Shown here: in pieces, positions 1 to 64,000 of the stretch
Position numbering within the stretch: position 1 is the stretch's first letter
Layout: every line of letters starts with the position of its first letter
Assembly (NCBI RefSeq): GCF_001663815.1
Contig: NZ_CP016027.1
Location: 2,666,501 to 2,730,500 of the forward strand
Length of the DNA stretch: 64,000 nucleotides
From: Halothiobacillus diazotrophicus
Lineage (GTDB): Bacteria; Pseudomonadota; Gammaproteobacteria; Halothiobacillales; Halothiobacillaceae
Direction: 5' to 3'
Translations under genes and position numbers: made by a program
The notes under the pieces: generated by a model
The model's database searches: none
What the model saw: the letters and a program-made list of their open reading frames with translations, nothing else
What the model was told of the DNA's origin: nothing

Positions 1-2
1 TC

Positions 3-347
3 TCTCGGGCCATCGATGCCCTGGAAGCGACCCTGGACACCACCAATGCGGCGGTCGGTCAGGTGGCCAAGGCCAGCGAGAGCACGGTCCAACTCACGCA
101 TTCCGGCACGAAAACGCTCGACGAACTGCGACAGCAAACCTTGCCCGAGTTGGGCAGTTTGCTGGAACGGCTTCAGAACGCCAGCGCCTCGATCGCGCAG
201 CTGGTCCGACAGATCAATGCCAATCCGAGCCAGATTCTCTACGGCGTACCGCCGGTGCCACCGGGCCCAGGTGAGGGCCCGAGGAATGACTTGGGGACCG
301 CGCGGACCGACGTTCGTGGCACGGCTACGACTGGGACGGCACCATGA
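3..347 (+). CDS. MCE/MlaD-type lipid-transport protein, C-terminal part (5' truncated by window)
   Basis: The frame is open from the first bases of the window and stops at 345-347. The visible 114 residues are a long amphipathic helix rich in Ala, Leu and Gln, with repeated references to a distal tail ending in NANPSQILYGVP. Periplasmic MCE proteins of the MlaD/PqiB/YrbD kind end this way, with a coiled helical needle carrying substrate lipid across the periplasm. The next gene starts inside this stop codon (ATGA-type overlap) and encodes the auxiliary lipoprotein that usually accompanies MCE transporters. The ATPase, permease and MCE domain itself must lie upstream of the window. The assignment rests mainly on the neighbour and tail motif. 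Confidence 0.7.
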   Translation, partial: SRAIDALEATLDTTNAAVGQVAKASESTVQLTHSGTKTLDELRQQTLPELGSLLERLQNASASIAQLVRQINANPSQILYGVPPVPPGPGEGPRNDLGTARTDVRGTATTGTAP

Positions 348-388
348 GCGCCGGGCACGTCGCTCCGGACTTTCGAAAGGACAGTGAC

Positions 389-1072
389 ATGAACGCTACC
401 TACTCTTGCTTACGTATTGGCGGACGACTCGCCGCATTGGCGATATTTGCGACAACCCTTGCCGCGTGTAGTCTGCCGATCAAGCCGCAACACGCCCAGG
501 ACACGTATCGCATCAATCCGCCCGCCGCCTTGTCCACGCCCGCCATCGTATCGGCGCAGGGCAAGGCTCGGGCATTCCTCGTTCGGTTCGGGTCCATCGA
601 GGCTGACAGTGGCTTCGAGTCGGCAGCCATGATGTACAGCCCCGAGGCGCAGCAGTTGCGTCCCTACCGGGACAATCGCTGGTTGGCGCCTCCAGCGGAA
701 ATGCTGACGGACGCGGTGACGCAGACCCTGATTCGGCAGCCCTGGATACTGGGCGTGGTGCCCAATTCTGCGGGTGCGCCCGTCGCCTTGAATCTGCGTT
801 GTCATCTGAACCGCCTGGAGCACGATGTGTCGGGCGACAGTGGCCGGGTGCGCCTGGCGCTCGATTGCCTCTGGCTCGATCCGAAAACCCGTTCGGTGCG
901 GGCGCACTGGTATTTCGACGAGTCGCAGGCTGTACCGCACAATGATGCGACCCAGTTTGCGCAGGCCAGTCAGTCCCTGGTCGACAAGGCGATCGGGGCG
1001 ATTGTTCGCCAGACGCGCAATTTGCTGGCGACACCTGAAGCCCCGGTTGAGAAGGATGCGGACGACTCGTAA
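389..1072 (+). CDS. ABC-type transport auxiliary lipoprotein (PqiC/DUF330-like)
   Basis: This 227-residue exported lipoprotein has a hydrophobic signal ending in the lipobox LAAC (Cys about residue 27), followed by the family opening SLPIKPQ..DTYRI. The body matches the PqiC/LIP family, whose members sit in the outer membrane and receive lipids or phospholipid flux from MCE transporters. A longer frame starts at 344 and overlaps the upstream stop. I chose ATG 389 because AAAGGA lies about 9 bases before it and it gives a compact signal peptide. It is translationally close to the MCE gene, so the two are probably one operon. A strong hairpin follows at 1143-1166. Confidence 0.75.
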   Translation: MNATYSCLRIGGRLAALAIFATTLAACSLPIKPQHAQDTYRINPPAALSTPAIVSAQGKARAFLVRFGSIEADSGFESAAMMYSPEAQQLRPYRDNRWLAPPAEMLTDAVTQTLIRQPWILGVVPNSAGAPVALNLRCHLNRLEHDVSGDSGRVRLALDCLWLDPKTRSVRAHWYFDESQAVPHNDATQFAQASQSLVDKAIGAIVRQTRNLLATPEAPVEKDADDS

Positions 1073-1137
1073 GTCCTGTCGCGGCGTATTCGATACGTTG
1101 TCTATTCCCGAGTCGAGAATCGAGGCGGGCAAACATG

Positions 1138-1166
1138 AAAAAGGCGCTGTGTTCCAGCGCCTTTTT
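1138..1166. terminator. bidirectional rho-independent terminator
   Basis: A 7-bp perfect stem GGCGCTG/CAGCGCC (1143-1149 and 1155-1161) with a 5-base loop is flanked by AAAAA on the left and TTTTT on the right. It lies between two convergent genes and can therefore stop both the MCE operon and the NlpC/P60 gene. Confidence 0.85.
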
Positions 1167-1190
1167 CGGCCATTGAGGGGTATCCCAGCG

Positions 1191-1850
1191 TTACTGCAGA
1201 TCCAGATCGGCCAGATTGAGTTTCGAGGCGCCGGGAACCCGGCCGGCTCCGGCGAAATGCCGACGCCAATAGGCATCGTTCAGCTTGGCGTACTGGACAT
1301 GTTCGCCCTTGCGCGGCGCATGGATGAATCGGTCATTCCCAATATAGATGCCGACGTGGTCGATCTTTCGGCTGCGGATCTTGAAGAACAGGAGATCCCC
1401 GGGTTTGAGCTGGGATTTACCGACTCTTGCGGTGAAGGCGTACTGATCCCGAGCTGTGCGTGGAAGATTGATATCGGCCTGCTGATAGACGTAACTGGTA
1501 AGACCGCTGCAGTCGAATCCTTTCCCGACCGAGGCACCCCCCCACTGGTAGGCCGTGCCCAGTTGCGACATGGCCTGAATGATCGCTTCCGTGGCGGCGG
1601 TTCGGTCGCCATTGTTGCCTGCGAGGGACTTGAGCGGTGTTTCGGGGAGTTTGGCGTTGAGATGGGTGGGTGCGGTGCGGGTGTTTTCGGCCTGGGTGGT
1701 GTTGTCCGTGTTGAAGTCCAGCCAGCTGTTGCCGGCATTGTTCGCTTCGGGCGCCGTGCCGGTCGGCACGCTGGCGCAACCGCCCAGCGTGAGGGCGCCG
1801 GTAATGAGCGCACCCGCCACGAACACACGCACCGGGCGCGCTTCAGGCAT
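1191..1850 (-). CDS. NlpC/P60-family murein endopeptidase lipoprotein (MepS-like)
   Basis: The 219-residue product has a signal peptide with lipobox LGGC (Cys 25), a low-complexity linker and a C-terminal NlpC/P60 domain from about residue 85. The catalytic triad is visible: Cys114 in GFDCSGL, His165 in KIDHVGIYIG and His177 in RFIHAPR. Such enzymes cut the peptide cross-links of peptidoglycan in the periplasm. I chose ATG 1850, not the longer frame from 1949, because it begins directly at the signal peptide. This ATG overlaps the rlmKL stop codon by 8 bases, so translation is probably coupled to rlmKL, an unusual pairing. Confidence 0.85.
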   Translation of the reverse strand: MPEARPVRVFVAGALITGALTLGGCASVPTGTAPEANNAGNSWLDFNTDNTTQAENTRTAPTHLNAKLPETPLKSLAGNNGDRTAATEAIIQAMSQLGTAYQWGGASVGKGFDCSGLTSYVYQQADINLPRTARDQYAFTARVGKSQLKPGDLLFFKIRSRKIDHVGIYIGNDRFIHAPRKGEHVQYAKLNDAYWRRHFAGAGRVPGASKLNLADLDLQ

Positions 1851-4122
1851 CGTTCCGGTGCCGGATTTCGAACACACTGCGTCGATGCGGTGTGCGGGCG
1901 AAATCCATGGGCAGAGTTTTTCGCGATAAGTCATTGATTTGGTATTCATCCGTCAAACTTGGCGACAATTTAAAGCCTTTCAGGTTATTTGAAAAGATTA
2001 ATGTGCCTTCTGGCGCTAACAGATGCATGCATTGTTGCACGAGTGTCACATGATCCCGCTGGATATCCAGGGTGTCCGCCATGGATTTCGAATTCGAGAA
2101 GGTCGGTGGGTCGCAGAAGATCACATCGTACCGATCCGGGCGATAGGGCCCTTGCTGGCGCTGATTCAGCCAGTCCAGCACGTCGGCGCGCAGCAGTTGG
2201 TGCGCATTGCCGGTCGGAATGTCGTTGAGGGCGAAATTGTCTTCCGCCCAGTCGAGGTAGGTGTTCGACAGGTCGATGGACAGGGTCTGCGCGGCGCCCT
2301 GGTGGGCGGCTCGGACCGACGCCGTTGCGGTATAGCAGAACAGGTTGAGCAGGCGTTTCCCTCGGGCGAGTTCGGCGACCCGGTCGCGTACCTGACGGTG
2401 ATCGAGGAACAGACCGGTGTCGAGATAGTCGGTCAGGTTGATCCGCAACCGCGTGCCGCCCTCGATCACGACCCGCTCCAGTCGTTCCTGGGTGATTTTC
2501 TGATACTGATCCTGCCCCGTCTGTCGGCGGCGCTGGCGGACCACGGCGTGGTTGGGGGCGAGTTCCAGCGTTTCCATGGCCTGATGGACGGCAACGGCCA
2601 AACGGCCACGCGCCAATTGGGGATCGACGGAGTGCGGCGCCCGGTACTCCTGGATATCCGCCCAGGTCTCGCCCTGCTCGTCCCGGTAGAGATCGATGGC
2701 CAGATTGAAGTCCGGCAGATCGGCGTCGTATACCCGGAAGCAGCAGAGCCCTTCTCGTTCGGCCTGGCGTTTTACGTGGCGGAAGTTCTTCTGCAGTCGA
2801 TTGGCGAAGGGCGTCGGGTCGACCAGTTCACGGGCCTGCTCGGCCGCGTTCGCCAGCTTGTTTGCCAGGCCGATCGGCCCGGGTGCCTCCCGTCGACTCT
2901 TGGTGTCGAACGTGCCCCGGATCAGTTCGATCGCAATGCCGCCATGATCGAAGGGAAAGGCCCGCTCGTAGCGCAGCGGCCAGCGCTGCCCCATGCCTTC
3001 GGGCAACAGGACCGCCCAGTGCCAGCCGTTGAAGCAGCGCTGCCAGGCATCGATCAGCGGGCCCCAGTCCGGGGTCTCGGTGGATGTGTAGGCATCGAGT
3101 CGGTGCCCGTAGGGCAGATTGCTGATCAGCAACCCGGTGTCGTGCCCTTCAAGTGGCGTGGGGCAGGGCTGCGCCCAGGCATCGGCCACCTGGAAATCGA
3201 TGAGATGATCCACCTCGGCCAGTCGGGCGTTTTCCCGGGCCGTGGCAATCTGTTCGCCATCGATGTCCCGACCGATCAACAAAGGCGCGTCGGCGGGTTC
3301 AATGAGCGGGGCGGATTGGTCGAGCACGGCTTGCCGGGCGGCGGTATCGTGGCCGAGCCAGCCCGGCGAACCCAGTCGGCGCGCCCGCATGGCAGGCGGC
3401 AGTCCGGTCAGGCGGAGGGCCGCTTCGATCAGGAGCGTGCCGGAACCGCACATGGGGTCGAACAGCGCGGCACCGTTCTGCGCCAGCTGCGGCCACCGTG
3501 CCCGCCAGAGGATGCCTGCGGCCAGGTTTTCGCGCAGGGGCGCCAATCCGCCCAGTTGACGGTACCCGCGACGATGCAGGGAGCCCTCGGACAGTTCGAT
3601 CGAGATGTTCGTGTGCCCTTGTGCCGTGATGTGGCAGTGCAGCCGCAGGTCCGGCTGTTCCGTGTCGATGCTGGGTCGACGGCTGTCCCGCTCGCGAAAA
3701 TGATCGACGATCGCGTCCTTCAGGCGGGTGGCGATGAACCCGGTATGACGCAGCTGCTCCGTCCCGCCGGTGGCGGAAATGGCGAAATAGGTGTCGGCGG
3801 TCATGTGCCGGTGCCAGGGAATCTGGCGGCCGAGGGCATATAGCTCGTCGGCGGTCGCTGCCTGTCCGCTGGCCAGCGCGTAGTACACATGACCGGCGAT
3901 GAGGCTGTCGCAGACGATGCGGTAGGTTTGCGCGGGGGTCGCGTCCAGTTGCACACCGAAGGGCCGATCGGAGATCCGGGCGTCTACGAGACTGCGGATT
4001 TCCTCGGCCAATGGCGCCTGCAGGTCGGCGGCCGTCACGACGGTGATTGGCCAGGTCGGCGTTGGCAGCGATGCGTCGGTTGCGTTTTCGCGATCGTTCG
4101 CGGCGGGGTCTGCGGGATTCAT
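1843..4122 (-). CDS. rlmL: bifunctional 23S rRNA m2G2445/m7G2069 methyltransferase RlmKL
   Basis: This fusion methyltransferase modifies 23S rRNA at G2445 (N-terminal RlmL half) and G2069 (C-terminal RlmK half). The protein has a THUMP region, then an RlmL SAM domain with DPMCGSGTLLIEAA, and a C-terminal RlmK domain with CDPPTFSNSK. The RlmL catalytic loop reads SNLPYGHRL, where the family usually has NPPY. ATG 4122 (759 residues) is preferred. The frame is open to 4251, but the extra 43 residues are unlike the family and reach into the inverted-repeat element. Its 3' end overlaps the downstream NlpC/P60 start. Confidence 0.92.
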   Translation of the reverse strand: MNPADPAANDRENATDASLPTPTWPITVVTAADLQAPLAEEIRSLVDARISDRPFGVQLDATPAQTYRIVCDSLIAGHVYYALASGQAATADELYALGRQIPWHRHMTADTYFAISATGGTEQLRHTGFIATRLKDAIVDHFRERDSRRPSIDTEQPDLRLHCHITAQGHTNISIELSEGSLHRRGYRQLGGLAPLRENLAAGILWRARWPQLAQNGAALFDPMCGSGTLLIEAALRLTGLPPAMRARRLGSPGWLGHDTAARQAVLDQSAPLIEPADAPLLIGRDIDGEQIATARENARLAEVDHLIDFQVADAWAQPCPTPLEGHDTGLLISNLPYGHRLDAYTSTETPDWGPLIDAWQRCFNGWHWAVLLPEGMGQRWPLRYERAFPFDHGGIAIELIRGTFDTKSRREAPGPIGLANKLANAAEQARELVDPTPFANRLQKNFRHVKRQAEREGLCCFRVYDADLPDFNLAIDLYRDEQGETWADIQEYRAPHSVDPQLARGRLAVAVHQAMETLELAPNHAVVRQRRRQTGQDQYQKITQERLERVVIEGGTRLRINLTDYLDTGLFLDHRQVRDRVAELARGKRLLNLFCYTATASVRAAHQGAAQTLSIDLSNTYLDWAEDNFALNDIPTGNAHQLLRADVLDWLNQRQQGPYRPDRYDVIFCDPPTFSNSKSMADTLDIQRDHVTLVQQCMHLLAPEGTLIFSNNLKGFKLSPSLTDEYQINDLSRKTLPMDFARTPHRRSVFEIRHRNDA

Positions 4123-4240
4123 TTCGGGCTTGTCTCTATCTTCAATCGCGTGACTGTACCGGAATTGCGGCGGTTTGTTCACAACTGCATGGTTGGTCCG
4201 TGACGTTGCTGCCTGCAAATGTCGCGGCGGAGATTGCTCG

Positions 4241-4269
4241 GGCCTGTTCACACTAAATCCAAATCAGCG
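4241..4269 (+). repeat. left terminal inverted repeat of the MITE-like element
   Basis: This 29-base end is the reverse complement of 4475-4503 with one mismatch at its 24th base. Confidence 0.85.
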
Positions 4270-4474
4270 CTGGAGCCCCAACACGGGCCAGGCAAGGCAC
4301 GAGGAGCGCGGTTTGGTTTTTCCATATGAACCACGAGCAACGCCGCATGGCCCGTGTTAGGGCCCAGCCCCAAGGGACGGGACCGTTTTTCCCCGGAACT
4401 GCGTTGCATTTCGCTTGTGTGCACAAAGCACACCGCGCTCAATGCGCCTTGTTCCGCGGAAAAACGGCCTACGT

Positions 4475-4503
4475 CGCTGGTTTGGATTTAGTGTGAACAG
4501 GCC
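4475..4503 (-). repeat. right terminal inverted repeat of the MITE-like element
   Basis: This is the partner of 4241-4269. It ends 52 bases before the ATG of the ABC ATPase gene, so the element replaced or interrupted that gene's promoter region. Confidence 0.85.
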
Positions 4504-4554
4504 CTAGACTGCATACAGCCCAGTTTGCCCGCTTGTACCGAGGATGTTGAAGTC

Positions 4555-6168
4555 ATGCCCCTGGCGCACCCCGCCCCATCATCGGATTCACCGCTGCTTT
4601 CCATTCAGCACCTCACGGCGCGTTTCGATGCGGCATCGCCCGTGCTTTCCGAGATTTCCCTGGACATCCAGCCAGGCCAGCGGGTGGCGCTTGTGGGGGA
4701 ATCCGGTTCGGGCAAGACGATCACCGCCCTGTCGATACTGCGTCTGCTGGATGCCGTCCAGTACGATTCGGGCAGTATCCGGTTCGGCGATCTCGACCTG
4801 CTGACGGCCCCCGAATCCACTTTGCGTACCGTGCGGGGGCGGTCGATCGGCATGATTTTCCAGGAACCGATGACGGCGCTCAATCCGTTGAAGACGATCG
4901 GTGCGCAGATCGCCGAGGTGATCGTCGAGCATGAAGGCGGGAGCAAGACGGATATTCAGGAGCGTGTCATCGAACTTCTCCGGCAGGTGCAGTTGCCGGA
5001 TCCGGAATGGCGGGCTCGGTCGTTTCCCCATCAATTGTCGGGCGGGCAGCGGCAGCGGGCGATGATTGCCATGGCGCTGGCCTGTCGTCCGCGTCTGCTG
5101 ATTGCCGATGAACCGACCACGGCGTTGGACGTCACTTTGCAGGCACAGATCATGGAATTGCTGACCGCCCTGCAGGCGCAGTTCGGCATGGCGCTGCTCC
5201 TGATTACCCACGATCTGAATCTGGTGCGGCGGCATGCCGACTGGGTCGCGGTGATGCAACATGGTCGGATCGTGGAGCAGGGGGATGTTGCTGGGTTATT
5301 CCGTGCGCCGGAACACCCTTATACCCGCACGCTGCTGGCCGCCGTGCCGAAGCCAGAACCCTTGCCCCCGGTCGATCCGAGCGCGCCCCCTGTTCTTGCC
5401 GCCGAGCGCCTGTCCGTTCGGTTCGCCCAAGGGGGCGGGGCGCCGCGTCGCTGGTGGCAAAGGGCACCGGATTTTCGGGCGCTGGACGGGGTGTCGCTGA
5501 ACTTGGCACCCGGGGAAACCCTCGGCGTGATCGGCGAGTCCGGTTCCGGGAAAAGCACCTTGGCTTTGGCCCTGCTGCATCTGATTCCCGCCGAGGGACG
5601 GATCGATGTGGTCGGGCAGTCGGTTCAGGGTTATTCAGAGCGCCGATTCCGTTCCCTCCGGCGTCATATCCAGATTGTGTTTCAGGACCCGTTCGGCGCC
5701 TTGTCCCCCCGCATGACGGTCGGCGAGATCATCGGCGAGGGACTCAGCGTGCATGAACCGCAGCTGGATGCCACTGCCCGCCGGGCGCGGATCCGTGCCG
5801 CGATGGCGGATGTGGGGCTGGACGAATCCGGCATGCACCGGTATCCCCACGAGTTTTCCGGGGGACAGCGCCAGCGGATCGCTATTGCGCGCGCCCTGAT
5901 CCTGCGCCCCAAAATCCTGATTCTTGATGAGCCGACCAGCGCACTGGATGCCACCGTGCAAAAGCAGACGCTGGATCTGTTGCGTCAGTTGCAGCGCGAT
6001 CATGGCCTGAGTTATCTGTTCATTACCCACGATCTGCGGGTGGTGCGGGCGATGGCACACCGCGTGATGGTGCTGTACCGGGGGCAAGTGGTCGAAACGG
6101 GGAACACCGGCGACGTGTTCTCGGCCCCACAGCATCCCTATACGCAGACGCTGGTCGCCACCGTGTGA
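4555..6168 (+). CDS. fused dipeptide/oligopeptide ABC transporter ATPase (DppD-DppF / YejF-like)
   Basis: Two complete ABC ATPase domains are joined in one 537-residue chain. Both have Walker A GESGSGK(T/S), signatures LSGGQRQR and FSGGQRQR, and Walker [12 protein letters not shown] and [11 protein letters not shown]. They correspond to the DppD and DppF subunits that power peptide, microcin or nickel import, fused as in YejF. ATG 4555 has GAGG 11 bases upstream; the frame extends to a TTG at 4525. No permease or binding protein is visible on either side. The partner subunits are therefore elsewhere, or the gene is an orphan left beside the MITE-like element. Substrate cannot be read from the sequence. 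Confidence 0.88.
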
Positions 6169-6222
6169 TTGACCCATGACGAAAGTGCTTTCGCCAAGCG
6201 CGGTGGCAGTATTCGTCCCATG

Positions 6223-6247
6223 AAAAAACGCCGGACATGCCGGCGTT
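6223..6247 (-). terminator. rho-independent terminator of fabAB
   Basis: Read on the minus strand, AACGCCGG and CCGGCGTT (6240-6247 and 6227-6234) pair around a 5-base loop, followed by a T-run (6223-6228 as A on plus). It lies 36 bases after the fabB stop. Confidence 0.85.
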
Positions 6248-6282
6248 CATTGCTACCAGGGGCGGGAAAGTCCCGTCCGGAT

Positions 6283-7500
6283 TTACGGCGCGAAACGCTG
6301 CAGAACCAGAGAGGCGTTGGTACCGCCAAAGCCGAAGCTGTTGGATAGCACCGTATTGAAACGGTGGTTTTCCAGCGTCTTTGTCAGGATGTTGACCCCT
6401 TCGGCCTTGGGGTCGAGTTCCGCGATGTTGGCCGAGGCCGCGATGAAGTCGTTCTGCAGCATGAGGATCGAATAGATGGCCTCATGCACGCCCGCCGCCC
6501 CCAGGGCATGGCCGGAGAGCGACTTCGTCGACGTGATGTACGGCATGTTCTCCGGGAAGATCTTCGCGAGGGATTCCAGTTCACGCATGTCACCGGCCGG
6601 CGTACTGGTGCCATGGGTGTTCACGTAATCGACGGGCCCCTTCACGGTGGCCAGTGCCTGCTGCATGCAGCGCAGAGCACCTTCACCCGAAGGCTGGACC
6701 ATGTCGTAGCCATCGGAAGTCGCACCATAACCGACCACCTCGGCCAGGATGTTCGCCCCACGGGCCAGCGCATGCTCCAGTTCCTCCAGCACCACGACGC
6801 CGCCGCCGCCGGTGATGACGAAGCCGTCACGGGTCGCGTCGAAGGGGCGGGAGGCCGTCTCGGGGGTATCGTTGTACTTGGAGGACAGCGCGCCCATCGC
6901 ATCGAACATCGCGGTTTGGGACCAGTGCAGCTCCTCGCCGCCGCCGGCGAACACGATATCCTGCTTGCCGAACTGGATCTGCTCCACACCGGAGCCGATG
7001 CAGTGCGCCGAGGTCGCGCAGGCGGAGCTGATGGAGAAATTGATGCCCTTGATGCCGAACGGCGTGGCGAGACAGGCCGAGGTGGTGGACCCCATGGTCC
7101 GGGTCACCATATAGGGACCGACGCGCTTGACGCCCTTCTCACGGACGATGTCCGCAGTCTCCACAATGTTGGCGCAGGACGAGCCGCCGGAGCCGACGAT
7201 CAGACCGGCGCGCGGTTGGGAAACCTGTTCCGCGGTCAGACCGGCCTGTTCGATGGCTTCGCGCATCGCGATGTAGGTGAAGGCGGCCGCATCGCCCATG
7301 AACCGATAGAGCTTGCGGTCGATGTGTTCTTCCGGCTTGATCTTCAGGGTGCCGGCGATATGGGAGCGGAAACCGCGCTCGACCTGTTCCGGGTTGGTTT
7401 CGATGCCTGAACGGCCGGTCTTCAGTGCGGTGAGCACTTCGTTGGCATTGTTGCCGATGCTGGAAACAATGCCCATGCCTGTAATGACAACACGGCGCAT
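6283..7500 (-). CDS. fabB: 3-oxoacyl-[acyl-carrier-protein] synthase I
   Basis: This condensing enzyme elongates acyl-ACP chains with malonyl-ACP in the cytoplasm and is needed for unsaturated fatty acids. The 405-residue length is typical. Cys161 lies in [10 protein letters not shown], and the two catalytic His are in NTHGTSTP (296) and [11 protein letters not shown] (331), with Lys326. It starts 6 bases after the fabA stop, so fabA-fabB form the standard two-gene operon, and a terminator follows the gene. Confidence 0.96.
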
Positions 7501-7506
7501 GGATGT

Positions 7507-8025
7507 TTACTCCGACATTGACTGTGTATGAGTGAAAAGGCCGACGCGCAGATCCTTCGCTTCGTAGATGATCTTGCCGTCGACAGACATATGGGCATCG
7601 GCGATGCCCATGGTCAGCTTGCGCATGATGACGCGCTTAATATCGATCTGATAGATGATCTTTTCGTTACTGGGCAACACCTGACCCGAAAATTTTACAT
7701 CGCCGACGCCCAGGGCGCGGCCGTGGCCCTTACCGCCGCTCCAACCGAGATAGAAACCAACGAGCTGCCACATGGCGTCCAGTCCCAGGCAGCCCGGCAT
7801 GACCGGGTCGCCTTCGAAATGGCAGCCGAAGAACCACAGGTCGGGCTTGACGGTCAGTTCCGCGATCATCTCGCCCTTGCCGAATTTTCCGCCCTCGGTG
7901 GCGATGCGGTTGATGCGATCGAACATCAGCATCGGCGGTAGCGGTAACTGGGCATTGCCTTCGCCAAACATCTCACCTTTGGCGCAACGGATCAAATCAT
8001 CGAATTCAAAACTGGACTGTGTCAT
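7507..8025 (-). CDS. fabA: 3-hydroxydecanoyl-ACP dehydratase/isomerase
   Basis: FabA dehydrates 3-hydroxyacyl-ACP and isomerises trans-2- to cis-3-decenoyl-ACP, the branch point to unsaturated fatty acids. Starting at MTQSSFEF (8025) the protein has 172 residues, the usual length. The active site is clear, with His69 in [13 protein letters not shown] and Asp83 in LGLDAMWQ. The frame is open to 8049, but those eight residues are not family-like. It is the first gene of the fabA-fabB operon. I looked for a FabR or FadR operator upstream and saw no convincing site. Confidence 0.96.
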
Positions 8026-8276
8026 GTGTACCCGGGAATGATTAAACACAAAGCCGCCATGTTAACCGAAAATCGGTGTTTTTTGCCGGTTTGTTCCAAA
8101 ATGAGGCGCTCAAAGACCCGTTTGCCATGAGTTAAGGCGTGGGAAATCGCATCGGTCTTTGCGGCCCGTGCCTCGGGCGGAATTGGTGCGTCTTGGAGCC
8201 GCAAAGGGGCACGCAAGAGCCGTGGTGAGGCGGTCAGCCTGCCGCAACCACACGACGGGCGCCGCCTTGCCACTGT

Positions 8277-8834
8277 CTAGAGGCCGCCGGCCGGCTGAAG
8301 CGGTTGGCCGGCACCCAATCCCGAGCCGCTACTGCCCGGCGGCGTGAGTGCGTAGGGGTCGCTTGCGGCGCCATTCTTGTGGGGGGCATCCGCATCGTTC
8401 GCTGAGGGCTCTGTCGTTTCCGCCGCCGGCTCCGCCCCGGGGCGAAGTGCCTCCGGAAGATCCTGCGGGGGTGTCTGATCCAGCGGATCGCCGCTTTGCT
8501 CGATCTTCGCCACGCGGCCGTTGGCGTCGTAAATCACGACCAGGATATGCTTGAAGGCCTTGTTCTTCCCGCGCTTGTCGTAGAAGACGTAGGTTTCCCG
8601 CTGGTTGTGGTGAAAGATGTCCTTCAGGGCCGGCGTGCCGAGGATCTGATTGACCTCGCTCTTGTCCATGCCCACCTTGAGTTGTTCGACCTGCTTGGTC
8701 TCGAGGATGTTCCCCTGGGCGATGTCCGGCTGGTAGACCTTGATGAAGCTCGGGATGTACACGGACGAACAGCCGGTCAGCGCGAACATCAGAAGGGTCA
8801 GGGCAGACAGGGTGCGGTAGGGAAAGGGATGCAT
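8277..8834 (-). CDS. bamE: outer membrane assembly lipoprotein BamE
   Basis: BamE (SmpA/OmlA) is a small lipoprotein of the BAM complex that inserts beta-barrel proteins in the outer membrane. The signal ends in lipobox LTGC. Then come the BamE-fold motifs: YQPDIAQGNILE, the LKVGMDKSEVNQILGTP loop and DIFHHNQRETYVFY. ATG 8834 gives 185 residues; the open frame up to 9077 is not coding-like. The C-terminal 70 residues are a Pro/Ala/Gly-rich tail beyond the usual fold. The gene is divergent from fur, a conserved arrangement in pseudomonads and relatives. Confidence 0.92.
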   Translation of the reverse strand: MHPFPYRTLSALTLLMFALTGCSSVYIPSFIKVYQPDIAQGNILETKQVEQLKVGMDKSEVNQILGTPALKDIFHHNQRETYVFYDKRGKNKAFKHILVVIYDANGRVAKIEQSGDPLDQTPPQDLPEALRPGAEPAAETTEPSANDADAPHKNGAASDPYALTPPGSSGSGLGAGQPLQPAGGL

Positions 8835-8941
8835 GGCGTTATTCTGGTGTGGGAAAAGGGGTGCGCCAATCATACGCAACTGCGCGCGGTTTGTTCCAGT
8901 GGTAACGAATAAATTGCCGTCGGACGGCTGAAAATCTCTGG

Positions 8942-8963
8942 AATAATGAGAATCAGGTACAAT
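8942..8963 (+). promoter_or_regulatory. probable Fur box overlapping the -10 of the fur promoter
   Basis: AATAATGAGAATCAGGTAC (8942-8960) matches the 19-base Fur consensus at 13 positions, with the core TAATGA-AATCA matching at 11 of 12. It overlaps a TACAAT hexamer at 8958-8963. This suggests autoregulation of fur, and possibly iron control of divergent bamE. No good -35 is visible. Confidence 0.5.
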
Positions 8964-9114
8964 CCGGTTCCAGTTGCCGCCGTGGCGCCCCAAGCGCGCG
9001 GAGTGTCCTGTCGGACGACAGGGGTGCCGAAGTCCATCGGGTTCTTGGCAGGGCGGCTGCCCGATGAAGTCGCGCATGGCTTATCGGGGAATCATGCGAT
9101 AGAGGGACGAGATC

Positions 9115-9534
9115 TTGGAACAGAACGAACTTAAGAAAGCCGGGCTCAAGGTCACCTTGCCGCGTGTCAAGATCCTGGAGATCATCGAGAGCAATCCGGA
9201 CTGGCACATGAGTGCCGAGGACGTCTACAAGGAGCTGCTGAACCGGGGCGACGACGTCGGACTGGCCACGGTGTACCGGGTTCTGACGCAGTTCGAGGCG
9301 GCCGACATTCTCAAACGACATCAGTTCGAGGGGGGGAAGTCGGTTTTCGAGCTGATTTCCAAGGGCGATCACGACCATCTCGTCTGCATCAAGACCGGTC
9401 TGGTCGAGGAGTTTCACGACCCCGTCATCCAGGAACGCGTAGCGGCCATCGCCGAACAGCATGGTTTCGATCTGACGGATTATTCGCTGGTCATCTATGG
9501 CATCAGCGACCAGGCCAAGAACAAGAAGAAATAA
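9115..9534 (+). CDS. fur: ferric uptake regulator Fur
   Basis: Fur is the iron-responsive repressor. The winged-helix region (KKAGLKVTLPRVKIL, GLATVYRVLTQFE) and the metal-binding GDHDHLVCIKTG are both present, and the 139-residue length is normal. The CxxC pair of E. coli Fur is reduced to one Cys (CIKTG), as in Pseudomonas. The start must be the TTG at 9115: an in-frame TAG lies at 9100-9102, no ATG fits, and AGAGGGACGAG supplies a ribosome-binding site. The gene is transcribed away from bamE and runs toward recN. Confidence 0.95.
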   Translation: MEQNELKKAGLKVTLPRVKILEIIESNPDWHMSAEDVYKELLNRGDDVGLATVYRVLTQFEAADILKRHQFEGGKSVFELISKGDHDHLVCIKTGLVEEFHDPVIQERVAAIAEQHGFDLTDYSLVIYGISDQAKNKKK

Positions 9535-9551
9535 ACCTCGCCCGTTGATTT

Positions 9552-9567
9552 GGGCCGAATCCGGCCC
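9552..9567. terminator. GC hairpin between convergent fur and recN
   Basis: GGGCCG and CGGCCC (9552-9557, 9562-9567) pair around AATC in the 48 bases between the two stop codons. There is no T-run, so this is at best a weak or rho-assisted terminator. Confidence 0.35.
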
Positions 9568-9582
9568 GTTGGCATCCCTAAT

Positions 9583-11256
9583 CTATGCCTGCCCTTGCGC
9601 GATCATCTCGCGTGCTGCCTCACGCGTTTGCTCCGTCACCGCCACGCCCGCCATCATCCGGGCGATTTCCTCGATGCGCGTGGCGTCGTTCAGGGGGGTG
9701 ATTTCGGTGACGGTCCCGCTTTCGTGGTGATGCTTGTGCACCTGGATCTGGTGCTGGCCCTGTGCGGCCACCTGGGGCAGGTGCGTGACGCAGAAGACCT
9801 GGCGGGTCTGTCCCAGTGCGCGCAGATGACGGCCGACGATTTCGGCGATCGCACCACCAATCCCCGTATCGACCTCGTCGAAAATGAAGGTTTCGACCGG
9901 ATCGAACGCCGCCGTGAGGGTCTTGATCGCCAGACTGACCCGGGCCAGTTCGCCGCCCGAGGCAATCTGGTCCAGCGGCTGCTTCGGCTGCCCCCGGTTG
10001 GCGCTGATCAGGAACGTGATCTCGTCATGACCGTGCTCGGGTCGCTGATCCTGCGCTGAATCGTTGGGGGCGACCCGGATCTCGATGTCGCCATGAGGCA
10101 TGCCGAGCTGCCGAATCGACTCGGTCACCGAGCATTCGAGCTTGCGTGCGGCCGCCTGCCTTTGTTCCGCCACCTGTCCGGCCAGTCGGTCGTAGGTTTC
10201 TTCCAGCTGGGCAATCTCTGTGTCGATCGAGGCGCTGGCGGCATCGACCTGTTCCAGATCGGCAGCTTCCGCGCGAAGCGCCGCCATGTGGTCGTCCAGC
10301 TGCTCCGGTGGAATCCGGTGCTTGCGCGCCAGCTGATGGAGCGCGTCCAGCCGTTGTTGCACGCGATCGAGTTCGGCCGGGTCGTTGTCGTTTTCGTTCA
10401 GGGCGTCCCGCAGGCTCTCTGCCGTCTCGTTGACCTGGATGCGCGCGACCTCCAGGGCATCGACCAGCGGTGACAGCCGCTCGTCGAGTCCGGTCAGGCG
10501 GCTCAGGGCGTGCGTTGCCTGACCGAGCTGGTCGTGGACGTTCTCGTCGGCGTCGAACAGCCGATCGAGCTGGGCGGCAAGGACGCTGCGCCACTCGTCC
10601 TGTCGGGAGAGCCGTGTCAGTTGTTGGTGGAGCCGGTTGAATTCGTCCGGTTCCGGCGCCAGCATGTCGATTTCCTCGAGCTGAAAAGCAAGCAGCTGTC
10701 GTCGATCCGCCCGAGTTCGGGCTTCCCGAAGGGCTTCATCCCGCAAGGTCTTCAGTCGCCGCAGCTCCCGGGCCGTCTGCCCGAGCGTTCGCACCGTATC
10801 CTCCAGCCCGCCGAAGCTGTCGAGCAGTGCGCGCTGATAGCGTTTTTCCAGCAGTTTCTGGTTGTGATGCTGGCCATGCACGTCGATGAGCAGTGCGCTC
10901 AATGCCTTCAGGGTGGCCGCGGTCGAGGGACGCCCGTTGATCCAGATCTTGCCGCGGCCTTCCCGGTTGAGCGTGCGGCGAATGATCAACTCGTCTTCCA
11001 GCAGGTCCTGTTCCTGCAGAAACGTTGCGACCGGACCGGGCGTGGCGTAATCGAAGACCGCGATGACCTCCGCTTCCTCTTCCCCGGCGCGAATCAGCTG
11101 GGTGTTCGCGCGATCCCCCTGGATCAGGCCGATGGCATCGATCAGGATGGATTTCCCGGCGCCGGTTTCGCCGGTCAGGGTGGTCATGCCCGGGGCGAAA
11201 TCGAGACTGAGTCGGTCGATCAGTGCGATATGTCGAATCGTGAGCGCGGTCAGCAT
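9583..11256 (-). CDS. recN: DNA repair protein RecN
   Basis: RecN is an SMC-like ATPase that helps repair double-strand breaks. The 557-residue protein has Walker A GETGAGKS (29-36), a long central coiled-coil region, the signature ASGGELARVSLAIK and Walker B TFIFDEVDTGIGG, in the usual order. It follows nadK by 38 bases on the same strand, a conserved pairing. I searched the 38-base gap for a LexA box and found none, so SOS control would need to act further upstream. Confidence 0.96.
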   Translation of the reverse strand: MLTALTIRHIALIDRLSLDFAPGMTTLTGETGAGKSILIDAIGLIQGDRANTQLIRAGEEEAEVIAVFDYATPGPVATFLQEQDLLEDELIIRRTLNREGRGKIWINGRPSTAATLKALSALLIDVHGQHHNQKLLEKRYQRALLDSFGGLEDTVRTLGQTARELRRLKTLRDEALREARTRADRRQLLAFQLEEIDMLAPEPDEFNRLHQQLTRLSRQDEWRSVLAAQLDRLFDADENVHDQLGQATHALSRLTGLDERLSPLVDALEVARIQVNETAESLRDALNENDNDPAELDRVQQRLDALHQLARKHRIPPEQLDDHMAALRAEAADLEQVDAASASIDTEIAQLEETYDRLAGQVAEQRQAAARKLECSVTESIRQLGMPHGDIEIRVAPNDSAQDQRPEHGHDEITFLISANRGQPKQPLDQIASGGELARVSLAIKTLTAAFDPVETFIFDEVDTGIGGAIAEIVGRHLRALGQTRQVFCVTHLPQVAAQGQHQIQVHKHHHESGTVTEITPLNDATRIEEIARMMAGVAVTEQTREAAREMIAQGQA

Positions 11257-11294
11257 GGTGCTAGCGGCCTGTGGCGCTGGGAGTACGGACGGGA

Positions 11295-12266
11295 TTAACC
11301 ACTTTGTTCGCCCCAGCAGAGTTTGGTGCGCAGCAGGGTGTAGTAGTCATGGCCGCAAGGGTGGATCAGCCGAATGTCGTGATGGTGACGCCGAATCACC
11401 AGGGCGTCGCCGACCTCGAGCGGCTGGTTGATCTGGCCGTCGAAGCTCACCGAGCCACCGCCGCGGGACTGGGCTTTGGGGACGATCTCGATCACGTGAC
11501 TGTCGCTGATCACGATGGGGCGGTAGCTCAGGGTGTGCGGGCAGATGGACACGATGCCGATGGCCGGCAGATCGGGGGCGATCAGCGGGCCGCCCGCGGA
11601 CAGGGCATAGGCCGTGGACCCGGTGGGGGTGCAGATGACCACCCCGTCGGAACGTTGGTGATTGAGCAGTCGCCCATCGATACGCATTTCGAACTCGACC
11701 ATGCGGGCGGGGTCGCGCATCTTGAAGGTGACGTCGTTGAGGGCGATGGCATTCATGACCCGCGTATCGCCGCGCATGAGCGTGCCTTCGAGAAGAAAGC
11801 GTCGATCCTCGACGAATCGTCCCCGGAGAATCGCGCTCAGGTACAGCTTCAGATCGCTGGGCCGGATGTCGACGAGGAACCCCAGGCGTCCCAGGTTGAC
11901 GCCCATGATTGGGATGTCCCATTGACTCAGGCTGCGGGCCGCATTCAACAAGGTGCCGTCGCCGCCCAGCACGATGATCAGGTCGCGATCGGGCTGGTTG
12001 CGTTCGAATCGTGCCGGCTGCATGCGGCTGATGGGGCTGTCGCAGGATTGCTCCAGTGCCCAGTCGATGCCCATCTCGTCCAGCAGGCTGGTCAGCTTCT
12101 TGAAGGCCGTCCGGATGGCCAGGTCGGCCGCCGGTTTGGTGATGATGCCGATCCGCTTGAAGTAGGGCGCAGCATCCCCGGGTGTCCCCGCCCTGTCGCG
12201 GCAGTCGTCGATGTCTGCGGCGGGGTCCGTGGTCGGTCCGGTTCGTGTCTGGCGAAGATCTGCCAC
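11295..12266 (-). CDS. nadK: NAD kinase
   Basis: NadK phosphorylates NAD+ to NADP+. The diagnostic motifs are VLGGDGTLLNAA (GGDG at about 101-104), GVNLGRLGFL, the Asn/Asp pair in IALNDV and TPTGSTAYALSAGGP. I chose the GTG at 12266 (323 residues) because AAGG lies 8 bases upstream. The open frame reaches 12614 but would overlap grpE and its promoter. The N-terminus is then about 25 residues longer than E. coli NadK, so an internal start remains possible. It leads a two-gene unit with recN. Confidence 0.93.
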   Translation of the reverse strand: MADLRQTRTGPTTDPAADIDDCRDRAGTPGDAAPYFKRIGIITKPAADLAIRTAFKKLTSLLDEMGIDWALEQSCDSPISRMQPARFERNQPDRDLIIVLGGDGTLLNAARSLSQWDIPIMGVNLGRLGFLVDIRPSDLKLYLSAILRGRFVEDRRFLLEGTLMRGDTRVMNAIALNDVTFKMRDPARMVEFEMRIDGRLLNHQRSDGVVICTPTGSTAYALSAGGPLIAPDLPAIGIVSICPHTLSYRPIVISDSHVIEIVPKAQSRGGGSVSFDGQINQPLEVGDALVIRRHHHDIRLIHPCGHDYYTLLRTKLCWGEQSG

Positions 12267-12473
12267 AAGTAAAACCTTGGAGTTGCCTGTTGTGTGATCG
12301 GAAACAATGTCGGGCAGTCGGGACTGCCGGCAACCATTCCGTTGTCCTCGGGCGCGCCTGCCCATGCCACCTAATATATCAGAAGTGTTTTTCCCTGCAG
12401 GCCTGTCTGCGCGCCTTCTGCGGCAGAAGCGGCGAAAACGGGCAAAAAAATGGAATTTGTCGGGGTTTTCGGT

Positions 12474-12500
12474 CTTGAAATTGGTTCGGGGAGCCCCAAT
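12474..12500 (+). promoter_or_regulatory. sigma-32 heat-shock promoter of grpE-dnaK
   Basis: CTTGAAA (12474-12480) and CCCCAAT (12494-12500) are separated by 13 bases. This is almost the textbook sigma-32 pattern and lies 64 bases before the grpE ATG. Confidence 0.85.
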
Positions 12501-12564
12501 CAACAGGGCGTGGCCTAACTTGGACCTTTCATTTTTCGATTCATCACGCACAGAGGACCGTACC

Positions 12565-13128
12565 ATGACGGAACAATCAATACCCCCGGCTGACGAGGCG
12601 ACGCCCCAGGACAAGGGTCAGAACATGGGTCAGGAAAATGCCCAGGAAGCAGCGGGTGCCGCCGCTCAGCCTGATGCGGCGATTGATTTGACGGAAAAGC
12701 TGGCCGAGCGGGAGCAGGAAGTCCTGCGGCTGCATGCCGAGATGGAAAACCTGCGCAAGCGCGCCGAACGGGACATCGAAAACGCCCGCAAATTCGCGCT
12801 GGAGCGGTTTGTCGATGGCCTGTTGCCCGTGGTCGATTCCCTGGAAATGGGGATTCAGGCCGCCGAGCAGCCGAATACCCCCCTCGACAAGATCCGCGAG
12901 GGTAACCAGATGACCCTGAACGTGTTCCTGCAGACCCTGGAGAAGTTCGGCGTGCAGCCGGTTCATCCGGTCGGCGAACGCTTCAATCCCGAGCATCACC
13001 AGGCCATTTCGGTCCAGCCGCACGAGGGGCCGGCCGATCATGTGATCAGCGTGATGCAGAAGGGGTATCTCCTGAAGGATCGTCTGGTCCGCCCGGCATT
13101 GGTCGTGGTCTCGAAGCCCCAGGAATGA
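12565..13128 (+). CDS. grpE: nucleotide exchange factor GrpE
   Basis: GrpE releases ADP from DnaK. The 187-residue protein has an acidic, Gln/Ala-rich N-terminus, a long coiled coil (LAEREQEVLRLHAEMENLRKR), the dimer region ALERFVDGLLPVVDSLE and the beta-wing with FNPEHHQAIS. ATG 12565 follows AGAGGACC by 5 bases. The longer frame to 12307 overlaps the sigma-32 promoter and is non-coding. It is the first gene of the chaperone cluster, 133 bases before dnaK. Confidence 0.96.
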   Translation: MTEQSIPPADEATPQDKGQNMGQENAQEAAGAAAQPDAAIDLTEKLAEREQEVLRLHAEMENLRKRAERDIENARKFALERFVDGLLPVVDSLEMGIQAAEQPNTPLDKIREGNQMTLNVFLQTLEKFGVQPVHPVGERFNPEHHQAISVQPHEGPADHVISVMQKGYLLKDRLVRPALVVVSKPQE

Positions 13129-13138
13129 CGACCGGGCT

Positions 13139-13166
13139 CTTGAAATCGGCCGCAGCGCCCGCACAT
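13139..13166 (+). promoter_or_regulatory. second sigma-32-like promoter upstream of dnaK
   Basis: CTTGAAA (13139-13145) is followed after 12 bases by CCCGCACAT (13158-13166), an imperfect version of CCCCATNT. It lies just after the grpE stop and about 95 bases before dnaK, so dnaK may be transcribed both from grpE and from here. Confidence 0.5.
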
Positions 13167-13261
13167 AGGTAGCTGTGGTGCCTGGGGCAGGTCGCCCGGG
13201 ACGCGCATTCAGAACTGTCATACGAACTACATTCAATTCACGAATTTTTGAGGTAAGCATC

Positions 13262-15184
13262 ATGGGTAAAATCATCGGGATCGACCTGGGTACCACCAAC
13301 TCCTGCGTGGCCATCATGGAAGGCAAGTCTGCCAAGGTCATCGAGAACGCCGAAGGCGCGCGCACCACGCCGTCGATCGTGGCCTACGCCAACGAGGGCG
13401 AGATCCTGGTCGGCCAGCCGGCCAAGCGCCAATCGGTCACCAATCCGAAGAACACGCTGTACGCGGTCAAGCGTCTGATCGGCCGTCGTTTCCAGGAAGA
13501 GGCGGTCCAGAAAGACATCGAGCTGATGCCCTACCAGATCGTCAAGGCCGATAACGGCGATGCCTGGGTCGAAGTCAACGGCAAGAAGATGGCTCCGCCG
13601 GAAATTTCTGCCCGTGTGCTCATGAAGATCAAGAAGGACGTCGAGGCTTATCTGGGCGAGGAGGTCACCGAGGCCGTCATCACCGTACCGGCCTACTTCA
13701 ACGACAGTCAGCGCCAGGCAACCAAAGATGCCGGCCGCATCGCCGGTCTGGACGTCAAGCGGATCATCAACGAACCGACCGCGGCGGCCCTGGCCTATGG
13801 CATCGACAAGAAGGACAACGCGGATCGCAAGATCGCGGTCTACGACCTCGGTGGCGGTACCTTCGACGTATCCATCATCGAAGTGGCGAACATCGACGGC
13901 GAGAAGCAGTTCGAAGTGCTGTCCACGAACGGCGACACCTTCCTGGGCGGTGAAGATTTCGACAATCGCCTGATCGACTTCCTGGTCGACGAATTCAAGC
14001 GCGAGCAGGGCGTGAATCTAGCGAACGATCCGCTGGCCATGCAGCGTCTGAAGGAAGCGGCGGAAAAGGCGAAGATCGAACTCTCGTCCACCGAGCAGAC
14101 CGACGTGAACCTGCCGTACATCACGGCAGACGCCAGCGGTCCGAAGCACATGAACGTCCGTCTGACCCGCGCCAAGCTCGAGTCGCTCGTCGACGACCTG
14201 ATCACCCGCACCATCGAGCCGTGCCGCGTCGCACTGAAGGATGCCGGGGTTTCCGTCGGCGACATCGACGAAGTGATCCTGGTCGGCGGTCAGACCCGCA
14301 TGCCCAAGGTGCGCGAGGCGGTGAAGGCCTTCTTCAACAAGGAGCCGCGCAAGGACGTCAACCCCGATGAAGCCGTGGCGGTGGGTGCCGCGATTCAGGG
14401 CGGCGTGCTGTCCGGCAGTGTGAGCGATGTCCTGTTGTTGGACGTTACCCCGCTGTCGCTGGGTATCGAAACCATGGGCGGCGTGATGACCAAGCTGATC
14501 GAGAAGAACACCACGATCCCGACCAAGGCCAGCCAGGTGTTTTCGACCGCTGACGACAACCAGACCGCCGTGACCGTGCACGTCCTGCAGGGTGAGCGCG
14601 AGATCGCCTCGGGCAACAAGTCGCTGGGCCGTTTCGACCTGACCGACATCCCCCCGGCACCGCGCGGCATGCCGCAGATCGAAGTGACCTTCGACATCGA
14701 TGCCAACGGGATCCTGAACGTGTCCGCCAAGGACAAGGGTACCGGCAAGGAGCAGAAGATCGTCATCAAGGCCAACTCCGGTCTGAGCGATGAAGAAGTC
14801 CAACGGATGGTGGACGATGCCGCAGCGCATGCCGAGGAAGACAAGAAGCTGCGGGCGCTGGTGGACGTGCGCAACCAGGGCGATGGCCTGATCCATACCG
14901 TCGAGAAGACGCTCAAGGAAGCGGGCGAGGCGATGTCGGATGCCGACAAGCAGCCGGCGACCGATGCGATCGCCGCGCTGCGCGAAGCCATGAAGGGCGA
15001 CGATCAGGCGGAAATCCAGGCGAAGATCGAGGCGTTGAGTCAGGTTTCCGCCGAGCTGATGCAGAAGTCCGCTGCCGGTGCGCAGCCTCAGGGCGAGCCG
15101 GGTGCGGGCACATCGGGCGCCGCGCAGAAGGACGACGACGTCGTCGATGCCGAGTTCGAGGAAGTGAAGGACGACAAGAAGTAA
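13262..15184 (+). CDS. dnaK: molecular chaperone DnaK (Hsp70)
   Basis: This is the Hsp70 chaperone. The 640-residue protein begins [15 protein letters not shown], with the ATPase signatures [13 protein letters not shown] and [13 protein letters not shown], the linker [10 protein letters not shown], the substrate-binding domain and a Gly/Ala/Asp C-terminal tail ending [19 protein letters not shown] precedes ATG 13262. The frame to 13175 lies within the promoter region. It works with GrpE and DnaJ encoded on either side. Confidence 0.98.
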
Positions 15185-15201
15185 TTCGTCCTCGGTGATT
15201 G

Positions 15202-15226
15202 CCGCCCCGGGATGGGGCGGTTTTTT
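15202..15226 (+). terminator. rho-independent terminator/attenuator between dnaK and dnaJ
   Basis: CCGCCCC and GGGGCGG (15202-15208, 15214-15220) form a 7-bp GC stem followed by TTTTTT (15221-15226). Readthrough must occur, or dnaJ must have its own promoter. This would lower DnaJ relative to DnaK. Confidence 0.85.
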
Positions 15227-15263
15227 CGTGCAGGGACGACCCAATTCATGCAGCACGAGCGCG

Positions 15264-15283
15264 ACAGGGGCACAGGCCCCTGT
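15264..15283 (+). other. intercistronic RNA hairpin before dnaJ
   Basis: ACAGGGGC and GCCCCTGT (8 bp) pair around the tetraloop ACAG, with GCGAC/GTCGC able to extend the outer stem. There is no T-run. It starts about 50 bases before the dnaJ ATG and could protect or process the 5' end of a dnaJ message. Confidence 0.6.
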
Positions 15284-15315
15284 ACGCTTGTCGCGAACGA
15301 ACTTTTGAGCGAGCT

Positions 15316-16464
15316 ATGGCAAAGCGTTGTTATTACGAAGTGCTCGAGGTAGAGCGCACCGCAACGGCGGACGAGCTGAAGAAGTCCTATCGTCGACTGG
15401 CGATGCGCTTTCACCCCGACCGGAACCCGGACGATCCTGCCGCCGAGGAACGCTTCAAGGAAGCCAAGGAGGCCTTCGAGGTTCTGTCCGATGCCCAGAA
15501 ACGCGCGGCTTACGACCAGTTCGGTCATGCCGGTGTCAATCCGGGCGCGGGTGCCGGTGCCGGCGGATTTGGCGGCGGTGCCGGCTTTGCCGATATCTTC
15601 GGCGAGGTGTTCGGCGACATCTTCGGGGGCGGCGGTGGCCGTTCGCGCGCCTATCGGGGCGCGGACCTGCAGTACAACCTGAAGATCACGCTCGAAGAGG
15701 CCGTGCGCGGCACGACCGTCGAGATCCAGATTCCCACGAGCAAGCCCTGCGAAACCTGCGATGGCACCGGCGCCAAGCCGGGCACGGGACGCAAGACCTG
15801 CGGTACCTGTCACGGGGCCGGAGCGGTCCGCGTGCAGCAGGGATTCTTCTCGATCCAACAGACTTGCCCGACCTGTCAGGGTGCGGGCGAGATCATCGAG
15901 GATCCCTGCGGTACCTGTCGGGGTTCGGGTCGGGTGGAAACCCAGAAAACCCTGTCGATCAAGATTCCTGCCGGTGTCGATTCCGGGGATCGGATCCGCC
16001 ACAGCGGCGAGGGGGCCCCTGGGGAGCAGGGCGGCCCGGCCGGCGATCTCTATGTACTGATCGATGTCAAACCGCACCCGATCTTCAAGCGAAACGACGC
16101 CGATCTGTTGTGTGAAATGCCGATCAGCTTCGTAGTGGCCGCGCTCGGTGGCGAAATCGAGGTGCCCACGCTGGATGGTCGCGTGACACTGAAGATTCCG
16201 GCGGAAACGCAGACCGGCAAGGTGTTCCGTCTGCGGGGCAAGGGTGTCCAGCCCGTGCGGGGCGGCGCACCCGGTGATCTGCTGGTGACCGTGCATGTCG
16301 AAACGCCGGTCAAGCTCACCGCGGAACAGCGGGAGTTGCTCATGGCCTTCGAGCGTTCGTTGAGCGGGGAACAGGGTGGGGACGTCGCGGCACAGCATCG
16401 GCCGCGCGAGCATTCCTGGCTGGATTCGGTCAAGCGCTTCTTCGACGATCTGCGTGGCGACTGA
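15316..16464 (+). CDS. dnaJ: co-chaperone DnaJ (Hsp40)
   Basis: DnaJ stimulates DnaK ATPase and delivers substrates. The 382-residue protein has the J domain with HPD at 33-35 and a Gly/Phe-rich segment with [21 protein letters not shown]. It also has four CxxCxGxG zinc repeats ([32 protein letters not shown]) and two C-terminal beta domains. ATG 15316 gives the family start [12 protein letters not shown]. Codons upstream are occupied by the dnaK terminator and a hairpin. Confidence 0.97.
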
Positions 16465-16473
16465 TCCCGCGTG

Positions 16474-16504
16474 AACCCCGGGAAACCGCTGTTTCCCCCG
16501 GGGC
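16474..16504 (+). other. GC-rich hairpin after dnaJ
   Basis: An arm reading CCCCGGGAAAC pairs with GTTTCCCCCGGGG across CGCT, with one bulged base. No T-run follows, so it is probably a 3'-end-protecting or weakly terminating structure just after the dnaJ stop. Confidence 0.5.
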
Positions 16505-16521
16505 TAAAACCGGCTTCTGAT

Positions 16522-16550
16522 TTGACATTCGGGGTGAAGATTCATATATT
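16522..16550 (+). promoter_or_regulatory. sigma-70 promoter of the rimP-nusA-infB operon
   Basis: TTGACA (16522-16527) and TATATT (16545-16550) are separated by exactly 17 bases, close to the ideal housekeeping promoter. It lies about 90 bases before rimP and only 35 bases before the hairpin with a T-run at 16585. Confidence 0.85.
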
Positions 16551-16584
16551 CCGCATCCCGCGATCAAAGATAAAAGAAAACCGG

Positions 16585-16609
16585 GCCCCACTTGGGGCTT
16601 TTTTATTTT
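16585..16609 (+). terminator. terminator-like attenuator in the rimP-nusA leader
   Basis: GCCCC-ACTT-GGGGC (16585-16598) is followed by TTTTTTATTTT. It sits downstream of the promoter at 16522-16550 and 30 bases before rimP. It therefore either ends transcripts coming from dnaJ or attenuates the operon itself. Confidence 0.75.
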
Positions 16610-16638
16610 GCATCTTATTTTAGAGAGACCGAGCCGCC

Positions 16639-17148
16639 GTGCAGAAAATTCCCGAGTCCATTGAAGCGCTGTTGCAGCCCGTCGTCGAGGCGTCGGGCTG
16701 CGAGTGGGTGGGCGGCGAGTTTCGCGGCGGTCCGGACGGTTTGCTGCGGGTGTATATCGACACCGAGGCCGGCGTCACCCTGGACGATTGTTCGCGGGTC
16801 AGCGACGCGCTGAGCGGCGTGCTGGATGTCGAGGACCCCTTTCCGGGCTTCTACCGTCTGGAAGTGTCTTCGCCCGGTGTCGAGCGACCCATGTTCCGCG
16901 CCAGCGACTTCGCCCAGTTCGTCGGTCAGAAGGTCCGGGTGCGTCTGCACCGTCCGTTGGCGCAGCGCCGCCGATTCGATGGCATCGTCACCGGTGTGGA
17001 CGGCGAGCAGATCAGCGTGACGGTCGAGGGCGAACCCTTCACCTTCCCGTACGCCGAGGTGGAGCGGGCCAATCTGGTATTCGAATTTGGTGAACAGAAA
17101 CGCGACCGTAAAGGCACGGCGCCCAAAGGAAAAACCCAATCATCATGA
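16639..17148 (+). CDS. rimP: ribosome maturation factor RimP
   Basis: RimP assists 30S subunit maturation. The 169-residue product has the family motifs [45 protein letters not shown] and [14 protein letters not shown], followed by the C-terminal Sm-like domain. Translation starts at GTG 16639 after GAGAGACCGAG. The stop overlaps the nusA ATG by four bases, so the two are translationally coupled. Confidence 0.95.
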
Positions 17149-18626
17149 GCAAAGAGATACTTTTCGTCGCTGATGCGGTCTCCAACGAGAAAGGGGTGGA
17201 TCGCGCCGTCATTTTCGAGGCGATCGAAGCCGCACTGGCCCAGGCCGCACGCAAGCGTCATGGCGGCGATATCGATGCGCGTGTCGAAATCGACCGCGAG
17301 ACCGGGGATTATCGGACGTTCCGTCGCTGGGAAGTCGTGGCGGGCGAGTCCTCCGAGTTTCCCGAGCGCGAGATGATTCTGGAAGCGGCACAGTTGGACG
17401 ATCCGACGATCCAGGTCGGCGACTTCGTCGAGGAAGAGATCGAGTCGGTCGAATTCGGCCGCATCGCCGCCCAGGCTGCCAAGCAGGTCATCGTGCAGAA
17501 GGTGCGCGAGGCCGAGCGTCGGCAGGTGGTGGATGCCTATATCGATCGCAAGGGTAGCCTGATCATGGGACTCATCAAGCGGATCGATCGCGGTAACGTC
17601 ATTCTGGATCTCGGCGGCAACGTCGAGGCGCTGATTCCTCGCGACGAGATGATCGGTCGCGAAGCCGTTCGCCCGGGTGATCGTCTGCGCGGCTATCTGG
17701 CCGACGTGCGCCACGAGCCGCGCGGTCCGCAGCTGTTCGTCAGCCGCACGGCGCCGGAGTTCCTGATCGAACTGTTCAAGCTGGAAGTGCCGGAGATCGA
17801 CCAGGGTCTGATCGAGATCAAGGGCGCGGCGCGCGATCCGGGTCTGCGTGCGAAGATCGCCGTGCAGTCCCGCGATCCGCGCATCGATCCGGTGGGCACC
17901 TGCGTGGGCATGCGGGGCTCCCGTGTCCAGTCCGTCACCAACGAGCTGAACGGCGAGCGCGTCGACATCATCATCTGGGATCCGAGTCCGGCTCAGTTCG
18001 TGATCAATGCCATGTCACCGGCCGAGGTCGTGTCGATCGTCGTGGACGAGGACCGGCACAGCATGGACGTCGCCGTGACCGAGGAAAAGCTTTCCCAGGC
18101 CATCGGTCGGGGCGGTCAGAACGTGCGTCTGGCGAGCCAACTTACCGGCTGGCACCTGAACGTGATGGGCGAGGAGGAAGCGGTTGCCCAGATCGAGCGC
18201 GAAACCCGCCGCGCGGTCGAATCGTTCATGCGCGATCTCGATGTCGACGAGGACGTGGCCTCCGTGCTGGTCGAGGCCGGTTTCTCCTCGCTGGAAGAGA
18301 TCGCCTACGTGCCGACCGCCGAACTCCTGGAAGTGGAGGGCTTCGACGAGGATATCGTTGAGGAACTGCGCAACCGGGCCCGCGACGCGCTGCTGACCCA
18401 GGCGATTTCCAGCGATGTTGACGAGGCCGCGGATGCTGAGCCGTTGAACATGGCCGAATTGGCAGGCATGACGCCGGAACTGCTGACTGCTTTGCAGGCA
18501 GCCGGCGTCGCGTCCGCCGATGATCTGGCCGAGCTGTCGATCGATGAGTTGACCGAGTTTGACGGCGTGGACGAGGCGTTGGCCCGCAGCCTGATCATGG
18601 CGGCGCGCGCCCCCTGGTTCAACTGA
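17145..18626 (+). CDS. nusA: transcription termination/antitermination factor NusA
   Basis: NusA binds RNA polymerase and modulates pausing, termination and antitermination. The 493-residue protein shows the N-terminal polymerase-binding domain and the S1 domain ([19 protein letters not shown]). Two KH domains follow, with [13 protein letters not shown] and [18 protein letters not shown], and then the C-terminal acidic repeats of gammaproteobacterial NusA, ending in [20 protein letters not shown] 17145 overlaps the rimP stop. NusA may regulate its own operon through the leader hairpin at 16585. Confidence 0.97.
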
Positions 18627-18792
18627 TTGCCGTATCCGCCGCACCTGCATGCCCCGCGCGGGCGGCGGGTCGGTCGGTATCGGCCCCATAATCAACGCTG
18701 GCCGTCGCGGGCGGCAGCGATTTGCGCCTTACCGGACGCGTGTGCGATCCGGTAATCGAAATTTACGTAGTGAGACGACCACAGGAGACCCC

Positions 18793-21471
18793 ATGTCCGA
18801 GGTCACGGTTAAAGATTTAGCAAAAATTGTTGGTGCCACGCCCGAACGCCTGCTGGTACAGCTTGCGGAAGCGGGCGTTGCGGCCAGTTCGGCCGATTCA
18901 CTGATCAGTGACAGCGACAAGATGAAGTTGCTGGCGCACTTGCGTCAGGGGACGGCTGCCACTGCCGGCGCGCCACGGCCCAACCGGATTACCCTGCAGC
19001 GCAAGAAGCAGGAAGAAATCAAGGTGGGTGGCGGTGCGGCGCGTGGCAAGACGGTGGCGGTCGAATACCGCACCCGGAAGACCTATGTGGCGCGCGATAT
19101 GGCGGATGCTTCCCAGCAACCGGTCAGCGAGTCACCCGCCGTTGCCCCCGCCGCCGAGCCGGCGACAGCGCCTGAAGTGGCCCCGGCCAAAACCGCGCCG
19201 GTTTCCGCGCCCGAGCCGGCCCCGACGCCAGTCGTTGCGTCTGCAGACGCGGTGGCCGCAGAGCCGGTGGTCGAGACACCTGCGCCGGAAGTGACGCCTT
19301 CGCCGGAGAAGCCCGAAGCTGCGCCAGCGCCTGCCGCGTTCGATACGGTGCTCGAGGAGGCGCCCGAGGCCGAGCGGTCGGCCGAGACGCAATCCCCGGA
19401 AGTCGACGAAGTGACGGGACGACCGAAGTCCCGCCTGCGGATCATCGCCATGCCTTCCGAGGCGCCGGGCATCGATATCACCAAATCCGACAATCTGTCC
19501 GGTCGTGGGAACTCGTCCTCGGATGAGCCCGAGCGCAAGAAGGGCGCCAAGCATGGCGGCAAGGGTCGCCATGAGCGGGAGAGCCAGGGTGGCCGTGCGG
19601 AACTGCATCTGGGTGCCGGTGCGCACGAGCGCCGCGCCAAGCGGGCGAAGAAGGCTACCGGTCGCGGCGGCGCGACTGCGGCGAAGCAGACGAATTTCGA
19701 ACGCCCCACGGCGCCGGTGGTCCGTGATGTCACGGTGCCGGAGACGATCTCCGTTGCCGACCTGGCCCAGAAGATGTCCGTCAAGGGCGTCGATGTCGTG
19801 AAGACCCTGTTCAGCATGGGCGTGATGGCGACCATCAACCAGATGATCGATCAGGATACGGCCATTCTCGTGATCGAGGAGATGGGGCACAACGCGATTC
19901 CGCAGTCCGAGTCCTCGCTCGAGGAGGAGCTGATGGATGCGGTCGAGCAGGGCGTTGCCCTGCCGCGTCCGCCAGTCGTCACCGTCATGGGTCACGTCGA
20001 CCACGGCAAGACTTCCCTGCTGGATTACATCCGCCGCGCCAAGGTCACAGCGGGCGAAGCCGGCGGCATCACGCAGCACGTGGGCGCCTATCACGTCGAA
20101 ACGAGCCGCGGCGTCATCAGCTTCCTCGATACGCCGGGCCATGAAGCCTTTACCGCCATGCGTGCCCGGGGGGCGAGCGTAACCGACCTCGTGATTCTCG
20201 TAGTTGCCGCCGACGACGGGGTGATGCCGCAGACCAAGGAAGCGATCCACCATGCGCGTGCGGCCGACGTGCCGATCGTCGTGGCCATCAACAAGATCGA
20301 CAAGCCGAATACCGACCTGGAGCGCGTTCGCAGCGAACTATCCCAGGAAGGCGTCATTTCGGAGGATTGGGGCGGCGACACGCAGTTCGTTCCCGTGTCG
20401 GCGAAGACCGGCCAGGGGATCGACGAACTGCTGGATGCGGTGCTGATTCAGGCCGAGGTCCTGGAACTCAAGGCACCGGTCGAAGGCCATGCCAAGGGTA
20501 CCGTGGTCGAATCCTCTCTGGAGAAGGGCCGTGGCCCCGTGGCCACCGTCCTGGTGCGCAGCGGCACCCTGAACAAGGGGGATGTCGTGCTGGTCGGTCA
20601 GGAATATGGCCGGGTGCGTGCCATGCTGGACGAAAACGGCCAGCCGATCGAATCGGCCGGTCCGTCCATCCCGGTGGTTATTCTCGGTCTCTCGGGCACG
20701 CCGCAGGCGGGCGACGATCTCGTCGTGCTCGAGGACGAGCGCAAGGCGCGTGAAATTGCGCTCTTCCGGGCGGGCAAGTACCGCGACAGTCGTCTGGCGA
20801 GTCAGCAGTCCTCGAAGCTGGAAAATCTGTTCGAGCAGATGAAGGAGGGCGAGGTCGCCACGCTGAACGTCCTGGTCAAGTCCGACGTGCAGGGCTCGGC
20901 CGAAGCCATCCGCGACAGCCTGAACAAGCTGTCTACCGACGAGGTGAAGGTCAACGTCCTGATGAGCGGCGTCGGCGGGATCACCGAGTCGGATGTCAAC
21001 CTGGCGCTCACCTCGAACGCCATCATGATCGGCTTCAACGTCCGTGCCGAAGCCTCGGCGCGCAAGCTGGCCGCGGCACAGAACGTCGAGATCCGCTACT
21101 ACAGCATCATCTACGAGATGATCGACGACGTGAAGCAGGCTATGGCCGGTCTGCTCGGCACTGAAACCCAGGAGAAGATCGTGGGTCTGGTCGAAGTTCG
21201 GGACGTCTTCCGTTCGCCGAAGTTCGGTGCGATTGCCGGCTGTATGGTGACCGAGGGCCTGATCCGCCGCGGCAATCCGATTCGGGTTCTTCGCGACAAC
21301 ATCGTGATCTACGAAGGCGAACTCGAATCCCTGCGCCGGTTCAAGGACGACGTCCAGGAAGTCCGTTCCGGATTCGACTGCGGTATCGGGGTCAAGAACT
21401 ACAACGACGTGCGCGTCGGCGACATCATCGAAGTCTTCGAGCGGGTCGAGGTGCAGCGGACAATGGACTGA
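18793..21471 (+). CDS. infB: translation initiation factor IF-2
   Basis: IF-2 is the GTPase that brings initiator tRNA to the ribosome. ATG 18793 follows AGGAGACCCC and yields 892 residues, very near E. coli IF2-alpha. The protein has the N1 domain ([18 protein letters not shown]), a long Ala/Pro/Glu-rich linker (about 110-230) and a second IF2_N module. The GTPase domain carries [20 protein letters not shown] and NKIDKP, and domains II-IV follow. The frame upstream to 18649 lacks family similarity. Confidence 0.97.
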
Positions 21472-21562
21472 CCGGCATCACCTGCGTCGTCCGGAGGGCG
21501 TGACGCGCGCTCCGGGCAACCGGTGAGCCGCGTCCATTCATTCAATCAGGGTATGGACCGAT

Positions 21563-21988
21563 ATGCCTCAAGGTTTTGGTCGTCATCAACGAGTGGCGGA
21601 ACAGATTCGCCGTGAAATCGCCGATCTGCTGCGCGAAGAGATCCGTCAGGCGGGCATCAGCCTGCTGACCGTCACCGATTGTGAAGTGACACGGGATCTG
21701 AGCTTCGCGCGGATTTATTACAGCGTCTTGAATGCCGAGGAACGCGATCGCGCGCAGGCCTGGCTGGATAGCGCCGCCGGTCATCTACGCAGTGAGCTGG
21801 CGCACCGGATGCGCTTGCGCAGCGTGCCGCGGCTGAGCTTCCATTTCGACCCGTCCATCGAGCATGGCATGCAGATGGATGCACTGATCTCTGCCGTCCG
21901 TAAACAGGACGATGCACACAGTGCTGCGGCCGGCGAATCTGACGCCGACGATTCGGCCTCACCCGATACCCCGAATCCGGAGCGTTAG
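21563..21988 (+). CDS. rbfA: 30S ribosome-binding factor RbfA
   Basis: RbfA is a small KH-fold cold-shock factor for 16S rRNA 5'-end maturation. The 141-residue protein carries RVAEQIRREIADLLREEI, the DLSFARIYYSVL strand and VPRLSFHFDPSIEHGMQMDALI. The last 25 residues are an acidic Ser/Ala tail. Its stop codon TAG (21986-21988) overlaps the AGGA used by truB. Confidence 0.95.
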   Translation: MPQGFGRHQRVAEQIRREIADLLREEIRQAGISLLTVTDCEVTRDLSFARIYYSVLNAEERDRAQAWLDSAAGHLRSELAHRMRLRSVPRLSFHFDPSIEHGMQMDALISAVRKQDDAHSAAAGESDADDSASPDTPNPER

Positions 21989-21992
21989 GATC

Positions 21993-22949
21993 GTGGCACG
22001 ACGGCGCCGCGGGCGCGAAATCAACGGCATTCTGCTGCTGGATAAACCGTTGGGACTGAGTTCCAACCAGGCCCTGCAGCGGGTGAAACATCTGTTCAAT
22101 GCGGCCAAGGCGGGGCACACGGGCAGCCTCGATCCGGAGGCGTCGGGCCTGCTTCCCCTGTGCTTCGGTCACGCGACGCGCGTTTCCGGCCTCCTATTGG
22201 ATGCGGACAAGACCTATCGGGTGATCGGACGGCTGGGGTTGCGTACCGAGACGGGCGACATGGAAGGGGCCGTCATCGAGGAACGTCCGGTACCGACGCT
22301 GACCGCCGCGACGCTCGAGCCCTACCTCGCGCAGTTTCGCGGGTTGGTCGCCCAGGTGCCGCCCATGTACTCCGCGCTCAAGGTGGATGGGAAACGGCTG
22401 TACGAATTGGCCCGCGCCGGTGAAGTCGTCGAACGCAAACCGCGGGATATCCACTTCTATCGCATTGAACTGCTGAAGTTCGATGGCCGGGATTTCGAAC
22501 TCCTGGTTCATTCGAGCAAGGGGGCTTATATCCGTACGCTCGTCGAGGATATCGGTGCGGAGATCGGTTGTGGCGCCGTGGTGACACGGCTTCGGCGCAC
22601 CGGCCTCGGGCCCTGGTTGTTCGAGTCCGACGGGGCCGATCCGGCGGTCGATGCCTCGGGTGCACGCATGTGGACCCTCGACGCGCTGAAAGAAATCGTT
22701 GAAGGTGGGGAGGAATCGGCGATCGACCGTGTTATCCTGCCCACCGATTCGGCACTGTCCGGCTATCCGACCGTACGGTTGGATTCGGAAAGCGCCTTTC
22801 ATATTCGTCATGGTCATCCGGTGTTTGTGGGCAATGCGCCGCAAACAGGGCTATTCCGTCTGTACGGGCCCGACGACCTTTTCCTGGGTATGGGGGAAGT
22901 TCTGGATGACGGTCGAGTCGCGCCGCGGCGTTTGTTCGCGGCGTTGTGA
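21993..22949 (+). CDS. truB: tRNA pseudouridine(55) synthase TruB
   Basis: TruB makes pseudouridine 55 in the T-loop of tRNAs. I chose GTG 21993, giving MARRRRGREINGILLLDKP (318 residues), with AGGA three bases upstream. The catalytic Asp47 lies in GHTGSLDPEASGLLPL. A later conserved element is VPPMYSALKVDGKRLYELAR, and a PUA-like C-terminal domain follows. The open frame to 21912 overlaps rbfA. Confidence 0.95.
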   Translation: MARRRRGREINGILLLDKPLGLSSNQALQRVKHLFNAAKAGHTGSLDPEASGLLPLCFGHATRVSGLLLDADKTYRVIGRLGLRTETGDMEGAVIEERPVPTLTAATLEPYLAQFRGLVAQVPPMYSALKVDGKRLYELARAGEVVERKPRDIHFYRIELLKFDGRDFELLVHSSKGAYIRTLVEDIGAEIGCGAVVTRLRRTGLGPWLFESDGADPAVDASGARMWTLDALKEIVEGGEESAIDRVILPTDSALSGYPTVRLDSESAFHIRHGHPVFVGNAPQTGLFRLYGPDDLFLGMGEVLDDGRVAPRRLFAAL

Positions 22950-22950
22950 G

Positions 22951-22969
22951 CGCCCCCTGACCGGGGGCG
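22951..22969 (+). other. GC hairpin between truB and rpsO
   Basis: CGCCCCC and GGGGGCG form a perfect 7-bp stem around TGACC, two bases after the truB stop, with no T-run. It may be a processing or stabilising element separating truB and rpsO messages. Confidence 0.5.
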
Positions 22970-23055
22970 GCATGGCATGGGTCATGGGCACTGAGGTGCT
23001 CGGACCGCATGTTTTTTATCAACCATACACGCCCAGGTGAAATAGGAGTTTATCC

Positions 23056-23325
23056 ATGTCTCTGACAACTGAAGAAAAGGCCCAGATTCTGGCCGATTAC
23101 AGCCGCGGCACCAGCGATACCGGTTCTCCGGAAGTCCAGGTTGCCCTGCTGACGCACCGTATCGTACACCTGACCGAACACTTCGCGACCCACAAGAAGG
23201 ATCACCATTCCCGCCGTGGTCTGCTGAAACTGGTCAACCAGCGCCGCAAGCTGCTGGACTACCTGAAGTCCAAGGATCTGGGGCGCTATCAGGATCTGAT
23301 CGCGCGTCTGGGTCTGCGTAAGTAA
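23056..23325 (+). CDS. rpsO: 30S ribosomal protein S15
   Basis: S15 binds the central domain of 16S rRNA. The 89-residue length is standard. The diagnostic segments are [29 protein letters not shown] and [16 protein letters not shown] lies ahead of ATG 23056. It sits between truB and pnp as in most gammaproteobacteria. Two hairpins and a T-run follow before pnp. Confidence 0.98.
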
Positions 23326-23408
23326 GACCCGTCATGGACTCGTTACGGCTTCGCGCCTCGAGTCCTGACCGTAATTCTGGCAAGTCCCGGCGCGGGACCT
23401 GCCCCTCG

Positions 23409-23474
23409 ATCCCGGACTCGTGCCGGGATTGTGCCGTCTGAGTGCCGGAATTCCGGGGCTTGGGACGGTTTTTT
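23409..23474 (+). terminator. hairpin pair and terminator between rpsO and pnp
   Basis: The first stem is ATCCCGG/CCGGGAT (23409-23415, 23423-23429). The second structure has outer arms CCGTC/GACGG (23434-23438, 23464-23468) enclosing CCGGAATTCCGG and is followed by TTTTTT (23469-23474). It resembles the rpsO terminator and RNase III-processed region ahead of pnp in E. coli, where PNPase autoregulates. That parallel is inference. Confidence 0.65.
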
Positions 23475-23503
23475 CATATTTGATGACGAGTTAGGGGAAA
23501 GGT

Positions 23504-25573
23504 GTGACCGTATTCACAGAACGATTTGATTATGGTGCCCATGCGGTCACGTTGACCACGGGCGAGATCGCCCGTCAGGCCTCCGGGGCCGTCATGGTCG
23601 AAATGGGCAAGACGGTGGTTCTGGTGACCGCTGTCGTGGCGTCGTCGCCGGAAGCCGGGCAGGACTTCCTTCCCCTGACCATCGAATATCAGGAAAAATT
23701 TTATGCGGCCGGTCGAATTCCGGGCGGTTTCTTCAAGCGGGAAGGCCGTGCGACCGAGGCGGAAACGCTGATTGCCCGCTTGATCGATCGGCCCGTACGC
23801 CCGTTGTTCCCGAAAGGGTTCTACAACGAGGTTCAGGTGATCGCCCAGGTGCTGTCCCTCGACCCCGAGGTGGATGGCGACATCCCCGCCATGATCGGCG
23901 CCTCCGCCGCCCTCGCGCTTTCCGGTGCGCCCTTTGAGGGGCCATTGGGTGCGGCACGCGTCGGTTATATCGATGACCGGTTCGTGCTGAATCCGTCCAG
24001 CGAGCAGCTCAAGAACTCCCGTCTGGAACTCGTGGTCGCGGGGACCGATCACGCCGTACTGATGGTCGAGTCCCAGGCCGACCAACTGCCGGAAGCGGTG
24101 ATGCTCGATGCCGTGATGTTCGGCCATGCGGCGTTGCAGTCGGCCATCGGTGCCATCCGCCGTCTGGCGGAACAGGCCGCCCGTCCGGCCATGGCCTGGG
24201 CGCCGCCGATCGAGCATCCGGAACTGGCCGCGTCGATTCGCGCCGCATTTGGCGAATCCGTGACCGAGGCCTATCAGATCGCCGACAAGGCCACGCGGTA
24301 TGCCCGGTTGAAGGAACTGAAGGCCGACGCCGTCGCCCAGTTCGCCGCGGCGGAATCGGTTGAATCCAAGCTTGTCGAAGCCCTCTTCGAAGCGCTCGAG
24401 TCGTCCATCGTCCGGGGACGGATCCTGGATGGTGCCCCACGCATCGACGGTCGCGATACCCGCACGGTTCGGCCGATCACGGTGCGTACCGGCGTTCTCC
24501 CCCAGGTCCATGGCTCCGCCCTGTTCACCCGCGGCGAGACCCAGGCCCTCGTGGTGACGACGCTCGGCTCTGCCCGGGATGCCCAGCTGATCGATGCAGT
24601 CATTGGCGAACGCAAGGAATCCTTCATCTTTCATTACAACTTCCCGCCGTTCAGCGTGGGCGAAACGGGTCGTTTCGGTGCGCCGAAGCGCCGGGAAATC
24701 GGTCACGGCAACCTCGCGCGTCGGGGCGTTCAGGCCGTGGTGCCCGGTGAGGGCTACCCCTATACGCTGCGGGTCGTCTCGGAAATCACCGAATCCAACG
24801 GCTCGAGCTCCATGGCGAGCGTCTGCGGCGCTTCCCTTTCCATGATGGATGCCGGGGTGCCGGTCAAGGCGGCGGTAGCCGGTATCGCGATGGGGCTGAT
24901 CAAGGAAGACGATCGGTTCGTCGTGCTCTCGGACATTCTGGGTGACGAGGATCACCTGGGCGATATGGACTTCAAGGTGGCCGGTACGGCCGACGGCGTC
25001 AATGCACTGCAGATGGACATCAAGATCAAGGGGATCACCCGCGAGATCATGCATCAGGCCCTGGCGCAGGCAAAGGCAGGACGCCTGCATATCCTCGGCA
25101 TCATGAACGCCGCCCTGGCGGAGCCGCGCAAGACCGTTTCCGCCAATGCCCCGCAGTTCCTGACCATGCAGATCAATCCGGACAAGATCCGTGAGGTCAT
25201 TGGCAAGGGCGGGGCGACGATTCAGGGCATCACCCGCGACACGGGAACACAGATCGATATCTCCGAGGAAGGATTGGTCACGATCAGTGGCAGTTCCCAG
25301 GCGGGTGTCGAGGCCGCCAAGCTGCGTGTCGAGCAGATCACGGTCGAGCTCGAGATCGGCAAGATCTACGAAGGCAAGGTCGTGCGGATCACCGATTTCG
25401 GTGCGTTCGTCAACATCCTGCCGGGAAAGGATGGTTTGCTGCACATTTCCCAGATCTGCGAAGAGCGTCTGGAAAAGGTCACCGACCGTCTTCAGGAGAA
25501 CGATATCGTGCGTGTGCAATTGCTGGAACCGGACAAGCAGGGACGCATGCGCCTCTCGATGAAAGGGCTCTGA
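23504..25573 (+). CDS. pnp: polyribonucleotide nucleotidyltransferase (PNPase)
   Basis: PNPase is the phosphorolytic 3'-5' exoribonuclease of RNA turnover. The 689-residue protein has two RNase PH domains, with GGFFKREGR and the RPLFPKGF segment in the first and [11 protein letters not shown] and [19 protein letters not shown] in the second. A KH domain ([15 protein letters not shown]) and an S1 domain ([25 protein letters not shown]) follow. Translation starts at GTG 23504 after AGGGGAAAGG. It is slightly shorter than E. coli PNPase at the C-terminus. Confidence 0.97.
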
Positions 25574-25589
25574 CCCCGCTTTGTTCCCG

Positions 25590-25630
25590 GTTCGTTCCCC
25601 GTTCGTTCCCCGTTCGTTCCCCGTTCGGGG
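25590..25630. repeat. 11-bp tandem repeat after pnp
   Basis: Three exact copies of GTTCGTTCCCC run from 25590 to 25622, preceded by a degenerate copy and followed by GTTCGGGG. The end forms CCCCGTTCGGGG, a short palindrome. It begins 17 bases after the pnp stop. Confidence 0.85.
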
Positions 25631-25795
25631 CGGGAGAATGCGGTATGTCCGCCGCGTCATCGGCGTTGCCCGACGGGTGGCGTGATGAGGCGTTGCGGCC
25701 CGCGTTGTTCGCTAGCGTGAATTTGCGTTCCCCAATCGGGGTGCGATGCGTTAATCTCCACGGGTCTTTCTGTGAATTCGGGTGAGAGCTTCCTT

Positions 25796-27013
25796 ATGCA
25801 ACAGGTTCCTTCGGTCGCGCACCGGGTGCGGCTAGCACGTCAACCCATCGTCGATCGTGAGCTTCAGACGGTCGGTTATGAACTGTTGTATCGGGCTCAG
25901 GATGCCGATCAGATTGCGCGCATCAGCAATTCCAATCAGGCGACGGCTTCGGTGGTCATCAATGCCTTGACGGAAATTGGGCTCGAGTCGCTGGTGGGCA
26001 CGCAGCAGGCATTCATCAATGTACCGATGAAGCTCATGTTCAGCGACGTACTCAAGGGTATTTCAGCGCGACAGCTCGTGTTGGAGATTCTGGAAACCGT
26101 CGAGTGCAACGAGGCGACGGCCAAGGCCATGAGCGAGCTCAAGGCCTGCGGGTTCCGGATCGCCTTGGACGATTTTCCCACCAATCATCTTGGCGATCCC
26201 TGTGTCACCAACGCCCACTACATCAAGCTTGATGTACTGGCCGAGGGCGTGGACAAGGTGGCGGATTCCGTGGCGCGTGCGCATGGCGCCGGGCTCAAGG
26301 TCGTTGCCGAAAAGGTCGAGGAATGGTCGGACTATGAGGCATTGAAGGCCGCCGGGGTCGAGTATTTCCAGGGCCATTTCTTTGCGCGTCCCGAAATGAT
26401 TCTTCGGCCCTCCATTCGGGCCAACAAGGCGAACCTGCTCAGTCTGCTGATCCTGATGCAGGATGACAACATCACGATGGATGCGATCGCCGACAAGGTG
26501 AACACGGATCTTGCCCTGAGTTATCGTTTGTTGCGGCTGGTAAATTCTGCGGCCATCGGGCTGCGGCGCAAGGTGGATTCGGTGCAGGATGCCGTGCGTA
26601 TGCTCGGCCTGAATACCATTCGCAGCATGGTCTATCTCTCGGCCCTCACGGGCGTGGACGGCAAGGCGCCGGCCCTGGTCAAGACAGCGCTGGTGCGGGC
26701 GCGCTTTGCCGAAACCCTGGCCAAGAAGACCCAGCTGGCCAATCCGTACTCCGCGTTTCTGGTGGGGCTGTTTTCGACGCTCGATGCGTTCTACAACCAG
26801 CCGATCGACCAGATCGTCTCCGAGTTGCCTCTGGCGGACAACATCACCGCCGCTCTGTCCGAGCGGCAGGGCATTCTGGGCGAGATTCTCGAATACGTCG
26901 TGTTCTACGAACGGGGACAGTGGCTGGAAGGGGACGAAACGACCGACAAGCTCAACGAGGTTGCCCCGGAACTTTACGTGACTTCCGTGCACTGGGCGGA
27001 AACGCTTCTCTAG
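25796..27013 (+). CDS. EAL-like and HDOD domain signalling protein (YuxH type)
   Basis: The N-terminal half (about 1-205) is an EAL-type fold: LARQPIVDRELQTVGYELLYR, INVP, VLEILETVE, ALDDFP, YIKLDVL and YFQGHFFARP. The C-terminal half is an HDOD domain (LLSLLILMQDDNITMDAIADKV, LLRLVNSAAIGL). Several c-di-GMP phosphodiesterase residues differ: EAL reads ELL, DDFG reads DDFP, and the usual AEGVE reads AEKVE. This type more often binds or relays than hydrolyses c-di-GMP. ATG 25796 has GAGAG nine bases upstream; a GTG at 25772 is the alternative. A terminator follows, and the cyclic-nucleotide-binding gene is convergent. Confidence 0.85.
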   Translation: MQQVPSVAHRVRLARQPIVDRELQTVGYELLYRAQDADQIARISNSNQATASVVINALTEIGLESLVGTQQAFINVPMKLMFSDVLKGISARQLVLEILETVECNEATAKAMSELKACGFRIALDDFPTNHLGDPCVTNAHYIKLDVLAEGVDKVADSVARAHGAGLKVVAEKVEEWSDYEALKAAGVEYFQGHFFARPEMILRPSIRANKANLLSLLILMQDDNITMDAIADKVNTDLALSYRLLRLVNSAAIGLRRKVDSVQDAVRMLGLNTIRSMVYLSALTGVDGKAPALVKTALVRARFAETLAKKTQLANPYSAFLVGLFSTLDAFYNQPIDQIVSELPLADNITAALSERQGILGEILEYVVFYERGQWLEGDETTDKLNEVAPELYVTSVHWAETLL

Positions 27014-27042
27014 CTATCTCCGGCAGCTCCGGGGTGTACTCA

Positions 27043-27063
27043 GGGGCAAAATCGCCCCTTTTT
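27043..27063 (+). terminator. rho-independent terminator of the HDOD gene
   Basis: GGGGC and GCCCC (27043-27047, 27054-27058) pair around AAAATC and are followed by TTTTT. Confidence 0.8.
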
Positions 27064-27094
27064 CAGAACGCCACGGTGTCAGGCGTCGATCGGA

Positions 27095-27574
27095 TCAGTA
27101 GCGACCGCAGCCCTGATTGATGTAGTTCATCATCTGGAGTTGCTGCTGGTTCATCCGTCGAACGATTTCGCGGATGCTGTAGACGATGGCGCGCATCACC
27201 TTGTACACGATGATGGGATTGTCGATCAGCAGACCTTCCAGGCGGGTGCGGTGTATCGTCAGTACCGTGGCATCGCCGACCGCACGCAGGGTCGCGCTGT
27301 GCGGGGAACCATCCAGAAAGCCCGACTCCCCGGCGAGGTCGCCGGGGCCCAGCAGATGCAGGGTATCGCTGAACCCCCGGCCAGTATCGCGGCTGACGGC
27401 CAGGCGGCCCGACGCGACGACGAACAGGGTATCGCTGCTCGATCCTTCCGCAAACAGCAACTGGCCATTGGCGATGGTGCGCTGTTCGCAGATCGTCGCC
27501 AGGGTATTGCATTGTTCCAGGGTTAATTCACGACCAATCACGGTGTCTTGCAAGGCACGGCCTTCAATAGTCAT
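27095..27574 (-). CDS. stand-alone cyclic nucleotide-binding domain protein
   Basis: The 159-residue protein is a Crp/PKA-like cNMP-binding beta-barrel. The pattern includes GQLLFAEGSSSDTLFVVASGRLAVS, the phosphate-binding-cassette region GPGDLAGESGFLDGSPHSATLRA and the C-helix ending in IREIVRRMN. No helix-turn-helix follows, so it is not a CRP-type regulator. It may sense a nucleotide and act by protein contact. The position of the cassette Arg is not canonical, as SPHSATLRA replaces RSA, so ligand binding is uncertain. GGAACC precedes the start. It faces the HDOD/EAL gene. Confidence 0.8.
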   Translation of the reverse strand: MTIEGRALQDTVIGRELTLEQCNTLATICEQRTIANGQLLFAEGSSSDTLFVVASGRLAVSRDTGRGFSDTLHLLGPGDLAGESGFLDGSPHSATLRAVGDATVLTIHRTRLEGLLIDNPIIVYKVMRAIVYSIREIVRRMNQQQLQMMNYINQGCGRY

Positions 27575-27820
27575 TCTGCGGTTCCAGCGGTGTAGTTTGC
27601 CCTTTTCTCGGGGGGCGGCTCAACGGAGCCCACGGGCGATTGTGCGCTATTTTCAAGCGTACGATCAAGCGTGGGTCCGGGCCGGGCATGAAAAGACCCG
27701 CCGGGTTCCTGTCATCCTGAAGGCATGTTCCGTCAGGGGGCAGGCGCGTGGCGGGTATTTGGTTAGCCCGAATCGAGTCTTCGTTCGGGCATGATTTCGG
27801 TGCGGGGCTGAGGGCCTGTC
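27575..27820. other. intergenic stretch, nothing recognised
   Basis: The 246 bases between the cNMP-binding gene and the parvulin gene contain only short open frames without ribosome-binding sites, and no hairpin with a T-run was seen. Confidence 0.5.
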
Positions 27821-28822
27821 TCAGGGTTTGGCCCCGGCTTCGGGCTGGGCGGTTTCCTCGTGGGCGGGTGATGCCGGCGTGGCCGCTTCCGAATGTGCCT
27901 CGGCATGTTCGTCTGCCGGTGCGGCAGGCTTCGGTGCTTCGACCGGAGCGGTAATCACCACCTTGGCCTCGGCACGGAGCTTCTTGACGAGTTTCTCGAT
28001 CTCGGCACGCCGGTACTGGGTTTCCAGTTGCGGCTTGAGCTCGGCGAATGTCGGCGGTTTGCCTTCGCGGGTATCCTCGAGCTTGATCACGTGCCAGCCG
28101 AATTTGGACTGGACGGGTTCCTGCGTGATCTGGCCCTTCTTGAGCTTGGCGACGGCTGCGGAGAATTCCGGCACCATCTGATCGAGATCGAACCAGCCCA
28201 GTTCGCCGCCCTGCTTGGCAGAGCCGGGGTCCTGGGATTTTTCCTCGGCCAGCTTGGCGAAGTCGGCGCCGCTATCGAGCTGCTTGATGATCGCCTCGGC
28301 CTCATCCTTGGTCTTCACGAGGATGTGGGCCGCCTTGTACTGGGTCGTCTTGGGATAGCCCTGGACGAACTTGTCGTAGGCCGGCTGAAGATCGGCATCC
28401 GTGATCTTCATCTGGCTCAGGTACTTCGAGAGGTAGTCGTTGGCCAGCTGGTTGTCCACGGCATTTTCGATCTGAGCCTGGGTCCGGGGTTCCTTGTCCA
28501 GTCCTTCCTTGCGCGCAGCAGCGGCCAGCAGGCGCAGTTCGATCATCCGCTCGACGAGTCGCTGCTCCGGCATCGGCGTGGGCAGGGAGCCCTGAATCAC
28601 CTTGAGATTTTCCTCGTACAGCGGCTTGCCGTTGATGGTCGCGACGACCTTGCCGCTGGCCACTTTTTCGGTGGGGGCCGTCTGGTTGGCGGCCTGTTCG
28701 CCCAGGGGTGTCTTGGCTGCGGTCGATGACTGACCATTGCCCTGGCAGCCTGCGAGGCCGGCAAAGGCGACCAGGATGGCCCCCGTCAGGGTCGTATTCT
28801 TGATCCAGTGTGCATTCAGCAT
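27821..28822 (-). CDS. parvulin-type peptidyl-prolyl isomerase lipoprotein
   Basis: The 333-residue chain has a signal with lipobox LAGC and an N-terminal SurA/PrsA-like chaperone region (VVATINGKPLYEENL, VERMIELRLLAAAARKEGLD). The rotamase domain follows, with QYKAAHILVKTKDEAEAII, DPGSAKQGGELGWFDLDQMVPEF and SKFGWHVIKLED. A Pro/Ala/Glu/His-rich tail of about 40 residues ends the protein. It resembles PrsA- or EpsD-type foldases of the periplasm. AAAAGGAAATG precedes the start. It is the last gene of a yciB-yciI-ppi run on the minus strand. Confidence 0.88.
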   Translation of the reverse strand: MLNAHWIKNTTLTGAILVAFAGLAGCQGNGQSSTAAKTPLGEQAANQTAPTEKVASGKVVATINGKPLYEENLKVIQGSLPTPMPEQRLVERMIELRLLAAAARKEGLDKEPRTQAQIENAVDNQLANDYLSKYLSQMKITDADLQPAYDKFVQGYPKTTQYKAAHILVKTKDEAEAIIKQLDSGADFAKLAEEKSQDPGSAKQGGELGWFDLDQMVPEFSAAVAKLKKGQITQEPVQSKFGWHVIKLEDTREGKPPTFAELKPQLETQYRRAEIEKLVKKLRAEAKVVITAPVEAPKPAAPADEHAEAHSEAATPASPAHEETAQPEAGAKP

Positions 28823-28867
28823 GGGTTCATTTCCTTTTGAGCGGTGAGGGAAATCGAGGGAGGGGAA

Positions 28868-29182
28868 TTATTTGCCCACGGTCTGTCCGTAGGTCTCGCG
28901 ATAGGGCAGGATTTCGACCTGCGCATAGACGCCCTGGGCAAGATAGGGTTCGGCATTCACCCAGGCCTGGGCGTCTTCGACGCTCGGAAAATCGGCGATG
29001 ATGACGCTGCCGGAGAATCCGGTGACCATCGGGTCGCCCTCGGCGTCGGGCAGGGTCGGCCCGGCCGTCAGCAGGCGGCCTTCCGCCTGAAGGGCATCCA
29101 GGCGGGCGCGGTGTTCGCTGCGAAACGCCAGACGCTGCTGCAGTCGGTCCGGGTGGTCGGTGGCTATGATGGCAAAGAGCAT
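28868..29182 (-). CDS. yciI: YciI family protein
   Basis: This is a 104-residue ferredoxin-like-fold protein with the YciI pattern MLFAIIATDHPDRLQQRLAFRSEHRARLDAL, GRLLTAGP and GSVIIADFPSVEDAQAWVNAEPYLAQGVY. The conserved His of R(x)EH and the Asp before H (ATDHPD) are the proposed catalytic pair in this family. The cellular substrate is unknown. ATG 29182 follows GGAACGACC. The longer frame to 29599 is antisense-like and rejected. yciB lies 62 bases upstream, as in E. coli. Confidence 0.88.
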   Translation of the reverse strand: MLFAIIATDHPDRLQQRLAFRSEHRARLDALQAEGRLLTAGPTLPDAEGDPMVTGFSGSVIIADFPSVEDAQAWVNAEPYLAQGVYAQVEILPYRETYGQTVGK

Positions 29183-29244
29183 CGGTCGTTCCTTGTCGTT
29201 GGGTGAGTCGGGTCGGGCAGGCGAGAATCGTGTTGTCTGTCGGC

Positions 29245-29823
29245 TTAACTCGGGCGTTCCGGATCCTTGGCGTCGACGGCTTCCACGACTTCGGCGGTGT
29301 TTTCCGCGTAGCGGGCCAGATAGATGCCCTGCAGGATCATGAACACGAAGGTCATGCCCATCAGGCCGAACAGCTTGAAATTGACCCAGGCGTCCTGGGA
29401 GTAGTGGTAGGCCACGTAGATGTTCACGGCGCCCGAGAGCACGAAGAAGGCCACCCAGGCCCAGTTCACGCGGTGCCAGATCGGCGTCGGGACGGTCAGC
29501 ACGTGCTCCATCATGCGCTGGACGAGCGGTTTTGTGCCGAAAAAGGCGCTGGCCGCGAATACCAGGGCAAACAGCCAGTTGAGGATGGTCGGTTTCCACA
29601 TGATGAAGACGGGATCGTGGAGAACCAGCGTCATGCCGCCGAACACGAGAATCAGACCGGCGGAAATCCAGTGCATGTTCTCGACCTGCTTCTTGACGAA
29701 CCAGCCGTAACTGATCTGCGCCACGGCGGCGACCATGGCTACGCCGGTGGCGACATAGATGCCGCCGAGCTTGTAGGCGACGAAGAACAGCAGGATCGGA
29801 AAAAAATCGTACAGAAACTTCAT
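29245..29823 (-). CDS. yciB: inner membrane septation protein YciB/IspA
   Basis: The 192-residue protein has about five hydrophobic segments and begins with the family signature MKFLYDFFPILLFFVAYKL. Further motifs are MWKPTILNWLFALVF, FGTKPLVQRMM and WVNFKLFGLMGMTFVF. YciB works in envelope integrity and division with other morphogenesis proteins. It heads the yciB-yciI-parvulin run and is divergent from the yciO-like gene, with 283 bases between them. Confidence 0.95.
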   Translation of the reverse strand: MKFLYDFFPILLFFVAYKLGGIYVATGVAMVAAVAQISYGWFVKKQVENMHWISAGLILVFGGMTLVLHDPVFIMWKPTILNWLFALVFAASAFFGTKPLVQRMMEHVLTVPTPIWHRVNWAWVAFFVLSGAVNIYVAYHYSQDAWVNFKLFGLMGMTFVFMILQGIYLARYAENTAEVVEAVDAKDPERPS

Positions 29824-30106
29824 GGGATCAATCGGGATACACTAAAGTGATGGGCGTCCAATCGGGACGCTTGGATCGCGTCATCTTAATGGATTTGTGC
29901 GACGTGCGCTGAGCCTTGGACGTTTTTTTGATGTCGAGGTTCCCGCAGGGTTTTCCGGCCGCGTCGCGTATCGTCCCATCCCGCTCGCGCGGCGCGAACG
30001 AGCCCGGGAATACGACCAGTTCCGCCGTTCGGGGATTGGCGACGCGGGATGTCGATCATCCAAGTTTTTTTTGCAGCGTACATCAGGCAGGTTACAACCG
30101 GATTTT

Positions 30107-30733
30107 ATGAGCGACACGATAGAGATTCACCCCACGACACCCCAGCCGAGACTGGTCGTTCAGGTGGCCGAAGCCCTGGCGGACGGGCAGGTTGCCGTGT
30201 TGCCCACGGACTCGGGCTATGCCCTGGCCTGCCGGTTGGAGGACAAGGCGGCGCTGGCACGCATCGCGCAGATCCGCCGGGACGATGAACCCCACCATAT
30301 GACGATGATCTGCCGGGATCTTTCGGAGATCAGCACCTATGCCAAGCTGGACAACGTGCATTACCGCTTTCTGAAGGCCCATACGCCGGGACCGTTCACC
30401 TTCATTCTGGAGGCCACGAGCGAGGTGCCCCGCCGCCTGCTGCATGCCAAGAAGCGTTCCATCGGCCTGCGCGTGCCGCAGCATCCCGTGCTGCAGGCGA
30501 TCGTGCAGGAGCTGCGGGCGCCGATCCTGAGTGCCTCGCTGGTGCTGCCCGATCTGGACGAACCGTTGGAGGATCCCGATCTCTTTCCCAAAGCCGTGGA
30601 CCGGCAGGTGGATCTGGTCGTCCACTGCGGTTTTCTCGTGCAGATGCCTTCGACGGTGATTGACATGACGGGGCCGGAATTCACCCTGGTGCGGGTCGGC
30701 CTGGGTGGCGTCCCGCCCGAACTCGAGGATTGA
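30107..30733 (+). CDS. yciO: YciO/YrdC-family (Sua5-like) protein
   Basis: The 208-residue product has the YrdC fold pattern: VAVLPTDSGYALACRLEDK, a KR-type nucleotide loop, HTPGPFTFILEAT, KRSIGLRVPQHPVLQAI and the C-terminal STVIDMTGPEFTLVRVGLGG. YrdC makes threonylcarbamoyl-AMP for tRNA t6A, but YciO paralogues have lower or different activity. The length matches YciO (206 residues). ATG 30107 is chosen; the frame to 29897 is not family-like. It leads a run with the M50 protease and scpAB. Confidence 0.9.
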   Translation: MSDTIEIHPTTPQPRLVVQVAEALADGQVAVLPTDSGYALACRLEDKAALARIAQIRRDDEPHHMTMICRDLSEISTYAKLDNVHYRFLKAHTPGPFTFILEATSEVPRRLLHAKKRSIGLRVPQHPVLQAIVQELRAPILSASLVLPDLDEPLEDPDLFPKAVDRQVDLVVHCGFLVQMPSTVIDMTGPEFTLVRVGLGGVPPELED

Positions 30734-30735
30734 TC

Positions 30736-31392
30736 GTGCTGGAACTGACGCTCATTCAGAAAATTTCCATCGGCCTGCTGCCGATCCTGCTGGCCGTGAC
30801 GGTGCACGAGGCCGCGCACGCCTTTGCGGCCAATTACTTCGGGGACGGCACGGCCAAGTTTCTCGGTCGGATGACGCTCAACCCGATCAAGCACATCGAC
30901 CCCCTGGGCACCATCATCATTCCGCTGGCGATGTACGTGCTCACGTCCTTCGTCTTCGGCTGGGCCAAGCCGGTACCCATCAACGTGAAGAACTTCAAGA
31001 ACCCGCGCCGCGACATGGCCCTGGTCGCCATGGCGGGACCAGTGTCGAACATGCTCATGGCGCTGGGCTGGGCGGGGCTGACGGCCGTCGGCGTGGCCGG
31101 GCTGTCTTCCGGCTCCTGGTATGCCGAGCCTCTGGCGCTGATGGGCCAGATCGGCATCTTCGTGAACATCCTGCTGGCGGTCTTCAACCTGTTGCCCTTG
31201 CCGCCACTGGATGGTGGGCGGGTGCTCGTCGCGATCCTGCCGCCCGCCGCCGCGAATCGGGTTTCCCAGCTGGAACCCTGGGGATTCCCGATCCTGCTAC
31301 TGCTTCTGGTGACCGGCGCCCTCTCGGCCATCCTGTCGCCGATTCTCATGACCCTGCTGGACTGGTTCAATGGCCTTGTCCAATGGCTCTGA
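30736..31392 (+). CDS. site-2-protease family (M50) membrane metalloprotease
   Basis: The 218-residue integral membrane protein carries HEXXH at 24-28 (VHEAAHAF) and the second zinc motif NLLPLPPLDGGR (Asp159), with about five TM segments and no PDZ domain. This is the short YwhC-like class of rhomboid-independent M50 proteins whose substrates are mostly unknown. GTG 30736 is preferred because GAGG lies seven bases upstream; a TTG at 30730 overlapping the yciO stop is the alternative. Its 3' end overlaps the scpA start by 23 bases. Confidence 0.85.
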   Translation: MLELTLIQKISIGLLPILLAVTVHEAAHAFAANYFGDGTAKFLGRMTLNPIKHIDPLGTIIIPLAMYVLTSFVFGWAKPVPINVKNFKNPRRDMALVAMAGPVSNMLMALGWAGLTAVGVAGLSSGSWYAEPLALMGQIGIFVNILLAVFNLLPLPPLDGGRVLVAILPPAAANRVSQLEPWGFPILLLLLVTGALSAILSPILMTLLDWFNGLVQWL

Positions 31393-32215
31393 GGCGCTGA
31401 CGGCGCGCGTGCTGGTCGATGGGCAACCGCTCCGCCAGCTGCCGCTGGATCTCTACATCCCACCCGATGCGCTCTCCATCCTGCTGGAGCGCTTCGAGGG
31501 GCCACTCGATCTCCTGCTGTACCTGATCCGCAAGCAGAACCTCGATATTCTCGCCATTCCGGTGGCCGAAGTGACCCGGCAGTACCTGGCCTATCTCGCC
31601 CTGATGGAATCCCTGAAGATCGAGCTGGCGGCCGAATACCTGCTGATGGCGGCCTGGCTCGCGGAGATCAAGTCGCGCCTGTTGTTGCCGACGCCGCCCG
31701 CGACCGACGAGGAAGAGGCGGAGGATCCCCGCGCCGCGCTGGTCGAACGGCTGCTGGCCTACGAGCGGCTCACGCATGCGGCGCAATGGCTGGACGAACT
31801 GCCCCGGGTGGATCGGGACTGGTTCGACCTGTCCGTCGCGGTCGATCTGCCGAGATCCGTGACCCTGCCGCCCGAGATCGGTCTACCCGATCTGCTGTCC
31901 GCGCTGCGGGGACTCGTTCGCCGGGGCGAACTGACCGCCGTCCATGAAGTCCGGCGCGAGACGCTGTCCGTGCGGGCGCGCATGACCGATATCCTCGGTC
32001 TGCTCGAGGAGGGCAACGGTGTGTTTCTGGATCAGGTCTACCGGCCGCAGGAAGGGCGGGGCGGGGTGGCCGTGTCGCTGGTGGCCGTACTGGAACTAGC
32101 CAAGTCGGCCGCCATCGACTTCGTTCAGAAGGCCCCGTTCGACCCGGTCTGGATTACGGGTACGTCGGCAAGTGGCGCCGCGACCGATACATCCATCACG
32201 GAGGAAGAAGCATGA
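31370..32215 (+). CDS. scpA: segregation and condensation protein ScpA
   Basis: ScpA is the kleisin of the SMC condensin. The 281-residue chain has FEGPLDLLLYLIRKQNLDILAIPVAEVTRQYLAYL and the helical LAAEYLLMAAWLAEIKSRLLLP. A C-terminal winged-helix follows, with FLDQVYRPQEGRGGVAVSLVAVLELAK. The first ATG (31370) lies inside the end of the protease gene. The stop overlaps the scpB ATG by four bases. In gammaproteobacteria without MukB, ScpAB partner with SMC, which implies an smc gene elsewhere. Confidence 0.94.
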   Translation: MALSNGSEALTARVLVDGQPLRQLPLDLYIPPDALSILLERFEGPLDLLLYLIRKQNLDILAIPVAEVTRQYLAYLALMESLKIELAAEYLLMAAWLAEIKSRLLLPTPPATDEEEAEDPRAALVERLLAYERLTHAAQWLDELPRVDRDWFDLSVAVDLPRSVTLPPEIGLPDLLSALRGLVRRGELTAVHEVRRETLSVRARMTDILGLLEEGNGVFLDQVYRPQEGRGGVAVSLVAVLELAKSAAIDFVQKAPFDPVWITGTSASGAATDTSITEEEA

Positions 32216-32799
32216 CCGATCAACCCTCGCTGTTGCCCGGGGACGAAACGGCGGATTCCGCACTGGCGGCCCTGATCGAGGCCCTGCTGATGGCTAGCGA
32301 CGAACCGTTGGATCTGACCGCGTTGCAGCGCATGATCGGCGCGGAGACGCCGCTCGGCGCCCTGCAGGACGCCCTGCGCCGCCTGGATGCCCAGTACGCC
32401 TCCCATCCGTTCATCGATCTTAAAACCGTGACGCGGGCAGGCCAGTCTGCCTGGCGACTGACCGCCAACGCGCAACTGGCGCCGTATATCGCCCGTTCGG
32501 AGCCGCCGCGCGCCAGCCGTTACTCGCGCGCCGTGCTGGAAACCCTCGCACTGATTGCCTGGCGTCAGCCGATCAGCCGGGGAGAAATCGAGGCGGTTCG
32601 GGGCGTGGCCGTCAACCCGCAGATTCTGCGCACCCTCAGCGAACGGGGCTGGATTCGCGTCGTCGGCCACAAGGACACGCCGGGCCGGCCGGAATTGCTG
32701 GGTACCACGCCCGCCTTCCTGGCCGATTTCGGGCTGGATTCCCTGGAACAGCTGCCGGCCTTCGATCAGTTCGTCGGACAGGGTGCGCTGGACGTTTAG
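32212..32799 (+). CDS. scpB: segregation and condensation protein ScpB
   Basis: The 195-residue protein has two winged-helix domains. The signatures are LIEALLMASDEPLDLTALQRMIG, the RYSRAVLETLALIAWRQPISRGEIEAVRGV segment and LRTLSERGWIRVVGHKDTPGRPELLGTT. ScpB binds ScpA and regulates the SMC ring. Its ATG overlaps the scpA stop, so both are coupled. It ends 46 bases before the convergent RND permease gene. Confidence 0.95.
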   Translation: MTDQPSLLPGDETADSALAALIEALLMASDEPLDLTALQRMIGAETPLGALQDALRRLDAQYASHPFIDLKTVTRAGQSAWRLTANAQLAPYIARSEPPRASRYSRAVLETLALIAWRQPISRGEIEAVRGVAVNPQILRTLSERGWIRVVGHKDTPGRPELLGTTPAFLADFGLDSLEQLPAFDQFVGQGALDV

Positions 32800-32845
32800 G
32801 TATTCTTGCAGGGGCAGTTAACCCGGTGGACATGCCGAATCAGGA

Positions 32846-35800
32846 CTAACCGGTTTCGCTGGGTGACGATGCGCCGGCGGTATCCGAGATATGCTCTTCG
32901 CGCCGCTTGCGCCCGCTCAGTCCCTCGGCAACCACATAGAACGCCGGCGTGACGTACAGCGTCAGCAATTGCGAGAACAGCAGGCCGCCGACCACGGCGA
33001 TACCCAGTGCCCGGTGGGCTTCGCCCTGCGCGCCGAAGCCGATGGCGATGGGCAGGGTGCCCAGAATGGCGGCCAGCGTCGTCATGGTGATCGGGCGGAA
33101 GCGCACGCTGCAGGCCTCGACGATGGCATCGATGGCGCTGTCGCCTTCCCGGCGCCGGTGGATGGCGAAATCCAGCATGATGATGCCGTTCTTCTTCACC
33201 AGCCCCACCAGCATGATGATCCCGACGAAACTGAACACGTCCAGCGGCTGATGGAATACGTACAGCGCGGCCAGCGCACCGAATCCGGCCAGGGGCAGGG
33301 CGGTGAGGATGGTCAGCGGATGGATGAAGTGTTCGTACAGGATCGCCAGGATCACGTAGATCACGAGGATGGTGGCGCCGAGGAGCAGGGGCAGGGTCTT
33401 GACCGAACTCTGGAAGGCCTGGGCCGCCCCGGCGAACTGGCCGCTGACGTCTTGCGGCAAGGCCTGATCCGCCGCTTCACTGATGGCTCGCGTGACCTGA
33501 TCCAGGGAATAACCCGGTGCGATATCGAAGGACAGGGTCACCGAGGGGAGTTGCCCATAGTGGGTGACGCTCAGCGGCCCGACGCCCGTGGTGATCCGGG
33601 TGACGGCGCTCAGGGGCACCAGCTGGTTGTTGCTGCCCGGTACCCGGATGGCATCCAGAGCCGACGGATCCTGCTGGAAGCGGGGCGCGAGTTCGGCGAG
33701 CACCTGATACTGGTTGCTGGCGCCGTAGATCGTGCTGACGTTCGTGCCGCCGAAGGCCAGGTTCAGGGTCTGTTCGAGAGCGGCCGGCGTCACGCCGAGT
33801 TCGGCGGCGCGTTCGCGCAGGATCTGGACGTTGATTTGCGGATTACGGATCTGCAGGCTCGAATCCACGCCGACGACGCCCGGAATGCCGCGCAGGACGG
33901 GCAGGAAATCTTCCGCAGCCCGGTTCAGTTCATCCTGATCCGTCGATTGCAGCACGAACTGGTAGTTGGACGTACTGCTGAGGGCGCCGATCTGGATGGC
34001 GGGCGGCTCGAAGAAGAAGACCCGGGTGCTGCCGATCTTCGTGCCGAGCTTGCGCATCGTCTGGCGGAACTCGTTGATGACGGTGTTCATCGGTGGGCGA
34101 TCGGCGGCCGGTTTGAGCTGGATCATCATGAAACCGACGTTGCTGCCCCCGCCGCCCGCGCCGCCCTGGCCGGCGTTCGACATCACGGTGAGCACGGCCG
34201 GATTCTTCTGCAGGGTTTGCGAGACCACCTGCTGGTAGGCCTTGAGCTGTTCGAAACTGATGCCTTCGGGATAGCTCAGCGAGCCCATGACCATGCCCGA
34301 ATCGCCATTGGGGATGAAGGCCTTTTCCAGGTGCTGGAAGAGGTAGAAGGCGCCGAACAGCGAGCCTGCGGCAAGGATCAGCACCAGCCAACGGAATCGC
34401 AGCGAGGCGCGCAGGGATCGGGCATAGGCCCGCGTGAGGCGGGCAAACAGCCGGCCGAACAGGTTGGGCCGGTGGGCGGGGGCCGCACCCTCCTGATTCC
34501 GGGCCGAGGCCTTCGCGCGCATCCGGGCGAGCAGCATGGGCGTGAGCGATAGGGCAACCACGCCGGACATGAGGATCACGATGCCGATCGTGGCGCCGAA
34601 TTCGAGAAACAGGCGGCCGAGCAGCCCGCCCATGAGAATTAGCGGCAGGAACACGGCGGCCAGCGACAGGGTCATCGACAGGATCGTGAAACTGATCTCG
34701 CGGCTGCCCACGAGGGCTGCCTCGAAGGGCGATTTGCCCTGTTCGCGGTGGCGCGCAATGTTTTCGAGCATCACCACGGCATCGTCGACCACGAAGCCCA
34801 CGGCCAGCGTCAGTGCCAGCAGGGTCAGTACGTTCAGGCTGTAGCCCAGGAGGTGCATGACGGCGAAGGTGCCGAGGATCGAGACGGGAATGGAGATGAC
34901 GGCAACCAGGGTCTGGCGCCAGGCGCCGAGGAACAGCCAGATGACGGCGGCGACCAGCAGGCTCGCCAGCACCAGGGTGAATTCCACTTCGTTGACGGCG
35001 TCCTCCACGTAGGTGGACTTGTCATAGATGATGCGCATGGAAGCGCCGCCCGGCAGGGTCTTGTTGAGTTCCGGCAGTTGCGCGCGGATGGCCTTGGCGA
35101 TATCGACGGTATTGCTGTCCGGCTGGCGGACCACCGCCAGGATGATGCCGCGATGCTGGTTGATCCAGGTGGCGCGCAGATTCTGCAGGACGCTGTCCTC
35201 GGCCGTTCCGATCTGGTCGAAGGTGACCGGCGCCCCGTTGTTGTAGGCGACGACCATGTTTCGGAATCCGGCGGCATTGCTCAGCTGGCCGTCCACCTTG
35301 AGGTTGTAGGAACGGCTGGGCGTTTGCAGCGTACCCTGCGGTTGGTTTGCATTCCGGCTATTGATGGTGGTGACGAGACCGTTCAGGGACAGGTTGTGCG
35401 CCTGCAGGGCATAGGGGTTCAGCAGCAGGCGGACGGCATAGGTCTGCCCGCCGAACACGCGCACCTCGGAAACCCCGGGAATCGACTGCAGCTTGACGGC
35501 CAGCACCTGCTCGGCGAAGGCATCAAGCCGGTAGAGCGGCATATCCGGGGCCGACAGACCGATGAAGACGATCGGGCTGTTGCTGGGGTTCATCTGACGG
35601 ACGACCGGGGGTTGCGTCAGGGTCGACGGAAAATAGCGCGAGGCCTGGGTGACGGCCGCCTGGGTATCCTGCATGGCGGCATTGATGTCGCGGTTCAGAT
35701 CGAACTGCAGGGTGATGCGGGTCGTACCCGTGCTGTTGACGGAGTTGACCGACATCAGCCCCGCGATGCCCGAAAAGGCCTGCTCCATCGGGGAGGCGAC

Positions 35801-36013
35801 CGCGCTGGCCATCAGCTCGGCGCTGGCGCCCGGCAGGCTGGCCGAAACGGTGACCGTGGGGAAGGCCACGTTCGGCAGCATGGCGACGGGTAGCGCGCGC
35901 CAGGCGAAGAAGCCGAACAGGATCAGGGCGGCGAACAGCACCGTCGTCATCACCGGTCGACGGATGAAGGGGCCCGCCAGGTTCATCCCCTGGCTCAGTG
36001 CCTGGGCGATCAT
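32846..36013 (-). CDS. RND efflux permease (MdtB/MdtC-like hydrophobe/amphiphile class)
   Basis: The 1055-residue inner-membrane pump has twelve TM segments and two large periplasmic loops. It opens with FIRRPVMTTVLFAALILFGFFAWRALPVAMLPNVAFP. The proton-relay Asp pair lies in VGFVVDDAVVMLENI, and VGLVKKNGIIMLDFAI is the matching TM10 signature. The SPMEQAFSGIAGL loop is typical of multidrug RND pumps. The sequence resembles MdtC-type pumps more than AcrB. It overlaps the adaptor gene by four bases and is the last gene of a three-gene minus-strand operon. Substrates cannot be inferred. Confidence 0.94.
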   Translation of the reverse strand: MIAQALSQGMNLAGPFIRRPVMTTVLFAALILFGFFAWRALPVAMLPNVAFPTVTVSASLPGASAELMASAVASPMEQAFSGIAGLMSVNSVNSTGTTRITLQFDLNRDINAAMQDTQAAVTQASRYFPSTLTQPPVVRQMNPSNSPIVFIGLSAPDMPLYRLDAFAEQVLAVKLQSIPGVSEVRVFGGQTYAVRLLLNPYALQAHNLSLNGLVTTINSRNANQPQGTLQTPSRSYNLKVDGQLSNAAGFRNMVVAYNNGAPVTFDQIGTAEDSVLQNLRATWINQHRGIILAVVRQPDSNTVDIAKAIRAQLPELNKTLPGGASMRIIYDKSTYVEDAVNEVEFTLVLASLLVAAVIWLFLGAWRQTLVAVISIPVSILGTFAVMHLLGYSLNVLTLLALTLAVGFVVDDAVVMLENIARHREQGKSPFEAALVGSREISFTILSMTLSLAAVFLPLILMGGLLGRLFLEFGATIGIVILMSGVVALSLTPMLLARMRAKASARNQEGAAPAHRPNLFGRLFARLTRAYARSLRASLRFRWLVLILAAGSLFGAFYLFQHLEKAFIPNGDSGMVMGSLSYPEGISFEQLKAYQQVVSQTLQKNPAVLTVMSNAGQGGAGGGGSNVGFMMIQLKPAADRPPMNTVINEFRQTMRKLGTKIGSTRVFFFEPPAIQIGALSSTSNYQFVLQSTDQDELNRAAEDFLPVLRGIPGVVGVDSSLQIRNPQINVQILRERAAELGVTPAALEQTLNLAFGGTNVSTIYGASNQYQVLAELAPRFQQDPSALDAIRVPGSNNQLVPLSAVTRITTGVGPLSVTHYGQLPSVTLSFDIAPGYSLDQVTRAISEAADQALPQDVSGQFAGAAQAFQSSVKTLPLLLGATILVIYVILAILYEHFIHPLTILTALPLAGFGALAALYVFHQPLDVFSFVGIIMLVGLVKKNGIIMLDFAIHRRREGDSAIDAIVEACSVRFRPITMTTLAAILGTLPIAIGFGAQGEAHRALGIAVVGGLLFSQLLTLYVTPAFYVVAEGLSGRKRREEHISDTAGASSPSETG

Positions 36014-37521
36014 GGCCGGGCTCCGGCGCCCGCTGCCGTATCGTTTTCCCGGTGCTTGCGCGGGGCCGTGCCATCGGTGCCGGGTCGCTCGGTGGCATCA
36101 GCGCCGGTCGACGGCGGGCCGTCTTTCGCTTCCCCGAAGTGATGCATGGGCTGGGCCGCTTTGTGATCTGCCGCGCCCGAATGCGGTCTTCCGGCCTGGA
36201 CGCGCACGGCCATGCCCGGTGCGATGCGGCCCGGGAGCGGATAGATGATCTGCGTATCGGCGGGAATCGATCCGCCCGGCAGGGCGACTTCGGTCGCGAG
36301 GGTGTGGAGCGGCTGCACCGGCAGGGTCTCGGCCTTGTCGTGACGGACCACGTAGACGAACGAGCCCTGGTCGCCCAGCTGGACGGCGGTGGCGGGCACG
36401 ACTTCGGCATTCGGGATGGTCCGTAGGGTCAATCGCGCGGTGACGAACTGGCCCGGCCAGAGTTGCCCCGTCGGGTTGTCGATCAGGCCCTGAAGGCGAA
36501 TCGTGCCGGAGGTCGGGTTGATGGCATTGTCCACGAAGGTGAGCCGACCGTGGCCGAGGAGGTGTTCCGCCTGTTCGTCGAGAATGTCGATGCGGGGTCC
36601 GGGCACGGATTTTCCTCCTGCATCGTCGGGTTGGCCCAATCCCGGCCACTCCTTGCGCAGATCGTTCAGCACGCGCTGGGGCAGGCTGAAATTGACGAGG
36701 AGCTTCTGAATCGAGACCAGGGTGGTGAGGGCTGTGCTGTTGGCCTGGACGAGGTTGCCGGGCTGCAGGCTGATCTCGCCGAGTCGTCCGCTGATCGGCG
36801 CACGGATTTCCGTATAGGAAAGATTGATCTTCGCCGTCTGGATGGCGGCCTGATCCTGAGCGACCTGCGCATTGGCGGCCTGGGCACTGGCGACGGCCTG
36901 GTCGTAGGATTGGCGGGTTACGTAGTCCTTTTCCACCAGCGGCGTGAGTTGCTTCACCTGTTGCGCGGTATAGCGTGCCTGCGCGAGGTCACCCTTGAGT
37001 TTCGCTTCGGCCGCATTCAGCGCCGTGCGGAAGGGCGCAGCATCGAGCGTGAACAGCAATTGACCGACCGTCACCGCTTGACCGGAAACCACAGGGACCG
37101 ACTGCAGGGTGCCGCTGACCTGCGGCGTGAGGGTCACGGCATTCGGACTGGCCAGCGTCGCGGCCGCCGTGGCTGTGACCGGTACCGTCTTGACCGTTGG
37201 TCGTACGACCGTGACGGGTTGTGGTCCGCCCATCATGCCGCGTCGTCCGCCGCGCCCGTTGGTGGGCGCTTCGGCGTGTTTTTCTCCGGCCGATTTTTCA
37301 CCGCCGGATTTCGCTGTGTTGGCTTTATCGGCGGTGGGTTTGTCAGTGGGGGACTTTTCAGTGGGGGGCTTTTCCTGGGCCCCCGAACTTGTGGCGGGGG
37401 TATCCGCTGCCTTGTCCGAGCATCCCGACAGCAGGGTACCGGTCAGACCCAGCAGGAGCAGGCCCATCAGGAGTTGCGTACGGGTTCGCGGTGTCGGAGC
37501 GTTCATGGCCGAAGTATTCAT
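36010..37521 (-). CDS. RND efflux periplasmic adaptor (membrane fusion protein)
   Basis: The 503-residue lipoprotein (lipobox LSGC) has a low-complexity Lys/Thr/Ser/Glu linker, then the HlyD/MdtA fold: PQVSGTLQSVPVVSGQAVTVGQLLFTLD, a long helical hairpin with LKGDLAQARYTAQQVKQLTPL, and APISGRLGEISLQPGNLVQ. The C-terminal 60 residues are an unusual Pro/Gly/Ala/His tail (AAQPMHHFGEAKDG). ATG 37521 overlaps the tolC-like stop (ATGA). A second ATG at 37506 is possible. It bridges the permease and the outer-membrane channel. Confidence 0.92.
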   Translation of the reverse strand: MNTSAMNAPTPRTRTQLLMGLLLLGLTGTLLSGCSDKAADTPATSSGAQEKPPTEKSPTDKPTADKANTAKSGGEKSAGEKHAEAPTNGRGGRRGMMGGPQPVTVVRPTVKTVPVTATAAATLASPNAVTLTPQVSGTLQSVPVVSGQAVTVGQLLFTLDAAPFRTALNAAEAKLKGDLAQARYTAQQVKQLTPLVEKDYVTRQSYDQAVASAQAANAQVAQDQAAIQTAKINLSYTEIRAPISGRLGEISLQPGNLVQANSTALTTLVSIQKLLVNFSLPQRVLNDLRKEWPGLGQPDDAGGKSVPGPRIDILDEQAEHLLGHGRLTFVDNAINPTSGTIRLQGLIDNPTGQLWPGQFVTARLTLRTIPNAEVVPATAVQLGDQGSFVYVVRHDKAETLPVQPLHTLATEVALPGGSIPADTQIIYPLPGRIAPGMAVRVQAGRPHSGAADHKAAQPMHHFGEAKDGPPSTGADATERPGTDGTAPRKHRENDTAAGAGARP

Positions 37522-39122
37522 GGTTGACGAGGTTCCAGGGCGGGCGGCTGGGCCAGTGAATCGGGCGTGCTGGATGGGTTGTCCTGTGTGCCGGTCGCGA
37601 CCGGGTCGAGACGACCGTGCGGGCTGAATGGCGGCGTGCCGAGCAGACCGATCGCCGACCCCAGCTTGGCCAGTGCGGTGTAGGCATTCAGGGCGTTCTG
37701 TGCCACGGTCAGCTGAGCGCTCGTCAGGGTCGATTGGGCGGTGAGCAGATCCTGGATCGTGGCATAGCCGACCCGGTACTGGGCCTCGACGGCCTTGAGC
37801 GCCTGGGCGGCATTTTCCTCCTGGGCGCGGGCGCTCGGCAGCGCGACCACGGCGCCCTGATAGGCATAGTAGTCCTGCCAGACGCCGAGTTCCGTGCTCT
37901 GGTAGGTGTTGTCGCGGTTGGCTTCGGATTGCTGCAGTTTGGCGCGCGCCTGCGCGGTCTGGTACTGCTGGTTGAATCCCGTGAACAGCGGTACCGAAAG
38001 CGTCAGACCGATGCTGTTGGTCTGGGTGCGGCCCAGCCCCTGCTGAATGCGCATCCCCTCGTTCGCACCGAGGGAAAGGGTGGGTAGCCAGGCACGTTCG
38101 GCGTGATCGAGATTGGCCCGGGCCTCGACGACCTGGGCCTGGGCATTCTGTAGATTCGGATTGCGCTGGATGGCCTGATCCAGCAGGTCATGCACGGCGA
38201 GATCCAGTTTCGGGTTCGCCTGCGTGTTGAGCGGCGCCAGTCGGATGTCGGTCGTGACGGGCAACCCGACGCTGCTCGCCAGAGCGCCCATGTTCTGCAG
38301 ACGGGTCTGAATCGCCGTGTCCAGGCTGCCCTGGGCCTTCGCTCGGGCCGACCTGGCCTGATAGACGTCGCTGATCGTGGCCTGTCCGGCCCGATGGCGG
38401 GCTTCGGCGGCCTCCAGGGCGCTCTGGGCGGCGACGAGCGCCTGGCGATCCACATCCACCAGTACCCGATCCGCCAGGGATTGATAGTAGGCCGTGGCGA
38501 CGCTGGCGAGGACCTGCTGGATCGTCTGGTCGTTGGCGAAACGCGCGGCGATCACGGCGGCGCGGGCGGCATCGATCGTCGCATCCCGTTGCCCGAAGTC
38601 CCAGATCAGCCAGGACAGGCTGAGATTCGGGGACACCGTCCGCTGGCGGGGAATCTGGTAACCGGCGGAGGTGGTGGACTGGGCCTGCTGGGCGCCCACC
38701 GTCAGGTTGATCTTGGGCAACCACGCGGACTCTGCCATCCCCAGTCCGGCTGCCTGCGCCTGCAGGCTGGCCCAGGCCATGCGTGTTTGGGGATTGTTCT
38801 GGAGGGCCATCGCGCTGAGCTCGGCCAGTGTGTAAGGGCGGTTATCGGTGCTTGCCTTCCGTTCGGTACGCGCGGGGAGCGTGCCCGGCGTGGGGATGGT
38901 GTACAGATCGGCAGCGGTGGTGGCCGGTTGTCCCGGTCGGCCGGGCAGCCCATCCCGGGTGCCGAACGGATCGGCATGGACGGGGGGCATCCCCCAGAGG
39001 ATACCCAAGCTCAGGAAGCAAGCGCTCAAGCCGATTCGAATCGGCTGCAACGGCTGTCCGATGCCGATACGCGGACGGGTGCCGATAGGGCGGGCGGAAT
39101 GCATGGATCCTGGATCGCTCAT
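37518..39122 (-). CDS. TolC-family outer membrane efflux channel
   Basis: The 534-residue exported protein has a long N-terminal extension, a hydrophobic signal around 28-50 ending near HADP, and the repeated TolC halves. Each half has helical hairpins: LAELSAMALQNNPQTRMAWASLQAQAAGLG, NLSLSWLIWDFGQRDATIDAAR and TLSVPLFTGFNQQYQTAQARAKLQQ. The ATG at 39104 with GGATCC before it is an alternative start. It is the first gene of the efflux operon, coupled to the adaptor. Confidence 0.92.
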   Translation of the reverse strand: MSDPGSMHSARPIGTRPRIGIGQPLQPIRIGLSACFLSLGILWGMPPVHADPFGTRDGLPGRPGQPATTAADLYTIPTPGTLPARTERKASTDNRPYTLAELSAMALQNNPQTRMAWASLQAQAAGLGMAESAWLPKINLTVGAQQAQSTTSAGYQIPRQRTVSPNLSLSWLIWDFGQRDATIDAARAAVIAARFANDQTIQQVLASVATAYYQSLADRVLVDVDRQALVAAQSALEAAEARHRAGQATISDVYQARSARAKAQGSLDTAIQTRLQNMGALASSVGLPVTTDIRLAPLNTQANPKLDLAVHDLLDQAIQRNPNLQNAQAQVVEARANLDHAERAWLPTLSLGANEGMRIQQGLGRTQTNSIGLTLSVPLFTGFNQQYQTAQARAKLQQSEANRDNTYQSTELGVWQDYYAYQGAVVALPSARAQEENAAQALKAVEAQYRVGYATIQDLLTAQSTLTSAQLTVAQNALNAYTALAKLGSAIGLLGTPPFSPHGRLDPVATGTQDNPSSTPDSLAQPPALEPRQP

Positions 39123-39276
39123 CTTGGATTGCTCAAGCGAAAAACCTCACGGGTCGACGAATGGCACGGGCCTGTTGGCCGAGGATTCTATGATGGTTTT
39201 GCGTCATTCGGGTTGCAATCCCATGATGCGTGGCTTCGCTACCCATGCCCGACCCGCTGGCCGAGGCTTCGTGATG

Positions 39277-39681
39277 TTACCGCCAGCGGCCCTGCCGCCA
39301 CCGCCAGTCGTCCCGATCGCCGTGGCGGCCGTGTTCCCAGCGCCCCGGCTCCCAGCGCGCGTGGGTGTGGGGCGGCCGTGCCCAGTAGCCGCTCCGCCAG
39401 ACCCAGTGATTGCGCCAAGTCCAGGCGCCTGGAATCCAGACCATGCCGACAGCCGGTGCGACGCCGATCACCTCGACGCGAGGGCGCGGTGGCTCCTGAT
39501 ACACCGTGACGTAGCCGACTTCGGGCGCGACTGGGGCGACGTAGGCTGTCGGGTACGGCTGGTAGGGATAGGCGACGAAACAGCCGCCGAGACCGAGGCT
39601 GAGTGCGACCAGGGTGCCCGTGATCGCGATGCGGCGGGTGCGAGCTGGAAAGCCCGCCAAAAGCGAAGAAGATGTATTCAT
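39277..39681 (-). CDS. small lipoprotein with WXXGXW repeats
   Basis: The 134-residue lipoprotein (lipobox LGGC) has a Tyr/Pro-rich middle and three WXXGXW units: WIPGAW, WRSGYW and WEPGRW. It ends in a basic Arg/Trp/His tail. Repeats of this kind occur in the BcpO-related and YXWGXW families of envelope proteins. The function is not established. It follows the tolC-like gene on the same strand in the opposite direction of reading order, with 154 bases between. A possible operator lies upstream at 39754-39770. Confidence 0.75.
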   Translation of the reverse strand: MNTSSSLLAGFPARTRRIAITGTLVALSLGLGGCFVAYPYQPYPTAYVAPVAPEVGYVTVYQEPPRPRVEVIGVAPAVGMVWIPGAWTWRNHWVWRSGYWARPPHTHARWEPGRWEHGRHGDRDDWRWRQGRWR

Positions 39682-39753
39682 AACAAGAACCTTTCATCGG
39701 GTGACGATTCAAGCCTATGTCACGATCCAGGTCGTGGGTAGCGCGATAACGTT

Positions 39754-39770
39754 AATCGTCTGTAACGATT
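39754..39770. promoter_or_regulatory. possible operator palindrome
   Basis: AATCGT and ACGATT pair as a 6-5-6 inverted repeat, with TAAC/GTTA flanks, in the divergent region between the WXXGXW lipoprotein and the DUF4396 gene. The protein that would bind it is unknown. Confidence 0.35.
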
Positions 39771-39920
39771 GGTTACGGGCGCCGTCGATTCATTCACGTG
39801 AGCATGAGGCGGTCTTGGCATTGTGTTCGGTGAAATGGGCGCGTTTCGTTTCCTACACTTGGGATGGGTGGGATCCGCTGCAGGATCGATAGGGTTCATC
39901 CAATGAAGGAGGTTCGTCCG

Positions 39921-40619
39921 ATGGCTGACTGGTTGACGCTTCTGGCATTCATCTCTCTGATTCTGGCGATTCTGTCCGCTTTGATTATCGTCATCGACAT
40001 TTTCTCGGGTTATCGGCAACACATGTGGATCATGAACGTCGTTTGGCCCGTGACGGCCCTTTATGCCGGACCATTGGCCCTCTGGGCCTATTTTTCGGTC
40101 GGACGTCTCTCTTCGCACCGGGTGATGCAGACGGACAAGGCGAACGGCAATCAGCCAAGGGCAAGGCACAAACCATATTGGCAATCGATCGGGCTGGCAG
40201 CAACGCATTGCGGTAGCGGCTGCACGCTGGGTGATCTGCTGGCCGAAGGAATCGTGATGTCCTGGGTTCCCTTCACGCTCTTCGGTCACCAGATTTTCGC
40301 GACCTGGGTCGTGGATTTCATCCTCGCATTTCTGATCGGTATCGCCTTCCAGTATTTCACCATCGTGCCGATGAAACACCTGACGCCGATGCAAGGGCTG
40401 ATTGCCGCCGTCAAGGCAGATACCCTGTCGCTGACTGCCTGGCAGGTCGGGATGTACGGTTGGATGGCGGTGGCTACTTTTCTGATCTTCGGGCAGGCGT
40501 TGCGCGCCGACAGTCCGATTTTCTGGTTCATGATGCAGATTGCGATGCTTTTTGGCTTTGCAACAAGTTATCCAGTCAACTGGTGGCTGGTTCGGGCTGG
40601 GATCAAGGAAACCATGTAG
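39921..40619 (+). CDS. DUF4396 family membrane protein
   Basis: The 232-residue integral membrane protein has about six hydrophobic segments. After the first two helices comes the family motif ATHCGSGCTLGDLLAEGI, with His and two Cys. Further segments are FTIVPMKHLTPMQGLIAAVKADTLSLTAWQVGMYG and WWLVRAGIKETM. The near-perfect ribosome-binding site AAGGAGGT lies 7 bases before ATG 39921. The function of the family is not known; the HCxSGC motif suggests metal or redox use. It is followed 222 bases later by the DUF4395 gene on the same strand. Confidence 0.82.
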   Translation: MADWLTLLAFISLILAILSALIIVIDIFSGYRQHMWIMNVVWPVTALYAGPLALWAYFSVGRLSSHRVMQTDKANGNQPRARHKPYWQSIGLAATHCGSGCTLGDLLAEGIVMSWVPFTLFGHQIFATWVVDFILAFLIGIAFQYFTIVPMKHLTPMQGLIAAVKADTLSLTAWQVGMYGWMAVATFLIFGQALRADSPIFWFMMQIAMLFGFATSYPVNWWLVRAGIKETM

Positions 40620-40841
40620 TCGAATCGATTGACGTACCGTTAGGCGTTCAGGCAGATAGGTGGCTAACTATCCCGCATAAGCAGGCTCAATTAGAAATTC
40701 CTGATCAATCGGATCATCCTGATGTCCGAGTAAAAGACGCAATTATTAGAAGAACCCCGATCGATTCCGCATTGCGCCTGGCCGCGTGTCAGGCACGCGT
40801 GATCGGCACGGCGTTCACGATCAGGTTCAGGAGCAGTCCAA

Positions 40842-41627
40842 ATGTGGCAGACCATCAAAAACCTGTGGTTTCAGGATCCGTCCGGGAAACCCGTGTTCAT
40901 CAATGAAACCGCCGTGCGCATCCGGGCCGGCATGCTGCTGGCGATTCCGTTGTACATGGGGCTGACCCTCTGGTCCGCCATTTTCGGCGGGCACTGGATC
41001 GTCGACGGCAACAGCCTGCACGACACGCTGGATACGGACTGGGACGGCCACATCATCTATACCGCGAACGTGATCCGGCGGACCTGGGACTACACGATCC
41101 AGACCTACGTTCTGCTCTATGCCCTGTTCGAGATGTTGTCCGGAATGTTCGTCTGGTCGTCGCGCCTGTCGCCCACCATCCTGCTTTCCAGCTTTCTGGC
41201 GCGGAACCACCATGCCGTGTGGAAGCCCCTGACGCCCAAGCGTTACGCCTGGCTGCTCGGGTCGTTCATGATCGTCCTGTGTCTGATCTTCTTCAATCCG
41301 GATACCTTCGCGGATTGGGTCAACAGGATTCTGGGCCATGCCGTGTTGCCGGATACCAGTCAGTTCATGGCGTACTGGATTCCGCTGCTGGTGTTCGTCT
41401 GTATCGCCTTCATGTGGCTTGAAGCCATCATCGGCTTCTGTGTCGGCTGCAAGATCCACTGGTTGCTGGTGAAGCTGGGCGTGCACAAGGAGGAATGCCT
41501 GGCCTGCAACAACATCGACTGGGACGAGATCGCCCGGCGCAAGGCTCGGAAAGATGCCGAGTCCGCGTTTCAGCAGGAAGCCCGTAAAACGCCCGAGTCA
41601 AACTCATCCAAGTCTGACCACGCCTGA
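40842..41627 (+). CDS. DUF4395-like membrane protein
   Basis: The 261-residue membrane protein has about five hydrophobic stretches and the DUF4395 signature EAIIGFCVGCKIHWLLVKLG. It carries a second CxxC (CLACNN) in the C-terminal cytoplasmic tail. The early segment NETAVRIRAGMLLAIPLYMGL also fits the family. The two CxxC pairs suggest a thiol or metal role, but none is established. The start at 40842 (MWQTIKNLWF) follows AGGAGCA. Its neighbour is the DUF4396 gene, and both share conserved Cys motifs in membrane proteins. Confidence 0.72.
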   Translation: MWQTIKNLWFQDPSGKPVFINETAVRIRAGMLLAIPLYMGLTLWSAIFGGHWIVDGNSLHDTLDTDWDGHIIYTANVIRRTWDYTIQTYVLLYALFEMLSGMFVWSSRLSPTILLSSFLARNHHAVWKPLTPKRYAWLLGSFMIVLCLIFFNPDTFADWVNRILGHAVLPDTSQFMAYWIPLLVFVCIAFMWLEAIIGFCVGCKIHWLLVKLGVHKEECLACNNIDWDEIARRKARKDAESAFQQEARKTPESNSSKSDHA

Positions 41628-41713
41628 TCGAGGTTGGCCGTTCCCTTCCCCCGACGCCCTGGCATGAGCCGGGACGGTCGGGCTTCCTGCCGGTAAGACG
41701 AGCGCGATAGCGC

Positions 41714-42421
41714 TCAGGGGCAATGGACCGGCAGCCGCGTCTCCAGCCGGATTTCGTTCACTCCGACGGTCGCACGGTAGGCCAGGGCCTCGACGCCGGC
41801 GTCGAGCGCCGTTCGTAACGCTGCGCCATAGGCTGGGTCGATGTCGTCCGCCGGACGGACTTCCCGGGCGTCTTCGCGCTGCACGCAGAAGAGGATCACC
41901 GCCCGCTGACCCTGTGCCGCCATCTGTGCCAATTCCCGCAGGTGCTTGGTGCCGCGGGCGCTCACGGCATCCGGGAAGCGGGCGAGGCCCTTTTCGACGA
42001 GGGTGACGCTCTTCACCTCGACCCAGCAGTCGGGGCGTTGGCCATCCGTCAGCAACAGGTCGATTCGGGAGCGCTCGCTGCCGTAGCGCACTTCGCTGCG
42101 GATCGACCCATAGCCCCCCAGTTCCGTGACGATGCCTGTCTCGATACCCTCGCGCACCAGACGGTTGGCGCGCAGGGTATTGATGCCGACCCGCACGCCG
42201 GGCTCGGCTTCCACGAGTTCCCAGGTCAGGGAATATTTGCGGCGCGGGTTCTCCGATTCGCTCAGCCAGACGGTCGACCCCGGCGTGCTGCAGCCGGTCA
42301 TGGCACCGGTGTTGGACGAGTGGGCGGTGACGATCCGGCCGTCCGGAAGCGCCACATCGGCCAGAAAGCGCTGGTAGCGGCGCAGCAGGGTGCCTGTCAG
42401 CAGTGGCCGGTCGAAGGTCAT
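41714..42421 (-). CDS. sfsA: SfsA-family DNA/RNA nuclease
   Basis: The 235-residue protein has the SfsA pattern: RRYQRFLADVALPDGRIVTAHSSNTGAMTGC, the RKYSLTWELVE loop, GVRVGINTLRANRLV and RIDLLLTD, then WVEVKSVTL and FPDAVSARGTKHLREL. The PD-(D/E)XK-like acids are in ERSRIDLLL and VEVKS. It was first named for sugar-fermentation stimulation in E. coli and is now seen as a nuclease family. It begins 7 bases after the BCCT transporter stop, so they share a transcript. Confidence 0.93.
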   Translation of the reverse strand: MTFDRPLLTGTLLRRYQRFLADVALPDGRIVTAHSSNTGAMTGCSTPGSTVWLSESENPRRKYSLTWELVEAEPGVRVGINTLRANRLVREGIETGIVTELGGYGSIRSEVRYGSERSRIDLLLTDGQRPDCWVEVKSVTLVEKGLARFPDAVSARGTKHLRELAQMAAQGQRAVILFCVQREDAREVRPADDIDPAYGAALRTALDAGVEALAYRATVGVNEIRLETRLPVHCP

Positions 42422-42428
42422 GACCCGG

Positions 42429-44477
42429 TCACGGCCGGGACGACGGGCCCGGCTCGTCCTCGTCGTTCATCTTCCAGGGCAGGATGCCGGGCGAGGTGTG
42501 CAGGAAGTGCATGTACTTCTCGAACTGGTCGAGGATGTCGCTGATGAGCTGGTCCCGGTCGTAGCCGAACACGTCGTAGGCGCGGCCGCCCCGGCGCAGG
42601 TGAACCTCGGCGCGGAAGTACTGCTCGTCGCCGTCGAGGCTGCGATCCATTTCCGGGAAGGCGAACGAGGGTTTGGCGAACCCGCGTAGCCGCACTTCGT
42701 ACTCGAAGGCCATGCCGCCGGGATGGACGACGGACAGACCGGCGCGGCAGCGCGTGTCGTCGAACCGGGCCGTCACCGGCCAGCCCCGGCGGTGCAACTC
42801 CTGGCTGACGGCATCGATCGCGGGATAGGCCGTTTCCTGGATGAAGTCGGATACGGCGTCGCGGGTGGGGAAGTCCAGGAGGTTGCCGATCCGTTTCTGC
42901 CAGTGGTCCGTCTCGTAGAGTCGTCCATGACGACCGGCATTCATGTGATGCTGGAGGCTGACTTCCCGATGGGTTTCGATCTCGAGCGCACGCCACATGC
43001 CCACGGCGGCGATCAGCATGATGACGGCGAAAGGCAGGGCGGAGGTGATCGAGGCGGTCTGCAGCGCGCCCAGGCCACCGGCCAGCAGCAGCACGGCGGC
43101 GACGGCGCCTTGCAGGGTCGCCCAGAAGATGCGTTGCCAGACCGGGGTTTTCGCCAGCCCGCCCGAGGCCAGGGAATCGATGACGAGCGCGCCGGAGTCC
43201 GCCGAGGTCACGAAGAAGGTCACGATCAGCACGATGGTCAGGAAGGCGGTGAGACTGGTCAGCGGCAGGTGCTCGAAGAGCTTGAACAGGGCGATGGCCT
43301 TGTTGGCCTGGACCTGATCGATCAGGTGCGTATAACCGTCGACCATGATGGCGTGCAGGGCCGTATCGCCAAACACGGAGAACCAGAAGAAGGTGAAGAA
43401 GGTCGGCACGAACATCACGCCGAACACGAATTGCCGGATGGTACGGCCCCGGCTGATCTTGGCAATGAACAGGCCGACGAAGGGCGCCCAGGCGATCGTC
43501 CAGCCGAAGATGAACAGCGTCCAGTTGTCGATCCAGTCGCCGTCGGAATAGGCCTGCAGGTTGAAGGTGCGTTCGACGATGTTGCTGAGGTAGCTGCCGG
43601 TGTTCTGCACGAAGGCCTTGAGGATGAACAGCGTCGGTCCCACGGCAAACACGAAGAGCACGAGCGCGATGGCCAGGAGCATGTTGATCTGCGAGAGTCG
43701 CTTGATGCCGGCATCCATGCCCGCCACCACCGAGAGCGTCGCCAGGGCGGTGATCAGGGCAATGGCGACGATCTGCACCGTGATATCGACGGGAATGCCC
43801 GGCCAGAGATAATGCAGGCCCGCATTCAGCTGGGCGACGGAGAGCCCCAGCGTGGTGGCGATGCCGAACATCGTGCCGAGAATGGCGAACACGTCGACGG
43901 TATGACCGATGGGGCCGTGGATGCGTTCGCCGATCAGCGGGTACAGCGCCGAGCGCATCGACAGCGGCAGGCCGTGGCGGAAGCCGAAATAGGCCAGCAC
44001 CAGACCGGTGAGTCCGTAGATGGCCCAGATGTGGAAACCCCAGTGAAAGAACGTGATCTGCATGGAGAGCCGTGCCGCCTCGATTGTTTCCGGGGTGCCA
44101 TTGGGCGGCGCGGCATAGTGCAACACCGGTTCAGCCACGCCGAAGAACAGCAGGGCGATGCCGTAGCCGGCGGAAAACAGCATCGCGAACCAGGCCGGGA
44201 AGCTGTACTCCGGTTCCGCATGGTCCGGCCCGAGCTTGATCCGCCCCCAGGGCGAGAGCGCCACCGCAACGATGAAGATCAGGAACAGGGCGACGGCCAG
44301 CATGTAGAACCAGCCGAAATCGTCGGTGATGAAGGCCAGGGTCGCGGAGAAGGCCTTGCCGGCCTGTTCGGGGTTGGCGACGGTACCGATCACCAGCAGG
44401 GCGATGACGATGACGGCGGGGATGAAAACGGGCAGCAGCAACGTGCTGGATTTGTGATTTGGAATAGGGGCTTGCAT
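42429..44477 (-). CDS. betT: BCCT-family choline/betaine transporter (BetT-like)
   Basis: The 682-residue protein has twelve TM helices followed by a cytoplasmic C-terminal domain of about 180 residues, as in E. coli BetT (677). The BCCT signature in TM8-loop reads FGWTIAWAPFVGLFIAKISRGRTIRQF. The aromatic box residues expected for quaternary ammonium binding are present in part (HWGFHIWAIYGLTG). ATG 44477 has GGAATC upstream; the open frame to 44525 is longer but without a good site. Uptake of choline for glycine-betaine osmoprotection is the inferred role; the exact substrate is not proven. Confidence 0.88.
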   Translation of the reverse strand: MQAPIPNHKSSTLLLPVFIPAVIVIALLVIGTVANPEQAGKAFSATLAFITDDFGWFYMLAVALFLIFIVAVALSPWGRIKLGPDHAEPEYSFPAWFAMLFSAGYGIALLFFGVAEPVLHYAAPPNGTPETIEAARLSMQITFFHWGFHIWAIYGLTGLVLAYFGFRHGLPLSMRSALYPLIGERIHGPIGHTVDVFAILGTMFGIATTLGLSVAQLNAGLHYLWPGIPVDITVQIVAIALITALATLSVVAGMDAGIKRLSQINMLLAIALVLFVFAVGPTLFILKAFVQNTGSYLSNIVERTFNLQAYSDGDWIDNWTLFIFGWTIAWAPFVGLFIAKISRGRTIRQFVFGVMFVPTFFTFFWFSVFGDTALHAIMVDGYTHLIDQVQANKAIALFKLFEHLPLTSLTAFLTIVLIVTFFVTSADSGALVIDSLASGGLAKTPVWQRIFWATLQGAVAAVLLLAGGLGALQTASITSALPFAVIMLIAAVGMWRALEIETHREVSLQHHMNAGRHGRLYETDHWQKRIGNLLDFPTRDAVSDFIQETAYPAIDAVSQELHRRGWPVTARFDDTRCRAGLSVVHPGGMAFEYEVRLRGFAKPSFAFPEMDRSLDGDEQYFRAEVHLRRGGRAYDVFGYDRDQLISDILDQFEKYMHFLHTSPGILPWKMNDEDEPGPSSRP

Positions 44478-44618
44478 CGTTCGGGATTCCAGGTGTTGTG
44501 CCGGGTCTGCCGCGCGGAAAGGCACGACCTGCCGCTACACGGTGGGCGAAAGCGCCTGCCATCCTAACCCGATCCGGGCGGGGGTGAAACCGCCACGCCC
44601 GCACAGTCGGGCCTTTTC

Positions 44619-44831
44619 TTAGTGCGGAGCCGTATGCCCATCGTAGGTGAACTGGCTGGTGTGCCCGGTCTGCTTGTCGGTGATCTCGATCAATCGGTCG
44701 GCGGCATCCCACTGGTAGGTGTGGGAGCCGTCGCTGAGCAGATTGCCATTGGCATCGTACTGGTAGTCGGTCTTACCGTCGGTCTTGGTTTGATTGAGAG
44801 CGTTGACGGTGACGGCTGTTCCGTCAATGGC
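44619..44831 (-). pseudogene. third Rhs core fragment (remnant tip stub)
   Basis: The open frame lies between in-frame stops at 44832-44834 and 44619-44621. It encodes an Rhs YD-repeat fragment that reads DGTAVTVNALNQTKTDGKT, YDANGNLLSDGSHTYQWDAADRLIEIT and QTGHTSQFTYDG, then ends abruptly with HTAPH. It has no start codon and no RBS. It is a copy of the 5' end of the cassette at 45585-46463 and appears to be the remains of a third displaced toxin cassette. Confidence 0.8.
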
Positions 44832-44922
44832 TTACTTGGTTATATGCATCGACTGGTAGCCATATTTGGAAATCAGCAGATTCTGCAAAACCATAAATCA
44901 ATGACTCTGACCCTTTTGATTC
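44637..44922. repeat. 286-bp direct repeat, copy 1
   Basis: This copy matches 46269-46554 base for base, with two substitutions seen (at the AATCGG/AGTCGG and TTCTGC/TTCAGC positions). It includes about 195 bases of Rhs coding sequence and about 90 bases of non-coding linker containing, on the minus strand, GGGTCAGAGTCATTGATTT. Confidence 0.9.
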
Positions 44923-45240
44923 ATACTTTTGATTCCAGGTGAAACGGAAATCAAGATACAACTCCGAGATCTACGTTACAGACTACGAGCTGCATTGAAT
45001 CGCCGTTTTGGCCGTGAATGTCGGCAGTGATCAATTCCGTAGCCCACCCATCCAGATACTGGACCTGATAGAAGCAGTACAGACTGGGATTTCAATTATT
45101 GATCGATTAACTTTTTATGAAGTTAGTAACTCCCTGTATCCACTGGCACGGTGGACAGCCTTGTCCTCCAAATAAATGAATCCGACCCCATTGATCCACA
45201 AGCATGACACATTCAAATCCCGGATCTATTTTGCACGGAA
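44923..45240. other. AT-rich spacer after the second immunity candidate, no gene recognised
   Basis: The 318 bases between the imm-2 stop and repeat copy 1 hold no convincing gene. Base composition is clearly AT-richer than the surrounding chromosome. It contains AATGAATCCGACCCCA (45175-45190), whose minus-strand reading GGGGTCGGATTCATT resembles the GGGTCAGAGTCATT phrase of the linker repeats. It may be decayed toxin/immunity sequence. Confidence 0.5.
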
Positions 45241-45591
45241 TTAACCAGGTGAAAAATGCGTCCATTCCTTTGGCATTTTAACTATTGACGAGGGGGAGTC
45301 TTTATATATTTCTATTTCTTTGCACATCCCATCTATCACATGAAGTAGCACATGCACTAGAATTCCATCTTCATCCTCACCCCATATCTCGGTGGGCACT
45401 CTGTGTGTCACAGACGCGGAATGCGTAACGCTCGGCTTCAACTCTAGGCTCCCATAGGAATCAATGGCTCTTACATTACAGTTTCGCAGCTGCATCTCAA
45501 CCTCTCTCCGTCCAACAAAATCATTGGCCAGAAGTTCTCTTATCAAGGTTTCTTCTTGATCAGATGTTTGTCTAAATTCTGTATTCACCAT
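45241..45591 (-). CDS. immunity-protein candidate for the displaced Rhs toxin (DUF6984-like)
   Basis: The 116-residue protein begins MVNTEFRQTSDQEETLIRELL, with a polar alpha/beta middle (GEDEDGILVHVLLHVIDG) and no signal. The opening T-x-x-E-x-x-LI-x-x-LL and acidic C-terminal half recall the DUF6984 family, though I hold this at moderate confidence. Its ATG lies inside the end of the toxin frame (TTTCCCATGGTGA), the overlap expected for a toxin-immunity pair. It is more AT-rich than the chromosome average. It probably neutralises the tip encoded just upstream. Confidence 0.6.
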   Translation of the reverse strand: MVNTEFRQTSDQEETLIRELLANDFVGRREVEMQLRNCNVRAIDSYGSLELKPSVTHSASVTHRVPTEIWGEDEDGILVHVLLHVIDGMCKEIEIYKDSPSSIVKMPKEWTHFSPG

Positions 45592-46463
45592 GGGAAATAT
45601 GTTCCAACATGTACACCGCCACCAAGCGGCATGGCACGGTACTGAATTGAAATTCCATTAATATTAATGACCCCCCAAAAACCGCAGCCGGGAGTCGTGT
45701 ATGGCATTATAGGAAGAATTGCCCCTGTTATTGCGCTTTCAACCGCAGTTGAACTAAGCCCAGTGCCAGCAAGGTGTCTTGCGCCATGCCCAAATGTAAC
45801 AGCCAATCCATAAGGGTCACTTTGCGTAAGAGGGTTTCCCAAAGAGTAACTGTAGAGATTGATTCCCCCAAGTTCGCGAATTGGATCGCGCGACAACCAC
45901 CGAGCCGTCTCAGGGTTATAAGCTCGATAAGTCGCCAGATACAGCCCTGACTCGGTGTGTGCGTACAGCCCCGCGTATTGATAATCAGGCAGGGTGCCTT
46001 GGTGTTGAATAACCTTGCCGTAGCTGTCGTAGCCGAGTCGTCCAACAACTTGGCCCTGGTTATTCACCAGAGCAACTACGCTGCCCACCTGATCCTGAGC
46101 GTAGTACAGCGGCTGGCTTCCTTGCAGTTCGCCTTCGTTGTAGTAGCGGGCCTGCACCGTATCGCTGCTGTCGCGCTTCTCGCAGAGGCGTTCGCCGCAC
46201 CACAGGAACTTCGTGGTGACCGGGGTGCCACCCTGACCGGTTTCCGTATCGCTGAGGCGTCGATTGAACCCATCGTAGGTGAACTGGCTGGTGTGCCCGG
46301 TCTGCTTGTCGGTGATCTCGATCAGTCGGTCGGCGGCATCCCACTGGTAGGTGTGGGAGCCGTCGCTGAGCAGATTGCCATTGGCATCGTACTGGTAGTC
46401 GGTCTTACCGTCGGTCTTGGTTTGATTGAGAGCGTTGACGGTGACGGCTGTTCCGTCAATGGC
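45585..46463 (-). CDS. displaced Rhs core and alternative C-terminal toxin cassette (no start codon)
   Basis: The frame is open from the in-frame TAA at 46464-46466 to the stop at 45585 but contains no credible start; a GTG at 46157 is the first possible one. It encodes YD repeats, the core motif SRDPIRELGGINLYSYSLGNPLTQSDPYGL and then a tip of about 70 residues, AVTFGHGARHLAGTGLSS through GGGVHVGTYFPW. The core is about 90% like the main gene, whereas the tip is unrelated to the main tip. His residues in HGARHL and VHVGTY would suit a nuclease, but the fold is unproven. It is probably silent until recombined onto the full-length gene. Confidence 0.8.
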   Translation of the reverse strand, partial: AIDGTAVTVNALNQTKTDGKTDYQYDANGNLLSDGSHTYQWDAADRLIEITDKQTGHTSQFTYDGFNRRLSDTETGQGGTPVTTKFLWCGERLCEKRDSSDTVQARYYNEGELQGSQPLYYAQDQVGSVVALVNNQGQVVGRLGYDSYGKVIQHQGTLPDYQYAGLYAHTESGLYLATYRAYNPETARWLSRDPIRELGGINLYSYSLGNPLTQSDPYGLAVTFGHGARHLAGTGLSSTAVESAITGAILPIMPYTTPGCGFWGVININGISIQYRAMPLGGGVHVGTYFPW

Positions 46464-46554
46464 TTACTTGGTTATATGCATCGACTGGTAGCCATATTTG
46501 GAAATCAGCAGATTCAGCAAAACCATAAATCAATGACTCTGACCCTTTTGATTC
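46269..46554. repeat. 286-bp direct repeat, copy 2
   Basis: This is the partner of 44637-44922 at an offset of 1632 bases. Its left part is the 5' end of the displaced cassette, and its right part is a linker ending 6 bases from the stop of the imm-1 gene at 46561. Confidence 0.9.
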
Positions 46555-46560
46555 TGTCGG

Positions 46561-46938
46561 CTAAAAGGAGGAATCAGCTATACTCATCACTCTTTTCCAG
46601 ACTTCGTCTGCAATATTGTTCTGCCACATCGCACCTAACATTTTTTTAAACTGTAAATCATTTTTTGCTTGCTTTTCAATTGTCTCTATGAATCTTGGCC
46701 CATGCTGAGATAAAAGATCTTCCAAAGGGCCTGCGGCAAGATTCGCAAGAATAATTTCTGAGCCGTCGGTTCTCCTGATCTCCTCAATCAAATCCCAGCA
46801 TAGATCTGGATTTGTGTCGCACAAATCTGATAAAGCCGTAAAAGCCCAAAAGTTATCAATGTACTCCGGAGATTTTTCTTGCGCATGATGAAGAGAAATC
46901 CAAGCTGTTACAAGTTTTGTTTTGTCTATATCTAGCAT
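46561..46938 (-). CDS. immunity-protein candidate of the main Rhs toxin (DUF6869-like)
   Basis: The 125-residue protein starts 7 bases after the rhs stop, the normal position for an Rhs immunity gene. It reads MLDIDKTKLVTAWISLHHAQEK, then FWAFTALSDLCDTNPDLCWDLIEEIRR, LANLAAGPLEDLLSQHGPRFIETIE and MWQNNIADEVWKRVM. The LAAGPLEDLLxxHG and MWQN.I.DEVW elements match the DUF6869 family as I know it. It is all-helical in appearance with no signal peptide. Base composition is AT-rich. The upstream frame to 47160 is a shadow of rhs. Confidence 0.65.
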   Translation of the reverse strand: MLDIDKTKLVTAWISLHHAQEKSPEYIDNFWAFTALSDLCDTNPDLCWDLIEEIRRTDGSEIILANLAAGPLEDLLSQHGPRFIETIEKQAKNDLQFKKMLGAMWQNNIADEVWKRVMSIADSSF

Positions 46939-46945
46939 AGTTAAA

Positions 46946-49900
46946 TTACGGTAAAGGAACGAAATTTCGAGGAAGAAAGACTCGTGAGCCTTCCGAAATG
47001 ATGATGTAAGTAACCAGGGCCTCTCCAGTAAGTCCTGTAATTTCACGCATATGTTGCATGAAATTCTGGTTATTTGCGTCTGATGAAGGTGTGGGCATTG
47101 AAGCAAGTGACCATGCATCAGCTGGCAGCCCACCATTACATCCTTGCGAGTCATAGTCATTCAACAGGTTACGAAGTTGTGTTTGCTTGTTTCTGAACTG
47201 CTGCTGATGTCCGGCAATAGACATTGGGCCTGACGGCGGTAGGTCAAGCGGGTTACGATGCAACTCGTCTGCTCTTTTTGCTAGTTCATTTCGAACCTTG
47301 TTGATCTTATCCTCTATTTTTTTGCAAACATCATCTTTGCACAAACCAAGCTCGTCAATGTAACCAACCGGATCATTCCCAACATAGGTGTAGAGGTTAA
47401 TCCCGCCAATCTCACGTATCGGATCCCGCGATAACCACCTTGAGGTATCAGGATCGTAAGCTCGATAGGTAGCGAGATACAGCCCTGACTCGGTTTGTGC
47501 ATACAGACCGGCGTATTGATAATCCGGCAGGGTGCCTTGGTGCTGGATAATCTTGCCGTAGCTGTCGTAGCTGAGTCGTCCAACAACTTGGCCCTCGTTA
47601 TTCACCAAAGCAACTACGCTGCCCACCTCGTCTTGGACGTAGTACAGCGGCTGATCGCCGTGCAGTTCACCTTCGTTGTAGTAGCGGGCTTGTACCGTAT
47701 CGCTGCTGTCGCGTTTCTCGCAAATGCGCTCACCGCACCACAAGAATTTAGTGGTCACTGGGCTTCCGCCCCGATCGGTTTCCGTATCGCTGGCTCGTCG
47801 ATTGAGCCCATCGTAAGCAAACTGGCTGGTGTGCCCAGTCTGCTTGTTGGTGATCTCGATCAATCGGTCGGCGGCATCCCACTGGTAGCTGTGGGTGCCG
47901 TCGCTGAGCAGATTGCCGTTGGCATCGTACTGGTAGTCGGTCTTACCGTCGGTCTGGATCTGATTGAGTGCGTTGACGGTAAAGGCCGTGCTGACTGTAC
48001 GGCCAGTGGCAATGCCAGTGATATTACCCGCCGCGTCGTAGGTATAGCGCGCTGGGTTACGTCCTTTGACTTGGGTCAGTCGCAGGGCATTGTCGTAACG
48101 GTAATGATTGACAATCGCGCCGGGCTTGAAGGCCAGATCGTGCTCATGGTGCGCATGGTCATCCTCCTCGTTGTCGTCATTGCGATCATGCGACTGCTTC
48201 TGGTCGTGATGGTCGCCGAACATCCAATCCGGCAAACCCCAGTGGCGACCGAAACGTTCAGCCGCCGACAGGCGCTGAATATCGCCAAGCCCACCAACCA
48301 TTTCCCGGCGACTCTGGATCAGGCCATCGGGGCTGGTCTGGAGCCAGAAATCCGCCACCGGCTTTGGCCGGCCACGATGCAGTACGTCATTGAGAATCGC
48401 CTTGAGTCGGCGATCGCCTAGATTGTTCTCATATTCGTAGCGCACCTGATACGGGACCAGCTTGCCATCGTATTGAATGGTTTGCTGGACGGGTTGGTCG
48501 GTTTCGCCGAGGTAGCCGAAGGTGAAGGCACCCAGCGGATTGCTGTCGCCGATCAGACGACCCAGGTCGTCGTAGCCGTAGGTTTCGGTGGCGCCATCGA
48601 CCGTGCGGCTGGCCTGCAGGCCCAGGGCGTTGTAGGTGTACTGGATCAGGTCGTGGGCGTTTTGGCCTTGTTCGCTTTCGAGCTGCCCTGCGCCGAGTAC
48701 ACCGGCGGGGTAATACGCGTAGGTGGTGGTGCCTTGGGCGTCGACCCGGCTGGTGAGGCGCGGGTAGTAGCTGTCGTAGCCGAACTGCACCGGTGCGGTG
48801 GCGTGGATAGCATTGGTGTAGCTGATCCCAGCCAGGCGGTTGTCGTGGGCATAGCTGTAGTTCGTGCTCTGACCGAGGGCATCAGTCCGGTTGATCAGGT
48901 GCCCGGTGATGTCGTAGGCATAGTGCACCTGACTGCCGTCGGCGTAGGTGCGGTCGGTCACGCGGCCTTCGATGTCCCGATCCCAACGGGTGGTATTGCC
49001 GTTGGGGTCGGTCAGGCTTTGCAGGTTGCCGTTGGCAAAGTAGCCGTACCGGGTGACTTGTCCCATGGGGTCGGTCTTGCTGATCAAATCCCGGACGCTG
49101 TCATAGGCGTACTGGGTGGTGCGGCCTTCGCGGTCGGTGGTGGCCACCGGATCGAGGTTGTTCCAGGTGATGGTTCGGCTCGTACCGTCGGGATAGGTGA
49201 CGGCCGTTTCACGATTAAGCGCATCGTAGCTGTAGCGCAGAGTATGTCCTTCGGAATCGGTGCTGCTGGCAAGGCGCCCGTACCCGTCGTAGGTATACCG
49301 ATCGGCGATTTTGCCATTGGCGTTGGTTACGCTAACCAGATACCCGTTGGGGTCATAGGCATACGTGGTGGTGTCACCCACGGGGTCGGTCATCGAGGTT
49401 CGCTGGCCGGCCCCGTTGTAGGTATAGGTGGTGGTTTGCCCCGCCGCGTCGGTATAGGTCAGCGGTTCGTGCTGACCGTTGTACGTCAGGCGGGCAAGGA
49501 TGTCTTCACCGCTGGCTGTCTTGCGGGCGACCTGGATGAGGTCGATGCCATCGGCTGCGTAGGTGTAGTTCAGTGTCCGCCCAACGGGGTCGATAGATTG
49601 CGTCGTCCGGCCGTAGGTGTTGTAGCTGAAACGTTGTAGCTGCGTGCTGCCGTCCGCCAGGACTCGCGCGATGGCAGAGGGTTTGTCCAGGCCACCATTG
49701 CCGCCGGCCCAACTTTGGTTGGGGTAGTTGAACCAGATGCGGTGTTCCAGCGGTTCTTTAATGCTTTCCAGGGCGCCCGAGGTATAGCCGTAATAGGGCG
49801 CATCGACCTTGTGCAACCAATGGAAAATCTGCGCCTGGGTGTAGTCACCGGGGGCCCGTTGCATGGCGGTTTTATCCCAATAAAAGGTGTCCCGGGAGTT

Positions 49901-51895
49901 GATGTACGCGTTGAACGTGTTAATACCCTGCGGGACGGGACTGTCGCTGAATGGGATGCCCGGTGCGTTGTGCCGGAACTCGACGCGCTCTTTCTGGCCC
50001 TGGGGATCGGTGATGTCCAACCAGCGCGTGGTACCGTTCTGCCCGCCGTCGAACTGTGTGGTGCCATAGGGTGTCGTCATGGCCGTCATGAACGTGCCGC
50101 TGTCGTAAGTGAAGCTGCTGTGCATGCCGATGGCGTCGGTAATGCCGATCAGGCGGCCCTGATCGTCGTAACTGATCGCGACGGTGCGGCCGAAGGGGCC
50201 GGTGACGCCGGTCATCTGTAACGGGTACTGGCTATCGCCATATTGGAAGGTGGTTTTCTGGCCCAGTGCATCGGTCAGCGTGGTCAGGCGCATCTGGCTG
50301 TCGTAGTTCAGCGTGACCGCATTGCCGGAGGGATCGACGACCTGGGTCAGGAACACCCGGCGCGGGAAATACGCGCTGCCGTCGGAGGCGCCATACACGT
50401 CCTTGCTGCCGTCGGGCATACGCCGTTCATAGGTCGCCGGGTTACTGGAAACCTGGACCAGATGGGCGCCGGTGCGCTCTTCCGGCGCGAAGGCGCCCGT
50501 GGAGGCGTTATAGCCGCCATAGGTGCGTGTGCCGCCACCACGCAGGGCGATGGTGACATTGCTGCCCGGCGCATTGGGATCGTCCTGAACGTAGGAGATC
50601 CAGTTGGATACCCATTTCTGCCCGAGGTTGCCAAAGGTGAAGTTGGCGGGCTGATTGGCTTCGCGCTGGCTGTAGATAATGCTCACCGGAACCGCCGGTC
50701 CCTTGGGCGGCGTGTAGGCGAGGGGGGTATCCTGCACGCTCAGACTGACGAGCATGGCCTTGACCGTGTACTGCGGCATGCCCAGGGGGGAGCCGCCGCC
50801 ACCGCCACCGCCACAAGAGGGCGGCGGTGAACCGCCACCGACGCCTGGGTCACCGCTGGAGGTATCGTTCGGGTTATTGCCCGGTGTGATGCCCGCCCCA
50901 TAGACCCGTTCCGCTTCGGCGGTCGCGACGGTGCGCCATGACTGTTTGCCCTTCGCGAGGGTGGAATCGGGTACCAGAAAATAACCGCTGGATTCGGAAC
51001 GGATCGCTGCCTGGGTCATCCAGTAGTCGCGACCAATCGCCGCATCCTTGATGTGGTAACGGCCGCCGGACTCGCCGACGATCGTGGCGTAGTGCCCGAC
51101 TTTCCAGTGCACCACGGACGGCACGGGAATCGGCGCCGCGCGATGACGGAAAATTACGCGGGCATTGAGCCCCGCATCATCCGACAAGGCCTCCAACTGG
51201 GAGAGATCAATGCCTTTCGGACCGGCCTTATCGTGTGCGATTCGGGCGATGCCTTGTACGTCGCCCTGTTTCTTCATGAGTTGCTCAAGGGCTACCAGGC
51301 CGCAGATCCGGGCGTGGGCAGGTTCGTGCTCCATCCGCCACAGACCTTCCTCGGCCTGAGTTTTCTGTGCCTGGGCCGCGCCGGTCAGCACCATGCCTTT
51401 ACCTTCTGACAAAAGCGTTTTTACCGCCTCGGCATGGCCGAGCACGGTGTGCAACCAGAGCAGTTTGCCGTAGACCTTCTGTATCAGCGCTTGCTGAGCT
51501 TCGGTCCGAAGCGTCAGGTTGGCACGCGTATTCCAGACGGTCTGAAGCTTGTCGATGGCGTTCGAGAACATGCCGGCATGCGCGTAGGCCAAGCCTTCGT
51601 TGACCAGCAGTGCAGTGCGCCAGGGCGATTGCGGATGCGACTGAAGAAAATGGTCGATGGGTGCAAGCTGCTCCGCGTCGCCGGACGTGCGATAGGCCTC
51701 GATTGCGGATCGCAGTTCGCGATTTTCCTGGGACGCCGGGCTGCCGCCAATCGGGATCAGCGGGGTCTCGAATACCCCGAAGCGGTGCATCGTCATGGTC
51801 GATTGCGCCGAATCGGCGGATGGGGCGGCAGAAGCATTAACACCGGAACTAACGAGCAATAGCGTGGCTATCAGGCGAACAGTCAAGCGATACAT
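46946..51895 (-). CDS. Rhs-repeat polymorphic toxin protein with N-terminal C39-like peptidase domain
   Basis: The 1649-residue protein begins with a Sec signal (MYRLTVRLIATLLLVSSGVNASAAP). Residues about 60-190 are helical and possibly TPR-like. About 190-310 looks like a C39 papain-like peptidase with candidate triad Cys198 (ARICGLVAL), His268 (WKVGHYATIVG) and Asp284 (HIKDAAIG). A Gly/Pro/Ser linker follows (about 340-370), then YD repeats from about 430 and the Rhs core YLATYRAYDPDTSRWLSRDPIREIGG. The C-terminal tip of about 130 residues begins CKDDVCKKIEDKINK and ends ISEGSRVFLPRNFVPLP. The immunity candidate follows. Export by Sec, not by a T6SS PAAR/VgrG route, is suggested. Confidence 0.88.
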   Translation of the reverse strand: MYRLTVRLIATLLLVSSGVNASAAPSADSAQSTMTMHRFGVFETPLIPIGGSPASQENRELRSAIEAYRTSGDAEQLAPIDHFLQSHPQSPWRTALLVNEGLAYAHAGMFSNAIDKLQTVWNTRANLTLRTEAQQALIQKVYGKLLWLHTVLGHAEAVKTLLSEGKGMVLTGAAQAQKTQAEEGLWRMEHEPAHARICGLVALEQLMKKQGDVQGIARIAHDKAGPKGIDLSQLEALSDDAGLNARVIFRHRAAPIPVPSVVHWKVGHYATIVGESGGRYHIKDAAIGRDYWMTQAAIRSESSGYFLVPDSTLAKGKQSWRTVATAEAERVYGAGITPGNNPNDTSSGDPGVGGGSPPPSCGGGGGGGSPLGMPQYTVKAMLVSLSVQDTPLAYTPPKGPAVPVSIIYSQREANQPANFTFGNLGQKWVSNWISYVQDDPNAPGSNVTIALRGGGTRTYGGYNASTGAFAPEERTGAHLVQVSSNPATYERRMPDGSKDVYGASDGSAYFPRRVFLTQVVDPSGNAVTLNYDSQMRLTTLTDALGQKTTFQYGDSQYPLQMTGVTGPFGRTVAISYDDQGRLIGITDAIGMHSSFTYDSGTFMTAMTTPYGTTQFDGGQNGTTRWLDITDPQGQKERVEFRHNAPGIPFSDSPVPQGINTFNAYINSRDTFYWDKTAMQRAPGDYTQAQIFHWLHKVDAPYYGYTSGALESIKEPLEHRIWFNYPNQSWAGGNGGLDKPSAIARVLADGSTQLQRFSYNTYGRTTQSIDPVGRTLNYTYAADGIDLIQVARKTASGEDILARLTYNGQHEPLTYTDAAGQTTTYTYNGAGQRTSMTDPVGDTTTYAYDPNGYLVSVTNANGKIADRYTYDGYGRLASSTDSEGHTLRYSYDALNRETAVTYPDGTSRTITWNNLDPVATTDREGRTTQYAYDSVRDLISKTDPMGQVTRYGYFANGNLQSLTDPNGNTTRWDRDIEGRVTDRTYADGSQVHYAYDITGHLINRTDALGQSTNYSYAHDNRLAGISYTNAIHATAPVQFGYDSYYPRLTSRVDAQGTTTYAYYPAGVLGAGQLESEQGQNAHDLIQYTYNALGLQASRTVDGATETYGYDDLGRLIGDSNPLGAFTFGYLGETDQPVQQTIQYDGKLVPYQVRYEYENNLGDRRLKAILNDVLHRGRPKPVADFWLQTSPDGLIQSRREMVGGLGDIQRLSAAERFGRHWGLPDWMFGDHHDQKQSHDRNDDNEEDDHAHHEHDLAFKPGAIVNHYRYDNALRLTQVKGRNPARYTYDAAGNITGIATGRTVSTAFTVNALNQIQTDGKTDYQYDANGNLLSDGTHSYQWDAADRLIEITNKQTGHTSQFAYDGLNRRASDTETDRGGSPVTTKFLWCGERICEKRDSSDTVQARYYNEGELHGDQPLYYVQDEVGSVVALVNNEGQVVGRLSYDSYGKIIQHQGTLPDYQYAGLYAQTESGLYLATYRAYDPDTSRWLSRDPIREIGGINLYTYVGNDPVGYIDELGLCKDDVCKKIEDKINKVRNELAKRADELHRNPLDLPPSGPMSIAGHQQQFRNKQTQLRNLLNDYDSQGCNGGLPADAWSLASMPTPSSDANNQNFMQHMREITGLTGEALVTYIIISEGSRVFLPRNFVPLP

Positions 51896-51974
51896 GCAAT
51901 GGTTCTCCGAGTTGGGCTCATTACCGAGCGCGAATCAGGGTTATCGATGCGTTTAGGCCGGTCCGGACATTAAA

Positions 51975-52001
51975 AAACCCCGGTTATCGAGGCCGGGGTT
52001 T
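51975..52001 (-). terminator. rho-independent terminator overlapping the end of the upstream exported-protein gene
   Basis: On the minus strand, AAACCCCGG and CCGGGGTTT (9 bp, plus-strand arms 51993-52001 and 51975-51983) pair around a 9-base loop, followed by a T-run. The TAA stop of the upstream gene lies in the loop. The rhs gene therefore needs its own promoter in 51896-51972. Confidence 0.8.
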
Positions 52002-52643
52002 GGGTAACAGGGTCAGGGTATCGATCACGATGCCATTGGGCGTGGGCGTCCCGGACATCAAGTCCAGCTGTGCGCCGCTATGCCAATCGAAGCGCCCGGG
52101 ACTGTAACGCGCGAGGCATTGGCTATCGTTCGGCGCACATAACTGGGCAATGCAACCCAAGGTCCACCAATAGGACTCCTTCAGCGGATCGTGCTGGGTT
52201 CGGGCATTACGGTACGCCGCATTGTTGCCGTAGAACGCGTGAGGGGCATACCGGATCACCGCGCCGGGCAAGATCGGGCCAGACTCGTATTCTTCACGGG
52301 TCATGGCCACCGTGACGGAATGTCGATTGGTATGACCATCCTTCGTTACGGGGATGGATAACGACAGCAGCGTGACGAACGCGGGATAGCCCTGCGCATC
52401 GGCCGGGACGTTGTGCCAGAAATGATGATCACGGGCCCAATGAAAGACTTGAAGCGTCTGTTTGGATGTGGCCACGGCCTCGACCTGGCCGACCAGGATA
52501 TCGGGCGGCGATTGCTTCGTCAGGAGGCCACAGTGGTTATGCGGGCAATCGAAAGGCAGGGCTAAAGCCGATGGGGCGATGAAAAGGGCAATCCATAAAA
52601 GGGCTGCTGCTGTCATCGTCTGAGGGCGAGAGAAGATTTCCAT
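51984..52643 (-). CDS. exported protein of unknown function upstream of rhs
   Basis: I do not recognise this family. Starting at MEIFSRPQTMTAAALLWIALFIAPSALA (52643), the protein has 219 residues and a clear Sec signal with cleavage near ALALPFDCP; the frame is open to 52676. The mature part has cysteines in FDCPHNHCG and LGCIAQLCAPNDSQC and is rich in Trp, His and Tyr. It has no transmembrane segment. It reads toward the rhs gene but is separated by a terminator. It could serve as a helper or adaptor of the exported Rhs protein or simply share the island. Confidence 0.6.
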   Translation of the reverse strand: MEIFSRPQTMTAAALLWIALFIAPSALALPFDCPHNHCGLLTKQSPPDILVGQVEAVATSKQTLQVFHWARDHHFWHNVPADAQGYPAFVTLLSLSIPVTKDGHTNRHSVTVAMTREEYESGPILPGAVIRYAPHAFYGNNAAYRNARTQHDPLKESYWWTLGCIAQLCAPNDSQCLARYSPGRFDWHSGAQLDLMSGTPTPNGIVIDTLTLLPKPRPR

Positions 52644-52871
52644 CCGGGGAAAAGGCATGTGCAACGTCCCTTGCAATCCTGCGCAGGAGCACTCTATCCG
52701 GGAGCTGGAATGTTCGTCAATAGTCCATGAAATTTAAAGTGTTGCTAATTAATAAATAGGTCACATAGTCCGGAGCATTTACGCTGCACTGCACCGTGGG
52801 TGCATGGGGATTTGTGCATCAATCCACTGCCGGATCGGATGGGCGGCGGGTGAGTCCGCCCGTGCATTGCC

Positions 52872-53513
52872 TTATTGGGAGAAGGCGTTCTTCTGGTGCG
52901 GCCGCGCATCCCGAACCAGGAGTTCGTCGAGGCTGCGGCGGGTTTTTTTCGGCCAGTTGCCCGCCGCCGGGTAGCCGACGGCGATCATGAACACCGGCAG
53001 ATAATGCTCGGCGATGGCGAAGGTCTCCTTGAACTTGATTGGATCGAAACCGATCATCGGGCTGGTGGCCAAACCCAGTGCCGTGGCTTCCGTCATGAGG
53101 TTCATGGCGGCCAGCGAGCCCGAGCGGATCGCTTCGTCATGGGCACGGCGCGGGTCGGAATAGGTGCCTTGGACCGCCTGGACGAAATAGTCGGCCAGCC
53201 CTTGGTCGTAGATGCCGGCAGCCTGGTCGGCCCGGGTGATTTCGGGGAAGGTGAGGTGGGACTGGAGATCGCCGAGCACGACGATCACAACCGGCGCCAT
53301 TTCCACCTTGGCCTGATCGTAGGCAATGGAACGCAGCACCCGCCGCGCTTCCAGGTCCTGGACGGCGACGAAGCGGGATTGCTGCATGTTGTAGGCGCTG
53401 GGCGCCTGACGGGCCGCATCGATCAGTTGATCGAGAATTTCCGAGCTGACCGGACGGTCGGGGTCGTAGACGTTGGCGGAATAGCGTTGATGTATGGCGG
53501 TATGGGCGTCCAT
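52872..53513 (-). CDS. nitroreductase family FMN oxidoreductase
   Basis: The 213-residue protein has the nitroreductase pattern HQRYSANVYDPDRPVSSEILDQLIDAARQAPSAYNMQQSRFVAVQD, with the FMN-binding R-x-S segment. Later come LAAMNLMTEATALGLATSPMIGFDPI and the C-terminal VGYPAAG. Enzymes of this family reduce quinones, flavins or nitro compounds with NAD(P)H. GGAGTCACC lies before ATG 53513. It follows the pirin gene by 67 bases on the same strand and may be co-transcribed under the LysR-type regulator. Confidence 0.92.
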   Translation of the reverse strand: MDAHTAIHQRYSANVYDPDRPVSSEILDQLIDAARQAPSAYNMQQSRFVAVQDLEARRVLRSIAYDQAKVEMAPVVIVVLGDLQSHLTFPEITRADQAAGIYDQGLADYFVQAVQGTYSDPRRAHDEAIRSGSLAAMNLMTEATALGLATSPMIGFDPIKFKETFAIAEHYLPVFMIAVGYPAAGNWPKKTRRSLDELLVRDARPHQKNAFSQ

Positions 53514-53580
53514 GGTGACTCCTTGCTAAGTCGGTTTCGGGCTGATACGGATTCGGAAAACGATTCGGGTGTTTCAGGGC

Positions 53581-54417
53581 TCAGAGAGTGCCCATCCGGC
53601 CGGATTGATAATCCCGGATGGCCTGCTGGATCTCGGCGGGCGTGTTCATCACGAACGGACCGCCGTAGGCAATGGGTTCGCCCAGCGGCCGACCGGCCAG
53701 CAGGAGCAGGCCGGCTGCCTCGACCGCGTCGAGTGCCACGGTGTCGCCCGTCTGCGGCAGGAGCACCAGCGTGCCGTCGCCATGGGATTGACCGTCCGCT
53801 GTGCGAACCTGCCCCTCATAGATGTAGGCCTGCAGGCGATAACCGGCGGGCAGCACGACCTGAACCGTTGCACCGGCGTCAATACGCAGGTCGGCCATGC
53901 CCGCGCCATCGCCCAGGGTGTCGAGGGCGCCCTGGCCGGTTTCGCCGTTGAAGACCCACTGGTCGGCGATCAGGCGCGCAGATCCGCCGGCGAAGGACAT
54001 TTCGGGAATGTCCTCGCCCTGCAGATCGCGGTAGGTCGGGTCGCTCATCTTCAGTCGGGCGGGCAGGTTGATCCAGACCTGGAAGCCGTGCAGGCCATTG
54101 CTGTCGGTCGTCGGCATTTCCGAATGGACGACGCCGCGCCCGGCCCGCATCCACTGGGCGCCGCCGCTGCCGACGCCGCCCTGATGCCCTTCGGAGTCGC
54201 GGTGGCGCAGACCGCCGTGCAGCAGATAGGTCAGGGTTTCGAAGCCCCGATGGGGATGGGGCGGAAAGCCGCCGATATAGTCGTCCTTCACGTTCGATTT
54301 CAGCTCATCGACCATCAGGAAGGGGTCGAGTTGGCCGTTGGCATCGTTGATCCGGCGGATCTTGACGCCGGCGCCGTCTTGGGTGGGTTGTGCGGTGCGG
54401 GTGGTGATCGTGTTCAT
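53581..54417 (-). CDS. pirin family protein
   Basis: The 278-residue bicupin has the pirin metal-site motifs FPPHPHRGFETLTYLLHGGLRHRDSEGH and MRAGRGVVHSEMP, then the second cupin with WINLPARLKM and YGGPFVMNTPAEIQQAI. Bacterial pirins include quercetinases and redox-linked regulators. The exact activity is not evident. GGGAGCACC precedes ATG 54417. It is divergent from a LysR regulator with a shared palindromic operator. Confidence 0.94.
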   Translation of the reverse strand: MNTITTRTAQPTQDGAGVKIRRINDANGQLDPFLMVDELKSNVKDDYIGGFPPHPHRGFETLTYLLHGGLRHRDSEGHQGGVGSGGAQWMRAGRGVVHSEMPTTDSNGLHGFQVWINLPARLKMSDPTYRDLQGEDIPEMSFAGGSARLIADQWVFNGETGQGALDTLGDGAGMADLRIDAGATVQVVLPAGYRLQAYIYEGQVRTADGQSHGDGTLVLLPQTGDTVALDAVEAAGLLLLAGRPLGEPIAYGGPFVMNTPAEIQQAIRDYQSGRMGTL

Positions 54418-54470
54418 CTGGTGCTCCCGGTGAATGTTTTACGTCAGCTTAGATGATCAAGTCTTCTGAT

Positions 54471-54505
54471 AAAATCGAAATTAATTGCATATAAATTTCG
54501 ATTTT
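54471..54505. promoter_or_regulatory. LysR-type operator (12-11-12 palindrome)
   Basis: AAAATCGAAATT (54471-54482) and AATTTCGATTTT (54494-54505) are perfect inverted repeats separated by 11 bases. The centre reads T-N11-A, the LysR-box pattern. It lies between the divergent pirin and LysR genes, 21 bases before the LysR start. Confidence 0.8.
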
Positions 54506-54526
54506 TTGAAAGCGAATGGGGTGGGT

Positions 54527-55426
54527 ATGGATGATCTGCGTGCCTGGCGCTGGCTGATCGGCGTCATCGAGTTGGGCGGGCTTCAGGCGGCGGCGAAGGA
54601 ATTCCACCGCACCCCGTCAACCTTGAGCCATGCCATCAAGCAGCTGGAGGCGCAAACGGGCCTCTCCCTGGTGGACTACTCGGGGCGCCGTCTGGTTCTG
54701 ACGGAAGTGGGCCGATTGCTGACCGATCGCATCCGTCCCGTCCTGCGCGATCTGGATAGCGTACATCAGGTGGTGACGCAGTTCGCCCGGGGTATCGAAC
54801 CTGTGTTGTCCGTGGCGATCGACCAGATCATTCCCCTGAGCGCCATCGCGCCTGCCCTGGCCCATCTTGCCTGCACCTTCCCCCATACGCGGCTGGAAAT
54901 GTACGAAACCGTGCTCGGTGGCGGTCCGGCCCGTCTGCAGGCCGGCGAGGTCGGTTTGTATCTGGGCACTCAGACCGTGATGGGCTTCTCCCGAGAAACC
55001 GTCGGCGAGATTCATCTCGTCGCCTGTGCGGCGGTCGACCACCCCTTGCAGCGATCGGCGCGCGAAACCGGCGAAACCATCAGCGAGGCCCAGTTGCGCG
55101 CACATCGCCAGATCGTGATCCGGGATTCGGCGCCGGGTCGGATGACCAATGGCAGCTGGCTTGCGGCGGAGCAGCGCTTCACGGTCGATCATCTGCATAC
55201 GGCGATTGGCCTGATCGAGGCGGGTTGGGGATTTGCCTGGCTGCCGGACAGTCTGATTGCCGCGCGTCCCGGGATCGCGCCACTGCCCCTGGGGTGTGCG
55301 CGCAGCGAGCGGGCACCACTGCATCTCGTGGTGCGGCCGGATTTTGTGGCGGGGATCGTCGGAGCTGCCTTCGTCGAAGCGTTGCGGTCGGGGTTGGCGA
55401 TGGATGCGACGCAGGTCGCCGACTGA
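54527..55426 (+). CDS. LysR family transcriptional regulator
   Basis: The 299-residue protein has an N-terminal winged helix (DDLRAWRWLIGVIELGGLQAAAKEFHRTPSTLSHAIKQLEAQTGL) and a periplasmic-binding-like effector domain (VLSVAIDQIIPLSAIAPALAHL, GWGFAWLPDSLIA). ATG 54527 is preferred, with GGGGTGGG before it; the frame starts at a TTG at 54485. It is divergent from pirin and most likely regulates pirin and nitroreductase through the palindrome at 54471-54505. Its effector cannot be inferred. Confidence 0.92.
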   Translation: MDDLRAWRWLIGVIELGGLQAAAKEFHRTPSTLSHAIKQLEAQTGLSLVDYSGRRLVLTEVGRLLTDRIRPVLRDLDSVHQVVTQFARGIEPVLSVAIDQIIPLSAIAPALAHLACTFPHTRLEMYETVLGGGPARLQAGEVGLYLGTQTVMGFSRETVGEIHLVACAAVDHPLQRSARETGETISEAQLRAHRQIVIRDSAPGRMTNGSWLAAEQRFTVDHLHTAIGLIEAGWGFAWLPDSLIAARPGIAPLPLGCARSERAPLHLVVRPDFVAGIVGAAFVEALRSGLAMDATQVAD

Positions 55427-55428
55427 GC

Positions 55429-56220
55429 TCAGGAGGGTTTCGTGTCGATGCCGGTCAGCGTGAAGGCATGGGGATGCCGGATCAGCCGGCTCAGTCCCCG
55501 GGCCAATGCCCAGAGCAGAATCAGGATGATGGCGGTCAGCAGGAGCCACCAGAGCACGATCAGGCCGAAGAGCGTGGGGGCCTGCATGAAGGTGGTCATC
55601 AGGGAATCCTGATAGTAGAAAAACCAGGTGTGATCGGGGGGAAAGACGCTGCGATGGAAGGCGTTGAACACCTGCATGGGGCCGATCAATGCGACCGCGA
55701 GGGCGGTACCCGTGATCAGCAGCCCATTGCCGATGGACAGGCCGCGAAGTCCGGGGAGGGGGATTTTGCGCCAGAGGCTCACGGCCACCACCAGCAGCCA
55801 GCCGAGCAGGGCGAGAAAGCCGAACCGATTTCCCTGCTTGACGAGGGCGGCGACGTCCGTGAGATGGGTGACCTCGGCCGGAGTGAGGAAGACACCGAGG
55901 TCGTGCCCCTGTGGATCGCGATAGTGGATGGTGGCCAGTCCCTGGCCGCCTTGCTGGATATCCCGGGTGATGGCTGCGAACAGGCGGATGCGCTCGGCTT
56001 CGTCGGTCTGGACGAAATTCTGCTTGCCGTGCCGGTTCTGCGGCGCATATTTGGCGATGGTCGCCGGGATGTCGAGCAGGTGATAGTCCAGCGGATACAG
56101 GAAATTGACCTGAACGAGTGCTGTCCAGGCCAGCCAGATGGCGGCTGGCCAGAGCAGGATCAGATGGAGAACCACGCGCAGGCCGCCGGGCCAGTCAATC
56201 AATGAACTACGGGACGACAT
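55429..56220 (-). CDS. DUF1461 family integral membrane protein
   Basis: The 263-residue protein has about five TM segments and a large periplasmic loop with YPLDYHLLDIPATIAKYAPQN and the DUF1461-like LTPAEVTHLTDVAALV. The family function is unknown. ATG 56220 follows GGGAGAACGC; the longer frame to 56433 overlaps the upstream lipoprotein. It is the last gene of the cyd run and ends 2 bases from the convergent LysR stop. Placement beside cydDC suggests an envelope or respiration role, but this is inference. Confidence 0.72.
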   Translation of the reverse strand: MSSRSSLIDWPGGLRVVLHLILLWPAAIWLAWTALVQVNFLYPLDYHLLDIPATIAKYAPQNRHGKQNFVQTDEAERIRLFAAITRDIQQGGQGLATIHYRDPQGHDLGVFLTPAEVTHLTDVAALVKQGNRFGFLALLGWLLVVAVSLWRKIPLPGLRGLSIGNGLLITGTALAVALIGPMQVFNAFHRSVFPPDHTWFFYYQDSLMTTFMQAPTLFGLIVLWWLLLTAIILILLWALARGLSRLIRHPHAFTLTGIDTKPS

Positions 56221-56263
56221 GCAGCGTTCTCCCATACGCTGTAACGAAGGACGGACGTTCGGA

Positions 56264-56497
56264 TCAAGGGGTGGCCAGATCCACTGCGCCCTTGGTGGCG
56301 GAAACGCCGACGCCGACAGCGGTACTGGCGACGCCCACGGTCGTGGAAACGGCCGTTCCGGCCACGCTGGCGGTGGTCGACACCACGGCGCATCCGGAAA
56401 GCAGCGGGGAAAGACACGCCAGCAGTGCGGCACCCATCGGCAGCGCCAGCTTGTGCGGGTGGGCAGCCGGGTGCCCGGGGAGCGTTGGAAACTTCAT
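56264..56497 (-). CDS. small lipoprotein coupled to cydC
   Basis: The 77-residue lipoprotein has a signal with lipobox LSGC and a mature part of about 42 residues made of Val/Thr/Ser/Ala repeats (AVVSTTASVAGTAVSTTVGV, ASTAVGVGVSATKGAVDL). Its ATG overlaps the cydC stop (ATGA), so it is translated by coupling. I know similar small repetitive lipoproteins in gammaproteobacteria but no function. The position inside the cyd operon is the only clue. Confidence 0.7.
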   Translation of the reverse strand: MKFPTLPGHPAAHPHKLALPMGAALLACLSPLLSGCAVVSTTASVAGTAVSTTVGVASTAVGVGVSATKGAVDLATP

Positions 56498-58176
56498 GGG
56501 TGAACGATCCTGCCTTGATCCAGATGGACGATTTGATTAGCCAGGGAAAGTAATTGTGGCCGATGACTAATCATGAGGGCTGTTCGCCCTGCGATCAAGC
56601 GCCGGAGGGCTTCGACGACGACGCGCTCGCTGGCGGCATCCAATCCTTCGGTCGGTTCGTCGAGCAGGACGACGGGCGCGTCTTTCAGCAGCGCGCGGGC
56701 AATGGCGATGCGCCGTGCCTGGCCGCCGGACAAACGGGTGGCGGCTTCTCCGACCTCCGTGTCGAGCCCCTGCGGCCAGGCGGCGATGGCGTCGTCCAGG
56801 CCCACGGCCGCCAGGACGGCACGGAGCTCCGCCTCGGTCGCCTCGGGCCGGGCCAGCCGCAGATTGGTGGCGATCGTCGTGTTGAAGAGATGGGTATGCT
56901 GGCTGACCACGGCGCAGAGCCCGCGAACGCCATCGCCGCTCAGGGTCCGGATCGATCGGCCGCCGATCCGGATGTCGCCGTCGGTCAGCGGCCAGAAGCG
57001 GAGCAGGGCGTTCAGCAGGCTGGTCTTGCCGGAGCCGCTGGCACCGCGCAGGGCGACGATGCCGCCTTGCGGCACGACGAGGCTGACCGCATCCAGTGCC
57101 GGTTCGGCCCGCCCCGGATAACGCAGCGTGATCCGGTCGAAGTCGAGGTCGAATCGAGTCGGTGGTGGTTCCTGCACGTCGGGGTCCGGTACCGCCGGCT
57201 CGGCATCCACGAGATCCAGAATTCGCCGCGCCGCCTGACGCGTTTCTCCCCAGGCGCGCCAAGCCGGCGGCAGCATGGCGACGGCTTCGAAGCTGGCCAT
57301 GCCGAACAGGGCGAGCATGACGAGTTCCGGGCCGGTGATGTGCGCATTCCGGACGAGATCGATCGCGAGCACCAGCATGCCAAGCCACGTGAACTGGGCG
57401 ATCAGGCCGTTCAGGGCGTTGCCCCCGGCATCGAGCCGGTTCTGCCGGCGCTGGGGTTCGATCAGTTCGGCGTTGTCCCGGCGTAGCCGGTCGAGACGAT
57501 GTTGCGGGTTGCCGAACAGGTTGAGTTCGGCCAGTCCGCGCAGGGTTTCGGCCGTGCGCTGACGCAGGGTCGCGCGGGCTTCGACAAGCGCCCGACCGGC
57601 ATCGAGTCCTGTCCGCAGCACGATCATCGGCACGACGATCCCGGCCAGTAGCAGGCCGGCCAGATCCACAGCGGCGATGCCGGGGCTCCAGAACAGCAGG
57701 AAAAGACCCATCAAAAACGTCGTCAAGACGGCCGTGACGACCGGGCCGAACAGGCGCAGATAGGCGCCTTCCAGGCTGTCGATGTCCGCACGGATGCGAC
57801 TCAGCAGGTCGCCGCCGGATCGATCCTGCAAACGCGCCGGTACCAGGGGTTCGAGGTGCTCGAAGAACCATTGGCGCAGCCCGGCCAGCAGGCGGAACGT
57901 GGCTTCGTGGGTGACGAGCCGTTCCAGATAGCGGCCGGCGGTGCGGGCGATGGCCAGCCCGCGAATGGCGGCGGCCGGGGTGAAGTAGTTGATGGCGCCG
58001 CCGCCCAGACCGGCCAGGGCCATGGCGGCGATGAACCAGCCGGACAGGGCGAGCAGGGCGACATTGGCGAGGATGACCAGCGTGGCGAGCAGCACGCCGG
58101 CGAGCATCCAGCCCCGGTAGGGACGGGTCAGACCGATGAGCCAGCGCAGTTCCCGATGTTTCGTGGCGCGCGTCAT
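56494..58176 (-). CDS. cydC: thiol reductant ABC exporter subunit CydC
   Basis: CydC pairs with CydD in the inner membrane to export glutathione and cysteine, or to handle heme, and is needed for assembly of bd oxidase. The 560-residue protein has six TM segments, Walker A GASGSGKTS, signature [16 protein letters not shown] and Walker B APVVLLDEPTEGLDA. It overlaps cydD by four bases (ATGA) and the following lipoprotein in the same way, forming a tightly coupled run. Confidence 0.94.
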   Translation of the reverse strand: MTRATKHRELRWLIGLTRPYRGWMLAGVLLATLVILANVALLALSGWFIAAMALAGLGGGAINYFTPAAAIRGLAIARTAGRYLERLVTHEATFRLLAGLRQWFFEHLEPLVPARLQDRSGGDLLSRIRADIDSLEGAYLRLFGPVVTAVLTTFLMGLFLLFWSPGIAAVDLAGLLLAGIVVPMIVLRTGLDAGRALVEARATLRQRTAETLRGLAELNLFGNPQHRLDRLRRDNAELIEPQRRQNRLDAGGNALNGLIAQFTWLGMLVLAIDLVRNAHITGPELVMLALFGMASFEAVAMLPPAWRAWGETRQAARRILDLVDAEPAVPDPDVQEPPPTRFDLDFDRITLRYPGRAEPALDAVSLVVPQGGIVALRGASGSGKTSLLNALLRFWPLTDGDIRIGGRSIRTLSGDGVRGLCAVVSQHTHLFNTTIATNLRLARPEATEAELRAVLAAVGLDDAIAAWPQGLDTEVGEAATRLSGGQARRIAIARALLKDAPVVLLDEPTEGLDAASERVVVEALRRLIAGRTALMISHRPQLLSLANQIVHLDQGRIVHP

Positions 58177-60101
58177 GAGGTCGCCTGACGATAGCGATGG
58201 TAGAGGTCCGCGTAGGCGCCATCGTGTGCGATCAGATCGGCATGGCTGCCCTGTTCGAGGATGCGTCCGTCATTAAGGTAGAGAATCCGGTCGCAGGACG
58301 CGAGGGTGGATAGGCGATGGGCAATGACGAGCACGGTCCGTTTTTCGGCCAGGCGGGCGATGGCCGCGCTGACCAGGCGTTCGCTTTCGGGATCGAGGCT
58401 GGCCGTGGGTTCGTCCAGCACCACGATCGGCGCATCCTTGTAGAACGCCCGGGCGAGGGCGATACGCTGGATTTCCCCGCCGGAAAGCCCCTGGCCGCGC
58501 TCGCCCACCCGGGTATCGAAGCCCTTGGGCAGCCGCTCGATGAAGGCCAGTGCCTGAGCACGTTCGGCGGCCTGCCATAGTGCGCTTCGGGTCCGGTCGT
58601 CGATCGGCGCGGCTGCCGCATCCCGGTCGAGCGCGATGTTTTCCGCCAGCGTACCGAGGAAGAGGGTGGGGCTTTGCGGCACCCAGGCGATGTGGCGCCG
58701 CCAAGCCTCCGGATCGATGTGGGCAAGGTCCTTCCCGCCGATCCGGATCCGGCCAGCCGTCGGTGGCAAAAAGCCCATCAGCAACTGGGTCAGCGTGCTT
58801 TTCCCGGCGCCGCTGGGGCCGACCAGGGCAGTGACGCAGCCGGCCGGTAGCGTCAGGTCGAGATGGTGGAACAGCGGTTGACCGCCGGGGTAGGCGAAAT
58901 CGACCCCATCGAAGACGATATCGCCCGGTGCTTTGTCGGGATCTGCTTCCGGGTGGTCATCCGGGTTTTCTTCGTTCCGGTCTTCATCAGAGCCTTCGCG
59001 CAGGCCTGCATTCGGGTTGGCATCTTGGGCATGGCAAGGGACAGTGCCCCGGTGGTCCGTTTGTCGATCGGTCGGTGACGGGGCGTTCAACAGTTCGATG
59101 ATCGGTTCGACGGCCCCCAGCGCATCCATGCGGGCGTGGAACTGGTTGCCCAGACTGCGCAGCGGCAGGTAGAACTCCGGGGCAAGCAGCAGAACGAAAA
59201 TGCCGTTCTGGAAATGGATCTCGCCGTACATCAGCCGGAAGCCGACATATACCGCGACCATCGCGATGCTGATGGCGGCCAGGAACTCCAGCACCATCGA
59301 GGAGAGAAAGGCCACGCGCAGCACGCCCATCGTTTCCTGACGATAGTCCTCGGCGATGCGCCCGACCAGCCGGGCTTCGCGCCGGGCCGCGTTGAACAGC
59401 TTGAGGGTGGTCAGTCCTTCGATCAGATCGAAAAAATGCGCGCCCATACGCGCCAGGCTGCGCCATTGCCGCTGGTTGAGCCTTTCGGTCTCGCCGCCGA
59501 TGAGGATCATGAACAGGGGGATCAGCGGTGCGGTGATGGCCAGTATCAGGCCCGAAACCCAGTCGGCGGGAAAGACGAACACGAGGATCGCCGCCGGAAT
59601 GAGCAGCGCACGGCGCACCTGCGGCAGGTATCCGGCAATGTAGCCGTCCAGAGCCTCCACACCGTCCACGAGCCGCGTGGCGATATCCCCGCTGCGCTGG
59701 TTGCGGCTCCAGGCGGGGCCGAGTTCCTCGATTCGGGCGAACAGACGGGCGCGCAGCCCGGTGCGCAGTCGGGCGCCCGCCTCGAAAGCCAGGCGTTGGG
59801 CCAGATAGTTCAGGATCGCCCGCAGGACGAACAGGCACGCAATCGCGGCGATATAGCCCCAGACGTCTTCCAGCGAATGCTTTTCCAGGGAATGTGCCTG
59901 GGCATGATCCAGGGCATGTTCCAGGGCCGTGGCGTTCAGGGTCAGCGCCAGCAGCCAGCACTGGGCGATCAGCAGAAAACCGTTCAGGCCGTCGAGCGCG
60001 ACCGCCGCCCGCAGGGGCTGGCGGACGTTGCGTGCCTCGCTGCGTAGCCAGCGGTCGAGGCGGCGGGTTTGCGCTTTTGACGGTGCGGGGGCGGGGCGCA
60101 T
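58173..60101 (-). CDS. cydD: thiol reductant ABC exporter subunit CydD
   Basis: This is the partner of CydC. The 642-residue protein has a TM exporter domain, Walker A GPSGAGKST, signature LSGGEIQRIALARAFYKDAP and Walker B IVVLDEPTASLDPES. Between the two domains it carries an extra acidic segment of about 50 residues (DANPNAGLREG, SDEDRNEENPDDHPEADPDK). That makes it longer than E. coli CydD (588). ATG 60101 lies 25 bases after the stop of the small membrane gene, and the stop overlaps cydC. Confidence 0.94.
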   Translation of the reverse strand: MRPAPAPSKAQTRRLDRWLRSEARNVRQPLRAAVALDGLNGFLLIAQCWLLALTLNATALEHALDHAQAHSLEKHSLEDVWGYIAAIACLFVLRAILNYLAQRLAFEAGARLRTGLRARLFARIEELGPAWSRNQRSGDIATRLVDGVEALDGYIAGYLPQVRRALLIPAAILVFVFPADWVSGLILAITAPLIPLFMILIGGETERLNQRQWRSLARMGAHFFDLIEGLTTLKLFNAARREARLVGRIAEDYRQETMGVLRVAFLSSMVLEFLAAISIAMVAVYVGFRLMYGEIHFQNGIFVLLLAPEFYLPLRSLGNQFHARMDALGAVEPIIELLNAPSPTDRQTDHRGTVPCHAQDANPNAGLREGSDEDRNEENPDDHPEADPDKAPGDIVFDGVDFAYPGGQPLFHHLDLTLPAGCVTALVGPSGAGKSTLTQLLMGFLPPTAGRIRIGGKDLAHIDPEAWRRHIAWVPQSPTLFLGTLAENIALDRDAAAAPIDDRTRSALWQAAERAQALAFIERLPKGFDTRVGERGQGLSGGEIQRIALARAFYKDAPIVVLDEPTASLDPESERLVSAAIARLAEKRTVLVIAHRLSTLASCDRILYLNDGRILEQGSHADLIAHDGAYADLYHRYRQATS

Positions 60102-60126
60102 CAGACGAGCGTGCAGGGCAAGCGGA

Positions 60127-60348
60127 TCATCGGTTTTGCGTCTCGTGGCGGATGGCGTCCCGTTCCTTCGTGACGAGATAAAGAAACAGTCCGGCCATCA
60201 GCAGACCCACGCCGGCAGCCTGCCAGCGCAATGCGACGGGCAGGCCGAAGATCCGGTCGACCAGCAGCAATCCGAGCCCCGGTCCCAGGGTTAACAGCGA
60301 AAGCGCCCGCAAGCGCCACAGGGCGGCTAATGTGAGCGAATCGTGCAT
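60127..60348 (-). CDS. small two-TM membrane protein between cydB and cydD
   Basis: The 73-residue protein begins MHDSLTLAALWRLRALSLLTLGPGLGLLLVDRIFGLPVALRW and has two hydrophobic helices followed by a polar C-terminus (TKERDAIRHETQNR). ATG 60348 is 2 bases after the cydB stop. It is hidden inside a longer spurious frame. In position it corresponds to accessory genes of bd oxidases (cydX, cydS, ybgE or DUF2474). It is larger than CydX and I do not recognise the family. Confidence 0.7.
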   Translation of the reverse strand: MHDSLTLAALWRLRALSLLTLGPGLGLLLVDRIFGLPVALRWQAAGVGLLMAGLFLYLVTKERDAIRHETQNR

Positions 60349-60350
60349 CG

Positions 60351-61394
60351 CTACTCGTAGGCCGCCAGACTTTGTAGTCGTGCCCGGAATATCCAGGCCT
60401 GATAAAAGTTGTAGGCCAGCATGACGGGAATGAAGCCGAGCATCGAGTAGCTGAACGCTGCCAGTGAATTCGAGGGGTTTGCGGCATCGAAAATGGTGAG
60501 CGTGCCTGGTACGAACCAGGGGTAGAGGGTTGCCATCATCGTGCCGAAATTGATGAACACGATCACGCCGAGCCAGAGCATGGCGCGGATGTCCTGTTGG
60601 TGATGGGAGGCGCGGCGCATCGACCAGGTCGCGAACAGCACGAGGGCCCCCGCCAGGATGAAGACCCACCATTCCGGACCGATCCAGCGGGCACGGGCCC
60701 AGGGGAAGGCCAGGAACGACCAGAGCACCGTGCCCAGAATGGCAGCCAGGGCGAGATAGAACATCCGATCGGTCCAGATCATGGCCTGGGCGTAGATGGT
60801 CGAATCCCGTTCGAAGCGGGCACGCAGATAAACGCCCCCGGCGAGGGCTGCGGCGATGACGGCGGTGAACCCCGTCCAGAGACTGAATGGCGTCAGGAAA
60901 TCCAGCACGCCCCCGTTGAAGGTCGGCACGGGCGAGCCGCTGATCGGAAACCCTTGCAGGAACGCACCCAGGCAGACGCCGGCGGCAAAGCTGGTGACGA
61001 GACTGCCGATGCCGAAACCCCAGTCCCAGATCCGCCGGCTGCGGTGCGCATGGTGATGGAATTCCAGGGAGACGGCGCGCAGGATGATGCCCCAGAGCAC
61101 GACCATCAACGGAATCATCAGATAATGGAACAGCGAGCCGTAGGCCAGCGGAAAGGTGCCGAAGATGGCGCCGCCAGCCACCACGAGCCAGGTCTCGTTG
61201 GCATCCCAGGTCCCGGCCATCGAGGCCATGATCGCACCGCGCTCCTTGCTGTCGGGGTGAAACAGGGAAAAGATCCCGGAGCCGAGATCGGCGCCATCGA
61301 GAATGATGTAGAGCACCACGAACAGACCGATCAGAAGCCACCAGATCACGGTGAACCACTGGTAGGGCTGGGTGAGTTCCATGATGTGCGACAT
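60351..61394 (-). CDS. cydB: cytochrome bd (CIO-type) ubiquinol oxidase subunit II
   Basis: The 347-residue subunit has about eight to nine TM helices and begins MSHIMELTQPYQWFTVIWWLLIGLFVVLYIILDGADLGSGIF. The family hallmarks are WDANETWLVVAGGAIFGTFPLAYGSLF, then FHHHAHRSRRIWDWGFGIGS and TLYPWFVPGTLTIFDAANPSNSL. GAGG precedes ATG 61394. The larger open frame that reaches through cydA is spurious. It works with CydA to oxidise quinol and reduce oxygen without proton pumping. Confidence 0.95.
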   Translation of the reverse strand: MSHIMELTQPYQWFTVIWWLLIGLFVVLYIILDGADLGSGIFSLFHPDSKERGAIMASMAGTWDANETWLVVAGGAIFGTFPLAYGSLFHYLMIPLMVVLWGIILRAVSLEFHHHAHRSRRIWDWGFGIGSLVTSFAAGVCLGAFLQGFPISGSPVPTFNGGVLDFLTPFSLWTGFTAVIAAALAGGVYLRARFERDSTIYAQAMIWTDRMFYLALAAILGTVLWSFLAFPWARARWIGPEWWVFILAGALVLFATWSMRRASHHQQDIRAMLWLGVIVFINFGTMMATLYPWFVPGTLTIFDAANPSNSLAAFSYSMLGFIPVMLAYNFYQAWIFRARLQSLAAYE

Positions 61395-61420
61395 GGCGAA
61401 CCTCGCGTTTTCCGGGTGAG

Positions 61421-62869
61421 TCAGGCGGTCGGCCGTATGAATGTCGGTGACGTTTCCGCATCGCTTTCCGGCTTCGGAAGCGTGCCCAGAGGCATGCCCG
61501 GCGCGTCGTTGCGGGGCGCTTCCCCTTCCTCCGGGCCGTGACGCACGACCTTGCCGAAGAAGTACCAGGTCCCCAGCCAGACGATCAGATCGAACAGGAA
61601 GAAACCGATGAACCAGAGGATTTCCGCCGGGATGCTCATCTGGCTCACGCCCTCGCTGGTCCGCATCAGGCCATGGATGAGCCAGGGTTGGCGTGCCACT
61701 TCCCGGGTCCACCACCCTGTCCAGACCGCGATGAACGGGAGGAGGGCACTGAGTATCACCAAGCGCAAAAACCAGGGCCGTTGCTGCAATGCTGCCACAG
61801 AGAATCGACCCCGCCATTTCAGGACGAGTGCCCAGAGCGCGATGAAGAACAGAGCGAATCCGGTGGCGACCATGATGCGGAACGAATAGAACGGGATCAC
61901 GACCGGCGGGCGATCTTCCGGGGCGAACCGGTCGAGCCCGGGTACGACGCTGGTCCAGCGGTGGTCCTCCAGCAGGCTCAAAACATGGGGAATGCCGATT
62001 TCGAAGGCATTGGTGCCTTGGTCCGGGTCCGGCCAGGCCACGACGTTCCAGTTGGTGTTCGGGCTGCCGTCGGCACGGTAGGTGTGCCAGTGCCCTTCCA
62101 TGGCGGCCAGGGCGGCGGGGTCGTGCCGGGCGACGCTGCGCCCCAGACTGTCGCCGATGGCGATCTGCAATGGCGCGACAATCACCAGAGCCATGAGCGA
62201 TGCCGTCAGCGTGCGCAGGAAGAGGGGGCCCTGCCGATTGCGGTACACCATCCAGGCCGATACGCCCGCCACGAAGAACAGGCCGATCTCGAGCGAGGCG
62301 ACGAGCATGTGCGGGAAGGCAGTCAGGAAGTTCGGGTTGAAGATGGCGGCCGTCCAGTCGTCGACGAGGAACAGGCCTCGCTCGAGGTGGACGCCGGTCG
62401 GCGTCTGCATCCAGGAATTGGCCACCATGATCCAGAACGCGGAGAGGATCGAGGAAAAGGCGACGTTGAAGGTGGCGAACAGGTGCATCTTCGGGCCGAT
62501 CTTCCCCCAGCCGAAGATCATCAGGCCGATGAAGCCTGCCTCGTACATGAAGGCGGTAATGGTTTCGTAACCGAGGATGTTGCCGAAGAAGGGGCCGGCG
62601 GCTTGCGAGAACGGGCCGAACAGGATGCCGAAGGCCATTTCCATGGTCACGCCGGTGGCCACCCCCGCGCCGAAATTGATGACGAACAGCCGCTCGAAAA
62701 ACCGGGTCAGCCGATACCAGCCCTCGTCCCGCGTGTTGAGCCAGCGTAGTTCGGCGAAGAACAGAAACACCGCCAGTCCGATGGTCAGCGGTGGGTAGAG
62801 GATGTGCATGGTGGTGATCCAGGCGAAATCGAGACGGGCCAGGTCCACCATCAACGTCGGATCGGTCAT
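61421..62869 (-). CDS. cydA: cytochrome bd (CIO-type) ubiquinol oxidase subunit I
   Basis: CydA carries all three haems and the quinol site. The 482-residue protein begins with DLARLDFAWITTMHILYPPLTIGLAV (His22, a haem ligand). A segment around MYEAGFIGLMIFGW is followed by PHMLVASLEIGLFFVAGVSAW and the W-T-x-E-x-x-RQPW motif (GWWTREVARQPW). The short quinol loop and length place it with cyanide-insensitive (CIO) oxidases. The proline/acidic tail ends TSPTFIRPTA. It opens the seven-gene operon. Confidence 0.95.
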   Translation of the reverse strand: MTDPTLMVDLARLDFAWITTMHILYPPLTIGLAVFLFFAELRWLNTRDEGWYRLTRFFERLFVINFGAGVATGVTMEMAFGILFGPFSQAAGPFFGNILGYETITAFMYEAGFIGLMIFGWGKIGPKMHLFATFNVAFSSILSAFWIMVANSWMQTPTGVHLERGLFLVDDWTAAIFNPNFLTAFPHMLVASLEIGLFFVAGVSAWMVYRNRQGPLFLRTLTASLMALVIVAPLQIAIGDSLGRSVARHDPAALAAMEGHWHTYRADGSPNTNWNVVAWPDPDQGTNAFEIGIPHVLSLLEDHRWTSVVPGLDRFAPEDRPPVVIPFYSFRIMVATGFALFFIALWALVLKWRGRFSVAALQQRPWFLRLVILSALLPFIAVWTGWWTREVARQPWLIHGLMRTSEGVSQMSIPAEILWFIGFFLFDLIVWLGTWYFFGKVVRHGPEEGEAPRNDAPGMPLGTLPKPESDAETSPTFIRPTA

Positions 62870-63178
62870 GGGGCGCGCTCCAGGGATTCGAACCCGGCCG
62901 CAGGCTGTGCGGTTGGGTCACGGGCTGCCTTGGCCCGGTTCACAAATCTTGCGGCATTCCTTTCAATGGTAGCACCCGGTTTTCGGATCGTCGGGGAATT
63001 GCGGCACGGCTTGCCGATTTGCCGGGACATTGGTCTTGCCGTGCCACGACGGGTTTTGTTTGCCGTTCGTTGTCGGCCCCTTTAAGATCGTGTGGCTATA
63101 CCTATTTATTTGCCCGGCCACGCTCCCGCCCGAGCGTCTCGTTCGTGCCGTGCGCCACGCCACCCGTTGACTGATTTC
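62870..63178. other. divergent intergenic region between cydA and the acp gene
   Basis: These 309 bases hold promoters for both directions. No FNR (TTGAT-N4-ATCAA) or other operator was recognised. A candidate plus-strand promoter is listed separately. No RNA gene was seen. Confidence 0.5.
63060..63088 (+). promoter_or_regulatory. candidate sigma-70 promoter of the acp gene
   Basis: TTGCCG (63060-63065) and TAAGAT (63083-63088) are 17 bases apart, about 91 bases before the acp start. The hexamers match the consensus only in part. Confidence 0.35.
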
Positions 63179-63427
63179 ATGACACCCATCGAATTGATTC
63201 GAAATTTCCTGCAGGAGCGAACGGATGTCGATCCAGCGCTCGTCCAGCCCGACCGCTTGCTGGCGGATCTGCAAATCGATTCGTTTTCGTTGCTGGAGTT
63301 GATCTTCGAGTTCGAGGCGCAATGGGATGTGCAGATACCCAACGATGCCGTCACCCCCAAGACGGTGCAGGACCTGATCGACCTCGTCGAACGCTTCATG
63401 CCGGAACACGGCGACGGCGTCGCTTGA
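63179..63427 (+). CDS. acyl carrier protein
   Basis: The 82-residue protein has the ACP four-helix pattern with the phosphopantetheine serine in LQIDSFSLLELIFEFE, where the usual DSL is DSF. It reads TPIELIRNFLQERTDVDPALV at the start and PKTVQDLIDLVERFM at the end. ATG 63179 is preferred to the longer frame from 63092. It is followed 2 bases later by a ketosynthase gene, so it is probably a dedicated ACP of a specialised fatty-acid or polyketide-like pathway and not the housekeeping AcpP. Confidence 0.82.
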   Translation: MTPIELIRNFLQERTDVDPALVQPDRLLADLQIDSFSLLELIFEFEAQWDVQIPNDAVTPKTVQDLIDLVERFMPEHGDGVA

Positions 63428-63429
63428 AC

Positions 63430-64000
63430 ATGCCGCGTCGCGTGGCCGTGACCGGCCTTGGCATGGTGAGCCCCTTCGGGGGCGACACCCACGATTTTTT
63501 CCAGCGCATGCTGCGCGGCGAATCGGCCGTGCGCTGGTACGAAACCCAGGATGTGCCGAAGCCGCTGGCCCTGCCAGTCGTTCGCTGTGCCGAATTTGAT
63601 GCGGTGGCCCGCCTCGGCAAGCCGCTGGCCGGTACGATGGATCGGTTCGCCCAGATGGGCATGGCTTCGGCCCTGGAAGCCTGGAAGCAGGCGGGTCTGG
63701 ATGCCGAAGGCGCGTTCGACCCCTGGATGGCGGGCGTGGCCTGGGGTTCCGCGCTGGGCGGCGTCCAGGTCTATGAGCGGGGCTACCGGGACCTGTGGCT
63801 CAATGGACAGGCACGGGTTTCGCCCAGTTCCGTCGTACTGGGCATGAACAATGCCGCTTCCTCCCAGATCGCCATCCAGTTGGGGCTGGGCAATTCCTGT
63901 CTGAGCTACACCGTGGCCTGTGCTTCCGCATCGGCGGCGATCGGCGAAGCCTTCACGCGCATCCGCAACGGTCAGGCCAAGATCATGGTCACCGGCGGAT
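63430..64000 (+). CDS. beta-ketoacyl-ACP synthase, FabF-like, 3' end beyond the window
   Basis: The visible 190 residues begin MPRRVAVTGLGMVSPFGGDTHDFFQRMLRGESAVRW, the ketosynthase opening. They continue through WMAGVAWGSALGGVQVYERGYRDL to the active-site Cys in SYTVACASASAAIGEAF, and the frame runs off the end at GQAKIMVTGG. The His residues of the triad are not in view. ATG 63430 is 2 bases after the acp stop. Together the pair suggests the start of an acyl-chain-building cluster. Confidence 0.88.
   Translation, partial: MPRRVAVTGLGMVSPFGGDTHDFFQRMLRGESAVRWYETQDVPKPLALPVVRCAEFDAVARLGKPLAGTMDRFAQMGMASALEAWKQAGLDAEGAFDPWMAGVAWGSALGGVQVYERGYRDLWLNGQARVSPSSVVLGMNNAASSQIAIQLGLGNSCLSYTVACASASAAIGEAFTRIRNGQAKIMVTGG

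What the first reader, a model, noticed from the sequence alone, without database searches (positions are those of the whole stretch)
4241..4503. 263-bp MITE-like element with nested palindromes
The 29-base ends match at 28 positions and two more inverted repeats fill the interior, so the RNA or single-stranded DNA could fold almost completely. There is no transposase. The element separates rlmKL from the ABC ATPase and lies just upstream of the ATPase start.
Basis: seen in the sequence. Interest (0 to 1): 0.52.

Follow-up and report, generated by a model that had tools for sequence, protein, structure and literature searches.

The report
Hairpin-cored IS5-type miniature transposon
This is one copy of a widespread miniature transposon without a transposase gene, which uses the ends of an IS5-type insertion sequence; unusually, its interior is a conserved set of hairpins whose two sides have changed together across many bacteria.

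Summary
In detail: a 265-bp element (4240-4504) with 29-base ends matching at 28 positions and two internal inverted repeats (folding z about -12 to -14). The MITE reading is supported. The genome has a second full copy and a half copy; nine same-genus genomes have none; joined flanks align across the empty site in six of eight relatives. The ends match IS5/IS427-type insertion sequences, and genome G148 holds both IS and miniature element. Insertions sit in YTAR with TA duplicated (78 of 120).

The unexpected part is the interior. It is not a transposase remnant but a cloverleaf of hairpins carrying two inverted copies of one 51-nt cap. Across 35 diverse elements, 74 of 88 pairs show double changes (613 cells against 171 shuffled). 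G-T and A-C mismatches are about equal, so DNA-level maintenance is likelier than RNA. One own-genome copy has hairpin B inverted. The cap occurs with at least six kinds of terminal repeat; hairpin A is in 48 of 398 phylum genomes. I found no description in the papers searched. What the core does is not shown; a cis-acting DNA role or hairpin-templated copying are the main options.

The parts
4240..4504 (.). whole miniature element, 265 bp
   Evidence: ends from alignment with other copies
4240..4268 (+). left terminal inverted repeat
   Evidence: 28 of 29 match with right end; tip shared with IS elements in G142 and G148
4476..4504 (-). right terminal inverted repeat
4505..4506 (.). right TA of the target duplication; the left counterpart 4238-4239 reads TC, presumably mutated
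   Evidence: family-level TA on both sides in 78 of 120 copies
4275..4363 (+). hairpin A (arms 4275-4293 and 4345-4363)
4293..4343 (+). 51-nt cap module A in the loop of hairpin A
   Evidence: conservation
4368..4376 (+). small central hairpin (CCC/GGG)
   Evidence: helix 5 of the consensus fold
4383..4467 (+). hairpin B (arms 4383-4399 and 4451-4467)
4401..4451 (-). 51-nt cap module B, inverted relative to module A, 35 of 51 identical to it

Best explanation
A non-autonomous IS5/IS427-group element. An IS427-type transposase supplied in trans recognises the GGGCCTGTTMACACTA ends and inserts the 265-bp unit at YTAR, duplicating TA (ends, target and partner IS shown by sequence; mobilisation in trans inferred). 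The window copy is probably old: no such transposase is detectable in this genome and its left TA is degraded. The interior is a cloverleaf of hairpins built from two inverted copies of one 51-nt cap module. Its stems change on both sides together while the module A cap changes least. I infer that the structure is kept at the DNA level, as a cruciform or a folded lagging strand, where it both holds the ends together and lets one arm template the other (hairpin-templated copying). That copying would also explain the inverted hairpin, the collapsed end-only forms and the symmetric exchange of terminal-repeat types.
For: Copies: own genome 2 full and 1 half; 5 of 57 relatives, own genome included; 36 of 369 class genomes; 48 of 398 phylum genomes with hairpin A, 36 of them outside the class. 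IS with the same ends: G142, TIR TAGGGCCTGTTAACACTA, 251-aa DUF4096/DDE protein; G148, 5 IS copies by protein match, one read in full with ends GGGCGTGTTAACACTAAT and two overlapping frames, beside 13 full-length miniature copies at 91-100%. Target: TA on both sides in 78 of 120, outer bases Y and R in 72 of those 78; IS427-group ISs of Paracoccus have mostly 2-bp repeats, 832-865 bp and overlapping frames (PMC3281130, passages). Length 264-266 in 86 of 120. Structure: 93.9% of cells paired against 72.4% shuffled and at most 41.9% slid; 613 double-change cells against 170.9. DNA level: G-T 47, A-C 51 in the main stems of the 35-row set; 44 and 33 in 48 equal-length copies. Hairpin B inverted in the second own copy: 49 of 56 reversed, 34 of 56 forward. 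Modules A and B 35 of 51 identical, best of 2000 shuffles 24.
Against: No experiment. No matching transposase in G000, G024, G041, G235, G230 or G374, nor one between the variant ends in the listed sites of G047, G194, G301, so the partner is inferred for most hosts. G142, with the cleanest IS, holds no miniature copy. TA is missing on one or both sides in 42 of 120, the window's left side among them. Among very close copies (top identity bin, 10 pairs) I saw 23 one-arm changes and no double ones, so arm-to-arm copying is not instantaneous. Between close copies B stem and B cap change about equally fast (0.065 and 0.060 per site) and the A cap changes faster than the A stem (0.056 and 0.022), so 'stems vary, caps do not' holds only in the deep alignment, clearly for module A (0.87 against 0.71-0.72) and weakly for B (0.74 against 0.67-0.70).
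Confidence: 0.72

Rival explanations
1. The covariation is a by-product of mutation: template switching during replication copies one hairpin arm onto the other, and no function of the core is selected.
For: Fully inverted loops and multi-base compensatory changes are the marks of this process (PMC8794818, abstract and passages); hairpin B is inverted in 2 of 110 scorable elements; end-only collapsed forms exist in G041.
Against: The module A cap is conserved across two classes and several end types, and 86 of 120 copies have the same length to within one base, which mutation alone does not predict; the closest copies show one-arm changes only.
Confidence: 0.3
2. A structured RNA or cis-regulatory element transcribed from the element and selected as RNA.
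For: Very stable RNA fold; compensatory changes; MITE-derived small RNAs are reported in Coxiella (PMC10969869, passages).
Against: G-T hardly commoner than A-C (47 and 51; 44 and 33); hairpin B occurs in both orientations; six Rfam matches, all far below gathering score; no promoter- or terminator-like site; position not conserved.
Confidence: 0.1
3. An ordinary MITE: a degenerate deletion derivative of one IS whose interior is neutral.
For: Shared ends and target with IS427-type ISs.
Against: The IS of G148 and that of G142 show no such hairpins between their ends (sequence, judged by eye); structure conserved far beyond one genome.
Confidence: 0.08

Closest known systems
MITEs of prokaryotes (review PMC10969869, passages read)
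   Same: short, non-coding, terminal inverted repeats, target duplication, partner IS, stable fold
   Different: interior conserved with covarying stems across classes and shared by elements with different ends
IS5 family, IS427 group (PMC3281130, passages read)
   Same: mostly 2-bp duplication, about 800 bp, overlapping frames; partner ISs here have DUF4096 and DDE_Tnp_1 and the same tips
   Different: no transposase gene in the element; long inner repeat and hairpins absent from the ISs
REP/REPIN elements (PMC3116915, search listing only; details recalled)
   Same: two inverted hairpin units separated by a spacer
   Different: IS-type terminal repeats with TA duplication; cap module of 51 nt
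QMITE2 of Coxiella burnetii (PMC10969869, passages read)
   Same: MITE of about 190 bp with 23-29-base ends and a stable fold
   Different: 7-9-bp direct repeats; different size

Membership tests
MITE | under 500 bp, no transposase gene | tested here: met
   265 bp; no open frame of 80 aa or more inside
MITE | terminal inverted repeats | tested here: met
   28 of 29
MITE | target-site duplication | tested here: met
   family: TA on both sides in 78 of 120; the window copy itself is degraded (TC/TA)
MITE | multiple dispersed copies | tested here: met
MITE | partner autonomous IS with the same ends | tested here: met
   in G148 and G142; not in this genome
MITE | mobilised in trans | not testable with these tools
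   needs a transposition assay
IS5/IS427 group (as source of the ends) | 2-bp duplication, IS4/5-family DDE transposase | tested here: met
   the group name rests on these features, ISfinder was not available
REPIN | no IS-type ends (recalled) | tested here: not met
   IS-type ends with TA duplication present
REPIN | mobilised by a RAYT transposase (recalled) | not tested
   RAYT genes were not searched
structured RNA (Rfam) | match to a curated family at gathering score | tested here: not met
structured RNA (Rfam) | G-U tolerated over A-C in stems | tested here: not met
   47 against 51; 44 against 33

The most novel reading that the evidence does not exclude
The 51-nt hairpin cap is a mobile-DNA part in its own right: a structure-recognised module, present twice in inverted order, that has been combined with at least six kinds of IS-type ends and so lets one miniature core parasitise several transposases. 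Ends would be exchanged by changing one and copying it to the other through the hairpin. Solo caps with their own stems and no recognisable ends exist in some genomes.
Probability: 0.3. Interest if true: 0.8.

Novelty: new variant of a known kind. Interest (0 to 1): 0.58.

Why it matters
MITE interiors are usually treated as leftovers. Here the interior outlasts the ends: it is shared between elements with different terminal repeats and across at least two classes, in about a tenth of the genomes sampled. If it is selected, it is a natural test of whether DNA hairpins help small elements move or survive. If it is kept by template switching, it is a large natural record of that mutational process in bacteria.

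Tried and rejected
Four-base CTAG duplication: rejected, because left and right outer bases combine freely (C/G 38, T/G 17, C/A 9, T/A 8), as YTAR with TA duplicated predicts. RNA family: no Rfam match at gathering score. Viral or phage carriage: no exact match to the module A pattern in viral contigs and no match of the window element in phages or plasmids; other family members give partial matches on plasmids of Azotobacter, Halomonas, Methylophaga and Pseudomonas. A partner IS for the variant ends of G047, G194 and G301: none seen in the listed sites. Eight hosts of genome contigs searched with the IS427-type protein: 1 of 8 had a match, not followed. Literature: nine searches; five sequence strings from the family gave no paper. 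The library holds open-licence PMC papers only and ISfinder was not searched, so 'undescribed' is limited to that.

Rows dropped before counts: elements whose flanks were too short or whose arms scored under 12 were skipped; one search lost 4 of 124 whose tips did not fit the trimming pattern (120 left); the 35-row alignment was chosen from 82 facing elements of 255-275 bp at no more than 86% identity. Small end-type clusters include mis-trimmed rows (L040, L057, L103, L176) and a deleted tip (L041); I did not count these as types. One search's query was not the exact element: it covered part of it plus flank (my coordinates were off); one search's query was also approximate.

Full report
What is there. 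The element occupies 4240-4504 (265 bp), between divergent genes: rlmKL (minus strand, ATG at 4122) and a two-domain ABC ATPase (plus strand, ATG at 4555). The 29-base ends match at 28 positions; two more inverted repeats lie inside. The folding energy is far below that of shuffled sequences for DNA and for RNA.

It is a mobile element. The one-contig 2.9-Mb genome has three copies: the window copy, a full copy at 85% (1488844-1489111) and a half copy at 97% (1452035-1452153). None of nine other genomes of the genus has a match; in the family, one genome of another genus has one nearly full-length copy (G024) and a second (G017) only a 22-bp match; two genomes of other families have 12 and 13 matches. 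In the class 36 of 369 genomes match. Joined window flanks align across the junction in 6 of 8 same-genus loci (L258, L259, L261-L264; 61-71% identity) and in pieces in two (L260, L265).

Ends and partner. A pattern search for the tip found 37 of 369 class genomes, with no hit listed for the reversed control. In G142 two tips enclose a 251-aa protein with DUF4096 and DDE_Tnp_1. G148 has five IS copies by protein match; the one that I read has the tips GGGCGTGTTAACACTAAT and two overlapping frames with DUF4096 and DDE_Tnp_1. The same genome has 13 full-length miniature copies at 91-100%. IS427-group elements of Paracoccus have mostly 2-bp direct repeats, and some carry overlapping frames (PMC3281130, table and passages). 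Among 120 trimmed elements TA flanks both sides in 78, and the next bases are Y and R in 72 of these. No match to the G142 protein was found in this genome. Insertions avoid long open frames: 39 of 102 against 1170 of 1355 random points in the same loci.

The interior. I aligned 35 elements chosen to be no more than 86% identical. The consensus fold is a long terminal stem with hairpin A, a small central hairpin and hairpin B. Of 88 pairs, 74 show a change on both sides; 93.9% of cells pair, against 72.4% in shuffles and at most 41.9% when slid; double-change cells number 613 against 170.9 (sd 11.5). Mean majority frequency is 0.87 for cap A and 0.71-0.72 for its stem, 0.54-0.55 for the inner terminal stem, 0.74 for cap B and 0.67-0.70 for its stem. 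Lengths are 264-266 in 86 of 120.

Two copies of one module. The cap of A (4293-4343) and the reverse complement of the cap of B (4401-4451) agree at 35 of 51 ungapped positions; the best of 2000 shuffles reached 24. In most elements the two face each other: 108 of 124, with 2 in which B points the other way and 14 unscorable. One of the two is the second copy in this very genome, whose B loop fits the window's at 49 of 56 when reversed and at 34 of 56 when not, while the parts around it agree at about 92%.

DNA or RNA. If one RNA strand were selected, G-U should be tolerated over A-C. In the main stems of the 35-row set there are 47 G-T and 51 A-C (terminal, A and B stems, summed from the table); in 48 equal-length copies 44 and 33. 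With the inverted hairpin and the absence of promoter-like, terminator-like and Rfam matches, the DNA level is likelier. The counts are small and the copies related, so this is a lean, not a proof.

Selection or copying. Template switching can make compensatory changes and invert loops (PMC8794818, abstract and passages), and would also explain collapsed forms of about 43 bp in G041 made of little but the ends (L073, L088, L093). Against copying alone stand the conserved A cap and the fixed length. In the closest bin (10 pairs) there were 23 one-arm and no two-arm changes; at about 95% identity 361 one-arm and 110 two-arm changes against 12 expected if the arms were independent (pairs are not independent of each other). 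Between close copies the A cap changes faster than the A stem (0.056 and 0.022 per site), so the conservation of the cap shows at depth only.

Several kinds of ends. With cap A at 81-96% of the consensus, I saw tips such as GGGCCTGTTMACACTA (by far the commonest), GAGCCTRTCYRTRAATAA, GGGWCTGTT- types in Pseudomonas, GGGAAGCACYGATKTATT, GAACCTATCTCAAAAATC and GGGGTGTGTCATCAGTTA. Some share a GGnCTGTT core and may be related. Hairpin A occurs in 48 of 398 genomes drawn from the phylum: 12 of the class (this one included) and 36 outside it, 34 of these in one family.

Verdict. The MITE reading is supported with high confidence. The novelty is the conserved, modular, structure-bearing core. Its function is not shown; I lean to a cis-acting DNA structure that is also edited by hairpin-templated copying. 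No call named the window's organism.

Noticed in passing
L073, L088, L093 (G041), about position 1500: Forms of about 43 bp consisting of little but the two ends, and shorter internal-deletion forms in L087 and L094.
   Followed up: partly
L318, L320, L321, L326, about position 1500: Solo hairpin A with its own stem and no recognisable terminal repeats; in three of these it sits at what looks like the same place, before the same kind of gene, with differing stems (by eye).
   Followed up: partly
L145, L163, L168, L170, L171 (Pseudomonas, Stutzerimonas): Elements with the usual hairpin A but a different cap in the second hairpin, and different ends.
   Followed up: no
L150, L167, L169, L162: Small extra hairpins inserted in the central spacer; 7 of 120 elements are 292 bp and 5 are 283 bp.
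   Followed up: no
L226, L232: The flanks of these two insertions are themselves inverted repeats, as if the element had landed in a hairpin.
   Followed up: no
L101, about 1500-1780: Another inverted-repeat element nested inside an element end pair in G107.
   Followed up: no
G374: 86 forward and 88 reverse tips in one genome, with no IS427-type protein match.
   Followed up: no
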